A DNA stretch of 34,489 bases from NCBI GenBank assembly GCA_028683555.1, contig JAQUHN010000021.1, positions 1 through 34,489 of the forward strand. The letters run 5' to 3'. The notes below the pieces were generated by a model. That model did no database searches. It saw only the letters and a list, made by a program, of their open reading frames with translations, and had not been told where the DNA came from. The translations under genes and the position numbers were made by a program. Positions 1-34,489 of the stretch are shown one piece after another (positions within the stretch are counted from its first letter, which is position 1; each line of letters begins with the position of its first letter). Source of the stretch: Geobacteraceae bacterium. GTDB lineage: Bacteria; Desulfobacterota; Desulfuromonadia; Geobacterales; Geobacteraceae.

Positions 1-1237
1 GCACACCGATATAGGCGTCACTCCTACCGAGCACCAGAGGATCTTTACCCTTTACCGCCAATGCCGCGTTTATTCCAGCCATGAGACCCTGCGCTGCGGC
101 TTCTTCGTATCCGGAGGTACCGTTTATCTGTCCGGCATGGTAAAGGTTTTTAACCGGCTTGGTTTCCAGCGAAGAATGGATCTGGATCGGGTCCACGTAA
201 TCGTATTCGATAGCGTAGGCCGGTCGCATGATCTCCACCGATTCGAGCCCTTCAATCGACCTGTACAAAGCAAACTGCACATCGATGGGCAGTGACGTTG
301 AAAGACCGCTCGGATATACCTCGATAGTATCCATGCCTTCCGGTTCGATAAAACTCTGATGACGGGTTTTTTCCGGAAAACGAACGACTTTATCTTCAAT
401 CGACGGGCAGTAACGCGGGCCGATTCCTTCGATCAAGCCACCATACAAGGGCGACCGATCCAGATTTGCCCGTATTATGTCGTGAGTGCGCTCGTTGGTG
501 TAGGCAATGTGGCAGGGTAGTTGCGGCCGATCGATCCGTTCCGTTGAAAAGGAGAAGGGAACCGGCGGCACATCGCCATACTGCGGTTCCAGTTTACTGA
601 AGTCAATGGTCCGTGCATCGAGTCGTGCCGGTGTTCCCGTCTTCAATCGACCGATTTCAAAACCGGCTTGTCTGAGCGAGTCGGAGAGTCCTACAGCCGG
701 CAGATCCCCTGCCCTGCCTCCGGCATAATTGGTGAGGCCCACATGAATCAGTCCCCGAAGAAACGTGCCGGTGGTAAGGATAACCGTTTTGCCCGGAAAA
801 CGAACTCCTACCCGGGTATCCACTCCCAGCACAACCCCATTTTCAACGTGCAACCCGGTAACCTCGCCCTGCTTCAGTGCAAGATTTTCCTGCTTTTCCA
901 GCACCTGTTTCATACGGGTGCGATACAGAAGCTTGTCTGCTTGAGCCCGCGACGCTCGTACGGCCGGACCCTTCCGGGTATTGAGCGTCCGGAACTGAAT
1001 CCCGGTAGCATCGATGTTTTTGCCCATCTCTCCGCCCAAGGCATCAATTTCCCTCACCAGGTGGCCCTTTGCCAAGCCGCCGATTGCCGGATTGCATGAC
1101 ATGAGAGCGATGGCATCGAGATTGATGGAGAGAAGAAGTGTTGAACATCCCATGCGTGCTGCGGCCAACGCGGCCTCACACCCTGCGTGACCAGCACCTA
1201 CCACGATTACGTCATATTGTTTCTCGTAGACAACCAC
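1..1237 (-). CDS. mnmG: tRNA uridine-5-carboxymethylaminomethyl modification enzyme MnmG (GidA), 3' end cut off by window edge
   Basis: MnmG is the FAD-dependent partner of MnmE and installs the (carboxymethyl)aminomethyl group on wobble uridine 34 of certain tRNAs. I translated the minus strand from a GTG at 1237. The product begins [20 protein letters not shown], containing the GxGxxG dinucleotide-binding motif. Family signatures follow: [43 protein letters not shown], then [20 protein letters not shown] near the left edge. About 412 codons are visible of a family length near 620, so the C-terminal third is missing. The GTG is preceded by AAGGA at suitable spacing. No in-frame stop or frameshift was seen. 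Product identity is very secure; the exact start is likely. Confidence 0.96.
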
Positions 1238-1483
1238 ACTATTTCCTTCTCAAGACTGTTTGTTCTTTATACCCATCTTAGAATGGTTTTTTGTTCTGCC
1301 CAGCGGGGCATATTGTTTCTATGGTTACTCTTTAAACAACTTGTGAAACAACCGGACACAAACCTGGATTCCCGCTATCAGCGACTCTTTTCGGTAGCCT
1401 GATTTTCTATTTCTGCATAACAATGATCCTGCGATACCTCTAAAACAGGGCTCTCAGGAAGAATGTTCCACGTGGAACATTTA
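1238..1483. other. mnmE-mnmG intergenic region carrying parS
   Basis: This is a 246-bp gap between two minus-strand genes. Its right end holds the parS palindrome described separately. A GTGAAACA half-site at 1343-1350 resembles one arm of a parS site but has no matching second arm. The part next to mnmG is AT-rich and could hold the mnmG promoter; a TATAAA lies on the minus strand upstream of the GTG, but no convincing -35 accompanies it. No credible coding sequence fits here. Confidence 0.6.
1464..1479. promoter_or_regulatory. parS: parS centromere-like ParB-binding site
   Basis: TGTTCCACGTGGAACA is a perfect 16-bp palindrome. It fits the bacterial chromosomal parS consensus TGTTNCACGTGNAACA. 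It lies 5 bp past the mnmE stop, about 5.5 kb from the candidate origin. ParB spreads from such sites and, with ParA and SMC, organises and segregates the newly replicated origin. parA and parB commonly lie beyond mnmG and rsmG in this type of locus, which would be just left of the window. That last point is inference. Confidence 0.93.
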
Positions 1484-2854
1484 CTACTTCCCGATACAAA
1501 ACCTGGTAAAGATCTGGTCGAGAATATCATCGGTCGTCGTTTCGCCGGTAACCTCATCCAACGCATGCAGCGCGTCGCGAAGATCAATAGCGGCTATTTC
1601 AAAAGGAATATCAATCGCAAAGTTTTTCAGAAATGAAAGCAGACTTTTTTTCGACCTGTCAAGGGCGTCACGGTGTCGTGCCTGGGAGAGCGCGGTAAAG
1701 TCACGGCCATCCAGAGCCTGTCCATGAACGAAACGTTCAAAGATCGCTGTGCGTAGATCTTCGATACCGGCTCCATCGCGGGCAGAAATGGCAACCACTG
1801 GTGCCGATCCGATTTGCTCGGGCAATTGAAGAACCGTAGGAAGATCTTTTTTATTGGCCACAACCAGGAATGGCCGTTTAAGTACAGCATCCATTATTAG
1901 CATATCTTCATTATCAAACGATTTCGAAGCATCGACCACGAACAGGATCAGATCCGCAAGAGGAATCTTCTCCATGGTAAGCTTCATCCCCTCCTGTTCG
2001 ATCTCGTCCCCCGTGTCACGAATGCCGGCCGTATCGAGCAGAGTGACTGGCAGACCCTTGATATTGACCACTTCTTCTATAATATCGCGAGTGGTACCGG
2101 GAATGGAAGTGACTATTGCCCGCTTCTCTTTCAGCAGGGTGTTGAGCAGACTGGATTTACCCACATTCGGTTTGCCGACTATCAGAACCGAAACCCCCTC
2201 GCGAATTACCTTTCCTTGCTGAAAACCGCTCAACAGCTCTTCGATGAGTTGCAATGAAGTTTGAGTCGCTACCTTGATCTGATGAACGCCGGGCAGATCG
2301 ATATCCTCTTCGGGAAAATCCAGGTATGCTTCGATGAAAGCCAGAGAAGTGACAATACCCTCCTTCACAGCCGCGATCCTTTTCGAAAGAAGGCCCTCCC
2401 GCTGATGCTGGGCCAAGGCAAGAGCGGCCTCTGTCTTGCCACGGATTACTTCGATGACAGCCTCGGCCTGCAACAGGTCGATCCTGCCATTGAGAAACGC
2501 TCTTTTGGTGAACTCACCCGGTTCGGCCAGACGCGCTCCGGCCCGGAGCACCAACTGAAGAACCTTCTGCACAATGAGATAGCCACCGTGGCACTGGATC
2601 TCAAGCACATCCTCACAGGTATAGGAACGAGGTGCCCGCATGAGCACAAGCATCGTCTCATCAACGCAATCGCCGCTATCGGGATCGAGAATCTCCCCAT
2701 AATAAAAGCGGTGGCTCTGAAAGCCACCGCTTGGTTTACGAGAGAAAAAAGACCGTGCGATTTCCTCGGCGGCAGGGCCGCTTACGCGAACGATTCCGAT
2801 ACCCCCCTCACCGAGGGGGGTACTTATGGCGGCAATCGTGTCCTTATGATACAT
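1484..2854 (-). CDS. mnmE: tRNA modification GTPase MnmE (TrmE)
   Basis: MnmE is a dimeric GTPase that works with MnmG to modify wobble U34 of tRNAs. The 456-residue product has the expected N-terminal folate-binding domain (start MYHKDTIAAISTPLGEGG) and a central helical region. The embedded G domain has G1 GKPNVGKS (227-234), GTTRD (253-257), DTAG (274-277) and NKKD (334-337). It ends in the C-terminal motif CIGK, whose Cys is essential in the family. Length is normal. It starts 21 bp after the yidC stop, suggesting co-transcription with the yidC block. A strong inverted repeat lies in codons 11-18. Confidence 0.98.
   Translation of the reverse strand: MYHKDTIAAISTPLGEGGIGIVRVSGPAAEEIARSFFSRKPSGGFQSHRFYYGEILDPDSGDCVDETMLVLMRAPRSYTCEDVLEIQCHGGYLIVQKVLQLVLRAGARLAEPGEFTKRAFLNGRIDLLQAEAVIEVIRGKTEAALALAQHQREGLLSKRIAAVKEGIVTSLAFIEAYLDFPEEDIDLPGVHQIKVATQTSLQLIEELLSGFQQGKVIREGVSVLIVGKPNVGKSSLLNTLLKEKRAIVTSIPGTTRDIIEEVVNIKGLPVTLLDTAGIRDTGDEIEQEGMKLTMEKIPLADLILFVVDASKSFDNEDMLIMDAVLKRPFLVVANKKDLPTVLQLPEQIGSAPVVAISARDGAGIEDLRTAIFERFVHGQALDGRDFTALSQARHRDALDRSKKSLLSFLKNFAIDIPFEIAAIDLRDALHALDEVTGETTTDDILDQIFTRFCIGK
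2800..2822. repeat. Perfect GC-rich inverted repeat inside the start of mnmE
   Basis: The arms TACCCCCCTC and GAGGGGGGTA are 10 bp and perfectly complementary, separated by 3 bases. The repeat begins 32 nt inside mnmE and encodes the conserved TPLGEGG stretch. On the mRNA it would form a strong stem close to the ribosome start site. The protein sequence is conserved in the family, so the stem may follow partly from codon choice. Confidence 0.75.
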
Positions 2855-2875
2855 CAGTTCATCCCCTGCCCCTGA

Positions 2876-4468
2876 TTAGGCATCCTTGACAGTCTTATTA
2901 ATATAGACCTGCTGTGCAATCGTGAGAACGTTATTGACCAGCCAGTAAATGACCAGGCCGGAAGGGAAATTGAGAAACATGAAAGTAAAAACGATCGGCA
3001 AGGCCATCATCATCTTTGCCTGCATCGGATCCATGCTTGAAGGCGTCATCTTCTGCTGGATAAACATGGTGGCCCCCATAATGATTGGGGTCACATAGTA
3101 CGGATCCTTTGCGGAAAGGTCGGTAATCCAAAGCATGAAAGGTGCATGCCGCAGTTCGATGGAAAACATGAGCGCCTTGTAAAGGGCAAAGAAGACCGGA
3201 ATCTGGACTACCATCGGCAAACAGCCGCCAAGGGGATTGACCTTGTGAGTACGATACAGTTCCATGACCGCCCGGTTCATGGCTTCGCGGTCATTTTTGT
3301 ACTTCTCTTTCAGCTCAGCCATTTTCGGTTGAATCTTCTGCATGTCCTTCATGGACTTGTAACTCTTGTGCGTGAGAGGAAAAAACACCAGTTTTATGAT
3401 GAAGGTGATAATTATGATCGCTATGCCGTAATTATGGGTGTATTTGTAAAAGAATTTCAGAGTATAGAGAAGCGGTTTGGCAATGGCTGAAAACCATCCC
3501 AGGTCAAGCGCCTTTTCCAGTCCCTGTCCCTGTGCCTTCAGAATATCCAAACCCTTGGGGCCAAAGAAAAGACGATAGTCCAGTTGATGGGAATGACCCG
3601 GTAACAGGGTGAACGTTGGTGAAGCAACTAGTGTATCCAGGTAGGACCCGGATCCCTTGTTGATCATGACGGACGCGATACTGTTGCCTTCGGAAAGTAT
3701 TGCCGTGAGAAAATACTTATCCGCATAACCGGTCCAATCGACCTTGGTGTCATACTGTTGCGGTTCTTTGACAAGATCCTTAATCGACTCGGTAGTAAAG
3801 GAGCCATTTTCAAGTGTTACCGCATTGTTCGTCTCCAGGCGACTTAACTTTTGATCGGCCTGGGACGGATAGGGCAGCACCAGGTTCACTTTGCCGGAAA
3901 CACTGTTCGGACCATAATTGGTCAGTTGGGTATCAAGGGCCAGACCATAACCGTCACCGGAAAAAGAGTACGTCTTTTTCACGGAAACCCCCTGAGGCGA
4001 TGTCCAGGAAAACACCAGTTGCTTCTTCTCCGAACCGGTCAGCTTAAGGGACTCGGCACTGGGACTATAAAGTGCCACGGGCAATAATCCGAAACCGGAT
4101 GATTCGGTCCGGAAAACGAAACCATCTGGGCTCGTGGCAGCAACGAGGGACACCGGCGCGCTATCAGGAGCGGAGGTTTCACGGTATTTTTTCAATATCA
4201 GGCTTTTGAGAGATCCGCCCTGATTGGTAAAGACCGCCGTGTACATGTCGGTTTCCACCACAATATCTTTTGCAGCAACGGATTTCTGAGTCGGCTGCTG
4301 TGGTTGGGGCGAAACAGAAGGCGGAGCGCTCTGACTAAGCTGAGCAGACGAAGCCGCTACCTGAACCGGATTCTGAACCGGATTTTTTTCAGGTGGCGGA
4401 AAAAGGAGACTATAGCCATAAAAAACAGCCAACGAGAGAACTACTGCGATTAAAGCACGTTTTTCCAT
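2876..4468 (-). CDS. yidC: Membrane protein insertase YidC
   Basis: YidC/OxaA inserts and folds inner-membrane proteins, alone or with SecYEG. The 530-residue product has the Gram-negative layout. A signal-anchor helix (about residues 5-23) is followed by a Pro/Gln/Ser-rich linker, then the large periplasmic P1 beta domain (about 65-300). The conserved multi-helix insertase core runs from about 345 to the end. The core contains ITFIIKLVFFPLTHKSY, with Lys359 where many homologues have the substrate-contacting Arg. It also has the cytoplasmic coiled hairpin (KIQPKMAELKEKYKND) and NPLGGCLPMVVQIPVFFALY. The start ATG at 4468 lies 15 bp from the yidD stop. No jag gene follows it. Confidence 0.97.
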   Translation of the reverse strand: MEKRALIAVVLSLAVFYGYSLLFPPPEKNPVQNPVQVAASSAQLSQSAPPSVSPQPQQPTQKSVAAKDIVVETDMYTAVFTNQGGSLKSLILKKYRETSAPDSAPVSLVAATSPDGFVFRTESSGFGLLPVALYSPSAESLKLTGSEKKQLVFSWTSPQGVSVKKTYSFSGDGYGLALDTQLTNYGPNSVSGKVNLVLPYPSQADQKLSRLETNNAVTLENGSFTTESIKDLVKEPQQYDTKVDWTGYADKYFLTAILSEGNSIASVMINKGSGSYLDTLVASPTFTLLPGHSHQLDYRLFFGPKGLDILKAQGQGLEKALDLGWFSAIAKPLLYTLKFFYKYTHNYGIAIIIITFIIKLVFFPLTHKSYKSMKDMQKIQPKMAELKEKYKNDREAMNRAVMELYRTHKVNPLGGCLPMVVQIPVFFALYKALMFSIELRHAPFMLWITDLSAKDPYYVTPIIMGATMFIQQKMTPSSMDPMQAKMMMALPIVFTFMFLNFPSGLVIYWLVNNVLTIAQQVYINKTVKDA

Positions 4469-4483
4469 GAAAACTCCTGCGTA

Positions 4484-4696
4484 CTAGGGTACCGGATCGT
4501 ATCCTCCCGGATGAAAAGGGTGACATTTCAGGATCCTCACAGTGGTGAGGAAGACGCCCTTGAGAAGACCGTATTTTTCCAGTGATTGCTTGGAATACTG
4601 CGAACAGGTGGGGTAAAAACGACAGGTATTCACCAGAAAGGGAGAGACATACTTCTGATACAGGACAATGAATGTTATGAGCAACCGTTTGAGCAT
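4484..4696 (-). CDS. yidD: Membrane protein insertion efficiency factor YidD
   Basis: YidD is a small membrane-associated protein that assists YidC-dependent insertion. The 70-residue product starts [20 protein letters not shown], an amphipathic or membrane-binding helix. It contains the family signatures [11 protein letters not shown] and [16 protein letters not shown] longer open frame extends upstream within rnpA, but family members begin at the equivalent of MLKR, so the ATG at 4696 was chosen. The gene overlaps the 3' end of rnpA by 22 nt, consistent with translational coupling. Confidence 0.94.
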
Positions 4697-5037
4697 TTCA
4701 AATTCCGGATGCAGAGTGCCGCCTTTTCCAGCTCTTGACGCACCTCGTGAAACGTAAGTGTATCGGCGCCCTTTTTCGCGATGATGTTGAAATCGGCCGA
4801 AATGAACTTTTCCTTCGAGAGTCTGAAGCACTCTCGAACCCGCCTTTTCACCCAGTTCCGTGCTACAGCGGGTCCGAGTTTGCGACTAGCGGTTATCCCG
4901 AGTCTGGCCCGGCCGTAATCATTGGCAGACCAGATAATAAGAAAATGGTGGGTATGATATTTTTTTCCTGAAGCAGACAAACGAAGATAGTCGGCCCGCT
5001 TCAGGAGTTTTTCATCCCTGCACAGGGAAGCACCCAC
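4675..5037 (-). CDS. rnpA: Ribonuclease P protein component
   Basis: RnpA is the basic protein subunit of RNase P, which with the catalytic RNA removes 5' leaders from pre-tRNAs. The product has up to 120 residues and shows [16 protein letters not shown], then [20 protein letters not shown] and the RNA-binding motif [13 protein letters not shown]. The chosen GTG at 5037 lies 5 bp from the rpmH stop. It has no clear Shine-Dalgarno of its own, so the precise start is uncertain. Identity is secure from motifs and from the rpmH-rnpA-yidD-yidC order. Confidence 0.95.
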
Positions 5038-5042
5038 AAGCT

Positions 5043-5192
5043 TTATTTGCTCGCGATCTGGACAGACAGTTTTTTCCGACCTTTAGCGCGACGCCGTTTG
5101 ATCACGAGTCTGCCGTTTTTGGTAGCCATCCTGACCAGAAAGCCATGGGTTCTTTTGCGAGAAACATTACTTGGTTGATAAGTTCTTTTCAT
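5043..5192 (-). CDS. rpmH: 50S ribosomal protein L34
   Basis: This 49-residue gene encodes L34, a small basic protein of the large ribosomal subunit. The translation starts [20 protein letters not shown] and continues [20 protein letters not shown] before a short tail ending IASK. This matches the family almost throughout; the tail is a few residues longer than the classic 44-46. The ATG at 5192 is preceded by GAAGGAG at about 9 bp, a strong ribosome binding site. It is the first gene of the leftward rpmH-rnpA-yidD-yidC-mnmE run. Confidence 0.97.
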
Positions 5193-5242
5193 ATCCAGCA
5201 ACTCCTTCGTAAAGGTTGATATCAGCGTGAAGCAAAATATAA

Positions 5243-5272
5243 TTTTTAGCCGTAATCACTATACTTTGTCAA
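5243..5272 (-). promoter_or_regulatory. Possible sigma-70 promoter for the rpmH operon
   Basis: On the minus strand a perfect -35 hexamer TTGACA (5267-5272) is followed 17-18 bp later by an A-rich hexamer (CTAAAA or TAAAAA, 5243-5249). The -35 is convincing and the -10 is weak. It lies about 50 bp before the rpmH ATG and points into the operon. Confidence 0.4.
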
Positions 5273-5420
5273 GTCAATTTTTACTTTTTCCGGAAAAAAT
5301 AGCCTTGCAAATTAAGGTCTTCTCTGCTAGTGTTCAATACTCCCTAGAAGTGATGTTGAAAGCACCTTTCCCGATATCAAATTTTAGTATTAACCTACCG
5401 ATATAATTAGCATTTTTGTT

Positions 5421-5452
5421 TTATCAACATGTGTTGATAAGCCTGTGCAAAA
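5421..5452. promoter_or_regulatory. Upstream DnaA-box cluster
   Basis: Three DnaA-box-like 9-mers sit together. TTATCAACA (5421-5429, plus strand) and its inverted copy TGTTGATAA (5432-5440) are separated by 2 bp. TGTGCAAAA (5444-5452) is TTTTGCACA on the minus strand and fits the relaxed consensus TTWTNCACA. The first two differ from the classic TTATCCACA at one position. They lie just before the preferred dnaA start. Confidence 0.78.
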
Positions 5453-5477
5453 ACCCCTTGACGCGAGTATATTTTTT

Positions 5478-6830
5478 ATGGAAAAGGTCTGGCTCGAAGT
5501 ACTTTCCAATATGGAGAAGGTTATTACCTCTCACACCTTCACCACGTGGATCCAGCCGCTGAAATTTCTTGATGCGAAGGGGCATGTGCTGTATTTGGAA
5601 ACCCCCAACAACTTTTTCCGTGAAATGGTAAAGGAAAACTATCTCTCCATGATAGAAGAGGCAGCTTCCGCCATCAGCCGGAAAAAAATCGTCATAGAAC
5701 TGCGACTGTCGCCGAAAGGCATGCAGGAACCGGCAGCCGGCGAACCAATAGCAATGCCAGAGGAAAAAGAGATTTCTCTTCCTCCGTCCTCCAGGGGTAC
5801 CCCTGATTTCTGCTCCAACCTCAATCCCAAATATACCTTTGATACCTTCGTCTGCGGTGCAGGAAACCAGTTTGCCCATGCCGCGGCGCAAGCCGTAGCG
5901 AACAAACCGGGAACCAATTACAATCCGCTTTTTATTTACGGTGGTGTCGGCCTCGGCAAGACTCACCTGCTGACAGCAATCGGCAACCACATCCTCAGCA
6001 TGAACAGTTCGGCACGCATCTGTCTCTATACGTCCGAAAAATTCATGAACGAGATGATAAATTGTATCCGCTACAAGAAAATGGAAGAATTCAGAAACAA
6101 GTTCAGGAGTATGGACGTTCTGCTCATTGACGATATCCAGTTCATGGCCGGTAAGGAAGCAACCCAGGAAGAGTTTTTCCATACCTTCAATTCGCTCCAC
6201 GAAGCTCACAAGCAGATTGTCGTATCATCGGACAAATTTCCCAAGGACATGGCCGGTCTGGAACAGCGACTCCGTTCACGATTTGAATGGGGCTTGATAG
6301 CCGATATCCAGCCACCGGATATTGAAACGAAAGTTGCCATCCTGAAAAGAAAATCGGAAATAGATACCATATCGCTGCCCGATGACGTTGCCCTGTTTCT
6401 TGCCTCCAGTTCCACAAGCAACGTCCGCGAACTGGAAGGTATGCTGATTCGCCTCGGAGCGTATGCCAGCCTTACCGGCAACGAAATAACCCTTTCTATG
6501 GCGAAAGAGGTTCTCAAGGACATTATCGTGGAAAAGAACCGCGAGGTATCGGTTGAAATGATTCAGAAATTCGTCGCCGAGTTCTTTTCCATCAAAATAT
6601 CAGACTTGAAATCCGATAAGCGGTTGAAAAATCTGGTTATTCCACGACAGATAGCAATATATCTCTGCCGTGATCTTACCAAATCCTCCTATCCGGAAAT
6701 TGGCGAGAAATTCGGTGGCAAAGACCATTCGACCATTATTCACTCGTTCAAAAAGATCACGAAACTCATTTCCTCGGATTCCGAGATGAAAAATACCATT
6801 GAAACCCTCAAACGAGGGTTGTTGGAATAA
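5478..6830 (+). CDS. dnaA: Chromosomal replication initiator protein DnaA
   Basis: DnaA is the AAA+ initiator that binds DnaA boxes, unwinds oriC and loads the helicase. The N-terminal domain I starts MEKVWLEVLSNMEKVI, and a variable linker follows. The AAA+ core contains Walker A GGVGLGKT (from about residue 155) and Walker B LLIDDIQF (from about 215). Further on are the sensor region VVSSDKFPKD and the arginine-finger region LEQRLRSRFEWGL. The C-terminal helix-turn-helix has the signature GKDHSTIIHS (near 415). An in-frame GTG at 5445 would add 11 residues. I prefer the ATG at 5478 because it puts the conserved domain-I Trp at residue 5 and leaves the DnaA box at 5444-5452 outside the gene. 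Neither start has a strong Shine-Dalgarno. Confidence 0.97.
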   Translation: MEKVWLEVLSNMEKVITSHTFTTWIQPLKFLDAKGHVLYLETPNNFFREMVKENYLSMIEEAASAISRKKIVIELRLSPKGMQEPAAGEPIAMPEEKEISLPPSSRGTPDFCSNLNPKYTFDTFVCGAGNQFAHAAAQAVANKPGTNYNPLFIYGGVGLGKTHLLTAIGNHILSMNSSARICLYTSEKFMNEMINCIRYKKMEEFRNKFRSMDVLLIDDIQFMAGKEATQEEFFHTFNSLHEAHKQIVVSSDKFPKDMAGLEQRLRSRFEWGLIADIQPPDIETKVAILKRKSEIDTISLPDDVALFLASSSTSNVRELEGMLIRLGAYASLTGNEITLSMAKEVLKDIIVEKNREVSVEMIQKFVAEFFSIKISDLKSDKRLKNLVIPRQIAIYLCRDLTKSSYPEIGEKFGGKDHSTIIHSFKKITKLISSDSEMKNTIETLKRGLLE

Positions 6831-7054
6831 CCGGGATAAATTGTTTGTAACATGGTCGAACCTGTGGAAAAAAAATTGCCCTGTTGATAACCGTTACAAA
6901 GCAAGGAATTGATACACAATCCTGCGGTACCAGAAAAGCTTTGATTTAAAACGATAAAAAACGGTTATCAACAATTCAACAGGCTCTACTTTTTACTACT
7001 ATAAAATCTTTTAAAACCTATAAGTCGTTTAACCTGTGCATACCTGGAGGCATT
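6831..7054 (+). other. oriC: Candidate oriC (dnaA-dnaN intergenic region)
   Basis: This 224-bp gap has several DnaA-box-like 9-mers. TGTGGAAAA at 6863-6871 and TGTTGATAA at 6882-6890 are both on the minus strand. TGATACACA at 6910-6918 has one mismatch. TTATCAACA at 6965-6973 is on the plus strand. TGTGCATAC at 7035-7043 has one mismatch. The right half (about 6930-7030) is very AT-rich and contains trinucleotides like those in bacterial unwinding elements. dnaN follows with a GGAGG ribosome site. Layout resembles known origins between dnaA and dnaN. Location is predicted, not proven. Confidence 0.75.
6965..7020 (+). promoter_or_regulatory. Probable DNA unwinding element with DnaA-trio-like repeats
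   Basis: A DnaA box TTATCAACA (6965-6973) is followed by a short less AT-rich spacer, then CTACTTTTTACTACTATA (6986-7003) and an A/T-only tract. CTA on this strand is TAG on the other, which is the DnaA-trio unit described for the Bacillus subtilis origin. The trios occur at 6986-6988, 6996-6998 and 6999-7001. The phase slips by one base between the first and the last two. Confidence 0.6.
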
Positions 7055-8173
7055 ATGGAATTTGCCATTGCAAAGGAAACATTTCTGAAAGCGTTGCAGC
7101 GTGTTCAGGGAATCATCGAAAACAGAAAAACCATGCCGATTCTCTCCAACGTACTGATCGACGCCAAACCGGAAAAAATCGAACTCATTGCCACCGACCT
7201 GGAAGTGGGAATGAAGGGCTCCTACCCGGCAGACGTCACCAAAACCGGAAGAATAACGGTTTCCGCAAAGAAACTTTATGAAATCATCAAAGAACTACCG
7301 GAAGAAGAGATTCGATTTTCCACCAGAGAAAACGACTGGGTTGATCTTCGCTGCGGCAAGGCCCATTTCAACCTCGTAGGGCTTTCCCCTGATGAATTTC
7401 CCTCTATTCCTGCTGCCGATGAAAGCAGTTTTCTCAAACTCAACAGCTCGCTGATTCGGGAAATGATCGAAATGACAGCATTTGCCATCTGTCACGACGA
7501 AACCAAATACAATCTGAACGGTATTTTCATCAAGGCACTGGAAGAAAACGGAAAAAACCTCCTACGGATGGTGGCTACGGACGGCCATCGACTTGCCATG
7601 GCGGAAAAGGAAATTCCGGATGTTGCAGCTGCAGATTTGAAAAACGGCATCATTTTTCCGAAAAAAGGCATTTTCGAACTGAAAAAGCTGACCGATGACA
7701 ACGACAGTGAAATTATGATTTCTTTTTTTGATAACAGTTCCGTTGTAAAAAAAGACGATACCGTAGTTGTCATGAGACTGGTTGACGGCTACTTCCCCGA
7801 CTATACACGGGTCCTGCCTGCCGATAACGATAAAGTCACCACCATCAGACGAGAAGATTTCATCCATTCCCTACGCAGGATGGCAATTCTTTCCAGTGAA
7901 AAATTCAAAGGGATAATGATGGAGTTGAAAAACGGCATCATGGAAATATCTGCCAGCAACCCTGACCTGGGTGATGCACGGGAAACCCTGGAAGTCACGT
8001 ACACGGGTCCTGATCTTGCTATTCGCTTCAATGCCCGCTATCTTATCGATTCCCTTTCTGTCATGTCACAGGAATTTGTGGACATCGAATTGAAGGATGA
8101 GCTTTCACCGGCAGTTCTGAAGCCTCACAAGGCAGAAGGTTTTCTGACGGTAATTATGCCAATGAGGGTCTAA
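7055..8173 (+). CDS. dnaN: DNA polymerase III beta subunit (sliding clamp)
   Basis: DnaN forms the ring-shaped clamp that tethers DNA polymerase III and many repair proteins to DNA. The 372-residue product starts MEFAIAKETFLKALQRVQG, then NRKTMPILSNVLIDA, typical of the clamp's first domain. It ends with the usual MPMRV-type C-terminus (TVIMPMRV), part of the protein-binding pocket. Length is normal. The ATG follows GGAGG at about 4-5 bp. The gene begins directly downstream of the candidate oriC. Confidence 0.98.
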   Translation: MEFAIAKETFLKALQRVQGIIENRKTMPILSNVLIDAKPEKIELIATDLEVGMKGSYPADVTKTGRITVSAKKLYEIIKELPEEEIRFSTRENDWVDLRCGKAHFNLVGLSPDEFPSIPAADESSFLKLNSSLIREMIEMTAFAICHDETKYNLNGIFIKALEENGKNLLRMVATDGHRLAMAEKEIPDVAAADLKNGIIFPKKGIFELKKLTDDNDSEIMISFFDNSSVVKKDDTVVVMRLVDGYFPDYTRVLPADNDKVTTIRREDFIHSLRRMAILSSEKFKGIMMELKNGIMEISASNPDLGDARETLEVTYTGPDLAIRFNARYLIDSLSVMSQEFVDIELKDELSPAVLKPHKAEGFLTVIMPMRV

Positions 8174-8253
8174 TTTCTGACAATCTTTCGTAGGTCGAAC
8201 CGCGGAAAGGCGTCCAGTTTCCTGAGCGGCCTTATTTCCACCGTGGCACATCC

Positions 8254-11743
<3,490 letters not shown>

Positions 11744-11834
11744 AAACCGGCAAAAGGCATAGATCAGGGGGCTGCGAGGAATTAAACCACCTTCCGCTCC
11801 GTGCTGTAGGCCATTAGCCTTTTAAGAGGATAGA

Positions 11835-14405
11835 ATGCTCGAAATCATAAACAAAACCTCCGTCAACATCGAAGACGAAATGAAGCGCTCGTACATGGAT
11901 TATGCCATGAGCGTCATTATCGGCCGTGCTCTGCCAGACGTGCGGGATGGTCTGAAGCCGGTGCACCGGCGCTGCCTGTACGCCATGTACGACATGAGCA
12001 ACGACTGGAACAAACCGTACAAGAAATCGGCCCGCGTGGTTGGTGACGTAATCGGTAAGTATCACCCCCATGGTGATTCCGCGGCCTATGATACCATCGT
12101 CCGTATGGCCCAGGATTTCTCGCTTCGCTATCCGCTGGTGGATGGTCAGGGAAACTTCGGCTCGGTGGACGGCGATTCGCCGGCGGCCATGCGTTACACC
12201 GAAATCCGCATGTCGAAACTTGCCCATGAGCTCCTCGAGGATCTGGACAAGGAGACGGTGGAAACGGGACCCAACTACGACGGTTCACTCCATGAACCGC
12301 TGGTCCTGCCCGCCAAGTTTCCGAACCTGCTGGTGAACGGATCGGCCGGCATCGCGGTCGGCATGGCCACCAACATTCCGCCACATAATCTCTCGGAAGT
12401 GATTGACGGCATCATCTCCCTCATCGGCAACCCGCAGTTGACCTTCGAAGAATTGATTCAGCTGGTTCCGGGACCCGATTTTCCCACCGGTGGTTTCATT
12501 TACGGCAGGGAAGGAATTATCCAGGGATACCGCACCGGACGCGGCATCGTTCAGATGCGGGCGCGGGCGTTTGTAGAGACCCAGAAGAAAAGCGAGCGCC
12601 AGTCCATTATCGTTACCGAGATTCCCTACCAGGTGAACAAGGCGAACCTGGTGGCGAAGATTGCCGAACTGGTGAGGGAGAAGAAGATCGAGGGAATTGC
12701 CGACCTCCGCGACGAGTCGGATCGTGACGGCATGCGGATCGTCATCGACCTGAAACGGGACGAAAACCCCCAGGTGATACTGAATCATCTTTACAAGCAG
12801 ACCCAGATGCAGTGTTCCTTCGGTATCAACATGCTTGCAATAGCCGGCGGCAGGCCCAAGGTCCTGACCCTGCGCGATGCCATGTTGCACTTCATCGATC
12901 ACCGCCGGGAAATCGTTACCCGTCGTACCATCTTTGAACTGAAGAAGGCCGAGGCCCGGGCCCATATCCTGGAGGGTCTCAAGATAGCCCTCGACTGGCT
13001 CGACGCGGTCATCGAGCTGATACGGGCGTCCAAAAACCCTGAAGAAGCCAAGATGGGACTAATGGCGGGGAATTTCTCCGACCCGGACTACTTGCATAAG
13101 CTGGGGATTCCGGGTTCCGTTTTCAGTCCCGGAATTCATCTGACGGAAAAACAGGCCCAGGCGATCCTGGAAATGCGGTTGCAGCGGCTTACCGGCCTGG
13201 AACGGGAGAAGATCCTCGCCGAATATGCCGAAATCATGAAGTTCATCGCCCGGTTGAAGGAAATCCTCGCTTCGGAAGCGGAAATCCTGAAAATCATCGT
13301 GACGGAACTTACCGAGCTGAAGGAAAAATTCGGCGACGAACGACGCACCGAAATTGTCGATAAGACCGCAGATATCTCTTTGGAAGATACTATCGTCGAA
13401 GAAGATGTGGTGGTTACCGTTTCCCATACCGGCTACATCAAGCGCACCGCGGTCTCCATGTACCGGGCCCAGCGCCGTGGCGGCAAGGGCAAATCGGGCA
13501 TGAAGACCAAGGACGAGGATTTCGTCGAGCACCTGTTCATTGCCTCCAGCAAGGATTTCATGATGTTCTTCACCGATACGGGACGCGTCTACCTTCTCAA
13601 GGTTTATGAAATCCCCGAAGGTGGCAGAGCAACCCGCGGCAAAGCCATCGTCAATCTGCTGAACCTCCAGTCCGGCGAGAAAATCGCCGCCATCCTTTCC
13701 ATCAAGGGTTTCGACGACGATCGCAACCTGATCATGGCAACCCGTTGCGGGGTAGTAAAGAAAAGCCCGCTGAAAGAATATGCCAACATCAGAAGTGGCG
13801 GAATCATTGCGGTCAACTTGGATGAATGCGACAAGCTGATAGGTGTTGCCATCACCGATGGACGCCAGGATGTACTGCTCGCCTCCCATAATGGCAAATC
13901 GATCCGCTTCCACGAGCAGGATGCCCGTCCCATGGGGCGAGTGTCCCGCGGGGTGCGAGGGATGACTTTGGTAGATGACGATGTGGTAATCGGTATGGAG
14001 ATCATCAACCCCAACACTGCATCCTCCACCATCTTCACCGTCACCGAAAACGGATTCGGCAAGCGTACTCCCTTGGACGAATACCGCTTGCAAAGCCGTG
14101 GGGGCAAAGGTATCATCACCATCAAAACCACCGAACGCAACGGATGTGTGGTCGATATCAAGCAGGTTACCGATGAAAACGATCTGATGCTCATTACCGA
14201 TCAGGGCAAGATTATCCGCTTGCCGGTTTCCGGATCCTCCATCATCGGACGTAATACCCAGGGCGTAAAGCTGATGGTTACCGAGGAGCAGGAGAGAATC
14301 GTAGCGGTAGCCCGGCTTGCCGAGAAGGAAGAAGGCGATGAGCCGGACTTCACGGCTGAGGATGAAGTAGCGGATACCGAAGCTGGTACTGATGCAGACG
14401 AATAG
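11835..14405 (+). CDS. gyrA: DNA gyrase subunit A
   Basis: GyrA supplies the DNA-cleaving tyrosine and the DNA-wrapping C-terminal beta-pinwheel. The 856-residue product has [15 protein letters not shown] in the quinolone-contact region, with Ser82 and Asp86 at the sites equivalent to E. coli Ser83 and Asp87; these are the usual unmutated residues. The catalytic Tyr is Y121 ([10 protein letters not shown]). The GyrA box QRRGGKG shows that this is gyrase and not topoisomerase IV. The C-terminus is strongly acidic. The 91-bp gap after gyrB shows no clear promoter; AAGAGGA precedes the ATG. Confidence 0.99.
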
Positions 14406-14465
14406 GCAGTCCGATAGGTAAGAAACTACCGGTTTCTGCGTCATTTCTGATCCAAAGGAATGTTC

Positions 14466-16046
14466 ATGGCGGGGTTCGCTCGAATCGACACCAGTTTACC
14501 GCAACGAAGCAGTCTGCTACGGCTTTTCAAGAAGCTGGAAAGGGAAGATCTTTCTCTCGATGACATGGAAAAGATTGCCCGGCAGGTGCAACAGGCGGGT
14601 CGACATGCCATTCCTCCCCTGATGCGTCGCGTCCGGAAGGTGACCACCGGTACGGTGCTGGCCCGCTATATGTATCTTCTCGATCTTTTCGATGAAGAGA
14701 GCTGGCTCGATGATCTGGTTCGTATCACGTTAGTGCGGACCGACCTTGGAATTGACGCCAAAACGGTTCTCCTGGCCGTGTTGGAGCGCTGCGGTATCGA
14801 TATCGAACAACTTCCTTTTTCGCGTCTCCTGAAAGAGGTGGGCGGTTGTTCGGCTACCGGATTGGATGGAGTGCTGGCCGGAGGAGAGGCGGACTTTGTT
14901 CCCTTTCTGGAAGACTTTGTCTGTTTTTCCAGCGACTCCCAGGTTGCGTTGATTCGTCGCCTGGCTACCATGGAGCAGCCTGCGGCCGTATCGCTCCTGG
15001 AGATCCTGTTGGGGTTTTCCGATGCCGAGCTCGTGAGGGAAGTGCTTATTTCCCTGGGCACCGTCAGGCGGCAAAGCGCAGCGAGTATTCTGTTGCGCTT
15101 TCTGCGTTACGGAGACGGAACCTTTCGGAGCTTGGCGGAGCGGAGCCTGAGAAGGCTTTCTTTCCTGGGCATCGATCCGGAGCAGACAGCAGCTGAACTA
15201 CCCGACAGCTCTCCTCATCTGGCCGCCTTAAGTCCCATTGATGGAACCGGTTTTCGCTCTGTCTGGTTTTCCCGCTGGAACGGTAGCGGTGGACTCGATG
15301 TACTCCTGCTGCAAACTCATGAAACCTGTGGGATTACCGAAGCCACCGGTTATGACGGTCTGACCGTGCATGGCCATGATGAACTTTTCCGGGAGATTAC
15401 CATCGAGGAAGAGCTGCTGCGGGTTTCTTCCGACTATGCGTGTGCAATCCTGCGGGACGCCCTTTACCTCAATGCCGACAGCAGGTTCCCGATTCCTGCC
15501 GGGTTTCACGTCTGGCGCAGGGTGCTGCAGTTGGTTGCTATCACACCGGCTCCCTATGTCCCCGACTTTTCGGGATTCGATCTTGACCGGATTGCGGCAT
15601 CAAACCTGCTCCTTGAGACCGGCGACACCCTCTTCGATGAAGATTATCTTGCGGGTTGGTTTTCGGCAAAGGGGAGGGTGTTTGATATTGTCGACGAGTT
15701 GGCGCATCTGCAGGGAAAGGCGACTTCCGACCTGTCAGTGAACGGTTTCTCCGCTTTATTGAAGCGGTTCATGCGGGAAATCATCATTCCCGAGAAAAAC
15801 AGGATAGCTCGCCGTCTTTTCCTTACTGCTGATCTCATGAAAAGTACGGGAAGAGAGCGGGAAATTATCGAGCGGACCCTGTCCGCTGCGCTGAATCTCG
15901 TCAATCAGAAAGTTCCTTACCTGAAGAATCCTTTTTTGCGGCGCTTTGCCTTGGAAAGCCTCAGTTTTGCTCGGGATGCCCTCGCCGAAGGATATGACCC
16001 GCGAAAGCACGAGTCAGAGTGGAGTGATGGAGAACTGTGGGATTGA
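14466..16046 (+). CDS. HEAT-repeat-like protein of unknown function
   Basis: This is a soluble 526-residue protein that I cannot assign to a function. The N-terminal half is built of short helical pairs resembling HEAT repeats, for example VALIRRLATMEQPAAVSLLE followed by DAELVREVLISLGTVRRQSA. The C-terminal half (from about residue 255) is a mixed region with no motif I recognise, ending in a charged tail ESEWSDGELWD. No signal peptide or membrane segment is visible. An upstream in-frame ATG at 14460 sits right against AAAGGA; the ATG at 14466 has a normal 6-bp spacing and was chosen. It lies between gyrA and gpsA in the same direction, possibly in one transcript. A scaffold role is only a guess from the repeat type. 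Confidence 0.85.
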   Translation: MAGFARIDTSLPQRSSLLRLFKKLEREDLSLDDMEKIARQVQQAGRHAIPPLMRRVRKVTTGTVLARYMYLLDLFDEESWLDDLVRITLVRTDLGIDAKTVLLAVLERCGIDIEQLPFSRLLKEVGGCSATGLDGVLAGGEADFVPFLEDFVCFSSDSQVALIRRLATMEQPAAVSLLEILLGFSDAELVREVLISLGTVRRQSAASILLRFLRYGDGTFRSLAERSLRRLSFLGIDPEQTAAELPDSSPHLAALSPIDGTGFRSVWFSRWNGSGGLDVLLLQTHETCGITEATGYDGLTVHGHDELFREITIEEELLRVSSDYACAILRDALYLNADSRFPIPAGFHVWRRVLQLVAITPAPYVPDFSGFDLDRIAASNLLLETGDTLFDEDYLAGWFSAKGRVFDIVDELAHLQGKATSDLSVNGFSALLKRFMREIIIPEKNRIARRLFLTADLMKSTGREREIIERTLSAALNLVNQKVPYLKNPFLRRFALESLSFARDALAEGYDPRKHESEWSDGELWD

Positions 16047-16102
16047 TTCCGCTGGAAGGAAAGCGATTGCCCCTGGCAGCAGGGGATCAAGAGGAGGACA
16101 AA

Positions 16103-17125
16103 ATGAGTAACATAGGGGTCATTGGAGCTGGCAGTTGGGGGACCACCCTTGCCGACCTGCTTGCCAAAAAAGGTCATGATGTTACCCTTTGGGCCTATGA
16201 GGGTGACTTGGTGAAGGAAATGGCGACTACCGGCATCAATTCCGTTTTCCTTCCCGGAATCAGCCTGTCGCCTCGCCTGCGTTTCACCAATTCCCTGCAG
16301 GAGGCGGCAACGGGCAAGGAGCTTATCCTTTTTGTTGCTCCGACCCAGGTATTTCGAGGCGTCATAAGCGGAACGCTGCCCTTCATCGCTGAAGGAACGG
16401 TGCTGGTCAATGCCGCCAAGGGGATTGAGCTGGATACCCTGATGACCATTTCGCAGATAAGCGCCGAGCTGTTGCCCGCAGCTTTCTATGCGAATTTTTC
16501 GGTCCTTTCGGGGCCAAGTTTCGCCCGCGAGGTGGCTCTCGAGATGCCGACGGCGGTTGTTGCCGCTTCTCCGGTTGCCTCGATTGCCCAACGGGTCCAG
16601 GAGACTTTTTCCACACCATGGTTCCGCGTTTATACCAACAGCGACATGGTTGGCGTGGAGCTCGGCGGATCCATAAAGAATGTCATTGCCATTGCTGCGG
16701 GAATTTCCGACGGCCTCGGTCTCGGGTACAATCCCCGTGCCGCCCTTATAACCCGTGGGCTTGCCGAAATAGCCCGTCTCGGGCTGGCAATGGGAGGTCA
16801 GTCTGCCACGTTTGCCGGGTTGGCCGGTATGGGAGACCTGGTGCTTACCTGCACCGGTGATCTGTCGCGGAATCGAACGGTCGGCATGCAGCTTGGTGAA
16901 GGAAAAAAACTTGCCGAAATTCTTGCCGGGATGCGCATGGTAGCCGAAGGTGTCAAAACGACGGAATCAGCCTATCATCTGGCACAAAAACTTGGCGTGG
17001 AAATGCCTATCACCGAACAGGTATACCGGGTACTGTACGAGGACAAACCACCTCGTCAGGCGGTGATGGACCTGATGACCCGGGGACTGAAAGCGGAAGG
17101 TCTGGAATTCGGAAAAAACAATTGA
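16103..17125 (+). CDS. gpsA: NAD(P)-dependent glycerol-3-phosphate dehydrogenase
   Basis: GpsA reduces dihydroxyacetone phosphate to sn-glycerol 3-phosphate for phospholipid synthesis. The product is 340 residues. It opens MSNIGVIGAGSWGTTLADLL, with the nucleotide-binding GxGxxG loop. It also contains SGPSFAREVALEMPTAVV, the catalytic-lysine region GGSIKNVIAIAAGISDGLGL and NPRAALITRGLAE. A longer frame opens 66 bp upstream, inside the end of the preceding gene. The ATG at 16103 follows GAGGAGG at 5-6 bp and matches the family N-terminus. A small hairpin (CCCCTG/CAGGGG, 16070-16085) lies just upstream of the ribosome site. Confidence 0.98.
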   Translation: MSNIGVIGAGSWGTTLADLLAKKGHDVTLWAYEGDLVKEMATTGINSVFLPGISLSPRLRFTNSLQEAATGKELILFVAPTQVFRGVISGTLPFIAEGTVLVNAAKGIELDTLMTISQISAELLPAAFYANFSVLSGPSFAREVALEMPTAVVAASPVASIAQRVQETFSTPWFRVYTNSDMVGVELGGSIKNVIAIAAGISDGLGLGYNPRAALITRGLAEIARLGLAMGGQSATFAGLAGMGDLVLTCTGDLSRNRTVGMQLGEGKKLAEILAGMRMVAEGVKTTESAYHLAQKLGVEMPITEQVYRVLYEDKPPRQAVMDLMTRGLKAEGLEFGKNN

Positions 17126-17147
17126 AACCTACAGGGAAATACTTTCC

Positions 17148-17175
17148 GGTGAAGGGACACGGTCGTCCCTTCACC
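17148..17175. repeat. Perfect 11-bp inverted repeat between gpsA and the first histidine kinase
   Basis: The arms GGTGAAGGGAC (17148-17158) and GTCCCTTCACC (17165-17175) are perfectly complementary with a 6-nt loop ACGGTC. The repeat fills most of the 63-bp gap and ends 13 bp before the kinase ATG. No T-run follows on either strand, so it is not a classical intrinsic terminator. It could be an operator, an mRNA-stabilising stem or a translational control element. Confidence 0.75.
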
Positions 17176-17188
17176 AAGGCCGGCGCCC

Positions 17189-19468
17189 ATGAATTTTCAC
17201 CTCTCCATCCGAGTGAAACAATTTCTTTTAATCCTGCTGGCCATTCTTGCCTCTTACACAATCCTTCTTTTCTTTACCATCCGCACCATCCAGAACTCAC
17301 TTGAAGAAAAAATAGCCAAAGACCTGGAAACAAATCTCCGTTTTGTTCGCTATCAGTTTTTCACCGGGACGAATCAACTTCGCTACGTGCTGCTCCTTCC
17401 TTCTTCGCGACCACAGGTGAAAAAGTATCTGCGGCAGCGCAATACCGCAGAACTGACCGGTATTCTGGCCAACATTCGGCAATCGCTGCCCTTTCTGACC
17501 TTCGCTTCGTTTGTCGATCCGGAGGGGAGGGTGATCGCCAGCCTGGACAACCGTTCGGGCGGATATCCTTTTGAAATGGCTGGCCTGGTACAAACGGCTT
17601 TCCGCAAACGGGAGACGGTACTCTCTTGTGAACTGGCCAGCAGAAACCTGTTCTGCCGGGAGCGGGAGCCCTGTCCTACCGAAAAAGCAGACGAGGATGT
17701 TATCGCTGCTGCTGTTGCCTTTCCCATCCTGGATGAAACCGGGGAGTTGCTCGGTGCCTTGGCTGCAGCGGTTCCCATCAATATCAATAACATTATTCCC
17801 AGTCAGATCCAGGAAACTTTCAGCCACGATCTGGAGGCCTGTATCACTCTCCGGAACTTGAAGATTGTCAGTGGCTCGGAAACGGATATCGTTATCCCCC
17901 CGGCAAACATCAGCAAAATTCTCCCTGTCCTGGAAAAAGGAAAAACCTACCGTGGAGAAGTAAGAATTGGACCGAGCTTATACAAAGCAGCCTTTGAACC
18001 AATCACCAATTCGCAGGGTGAGTTCATCGGCTCCCTTTCCATTGCCCTGTCGAAAGAACATTTCAATACCATGCGCCGTGATTATTTCGGCGGCATTATG
18101 GCCTCGGCGATCTTCGCTTCGCTGCTCGCGTTCCTTATTGCCTATTTTTCTTCGCGCCAGCTGACGGCTCCCTTGAAGGAACTGAGTAGAGGTGTGCAAT
18201 GCATTGAAGAGGGCAATCTCGACTTCCGGGTCGCTGTTGATATGACCGGTGAATTCGGTATGCTTGCTGATTCCTTCAACAGGATGGCCGATGCCCTGCG
18301 GGAGAGAGACGTTACCATCAGGAACAAAACTTTTGACCTGGAAATGCTCAACCGCTGTCTCCTGGAGATGAACGAGCTGCTGGAGTCCAATGTCAAAGAG
18401 CGGACAGCGGAACTGGAGATGGAAAAGGGGCGGCTTGAGGCAATATTGGCGAGCATGGCCGAAGGGGTTGTGGTAACGGATGGCGACAACCGGGTGATCC
18501 TCTTCAATTCTGCGGCACAGCGGATTTTCGGTATTGCTCCCTATAAGATTATCGGACGTCATGTGGACGATATCGATGTGAAGGGAGAATTCCACCAGCT
18601 GGTAGTGGGAATCCGCGATGTAAAAACCGGCGATCTGCTTGTCGAGGGAGAGAAGGAAGTAAAAATCGGCAAGAAAAAGCTTCGGGTTTCCCTCTCGCCC
18701 TTCCTTGATCAGGCTTGGGAGTTCGCGGGTGTTGTCATGTCGATTCGTGACGTGACCCATGAAGAAGCTGTTGACCGGATGAAGACGGAGTTCATCTCCA
18801 CGGTTTCCCATGAATTGAAAACCCCCCTCACTTCTATGAAGGGTTCACTCCAACTCATTCTGGGCAGGGGCGAAGGAATAACTGAAACAGAGCGGGAGTT
18901 GATCAGGGTCTGTCACCGGAACACCGACCGGTTGATACGGCTGATCAATGACATCCTCGATGTCTCGAAGATTGAATCCGGCCGGGCCGATCTCACCCTG
19001 AAACCCCAGTCAATTTATCGGCTTGTTGCCTATTCCCTGGAAGAGATAGCCGGATTTGCCCGTGACCAGGGTGTGTCGCTGGTGAACGATGTTGACCAGG
19101 ACCTTGTCCCTGTGCTAGGCGACCATGACCGGCTTATCCAGGTTCTGACGAACCTCCTTTCCAATGCCGTGAAATTTTCGCCTGCGGGAAAAACGGTAAC
19201 TATCAGCGCGCGGAGGATTGCCGACTTTCTGGAGCTATCGGTCAAGGATGAAGGGCGAACCATTGCCCGCTGTGACCGGGACAAACTTTTTCAGAAATTT
19301 CCCCAACTCAGGGGGGGAGAAGCCGGTGAGGGTGGAGGAACAGGACTCGGTCTTGCCATCTGCAAGGAAATCGTCGAGTTGCATCACGGCAAGATAAGCT
19401 ATCACGCGGAAAATGAGGGCGGGAATGTCTTTACCTTTACGGTTCCGGTCTGTGGGGAGAGTATATGA
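17189..19468 (+). CDS. Membrane-bound sensor histidine kinase (periplasmic sensor, HAMP, PAS, HisKA, HATPase)
   Basis: This 759-residue protein is an inner-membrane sensor kinase. Transmembrane helix 1 (about 11-31) is followed by a periplasmic sensor region of about 270 residues, probably Cache-like, with several cysteines (LSCELASRNLFCREREPC). Transmembrane helix 2 (about 302-322), HAMP and coiled coil, and a PAS domain (about 415-525) come next. HisKA has the phosphoacceptor in TVSHELKTPL (His541). The ATPase domain has N-box NLLSNAVKFS and G2 box GTGLGLAICKEI. The G1 box reads DEGRTI, lacking the second Gly of the usual DxGxG, which is unusual. The stop overlaps the next gene by 4 nt (ATGA). 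The signal sensed is unknown. Confidence 0.92.
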   Translation: MNFHLSIRVKQFLLILLAILASYTILLFFTIRTIQNSLEEKIAKDLETNLRFVRYQFFTGTNQLRYVLLLPSSRPQVKKYLRQRNTAELTGILANIRQSLPFLTFASFVDPEGRVIASLDNRSGGYPFEMAGLVQTAFRKRETVLSCELASRNLFCREREPCPTEKADEDVIAAAVAFPILDETGELLGALAAAVPININNIIPSQIQETFSHDLEACITLRNLKIVSGSETDIVIPPANISKILPVLEKGKTYRGEVRIGPSLYKAAFEPITNSQGEFIGSLSIALSKEHFNTMRRDYFGGIMASAIFASLLAFLIAYFSSRQLTAPLKELSRGVQCIEEGNLDFRVAVDMTGEFGMLADSFNRMADALRERDVTIRNKTFDLEMLNRCLLEMNELLESNVKERTAELEMEKGRLEAILASMAEGVVVTDGDNRVILFNSAAQRIFGIAPYKIIGRHVDDIDVKGEFHQLVVGIRDVKTGDLLVEGEKEVKIGKKKLRVSLSPFLDQAWEFAGVVMSIRDVTHEEAVDRMKTEFISTVSHELKTPLTSMKGSLQLILGRGEGITETERELIRVCHRNTDRLIRLINDILDVSKIESGRADLTLKPQSIYRLVAYSLEEIAGFARDQGVSLVNDVDQDLVPVLGDHDRLIQVLTNLLSNAVKFSPAGKTVTISARRIADFLELSVKDEGRTIARCDRDKLFQKFPQLRGGEAGEGGGTGLGLAICKEIVELHHGKISYHAENEGGNVFTFTVPVCGESI

Positions 19469-21003
19469 TACGAGAGAGGATTCTAATCGTCGATGACGAG
19501 GCTGATATTGCGTTGATCCTCAAGCTTCAGCTGGAAGATGCAGGATATGATACGGCCCGTGCAAAGGATGGCGGAGAGGCTCTTGATTTACTGAAAAAGG
19601 AAGATTTTTCCCTTGTTCTGCTGGACATCAAGCTGCCGAAGCTGGACGGCATTCAGGTGCTCGAACGGCTTGGACCTGAACTGCAGGAATTGGCGGTGGT
19701 CATGATGACCGCCCACGGCAGCGAAGATGTTGCGGTGGAGAGTATGAAACACGGCGCGCTGGATTATATCGCCAAGCCTTTTTCGGCCGAAGACATGTTG
19801 AAAAAGGTTGAAAGGGCTCTTGAGTTCAACAGAACCAGGAAGGAAAATCTCCACCTTCAGCAGCAGCTGGAAGAGCAACGAAAAAAGATGGCGGCAATCC
19901 TTGGCGGCATGGCCGACATGATGGTGGCAATCGATAAAGAAGGTCGTGTTATCAGTATCAATCCTGCAACCGCGCAAGCCCTCGGTATTGATCCCGATTC
20001 TCCGCTCGGCATGCCGGTCGAGGATCTTATCCCAGCTGATTTGAAGGCAGATCTCCTTCCCTGCAAGGTTGTCTTGCGAACCCTTGCTCCCTGCCTTGAT
20101 GTGACCTATTCCATTCTTTCCCGCAACCGGAATATTCCGGTCCTCTCCTGCGCAACCCCGCTGTTTGGCGTTTCGGGCAAGCTGGTCGGGAGCGTGGAGA
20201 TTCTCCGTGACATCTCCCACCTGAAAGCCTTGGAAAAGGAGCGGGAAGAATTCGTCAGCATGCTGACCCATGACCTGAAAACCCCCCTGACCGCTGTCAT
20301 GGGATCGATCGATTTGGTGCGGGAAAGACGGCTTGGTCCAATTAACGACGAACAGAAGGAGTATCTTGATTCTGCCACCGAGAGTTGCGGGGAAATGGTG
20401 GAAATGATCGACACTCTGCTCGATGTATACCGGTTCGAATCGGGAAAAATGTCTCTGGCCTTCACCGAAGAAGACCCGACTGCTATTCTCTACAAATCTC
20501 TCGTATCGTTTCGCACCCTTGCCGAACGTTCCAATATCACCCTGTCTGCTTCCATCCCGGATGATCTGCCGTACCTGCGTCTCGACCGCAACAAGGTAGC
20601 ACGATTGTTCGGCAACCTTCTTTCCAATGCGTTCAAATTTACCGATGATGGGGGGAGGATCGAGGTGCTCGGGGCAGTGGTGAAAGATATCGCAGAAGTT
20701 AGGCACCGCATTCCGGCGGGAACCTATCAGCCCGAACAAATTCCCCGTTCCGGAAAATTTCTCATGATACAGGTGCGAGATACCGGTGTCGGCATACCGA
20801 AGGATGCCCTCGGCAGTATTTTCGATAAATTCGTACAGGCAAAAAATCGCAGGGAGGGTAAAATCAAGGGAACCGGTCTCGGCCTTGCTTTCTGCCGGAA
20901 AGTTATGGATGCCCATGGCGGGTTACTCTGGGCCGAGAGTGAACTTGGCAAAGGGAGTGTTTTTACGGTCATCTTCCCTTTGGAGCCGATTACGGAGCTA
21001 TGA
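19465..21003 (+). CDS. Hybrid response regulator/histidine kinase (REC-PAS-HisKA-HATPase)
   Basis: This cytoplasmic 512-residue protein starts with a receiver domain. Its acidic pair is in ILIVDDEADI, the predicted phosphoacceptor is Asp54 in LLDIKLPKLDG, and the switch residues lie in MMTAHGS and the Lys104 region YIAKPF. A linker helix, a PAS domain (about 145-255), HisKA (His269 in MLTHDLKTPL) and a complete HATPase follow. The ATPase has N-box NLLSNAFKFT, G1 DTGVGI and G2 GTGLGLAFC. The receiver-first layout suggests it is phosphorylated by another kinase, most simply the membrane kinase it overlaps by 4 nt, and then changes its own kinase activity. No DNA-binding output is present. Confidence 0.93.
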   Translation: MIRERILIVDDEADIALILKLQLEDAGYDTARAKDGGEALDLLKKEDFSLVLLDIKLPKLDGIQVLERLGPELQELAVVMMTAHGSEDVAVESMKHGALDYIAKPFSAEDMLKKVERALEFNRTRKENLHLQQQLEEQRKKMAAILGGMADMMVAIDKEGRVISINPATAQALGIDPDSPLGMPVEDLIPADLKADLLPCKVVLRTLAPCLDVTYSILSRNRNIPVLSCATPLFGVSGKLVGSVEILRDISHLKALEKEREEFVSMLTHDLKTPLTAVMGSIDLVRERRLGPINDEQKEYLDSATESCGEMVEMIDTLLDVYRFESGKMSLAFTEEDPTAILYKSLVSFRTLAERSNITLSASIPDDLPYLRLDRNKVARLFGNLLSNAFKFTDDGGRIEVLGAVVKDIAEVRHRIPAGTYQPEQIPRSGKFLMIQVRDTGVGIPKDALGSIFDKFVQAKNRREGKIKGTGLGLAFCRKVMDAHGGLLWAESELGKGSVFTVIFPLEPITEL

Positions 21004-21046
21004 GCCCTTATCCAGGTACCGTGATTCGCTTGTCAAGGGCGGAGTC

Positions 21047-23029
21047 ATGACAAATAACAGTACAGATAAATCCAGTTTTCGCCCGGATACCCGTCGGGAC
21101 GAGGAAGAAAACATCCTGCGCCCTGTCAGGGACTCTTCGCTCTCCATTTTTTTTCAGAACGCCGACTTGCGCTATACCAGGTTCTGTAATCCCTTGCCGG
21201 GCATGAAAGGTGAAGAAATCATCGGTAAAACCGATGAAGAGCTTTTTTCGGCCGAAAATGCAGCCAAATTGACGGAGTTGAAGAAAGCTGCACTCGCGGG
21301 TACTGCGATCATTAAGGCAGAGGTCTCACTTACCCATGGCCGGGAAGAATCCTTCTTTGAATTGTCGGTGGAGCAGGTGCGCGAAAAGTCCGGCACGGTG
21401 ACCGGAATTGCCGGTGTCATGGTGGATGTTTCCGACCGGAAAAGGGTCGAGGCCACCCTTTCAAAGTCGGAAGAACTGCTGCGACTGGTTTTTGACGCAA
21501 TTCCCGACCTGCTTTCCGTGCAGAACAGAGACCTGCGCATTCTGTTCAGCAACTGGCACGGCGGCTACGAGTATGTCTCGGCCGATCTCCGCGACAAGCA
21601 TCCCTTCTGTTATGATGCCTATTATCCCGGCAGGGGAGAGCCATGCGAATCGTGTCATGTGCTGGAGGCATTCAGAACGGGCAAGGCGGTGTTCATTGAA
21701 AAAGTCAATCCAAGGATCGGTTGCGTCGAGGCCCATGCCTATCCGGTGTTTGACGATTCCGGCAACGTGGTGCTGGTCATCGAACATATCCGGGATATTA
21801 CCGAGCGGAAACGTTCCGAGGAGCGTCTGGCAAGGATAAACGAGACGTTTCTCGGTTTTGGCGCTGATACCGACCAGAATATCAACCGGCTCGTGGCCCT
21901 TTGCGGAGAACAGCTGCAGGCGAGTTGCGCACTCTACAACCGGCTCGAAAACGGATGGATGAAAGCGGTCGGCCACTGGCATACCCCGCCTGATTTTCCC
22001 CTGCTGGTCAAGCCGGACGGGCTTATGTGCCATGACGTGATGAAAGGCAGTTCCGAAGAACTCTGGGTGCTGAGGGACCTCCCGACAACCCCCTATGCCG
22101 AAACTAATCCGAATGTATTGCGTTATGGTCTTAAAACCTATATCGGCAAAGCGGTTTCCTTTGGCGGGGATAATATCGGTACACTGTGCGTTGTGTACCA
22201 GGAAGATTATAACCCGAGTGAAGACGAAAAACAGTTGCTGGGAATCATTGCCGGCGCCATCGGTATCGAGGAAAAGCGCAAGCGTGCGGAAGATGATATG
22301 CGTCTTTTGAACGCCGAACTGGAAAAAAGGGTTGCCGCACGGACGGCAGAATTGGAACTGGCCAACCGTGAACTGGAAGCCTTCAATTATTCCGTGTCCC
22401 ATGACCTGCATGCACCGCTGATGATCATGGAAGGTTTTTCCCGGGAACTCATTTCCCGCTACGCGCACTGTCTCGACGACAACGGTCGTTACTACCTGGA
22501 GAGGATTCAGGCTGCCGGCAGACGCATGGAGGGGTTGATTGACGCGATTCTCAGGCTTGCAACCCTTTCCCGGAGTTCTATGCAGCGGGAAAGGGTCGAT
22601 CTTAGCAGGATGGCTCTTCTGGTGGCGGCGGACTTGCGGCAACGGGAGCCTGAGCGGTCGGTGGAATTTAACATTGCGGCGGATCTCTTTGTGGAAGGGG
22701 ACAAACGGCTGCTGAAAATAGCCCTGGAAAACCTGTTTGGCAATGCCTGGAAGTATACCGCGAGAAAAGAGTCGGCCCTGATCGAGTTCGGTTGCCGCGA
22801 CCAGGATGGCGAGCTGGTCTATTTTGTCCGTGATAACGGTATCGGTTTTGCCATGCAGAGTGCCGACTCGTTGTTTATTCCATTCCAGCGGCTTCATTCC
22901 GGTGAGGACTTTGCCGGTCACGGTATCGGGCTTGCCACCGTGAAACGTATCATAGAGTGCCATGGCGGAAGGGTCTGGGCCGAAGGGGAAGTCGACCAGG
23001 GGGCCACGTTCTATTTCACTCTGCGGTAA
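21047..23029 (+). CDS. Multi-sensor histidine kinase (PAS-PAS-GAF-HisKA-HATPase)
   Basis: This 660-residue product has no membrane segment. Two PAS domains come first, each ending in the typical DxSDRKR or DITERKR exit. The second contains the cysteine motif GEPCESCHVLEAF, of the type that can bind metal or form a disulfide. A GAF-like domain follows (about 265-405; signature KAVSFGGDNIGTLCVVY), then a coiled coil, HisKA (His452 in YSVSHDLHAPL, the bacteriophytochrome-like subtype) and HATPase (N-box NLFGNAWKYT, G1 DNGIGF, G2 GHGIGLATVKRI). A long frame opens at 20786 inside the previous gene. The ATG at 21047 follows GGCGGAG and removes non-domain sequence. It is the third consecutive kinase gene. 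Confidence 0.9.
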   Translation: MTNNSTDKSSFRPDTRRDEEENILRPVRDSSLSIFFQNADLRYTRFCNPLPGMKGEEIIGKTDEELFSAENAAKLTELKKAALAGTAIIKAEVSLTHGREESFFELSVEQVREKSGTVTGIAGVMVDVSDRKRVEATLSKSEELLRLVFDAIPDLLSVQNRDLRILFSNWHGGYEYVSADLRDKHPFCYDAYYPGRGEPCESCHVLEAFRTGKAVFIEKVNPRIGCVEAHAYPVFDDSGNVVLVIEHIRDITERKRSEERLARINETFLGFGADTDQNINRLVALCGEQLQASCALYNRLENGWMKAVGHWHTPPDFPLLVKPDGLMCHDVMKGSSEELWVLRDLPTTPYAETNPNVLRYGLKTYIGKAVSFGGDNIGTLCVVYQEDYNPSEDEKQLLGIIAGAIGIEEKRKRAEDDMRLLNAELEKRVAARTAELELANRELEAFNYSVSHDLHAPLMIMEGFSRELISRYAHCLDDNGRYYLERIQAAGRRMEGLIDAILRLATLSRSSMQRERVDLSRMALLVAADLRQREPERSVEFNIAADLFVEGDKRLLKIALENLFGNAWKYTARKESALIEFGCRDQDGELVYFVRDNGIGFAMQSADSLFIPFQRLHSGEDFAGHGIGLATVKRIIECHGGRVWAEGEVDQGATFYFTLR

Positions 23030-23064
23030 CAAATCGCTAGCCAGACATCACTCGGAACCATACC

Positions 23065-23991
23065 ATGGAATATGCAATCTCACTCCGGAATATAACCAAG
23101 CTCTATGGCGGTCTGCGGGCAGTAGACAATTTTTCCCTTGATGTCCGCTCAGAAACCATCTTCGGCCTGCTCGGTCCGAACGGCGCGGGAAAGACCACCC
23201 TGATCAAGATCCTCACGACTCTCATGCATCCCACCTCGGGTTCTGCCTCGGTCGAGGGATATAGCATCCTGACGGATGACAAGGCGGTACGCAGGCTGAT
23301 CGGCGTTGTTCCGCAGGAAAACAATCTTGACCGCTACCTTACTGCCCGGGAAAACCTGGCGCTCCATGCCCGGATGCACGGCATCCGTTCCCGGGATTAC
23401 AATCCCCGCATCGACGAGCTGCTGGAGCTGTTCGGGTTGAGCGGGCGGCAGCACGATTTTCCCGATACCTTTTCCGGCGGCATGCAGCGACGCCTGGTAG
23501 TGGCGCGCGCGCTGATCCACAACCCGCGTGTGCTTTTTCTGGACGAGCCGACGGCGGGGCTCGATCCCCAATCGCGCCGTGTTCTCTGGGAGCACATCCA
23601 GTCGCTCCGCTCGACCATGACGATTTTTCTCACCACCCATTACATGGACGAGGCGGAAGAGCTGTGCGAACGGATCGTGATCATGGATCACGGTACGACC
23701 CTGGTTGACGGCACGGCGGAAGAGCTGAAGGAGAGATTTGCCCACTCCCACCTTTATGAGCTGGAATTCCGGGCTAATTCCGATCGTTACGAAGGTGTTC
23801 TCAGGGCTTTTTCTTTTATCGAGTCCTTTGAACGGCGGGGTAACGTTTTCCGTCTGGTTCTGCCGGCCGAGGAGTTCCTGAAGCCCCTCATGGATGGCAT
23901 CGGCAGCGCCGACATCAAGCGAATCTGCCTGGAGGAACCTTCCCTGGAGGATGTGTTTATCGGCCTGACGGGCAAGAAGATCCGGGAATGA
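23065..23991 (+). CDS. ABC transporter ATP-binding protein (DrrA/NodI/CcmA-like)
   Basis: This 308-residue ATPase powers an ABC-2 type exporter whose permease is the next gene. Motifs in order: Walker A GPNGAGKTT (about 37-45), Q-loop VVPQENNLDRYLT, signature FSGGMQRRL, Walker B VLFLDEPTAGLDP and H-loop TTHYMDEAEEL. The extended C-terminal domain (about 225-308) with LEDVFIGLTGKK is typical of exporters for drugs, polysaccharides or lipids. The substrate cannot be told from sequence. Its position before the radical SAM, hemE and hemH genes makes a tetrapyrrole link possible but unproven. Confidence 0.93.
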   Translation: MEYAISLRNITKLYGGLRAVDNFSLDVRSETIFGLLGPNGAGKTTLIKILTTLMHPTSGSASVEGYSILTDDKAVRRLIGVVPQENNLDRYLTARENLALHARMHGIRSRDYNPRIDELLELFGLSGRQHDFPDTFSGGMQRRLVVARALIHNPRVLFLDEPTAGLDPQSRRVLWEHIQSLRSTMTIFLTTHYMDEAEELCERIVIMDHGTTLVDGTAEELKERFAHSHLYELEFRANSDRYEGVLRAFSFIESFERRGNVFRLVLPAEEFLKPLMDGIGSADIKRICLEEPSLEDVFIGLTGKKIRE

Positions 23992-23999
23992 AATAGACG

Positions 24000-24027
24000 G
24001 TTCAACCTTCAACCTTGAACGTTGAAC
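24000..24027. repeat. 28-bp imperfect palindrome built from TTCAA/TTGAA units
   Basis: The sequence runs GTTCAAC-CTTCAAC-CTTGAAC-GTTGAAC. It equals its own reverse complement at 24 of 28 positions, and the mismatches are symmetrical. It lies between the ATPase stop (23991) and the permease ribosome site. It could be a protein-binding operator with four half-sites, an mRNA stem or a dispersed repeat. Confidence 0.7.
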
Positions 24028-24042
24028 AAAAAAGAGGTTGTC

Positions 24043-24798
24043 ATGTTTCGAGGCGCGTTTACCATCTGGGGGCGTGACATGCGGGTGTTCAGGAGGAGCC
24101 TGTTCTCCGAACTGCTGGCGGTTATCGCCTACCCTCTCACCCTGTATATGGCGTTTGGCGTGGGATTGAAGGGATATATTTCCGATGTGGAGGGGGTTTC
24201 GTATTCCCTGTTCATTGCTCCGGGGCTGATCTCCATGACCGCGGTCATCGCCGCTTTTGAAGAAAACGCCTGGAGCATGTGGTTTCACCGCAAGGTGCAG
24301 CGGACCATCGAGGAATATCGGGTGAATCCCATCACGGTGTATGATATCGTTATCGGTAAGATCGTGTCCGGCTTCTTCCAGGGAGCGATCAAGGGACTTG
24401 CCGTCGCAGTGGTCATTTTGCTGCTCACGCCGTTCCGGTTTTCCCTCGGTCATTTTTTCGTCTATCTGTATTTCATCGGCTTCGGCTCCATGGTGTTTTC
24501 CTGCGCTGGAACCATCTGCGGCACCGTAATCGACAAACCGGAGAATATCGGCAGGATCCAGGGTGTGGTCATTGTCCCCCTGATCTTTCTGTCGGGAATC
24601 TTTTTCCCGCTCTCCTCCTACCCGGCAACGGTTCTGCCCTTTGTCAAGATTCTTCCCACCACGGCCATTTTCGAAGGCGCCCGCCTGTCCCTGTTACGGG
24701 GAATCATGGATGTGCGCTATTCTCTGATCCTGCTCGTGACCGCGGCAGTTGCCTTTGTGCTCGCGGTGTGGATATTCAACCGGAAGATCGAGGAGTAA
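24043..24798 (+). CDS. ABC-2 type transporter permease (DrrB/NodJ-like)
   Basis: This 251-residue inner-membrane protein has about six hydrophobic helices and is the channel partner of the upstream ATPase. Family features include LAVIAYPLTLYMAFGVGLKG, a conserved soluble loop with YRVNPITVYDIVIGKI, and the late motif PLIFLSGIFFPLSSYP with LPTTAIFEGAR. An in-frame TTG at 24022 would lengthen it by 7 residues but falls inside the palindrome. The ATG at 24043 follows AAAGAGG at normal spacing and was chosen. The TAA stop overlaps the next ATG by one base. Confidence 0.92.
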   Translation: MFRGAFTIWGRDMRVFRRSLFSELLAVIAYPLTLYMAFGVGLKGYISDVEGVSYSLFIAPGLISMTAVIAAFEENAWSMWFHRKVQRTIEEYRVNPITVYDIVIGKIVSGFFQGAIKGLAVAVVILLLTPFRFSLGHFFVYLYFIGFGSMVFSCAGTICGTVIDKPENIGRIQGVVIVPLIFLSGIFFPLSSYPATVLPFVKILPTTAIFEGARLSLLRGIMDVRYSLILLVTAAVAFVLAVWIFNRKIEE

Positions 24799-25103
24799 TG
24801 GAAACAGCAGCAAAGGAAAAGTTCAGGACTTTGGCCAACGATATTGTCGATTGGGGTGAACGGTTTCTGCGAGTCAGGTCCGCGTATGGCGAGGAGGCGG
24901 CCGGCCAGGTGCTCGGTGGTATCACCGAGTGGCTGGGAGGAGACCTGGTGGATGGAATGCCGGTCATGCCGCTGGAGGATTGGACCATGCTGGACGAGTT
25001 GGCAGAGGAGTTGCTCCAGGCCTGCAAAGCCTGCCTTGGCGGCCAACCGGATGCGGAACGGCGCCTGTGTGATAGTATTGAAAAGGCCCGGAGGGTGCGG
25101 TGA
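24798..25103 (+). CDS. Small hypothetical protein between the ABC transporter and the radical SAM enzyme
   Basis: This 101-residue protein matches no family I recognise. It looks all-helical and acidic, with no signal peptide or membrane helix. It has one Cys pair ([11 protein letters not shown]) and a pair of Trp-containing segments ([19 protein letters not shown]). The ATG shares one base with the permease stop (TAATG), the ribosome site GAGGAG lies in the permease end, and its stop overlaps the radical SAM start. Tight coupling on both sides suggests a job in the same pathway. An accessory or chaperone role for the radical SAM enzyme or the transporter is speculation. Confidence 0.82.
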
Positions 25104-26173
25104 GCATGGAATTCATGCCGAAATGGATTGCCTGGGAAGTGACTCAGAGATGCAACCTGAAGTGCGTCCATTGCCGCTGCTCTGCCACCGAGGACTCCTC
25201 CGAGGGGGATTTTACCAGCGAAGAAGGGAAACGGCTGTTGCGGGACATTGCCGAGTTCAGCAAGCCGGTGGTGGTTCTTTCCGGCGGCGAGCCGCTGCTG
25301 CGGCCCGACATTTTTGAACTGGCCTCGTTCGGCACGTCGCTCGGGCTGCGCATGTGCATGGCCACCAACGGCGCCCTGGTGAATGACGAGATATGCCGTT
25401 GCATGCAAGAGGCGGGCATCCGGATGGTCTCCCTCTCTCTTGACGGTAGCACTGCTGCCATTCACGACGATTTCCGCCAGTGTTCCGGAGCATTTGACGG
25501 GGCTGTGCGGGCGGCGGAGGTCTTTCGCCGCAACGGCCAGAAATTCCTCATCAACTCTTCCTTCACGAAACGGAACCAGGCCGATATCCCCAATGTTTTC
25601 CGCCTGGCCAAGTCGCTCGGCGCAGTTGCCTGGTACCTGTTCATGATTGTGCCGACCGGCCGCGGGGAGGAGATCCTCGACGAACTGATTTCGAAAGAGG
25701 ATTACGAGCAAATCCTCGAGTGGCACTACCAGCAGGAAAAGAATGAAGACGCCATTCTGATGCGGCCCACCTGTGCTCCTCATTACTACCGGGTCGTGCC
25801 GCAACGGGCCAAGGCCGAAGGGATAACCTTCGAACGCCGCTCGTTGAGCTTTTCCACCGGCGGCGGCAAGGGGTGCATTGCGGCCCAGTCCATTTGCCTC
25901 ATCGACTGCTTCGGCAATGTCAAACCCTGTTCCTATTTTCCCCGCAGTGCCGGCAACGTGAAACAGACCCCTTTTCGGGAGATCTGGGAAAACTCAGCCC
26001 TTTTCCGCGAACTGCGCGACTTCAAGAGTTACAAGGGAAAGTGTGGCGTATGCGAATTCCTCAACGTGTGTGGCGGTTGCCGGGCCCGGGCCGATGCGGT
26101 GTATGGGGATTATCTGGAAGAGGAGCCGTTCTGCAGTTACGTACCGGTACGGTTGAAAAATAACAAGAAGTAA
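25100..26173 (+). CDS. Radical SAM/SPASM protein, AhbC/AhbD/NirJ-like (alternative heme or heme d1 type)
   Basis: This 357-residue enzyme has the radical SAM cluster motif CNLKCVHC (Cys18, 22, 25), the SAM-binding GGEPLL and typical core strands. The C-terminal SPASM-like region has cysteines for auxiliary Fe-S clusters: [20 protein letters not shown], then [19 protein letters not shown] and a final PFCSY. This pattern is characteristic of AhbC, AhbD and NirJ, which remove or modify porphyrin side chains. Adjacent hemE and hemH support a tetrapyrrole substrate. Which reaction it performs cannot be decided from sequence alone. The GTG at 25100 has GGAGG at 5 bp; an ATG at 25106 is the alternative start. 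Confidence 0.9.
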
Positions 26174-26208
26174 CAGGATCTACAGAATAAAAAGGATTAG
26201 TAACTCCA

Positions 26209-26241
26209 AGACCTGCCAGGTTTTGAACACCTGGCAGGTCT
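26209..26241. repeat. 33-bp palindromic repeat, copy A (intergenic)
   Basis: The arms AGACCTGCCAGGT (26209-26221) and ACCTGGCAGGTCT (26229-26241) are perfect inverted repeats with a 7-nt loop TTTGAAC. It lies in the 92-bp gap between the radical SAM gene and hemE. A copy identical at 31 of 33 positions lies inside the ABC exporter gene at 33562-33594. No T-run follows, so it is not an obvious terminator. It has the look of a REP or other dispersed palindromic element. Confidence 0.88.
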
Positions 26242-26265
26242 GACCCATGATCGAAAAGGAGTTGT

Positions 26266-27291
26266 ATGAACACCCGCTTTCTCGATGCCTGCCGGGGCCT
26301 GCCGGTCGACCGTACGCCGGTCTGGCTGATGCGCCAGGCAGGTCGCTATCTTCCCGAATACCGGCGCATACGCTCTGCATGTTCTTTCCTGGAGCTTTGC
26401 AAGAGCCCGGAACTGGCCGCCGAAGTGACTATTCAGCCGGTGGATATTCTCGGGGTGGATGCGGCAATCCTGTTTTCCGATATCCTCACTCCCATCGAAC
26501 CGATGGGGCTGGAGTTGGACTTTGTGCCCGGACCGGTGTTCGAAAATCCGGTCCGCACCCTGGCCGATGTGGAGGCGCTGCGCATGCCGGTGATGGAGCA
26601 GGACGTGCCCTATGTGCTCGAAACCATCCGCATTCTGCGCTGCGAACTGGCGGGGCGGGTTCCCCTGATCGGTTTCGGCGGGGCACCCTTCACCCTTGCC
26701 TGCTATATGGTGGAGGGCAAAGGTTCGAAGGATTTTGCCACCATCAAAAAGATGATCTATTGCGCTCCCGAGATCTACCGCGCCCTGATGGAGACGGTGG
26801 CCGAGATGCTGGTCGCCTACTTGGGAGCCCAGGTTGAGGCGGGCGCCCAGGCAATCCAGATTTTCGACACGTGGGGTGGAATTCTGTCGCCCAGTGATTA
26901 TGAACGCTATGTCCGCCCCTACACGGCTCGGGTGATTTCCGGGCTGGCAGGGTGTGGTGTGCCGATCATCCATTTCGTCAAGGGGGCGGGTACCATGCTG
27001 GAGACCGTAAGAGAGGCGGGGGGCGATGTTGTGGGGCTCGACTGGCACATCAGCCTGGGCAAAGCGCGGGAGACTCTCGGCCCCGGCGTGCCGGTGCAGG
27101 GAAACCTGGATCCGACGGTTCTTTTTGGGCCAAAGTCGCTGATCGAGGCGGAGGTGCAGAGAATTCTCCGCGAGAACGACGGCAGGCCCGGCCATATCTT
27201 CAACCTGGGGCACGGTATCCTGCCGGAAACCCCGCCGGAGAACGCGAAGTTCATGGTGGAGTGCGTGCACCGGCTGTCGGCAAAGGGTTGA
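26266..27291 (+). CDS. hemE: Uroporphyrinogen decarboxylase
   Basis: HemE converts uroporphyrinogen III to coproporphyrinogen III by removing four acetate carboxyl groups, the first step committed to protoporphyrin or coproheme. The 341-residue product has the signature [19 protein letters not shown]. It also has [14 protein letters not shown] with the catalytic Asp region, [16 protein letters not shown], and the late [10 protein letters not shown] and [17 protein letters not shown]. Length is normal. AAAAGGAG precedes the ATG. The stop is 2 bp from the hemH ATG. Confidence 0.98.
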
Positions 27292-27293
27292 TC

Positions 27294-28247
27294 ATGTCTG
27301 ACAAAACCGCCGTGCTTCTGCTCCAGATGGGTGGCCCCGACTCGCTCGATGCCGTGGAGCCCTTTCTCCTGAATCTCTTTTCCGATCGGGAGATCATCAA
27401 GCTCGGCCCAGCTTTTCTTCAGCCGGTCCTGGCCCGCTGGATCGCCCGCCGCCGGGCGCCGAAGGTGGAGGCCCAGTATGAGAAGATCGGCGGCCGCTCG
27501 CCGATCCGCGAGCTGACCTCCGCCCAGGCGCGTGCCCTGGAAGAAAGGCTCGGTGACCCATTTCGCTGTTTCCCGGCCATGCGCTACTGGCGGCCTTCGA
27601 CCATCGAGGCGCTGGCCGCGGTGAAAAAAGCGGGGCTTTCGCGGATTGTCGCCCTGCCCCTCTATCCCCACTACTCACGGGCCACGACCGGTTCCAGTGT
27701 CAACGAGCTGCGGAGAGTGCTTGCTCTCTCCAGGGTGGCATTCGACGTTTCCTACATCGAGAGTTTTCATGACCATTCCTGCTACATCGAGGCGCTGGTC
27801 CGCACGATAGAAGAAGGCATCTCTTTCTTCTCCGGAGAGGAAGACCTCACCCTGCTCTTCTCGGCCCATTCCCTGCCCGTTTCATTCATTGAAAGCGGCG
27901 ATCCCTACCTTTCCCAGCTGGAGGAGACGGTGCGGCTCGTCATGGATCGCTTTCCGGGTGTCCGGCATGACCTGGCCTTCCAGTCGAAGGCGGGGCCGGT
28001 GAAATGGCTGGAGCCGGCCACTGAAGAAACCATCGCCCGGCTCGCCGCTTCAGGCTGCCAAAACCTGCTGGTGGTGCCGGTTTCCTTTGTCAGCGATCAT
28101 ATCGAAACCCTCTACGAGATCGACATCACCTATGCCGCACTGGCGCGGGAGCAGGGAATCGTGAATTTTCGTCGCGCCCCTTCCCTCAACACCTCTCCCT
28201 TGTTTATCGACTGCCTCGCTGATCTGGTGCGGAAAGCTCTCACCTAA
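27294..28247 (+). CDS. hemH: Ferrochelatase
   Basis: HemH inserts ferrous iron into protoporphyrin IX, or coproporphyrin III in some bacteria. The 317-residue product starts [20 protein letters not shown], resembling the proteobacterial type. It contains [18 protein letters not shown], the active-site [13 protein letters not shown] (His192) and [16 protein letters not shown] (Glu271). A longer open frame begins inside hemE, but the ATG at 27294 fits the family N-terminus and the 2-bp spacing to hemE. No hemG or hemN lies in the window. Whether its substrate is protoporphyrin or coproporphyrin cannot be read from sequence. Confidence 0.96.
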
Positions 28248-28315
28248 ATCACGGTATTATCCAGGCGGCAGGTCTCTGTGCTTGCCCTTGCCGTGTCGGC
28301 TCGAGTTTTGGGCGG

Positions 28316-28343
28316 CCATAGGGGGGGACTGCCCCCACAATGG
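28316..28343. repeat. G/C-run hairpin between convergent hemH and the protoglobin gene
   Basis: GGGGG-ACTG-CCCCC (28323-28336) is enclosed by an outer CCAT/ATGG pair (28316-28319 and 28340-28343). It sits in the 112-bp gap between two converging genes, 16 bp from the protoglobin stop. Position suggests a bidirectional transcription barrier, but there is no T-run, so an intrinsic terminator is not demonstrated. Confidence 0.5.
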
Positions 28344-28359
28344 ATGACATCTGGTTCCG

Positions 28360-29262
28360 TCAGCGCGTCAGGCCGTCGCGCTGGCTTTTCGCCACCAGAA
28401 AGTAGACAATTCCCAAAATCAGCAGGGTACCGGCCAGGAATAGCTGGGTTTCCAGGGCATCGTGGCGCAGGGTGGAGATGAGGATTTCCCGTATCAGGGC
28501 GACCATGATCACACCGATAAAGACCAGGATGTTGAACCTTCCCCCTTTCAGGTTCTTGATCTCATTGCCCATCAGTTCGATCATCATCCAGAGAATCAGC
28601 AGGGTACCGAGCGCGCTCAGGATCCCTTTTTCAATGTCGCCTCGGAAGATATGAAAGAGGTCCCAGACAAACAGGGCAACCACCGAGATGGACACCCCGG
28701 CCAGGGCCATCACCAGGATCAGGTTCAGGCCGTAGGTGAACCGTTCCGTTGCCCTGATCAGCTTTGATTCCAGGCGGTGGGAAACAAATTCCTTCTTCAG
28801 TTCCTCTTCCAGGTAGGAGGCGCTCATCACGTCCAGGTTGGCATCGAGGATCTTGTCGGTGGCGTCGATCAAGCGGCGGCGCATCTCCACGTCGGGATAC
28901 GAGTCCCGGATGAGTTTCGTTACCAGCTGCCGGACAAAATTCATGGCGCAGTTGACGAAGTGGGCATTGAGTCCGATGCGGACATGGGCAAGGCCGATTT
29001 TTTCCAGCTTCCGCAGGTAGTGATTGTCGTATTTTCCGGAAAAGAGATCGGTGAACCAGGTCTGGTGGGATTTCTTCAGCCGTTGCAGAACGACGTCGTC
29101 CTGGAGGAATGCGGCGGTTTCGGGGATGCCGAGCAGGTAATCGTACAGCTCATCGGCCAGCTTGACTTTATTGGCTTCCGCCTGGGGGAGAAAAGAGGCC
29201 AGCAGTTCGGCGTCTTCGTCGCTGAAAAGGTAATGCCGTTTCAGATCATCGATGGTAACCAT
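28360..29262 (-). CDS. Protoglobin-PsiE-like fusion membrane protein
   Basis: This 300-residue protein has an N-terminal globin-coupled-sensor type globin (about 1-165). The predicted proximal heme ligand is His93 in GLAHVRIGLNAHFV. A short helical linker joins it to four hydrophobic helices (about 178-203, 213-231, 243-263, 272-292). The last two segments (GRFNILVFIGVIMVALIREI and FLAGTLLILGIVYFLVA) resemble the PsiE family of phosphate-starvation membrane proteins. A heme-bound gas or redox sensor coupled to a membrane output is the simplest reading; its action is unknown. The frame stays open far upstream opposite other genes. The ATG at 29262 has GGAG at 7 bp and a good promoter, and matches the protoglobin N-terminus. 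Confidence 0.88.
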   Translation of the reverse strand: MVTIDDLKRHYLFSDEDAELLASFLPQAEANKVKLADELYDYLLGIPETAAFLQDDVVLQRLKKSHQTWFTDLFSGKYDNHYLRKLEKIGLAHVRIGLNAHFVNCAMNFVRQLVTKLIRDSYPDVEMRRRLIDATDKILDANLDVMSASYLEEELKKEFVSHRLESKLIRATERFTYGLNLILVMALAGVSISVVALFVWDLFHIFRGDIEKGILSALGTLLILWMMIELMGNEIKNLKGGRFNILVFIGVIMVALIREILISTLRHDALETQLFLAGTLLILGIVYFLVAKSQRDGLTR

Positions 29263-29291
29263 GGGCGTCTCCACACGGAAAAGGTGAGGCA

Positions 29292-29320
29292 AGTATACGG
29301 CCAAACCGCACCGATTGCAA
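29292..29320 (-). promoter_or_regulatory. Sigma-70-type promoter for the protoglobin gene
   Basis: On the minus strand TTGCAA (29315-29320) and TATACT (29292-29297) are separated by exactly 17 bp. The -10 ends 29 bp before the protoglobin ATG at 29262. This is the clearest sigma-70 promoter in the window. The -35 hexamer is itself a palindrome, but no good -10 faces the other way at the right distance. Confidence 0.72.
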
Positions 29321-29348
29321 TTATTCCGCCCGCTATGGTACAAAGGTA

Positions 29349-29360
29349 CCTTACGTAAGG
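29349..29360. repeat. 12-bp palindrome overlapping the MoxR gene ribosome binding site
   Basis: CCTTACGTAAGG is a perfect palindrome whose right arm is part of the AAGGAGG Shine-Dalgarno (29357-29363) of the downstream gene. GGTAC occurs twice just before it (TATGGTACAAAGGTACC). It could be a regulator site between the two divergent genes or a small stem that hides the ribosome site. Confidence 0.6.
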
Positions 29361-29367
29361 AGGCATC

Positions 29368-30186
29368 ATGGAACGATTGACGATTGACGATATTTCCCTC
29401 TCTCTTGCCCATCCGGCCGAGCTGCCGCTGAAATGGATCGGCCAGGAGGAAATTCTCCAGCAGCTGCTTGCTGCCTGGATGGTGATCGATGACCGGGATA
29501 TCCCTTTCAATCCACGGCTTATCGGCAAACCGGGGGTCGGCAAGACCACCCTTGCCTATGCCGCGGCGAAAAAGCTGCAGCGGGAGGTCTACCTCTTCCA
29601 GGCCACCATGGATACCCGGCCGGAGGATTTGATTGTCACCCCGGTTATCGGGCCGGACAACCGGATCCAGTATGCGGCGTCGTCGCTGGTCACCGCCATG
29701 CTCAGGGGCGGGGTGCTGATCCTTGACGAGGGCAACCGGATGAGCGAAAAGGCTTGGGCTTCGCTGGCGCCCCTGCTGGACGACCGGCGCTACGTGGAGT
29801 CGATCATTACCGGACTGACGATTCGGGCACACCGGGATTTTCGGATCGTGGTCACCATGAACGAGGATGCTTCCACCTTCGAGATTCCGGAATATATTCA
29901 TTCCCGCCTTCAGCCGCAGATTTTCATCGATTTTCCCGAGGCCGACGAAGAACTGCTCATTCTCCGGGAAAACCTGCCTTTTGCCGACGATGCCATCCTT
30001 GCCTATGTGGTGAATTTCCTCCAGCGGGCCCATGCCGCCGACGAGCTTTATTCGGTGCGCGACGGTATCAACATCGCCCGTTATGCCCTGAAAATGATGA
30101 AAGGGGTCGGCGGAGACCGGCAGGAGCTGCTGCCGCTGGCGGTGATGCGTATTTTGGGAGACGAGGCTCTTCACTACCTGGACTGA
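29368..30186 (+). CDS. MoxR-type AAA+ ATPase
   Basis: This 272-residue AAA+ protein has Walker A GKPGVGKTT (53-61), Walker B GGVLILDEGNR (114-124; MoxR proteins usually read DEINR) and sensor-1 VVTMNEDAS. It also has an arginine-finger region (HSRLQPQIFIDFP) and a C-terminal lid. MoxR ATPases usually remodel or activate a partner protein, often one with a von Willebrand A domain. No such partner is in the window. The gene lies 15 bp upstream of the 658-residue gene in the same direction. AAGGAGG stands 4 bp from the ATG. It is divergent from the protoglobin gene. Confidence 0.92.
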   Translation: MERLTIDDISLSLAHPAELPLKWIGQEEILQQLLAAWMVIDDRDIPFNPRLIGKPGVGKTTLAYAAAKKLQREVYLFQATMDTRPEDLIVTPVIGPDNRIQYAASSLVTAMLRGGVLILDEGNRMSEKAWASLAPLLDDRRYVESIITGLTIRAHRDFRIVVTMNEDASTFEIPEYIHSRLQPQIFIDFPEADEELLILRENLPFADDAILAYVVNFLQRAHAADELYSVRDGINIARYALKMMKGVGGDRQELLPLAVMRILGDEALHYLD

Positions 30187-30201
30187 CGAAGCGGATTTGT
30201 T

Positions 30202-32178
30202 ATGCCCCACAGACTTCATCTGGAAAAATTCGGTCCTGTTCATGCGCTTCCGGTCCTCCATTACACGATGGAGTTCGCCGCACTGGTGCGCCAGGCGGTG
30301 GATCGGATACAGCCTGACTGTATAGCGATCGAGCTTCCCGCTACCCTTGAAGCCCATTTTCTGCGGGGGGTACGACGCCTGCCGGAAATCTCGGTTCTCC
30401 GCTACGAGCTGCGCCGTTCCGGAAAAAAATTCCAGGGTGGCGATCAGACGGTCTTCCTCTTCATCGAGCCGGCTGATCCCCTGGTGGAAGCGGCCCGTCT
30501 TGCTGGCGAGCGGGACATCCCGCTCCACTGTATCGACGTGGACGTGGAAGGGTACCCCTGCCATGAGGAGCCGTTTCCCGATGCCTATGCCGTGCGGCGC
30601 ATCGGGCTTCGTTCCTATTACGGCGAATACCGGAAGGTTTTCGGTGACAGCAAGCCGGGACGTGAAGATCTGCTCCGTGAGCGGGGCATGGCGTATCGCC
30701 TCCAGCAGTTGTCGGCGCAGTATCGCCGCATACTGCTGGTCTGCGGCATGGCCCACCTGGAAAGACTGAAGGAATGCTATGCGCTTCCCCAGGCGGCACC
30801 CCTGGAACGGGTAAAGAGAGACGGTATCCTGCTGTACAATCTGCATCCTGAATCGTGCCGCGAGGTGCTGGCGGAATATTCCTTCCTGTCCGCCCTCTAC
30901 GAACTGCATCGGCGGCCCCTTCCGCCGGAGCCTGCTGACGGCCCTTCCCTGCGTAAAAGCTGGAATGCCTTCGAATTGATCAACGGCGGGAAAAGGGATA
31001 TTCCGGAGGAACAGATTCTGTACGAGGCGATGCTGCGGAGCGCGCACCATGTGGGGCGTACCGGGGAAAGCCTGGATCGGCAGCGGGTCGCTTTCCGTCT
31101 TTTTCGCGAAGCGGCACGGCACTACCGGCAGGAGACCGGTGAGTCGGTCCATGTCTGGCAGAAGCGGGCTTTCTTCCGCTTTTCCCGCAACTATGCACTG
31201 ATTGCCGGTCGTCTCCTGCCCGACCTGTTTCAGATGCTTGCCGCGGCCCGCGGCTGCATTGACGACAATTTTGCCTATGCCTTCTGTCGGCTTGCCACCT
31301 TCTATCCATGGCAGAAGCTGGATTCCGATGCACCTACCATCAGCCTGCGCCCTGACGACATCGCCGGCGGCAGCCGGCGGATCCGCTTTCGGCCCCGTTC
31401 ACGGCAGCCGGGAAAGGGGCTCTCGCCGCTCCAGTTCCTGAAGCGGAAGCGGGAAAAGCGACCCGGCGAATGGCTGGAAGGGTTCGACGATTCGGCCATC
31501 TGCTCCTATCCCCCGGAAGATCTGATCATCGAGGATTATGGCCGCTTTCTCAAGCAAAAGGGTGCCAAGCAGCTTTCCGAAGAGCAGAGCCGCGTAGTAC
31601 CCTTTGTTTCTTCGCTGCTGGACGGCATCGACATGCGGGAGACACTGCGCAACCTCCACGAGGGCACCATCTATGTGCGGGAGAATCTTCGTGTCCAGGG
31701 GGGAGTGGGGAGCGTTGTCGTGGTATTTAATGAGGACCGTGGCGGGAAACAGTTTCCCTACCTGATGACTTGGCTTGGTGAGCACGACCAGGAGTCGGAC
31801 ATGGCCTTTTACGGCACCCAACCGGCTGATAACGTCGTAGGGCCGGGCATCTGCCGCTGCGAATACGGCGGATTCATCCTCTCCTACCCTCCCCGGCGCA
31901 TGTTCGATGTCTGGCAGGATACCGATTACTCTTTTGCCCGGTGCAAATCGGAGGTCCTGCTGCTGGCCGCCTTGGACTACTCACGGGAAAAACATATCGT
32001 CTACGTTGCGGCACGCCCTCCCCGCAGCTGCTTCAGGCAGATTGCCGCCCGGCTCGGCAAGCAGATCGTCTATCTGCCGCTCGGTTCCCTGTCTCCGCAG
32101 AAACTGAAAAAGCTCCGGGTGTTCCATGTCCTTTTCGGTCATGACAAAAGGGACCTTGCCAAGGATTACATATGGTGA
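30202..32178 (+). CDS. Uncharacterised 658-residue MoxR partner with TraB/EreA/ChaN-like (DUF5682-like) N-terminus
   Basis: I do not recognise a full-length family. The N-terminal 200 residues resemble the TraB/EreA/ChaN fold. VRQAVDRIQPDCIAIELP contains a conserved-type Glu (residue 44), and the later VCGMAHLERL places a His at 185 like the family's GxxH. The overall pattern recalls DUF5682 proteins, which also occur next to MoxR ATPases. The middle (about 270-400) is helical. The basic segment RFRPRSRQPGKGLSP leads to a C-terminal domain with GGVGSVVVVFNEDRGG, LMTWLGEHDQESDMAFYGT and GFILSYPPRRMFDVW, whose function I cannot name. There is no signal peptide or membrane helix. No strong ribosome site is seen. 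The pairing with MoxR suggests a remodelled effector or hydrolase; this is inference. Confidence 0.88.
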   Translation: MPHRLHLEKFGPVHALPVLHYTMEFAALVRQAVDRIQPDCIAIELPATLEAHFLRGVRRLPEISVLRYELRRSGKKFQGGDQTVFLFIEPADPLVEAARLAGERDIPLHCIDVDVEGYPCHEEPFPDAYAVRRIGLRSYYGEYRKVFGDSKPGREDLLRERGMAYRLQQLSAQYRRILLVCGMAHLERLKECYALPQAAPLERVKRDGILLYNLHPESCREVLAEYSFLSALYELHRRPLPPEPADGPSLRKSWNAFELINGGKRDIPEEQILYEAMLRSAHHVGRTGESLDRQRVAFRLFREAARHYRQETGESVHVWQKRAFFRFSRNYALIAGRLLPDLFQMLAAARGCIDDNFAYAFCRLATFYPWQKLDSDAPTISLRPDDIAGGSRRIRFRPRSRQPGKGLSPLQFLKRKREKRPGEWLEGFDDSAICSYPPEDLIIEDYGRFLKQKGAKQLSEEQSRVVPFVSSLLDGIDMRETLRNLHEGTIYVRENLRVQGGVGSVVVVFNEDRGGKQFPYLMTWLGEHDQESDMAFYGTQPADNVVGPGICRCEYGGFILSYPPRRMFDVWQDTDYSFARCKSEVLLLAALDYSREKHIVYVAARPPRSCFRQIAARLGKQIVYLPLGSLSPQKLKKLRVFHVLFGHDKRDLAKDYIW

Positions 32179-32325
32179 GGTGGTAAAAAATGTGGTATAT
32201 GATTCTGATACAGTTGCCGTGACACGTTTGAACGGGCTCCGGAGCTCCTGTATTCCGGCTGCCATCCGGTGCCTGCGATAGATAGTTTCTACCGAAGACC
32301 AAGGTTTCATGTAGAGGGGGGAAGG

Positions 32326-32673
32326 ATGAACAACAGCCAGCGACGCTTCGTACGGATGGACTCCCTGAATCTGCTTGACTATGTTCTCGTTGATGCCAAA
32401 GGGGAGATACTCGGCCATGCCATGGGGAGGACGCTCAATATCAGCGAAAAGGGTATCCTGCTGGAGACGCACATGCAGTTCGAACCGGGCCAGATTCTGT
32501 TGATCACCATCGGGCTGGAAGAGGATCTGGTGGACATCAAGGGCCAGGTCAAGCATGCGGAAAGCCGTGACGACGCTACCTTCAGTGCCGGTATCGAGTT
32601 TCTGGAAATCGACGGCGAGGGTAGCAGGGTGCTGCAGAACTACCTGGAGGCATTCGAGGCCTTTGCCGGGTAG
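32326..32673 (+). CDS. PilZ domain protein (predicted c-di-GMP receptor)
   Basis: This single-domain 115-residue protein has the two PilZ c-di-GMP motifs: RRFVR (Arg6 and Arg10, the RxxxR element) and NISEKG (38-43, the D/NxSxxG element). It probably acts as a small adaptor that responds to cyclic di-GMP; the output is unknown. An upstream in-frame ATG at 32269 lacks a ribosome site. The ATG at 32326 follows GAGGGGGG and places RRFVR near the start, as is usual. The 147-bp gap before it shows no promoter I can defend. A strong terminator follows. Confidence 0.9.
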   Translation: MNNSQRRFVRMDSLNLLDYVLVDAKGEILGHAMGRTLNISEKGILLETHMQFEPGQILLITIGLEEDLVDIKGQVKHAESRDDATFSAGIEFLEIDGEGSRVLQNYLEAFEAFAG

Positions 32674-32747
32674 CAGCTGTTCCGGGAAGTTTCAAATAAA
32701 ACCATTCCGGGATTATTTACGGTATCGAGACTAGAGAGCGATGAAGA

Positions 32748-32788
32748 GAGCCTGTTCGCACGGACCATGTGCGGGCGGGCTCTTTTTT
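32748..32788 (+). terminator. Rho-independent terminator after the PilZ gene
   Basis: GAGCCTGTTCGCAC (32748-32761) and GTGCGGGCGGGCTC (32769-32782) form a 14-bp stem with three G-U pairs in RNA and a 7-nt loop. Six T residues (32783-32788) follow on the plus strand. It ends 37 bp before the stop of the converging ABC exporter. The minus-strand direction lacks a T-run, so it should stop only rightward transcription. Confidence 0.93.
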
Positions 32789-32825
32789 CATGCCCATGAT
32801 ACACTTTCTGTTGCCGAAGCCGGTT

Positions 32826-34489
32826 TCAGTCCTTGAATTGCAACTGATAGAGACGGTAGTACAGACCCTGGTGCGCCATCAGTTCGTCGTGGCTACCCTC
32901 TTCCGCCTTTTCTCCCTTATGGATGACTACGATCCGGTCGGCATCCCGCACCGTGGAAAGCCGGTGGGCAACCACCAGGGAGGTTCTCCCTGCCAGAAGT
33001 CCCTGCAGGCCTTCCTGGATCAGCCGTTCACTGGCGGTATCGACACTGGAGGTGGCCTCGTCGAGCACCAGGATTTCCGGATCAAAGGCAACTGCCCGGG
33101 CAAAGGAGATGAGCTGCCGTTCGCCCACCGAAAAATTGGCGCCCCTCTCGCGCACCTCTTCGGCGAATCCGCCGGGAAGCTGGGCGATGAAGCGGTCTGC
33201 GCCCACCATCGCCGCGGCATTCACCATCCTCCGGCGCGCCTCTTCGTCCTGAAGGGTTATATTGTATTCCAACGATCCACTGAACAGGAACGGTTCCTGG
33301 AGCACCACGCCGATTCTGCCGCGCAGTTCGGCGAGCGGAATTTCCCTGATGTCCCTGCCGCCGATGACGATGCTTCCCCTGGTCACCTGGTAAAATCTGG
33401 TCAGAAGACGAGTGACGGTGGTTTTGCCGCCGCCTGTTTCACCCACCAGGGCGATCTTTTCTCCGCGACGGATCGTCAGGTTGAACCCTTTCAGTACGTA
33501 ATCGTCGTCTTTGTAGGCAAACCAGACGTTACGGAATTCAATGGTTTCCAAGGGGGAATCCAGACCTGCCAGGTTGTGAAAACCTGGCAGGTCTTCTTTA
33601 CGTTGAGCTTCCTCTTCCTTAACGGGAGCTTTTTTCTCCACGTCCAGCAGACCGAAGATCCGCTCCAGGGCGGCCATTGCTCCCTGCATGATGGAGTATT
33701 TGGCTGACAGGTCACGGATCGGGGCGAAGAATTTTTCCATGTACTGAATGAAAGCAACCAGGGCGCCGAAGGTCAGGGTGCCACGGATGATTTCGCCGCC
33801 GCCATACCAGATGATGAGGCCGACCGCAATCGAGGACAAGGCCTCCACCGCGGCGAAGAGGGCGGCATCCCAGGTGATGACCGGCAGGTTTGCGTCCCGG
33901 TAGGAGGCATTCAGCCGGGTGAATTCCCGCTGCTCGGTTTTCTGGCGATTAAAGAGCTGTACCACCGCCATGCCGCCGATGCTTTCGGCAAGGAACGAAT
34001 TGAGGTTGGACAAGCGTGCCCGTACTTCGCGGAAGGACTTGCGCATCCTGGTGCGGAAGGCAAAGACGATGTAGAGCAGCATCGGCAATACGGTGAAGGT
34101 GACCAGGGAAAGCTTCAGGTTCATCCACAGCATGATGCCGACGACACCCACCAGGACAAGAATGTCGCCGACGATGGAGATAATGCCGGCGGTGAACATC
34201 TCGCCCAGCACTTCCACGTCGCTCGTTACCCTTGTCACAAGGCTGCCGGTGGGAGTGCGGTCGAAAAAGGACGCGGAAAGGCGCTGGATGTGGGAGAAAA
34301 GCTCCATCCGCAGATCGAACATAACTTTTTGTCCCAGGTACTGCAGGAGATAGATTTCCAGGTAGGTCAGGAGACCGTCCGCCAGGATCAGGGCAAAGTA
34401 GCCGAGCGATAGCAGGGGAAGCCCTTGCATCTTGCCGGCGGTGATATGCTGGTCGATGGCGATCTTGATGAACCATGGCTGGGCAAGCT
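32826..34489 (-). CDS. ABC exporter, fused membrane and ATPase domains (MsbA/MdlB-like), 5' end cut off by window edge
   Basis: The frame is open to the right edge (first visible residues LAQPWFIKIAIDQHITAGK), so at least part of the first membrane helix is missing; 553 residues are visible. A six-helix exporter transmembrane domain contains RLSASFFDRTPTGSLVTRVT. The nucleotide-binding domain has Walker A GETGGGKTT, Q-loop VLQEPFLFSG, signature FSVGERQ (in place of LSGGQ), Walker B ILVLDEATSSVD and the H-loop in VVAHRLSTV. The type is that of lipid or multidrug half-transporters working as dimers; many such genes occur as pairs, so a partner may lie just outside. The linker before the ATPase domain carries 11 codons from a palindromic repeat (EDLPGFHNLAGLD). 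Confidence 0.94.
   Translation of the reverse strand, partial: LAQPWFIKIAIDQHITAGKMQGLPLLSLGYFALILADGLLTYLEIYLLQYLGQKVMFDLRMELFSHIQRLSASFFDRTPTGSLVTRVTSDVEVLGEMFTAGIISIVGDILVLVGVVGIMLWMNLKLSLVTFTVLPMLLYIVFAFRTRMRKSFREVRARLSNLNSFLAESIGGMAVVQLFNRQKTEQREFTRLNASYRDANLPVITWDAALFAAVEALSSIAVGLIIWYGGGEIIRGTLTFGALVAFIQYMEKFFAPIRDLSAKYSIMQGAMAALERIFGLLDVEKKAPVKEEEAQRKEDLPGFHNLAGLDSPLETIEFRNVWFAYKDDDYVLKGFNLTIRRGEKIALVGETGGGKTTVTRLLTRFYQVTRGSIVIGGRDIREIPLAELRGRIGVVLQEPFLFSGSLEYNITLQDEEARRRMVNAAAMVGADRFIAQLPGGFAEEVRERGANFSVGERQLISFARAVAFDPEILVLDEATSSVDTASERLIQEGLQGLLAGRTSLVVAHRLSTVRDADRIVVIHKGEKAEEGSHDELMAHQGLYYRLYQLQFKD
33562..33594. repeat. 33-bp palindromic repeat, copy B (in frame inside the ABC exporter gene)
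   Basis: The arms AGACCTGCCAGGTT (33562-33575) and AACCTGGCAGGTCT (33581-33594) are 14-bp perfect inverted repeats around GTGAA. It differs from copy A (26209-26241) at two positions only. At 33 bp it adds exactly 11 codons and keeps the exporter frame open. It falls in the variable linker between the membrane and ATPase domains, where an insertion is most likely to be tolerated. Confidence 0.9.

Follow-up and report, generated by a model that had tools for sequence, protein, structure and literature searches.

The closest described systems are the bipartite chromosomal origins (oriC) of B. subtilis, C. difficile and H. pylori. They combine an rnpA-rpmH-dnaA-dnaN gene context with DnaA boxes in both gaps around dnaA and an A+T-rich trio element in the dnaA-dnaN gap. 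The C. difficile trio sequence is 5'-CACCTACTACTATTACTACTATGA-3' and opening occurs in the downstream gap, toward dnaN (PMC7561715). A basal unwinding system (BUS) consists of one or more DnaA boxes, a spacer and DnaA-trios; the search rule for it demands three or more NAN trios no farther than 16 bp from a DnaA box that has two mismatches at most (PMC8287927). A tandem box pair with the stronger box upstream is present in 57% of predicted BUS and is not obligatory (PMC8287927, PMC6669920). Boxes beside a likely dnaA promoter are reported for the autoregulated dnaA genes of E. coli, B. subtilis and Streptomyces (PMC8203912). In Desulfuromonas soudanensis, Ori-Finder boxes are located 3' of dnaA (PMC4914508).

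The window, i.e., the whole stretch of DNA analysed here, is one entire contig (C128) of 34,489 bases. It belongs to an assembly of 3.88 Mb in 293 contigs which is 93.5% complete. According to Pfam the gene order is yidC, rnpA, rpmH, dnaA, dnaN, a recF-like ATPase gene, gyrB and gyrA. The closest named DnaA, from a Desulfuromonadales metagenome assembly (L001), is 71% identical across residues 103-449. Of 58 genomes searched, 56 yielded DnaA, the one studied here among them, and the dnaA surroundings were compared in 50 (30 best plus 20 more). Three of these loci (L103, L108, L112) start too near dnaA to include rpmH, and L095 ends before dnaN. The features of the window are as follows.

5043..5192, minus strand: rpmH, encoding ribosomal protein L34 (Pfam PF00468 with E 9e-25 for the stretch 5043-5198); borders the upstream gap on the left
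5305..5333, plus strand: promoter-like element TTGCAA-17-TAGTGT, possible dnaA promoter, conserved across the order
5421..5429, plus strand: DnaA box A, TTATCAACA, exact; upstream module, conserved across the order
5432..5440, minus strand: DnaA box B, TTATCAACA, exact; faces box A across a 2 bp gap
5444..5452, minus strand: DnaA box C, TTTTGCACA, two mismatches; 3 bp from box B
5478..6830, plus strand: dnaA, 450 aa, with Pfam domains DnaA_N, Bac_DnaA and Bac_DnaA_C
6842..6850, minus strand: weak box-like site TTACAAACA, two mismatches; many relatives have better boxes at this position
6863..6871, minus strand: DnaA box TTTTCCACA, one mismatch
6882..6890, minus strand: DnaA box TTATCAACA, exact
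6965..6973, plus strand: DnaA box TTATCAACA, exact; anchor of the putative unwinding element, with the first trio 12 bp on
6973..6981, plus strand: second, weak tandem box AATTCAACA, three mismatches; 4 bp ahead of the first trio
6986..7001, plus strand: DnaA-trio tract, top strand CTA CTT / T / TTA CTA CTA; two trios, the extra base 6992 and three shifted trios
6986..7030, no strand: A+T-rich stretch where the duplex is proposed to open; 20-27.5% G+C in the 40-base windows that begin at 6981, 6991 and 7001
7055..8173, plus strand: dnaN, Pfam DNA_pol3_beta, three domains; right border of the downstream gap

Clusters of DnaA boxes thus flank dnaA on both sides, as in a bipartite oriC. Judged by sequence, one part, the downstream one, contains a putative duplex-opening element with trios and low G+C. 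In all probability the locus is the chromosomal oriC, consisting of two parts around dnaA of which the upstream part would be looped to the downstream trio opening. The overall layout is of a known kind; what goes beyond it is a three-box module ahead of dnaA and a register step in the trio tract. Compared with the bipartite origins named above, the window has fewer boxes, the upstream pair is in this order nearly always TTATCAACA, and the trios do not stay in one register.

DnaA boxes in both gaps

A first-pass annotation had listed three box-like 9-mers ahead of dnaA and up to five behind it, with TTATCAACA in four copies shared by both clusters. This inventory proved accurate. Upstream are two exact TTATCAACA and TTTTGCACA with two mismatches. 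Downstream six sites have at most two mismatches (6842, 6863, 6882, 6910, 6965, 7035), three of them at most one. All four copies of TTATCAACA are exact, two per gap, and they are the sole exact TTATCMACA sites of the window; the average over shuffled windows is 0.29, and in 100 shuffles four are never reached. The upper part of the upstream gap holds two further box-like sites with two mismatches each (5214, 5354), and TTATCAACC is located at 5173-5181 within the start of rpmH. The dnaA gene itself has no box at one mismatch or less.

The exact box counts of either gap are reached by 0 of 200 shuffles. With one mismatch allowed, the counts are matched in 2 of 200 shuffles for the upstream and in 0 of 200 for the downstream gap. 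With two mismatches allowed, the six boxes of the downstream gap are equalled in 2 of 200 shuffles and the five of the upstream gap in 25 of 200. The upstream count at two mismatches has at most weak evidential value.

Is TTATCAACA a lineage-specific box, as had been suggested on account of its preference over the classic TTATCCACA? For the upstream pair this holds: across the order, 94 of 96 box A and box B sites have A at position 6. It fails for the downstream boxes (at most one mismatch), where position 6 is A in 90, C in 80 and G in 2 sites. At the same position, 25 of 48 copies of box C have C, 22 have A and 1 has T. Both box forms occur in other phyla. A proposed genome-wide count yielded 47 sites for TTATCAACA in the entire assembly (27 for the reversed control), of which four fall within the 1,553 bases at dnaA, and 30 for TTATCCACA (6 for the reversed control). 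The enrichment of TTATCCACA exceeds that of TTATCAACA, and a genome-wide preference for TTATCAACA was rejected. Because TTATCCACA is not rare genome-wide, the preference is local. What is unique is the arrangement: nowhere else in the whole assembly do two exact TTATCMACA sites face each other within 30 bp, as they do at 5421-5440. As a DnaA box TTATCAACA is already known, in Mollicutes; it was printed as the phytoplasma box under a mollicute consensus TT(T/A)TCAACA, the validity of which was doubted there (PMC3322544). It is also one predicted box on the linear chromosome of Cyanothece 51142 (PMC4674748).

Two other places in the genome drew attention. On contig C216 (L172) two TTATCCACA in the same orientation are located at 4284-4323, 31 bases apart from start to start, spanning the end of one gene and the gap ahead of the next. 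The neighbours are presumably a folE2-like and a glycosyltransferase-like gene. This pair could be a DnaA-titrating or regulatory site. Contig C210 (L171; 5.4 kb) carries another DnaA homologue (681-2105, minus strand), a divergent one with 29% identity and all three Pfam DnaA domains. The neighbouring genes appear phage-like by eye, and one TTATCAACA lies about 700 bases from the homologue's gene.

The putative downstream unwinding element and its register

The A+T-rich tract with CTA triplets beside a box, which the first-pass annotation had placed behind dnaA, is CTACTTTTTACTACTA at 6986-7001, next to the box at 6965-6973. The 40-base windows that start from 6961 to 7001 have 20-35% G+C. 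After the box at 6965-6973 and the overlapping one at 6973-6981 follow GGCT and then CTACTTTTTACTACTATAAAATC. By the published search rule this is a predicted BUS: the box at 6965 has no mismatch, the spacer is 12 bp, and the top strand in the first register reads CTA CTT TTT. Tandem boxes of which the first is stronger (0 mismatches at 6965, 3 at 6973), CTA (3'-GAT-5') trios and a first-box spacer inside the reported peak of 10-13 bp are shared with described BUS (PMC8287927, PMC6669920).

Relatives were searched for a box with at most three mismatches followed by at least three consecutive CTA, CTG, TTA or CTT trios. Such tracts are present on the plus strand of the dnaA-dnaN gap in 37 of 49 order loci; on its minus strand they are found in 0 of 49, and in the 300 bp before dnaA in 0 of 49 on either strand. 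Since the tracts are confined to the plus strand of this gap, opening is placed there, toward dnaN. In the window the duplex would most likely open at about 6986-7030. By eye, the downstream boxes of the order loci tend toward a constant position relative to the dnaA stop.

The tract differs from described BUS in one respect. A continuous single register of CTA trios is absent: an extra base, T 6992, follows the second trio (CTA CTT), the later trios (TTA CTA CTA) are shifted by one relative to the boxes, and the main block is in register 1. To classify relatives a fixed rule was used: a locus is stepped when its longest trio block is one base off the register fixed by the first trio. On this basis 28 of 33 classified loci of families f1 and f2 are stepped (25 of 30 in f1, 3 of 3 in f2). 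The five in-register f1 loci include two ties, L082 and L086, that also contain a stepped block. All nine classified f3 loci are in register. Elsewhere in the class, 5 of the 13 loci classified from other orders are stepped; none of the eight classified phylum loci has the same step, and one has a different step (register 2). Named loci, mostly from other phyla, are never stepped (0 of 47 classified), and the closest named relative, L001, is in register. Unclassified are 1 locus of f1, 1 of f2, 5 of f4, 2 loci from the class set (L217 and, from f4, L224), 10 of the phylum set and 21 named ones; a usable gap is missing in 1 f1, 2 phylum and 12 named loci. L089 and L120 have no tract by the rule and appear stepped by eye.

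Pattern searches over whole genomes were less informative. A loose trio-spacing pattern over the order was discarded as too unspecific, with the reversed control higher in nearly every genome. The strict pattern CMACA-N2-8-CTA-N5-TACTACT is present in 29 of 141 order genomes (25 of f1/f2 and 4 of f4; twice in G038) and its reversed control in 27 of 141; the count by itself therefore shows nothing. The matches are meaningful because they adjoin dnaA, and only for that reason: in 19 of 20 genomes with a known dnaA position the match is directly 3' of dnaA, G037 being the exception.

The predicted opening element changes in type inside one order. The f3 tracts (L122-L125) keep one register with up to six trios, and some f4 tracts (L126-L130) drift to CTAATAATAATAA-like forms; none of six f4 loci (L126-L130, L224) gave a classifiable tract. 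In L118 (G038) the downstream half of the origin, trio tract included, seems tandem-duplicated (gap of 537 bases versus about 220), which gives two predicted opening sites.

Does the step have a meaning? Strand separation by B. subtilis DnaA became slower when one base was deleted from the trios and recovered when three were deleted (PMC6669920). The DnaA oligomer grips two bases per trio and leaves the third free, and trios are degenerate (PMC10721633); an additional unheld base is therefore conceivable. One explanation, for which the chances are nearly even, is that the step means nothing: the first CTA would be a spacer and DnaA would begin on the second trio block. This block by itself contains 2-4 trios, and degenerate trios held at two of three bases (PMC10721633) fit the explanation. 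So does the history of the step. On the DnaA tree (L082, L086, L089 and L120 labelled stepped by hand) it requires at least seven changes; therefore it is inherited in blocks, with several gains or losses. It is absent in three classified f1 loci and in L001. Against a mere spacer speaks the position of the first CTA, which is mostly that of an in-register trio start, 12-13 bp from the first box or 4-5 bp from the second. In addition, the later trios hold the +1 register although the intervening bases vary: the 28 stepped f1/f2 loci have 17 distinct 13-base tracts (by eye).

The other explanation, which we regard as possible and somewhat doubtful, is that the step is selected in families f1 and f2, and that DnaA moves four bases at one protomer or nucleates off the register set by the boxes. 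If true, DnaA in these families would naturally depart from strict three-base stepping, and the in-register f3 loci would provide a built-in control. The motif NEMI, residues 191-194 of the window's DnaA, which we take to match B. subtilis Asn187/Ile190, was considered as a cause. It is kept in stepped f1/f2 and in in-register f3 proteins alike; therefore none of its residues accounts for the step. Seventeen DnaA positions divide the stepped f1/f2 proteins from those of f3 and the named loci, a division that kinship alone could explain. Titles and abstract openings yielded no report of a break in trio register, which is weak evidence of absence.

The upstream module and a possible dnaA promoter

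Ahead of dnaA the three boxes form a module at 5421-5452: box A points to the right, box B faces it after 2 bp, and box C follows after 3 bp in the orientation of B. The inverted pair, TTATCAACA-nn-TGTTGATAA, is present in 48 of 49 usable order loci when up to two mismatches are allowed. Among all 50 loci it is exact in 26, has one mismatch in 18, two in 3 and three in 1; of the remaining two, L113 retains a single box and the sequence of L103 is cut off. With at most four mismatches in 27 the three-box module is found in 46 of 49 usable order loci and in 0 of 245 shuffles.

Among 15 additional class loci 8 have the module; 14 of the 15 are from other orders, and 7 of these have it, while the fifteenth, L224, belongs to this order. 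So do 17 of 20 phylum loci, which were picked because their genomes contain the pair. Among 79 named loci, some of them counted twice, the spacing is 2 and 3 bp in 14, 3 and 2 in 16, and 3 and 3 in 15. The 2,3 form includes Nitrospira, Methylomirabilota, Clostridium and Selenomonas. The 3,2 or 3,3 forms, which many Bacillota loci have in contrast to the window, include Bacillus and Paenibacillus. The three-box module 5' of dnaA is present in several phyla and goes beyond the known layout. The Streptomyces dnaA promoter has a head-to-head DnaA-box pair. A literature search by titles and abstract openings found no report of a head-to-head or three-box dnaA module.

A pattern search for the inverted pair alone (at most one mismatch) gave 96 of 141 order genomes with one copy each (reversed control 0 of 141) and 25 of 297 genomes of the phylum sample (reversed control 2 of 297). 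Twenty of the pair-bearing phylum genomes are outside the order. Nineteen of these have a dnaA match, and in 17 the pair is located 23-183 bp upstream of dnaA. As to the others, G239 has the pair at four places away from dnaA, the dnaA match of G180 is partial and G281 is without one.

The conserved element at 5300-5333 resembles a dnaA promoter. CCTTGCAA is present 5' of dnaA in 42 of 50 order loci; in 37 of these 42 TAnnnT follows exactly 17 bases downstream, and in 37 TGn precedes it. Throughout the conserved stretch, TAGCCTTGCAAATT...TCTCTGCTAGTGT, the flanks of the -35 region seem better kept than a promoter requires. A TATAAT at 5402-5407 was a competing candidate for the dnaA promoter, but by eye only the closest relatives share it, and therefore the TTGCAA element is preferred. 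A generic sigma-70 scan reported neither of the two, and its single site (5216-5243) equals chance expectation.

What then is the function of the module? It could serve dnaA autoregulation alone. We assign a real, if lesser, chance to a one-part origin in the dnaA-dnaN gap, with the module as an autoregulation operator that has no role in initiation. Such an origin agrees with the lack of trio tracts before dnaA in the 49 loci. The distances of the module agree with it as well: it keeps its distance to rpmH (190-241 bp in loci containing rpmH; about 225 bp in the window) and to the CCTTGCAAA element (91-118 bp past it, where present), not to dnaA (27 to 349 bp, L103 and L113 excluded). Steady spacing to CCTTGCAAA and variable spacing to dnaA look as if the module were promoter-tied. 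Autoregulation of dnaA by DnaA is documented in several bacteria, and their boxes also lie beside a likely promoter (PMC8203912); the fixed inverted/direct three-box module distinguishes the window from these. However, autoregulation and initiation are not exclusive. Furthermore, the upstream part of the bipartite C. difficile origin is described as being without a clear trio, yet both parts were required for opening in vitro (PMC7561715). By analogy with B. subtilis, C. difficile and H. pylori, and from the architecture, we infer that both halves act together, i.e., that the origin is bipartite in function.

Probable origin position and implications

A skew minimum had been named as a check on the origin. 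The whole-chromosome skew of this genome is unusable because the assembly is in 293 contigs; its own contig has the skew minimum at 10,969, some 4 kb away from the downstream gap. Skew was therefore sampled in three complete relatives, in 20 stretches of 20 kb each. We chose the stretches and placed more of them near dnaA, and this spacing determines how wide the intervals are. Two relatives agree with the prediction. In G021 the best split (0.94-0.97 Mb) contains dnaA at 0.963 Mb, and 15 of 500 shuffles reach its score; that of G008 (2.95-2.98 Mb) contains dnaA at 2.965 Mb, and 81 of 500 do so. G012 does not agree: its skew is weak, the best splits are at 1.68-1.81 Mb with dnaA at 1.934 Mb, the score is 0.25 against 0.16 at dnaA, and the higher value is attained in 58 of 500 shuffles. 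Sampled skew moderately supports dnaA as the origin position; the permutation support is modest.

The claim of an origin at dnaA is supported by the gene order, by conserved boxes on both sides and by the box-plus-trio element in the dnaA-dnaN gap. That the boxes mark only DnaA-regulated transcription of dnaA and dnaN, with the origin elsewhere, is very improbable. In its favour, the sampled skew of G012 does not point to dnaA; against it stand the gene order, the trio element and the skew of the other two relatives.

For the two-part origin the following course of events may be envisaged. DnaA would first fill the strong sites, namely the three upstream boxes and, behind dnaA, those at 6863, 6882 and 6965. 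Bound to the module it would repress dnaA and also join a loop with the downstream part, in line with proposals for bipartite origins. From the tandem boxes 6965/6973 it would extend onto the lower strand opposite 6986-7001, stretch this strand and open the A+T-rich duplex toward dnaN. In this family the oligomer would have to cross the one-base step: either one extra base stays unheld, or DnaA begins on the second trio block.

The bipartite layout, studied mainly in Bacillota and Campylobacterota, would accordingly extend to a group that includes Geobacter-like metal reducers. The register step is a direct natural test of the trio model: B. subtilis DnaA opens slowly after a one-base deletion, and most sampled members of the window's family are built with such a step. 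A comparison of stepped and in-register DnaA would tell whether the three-base rule is strict.
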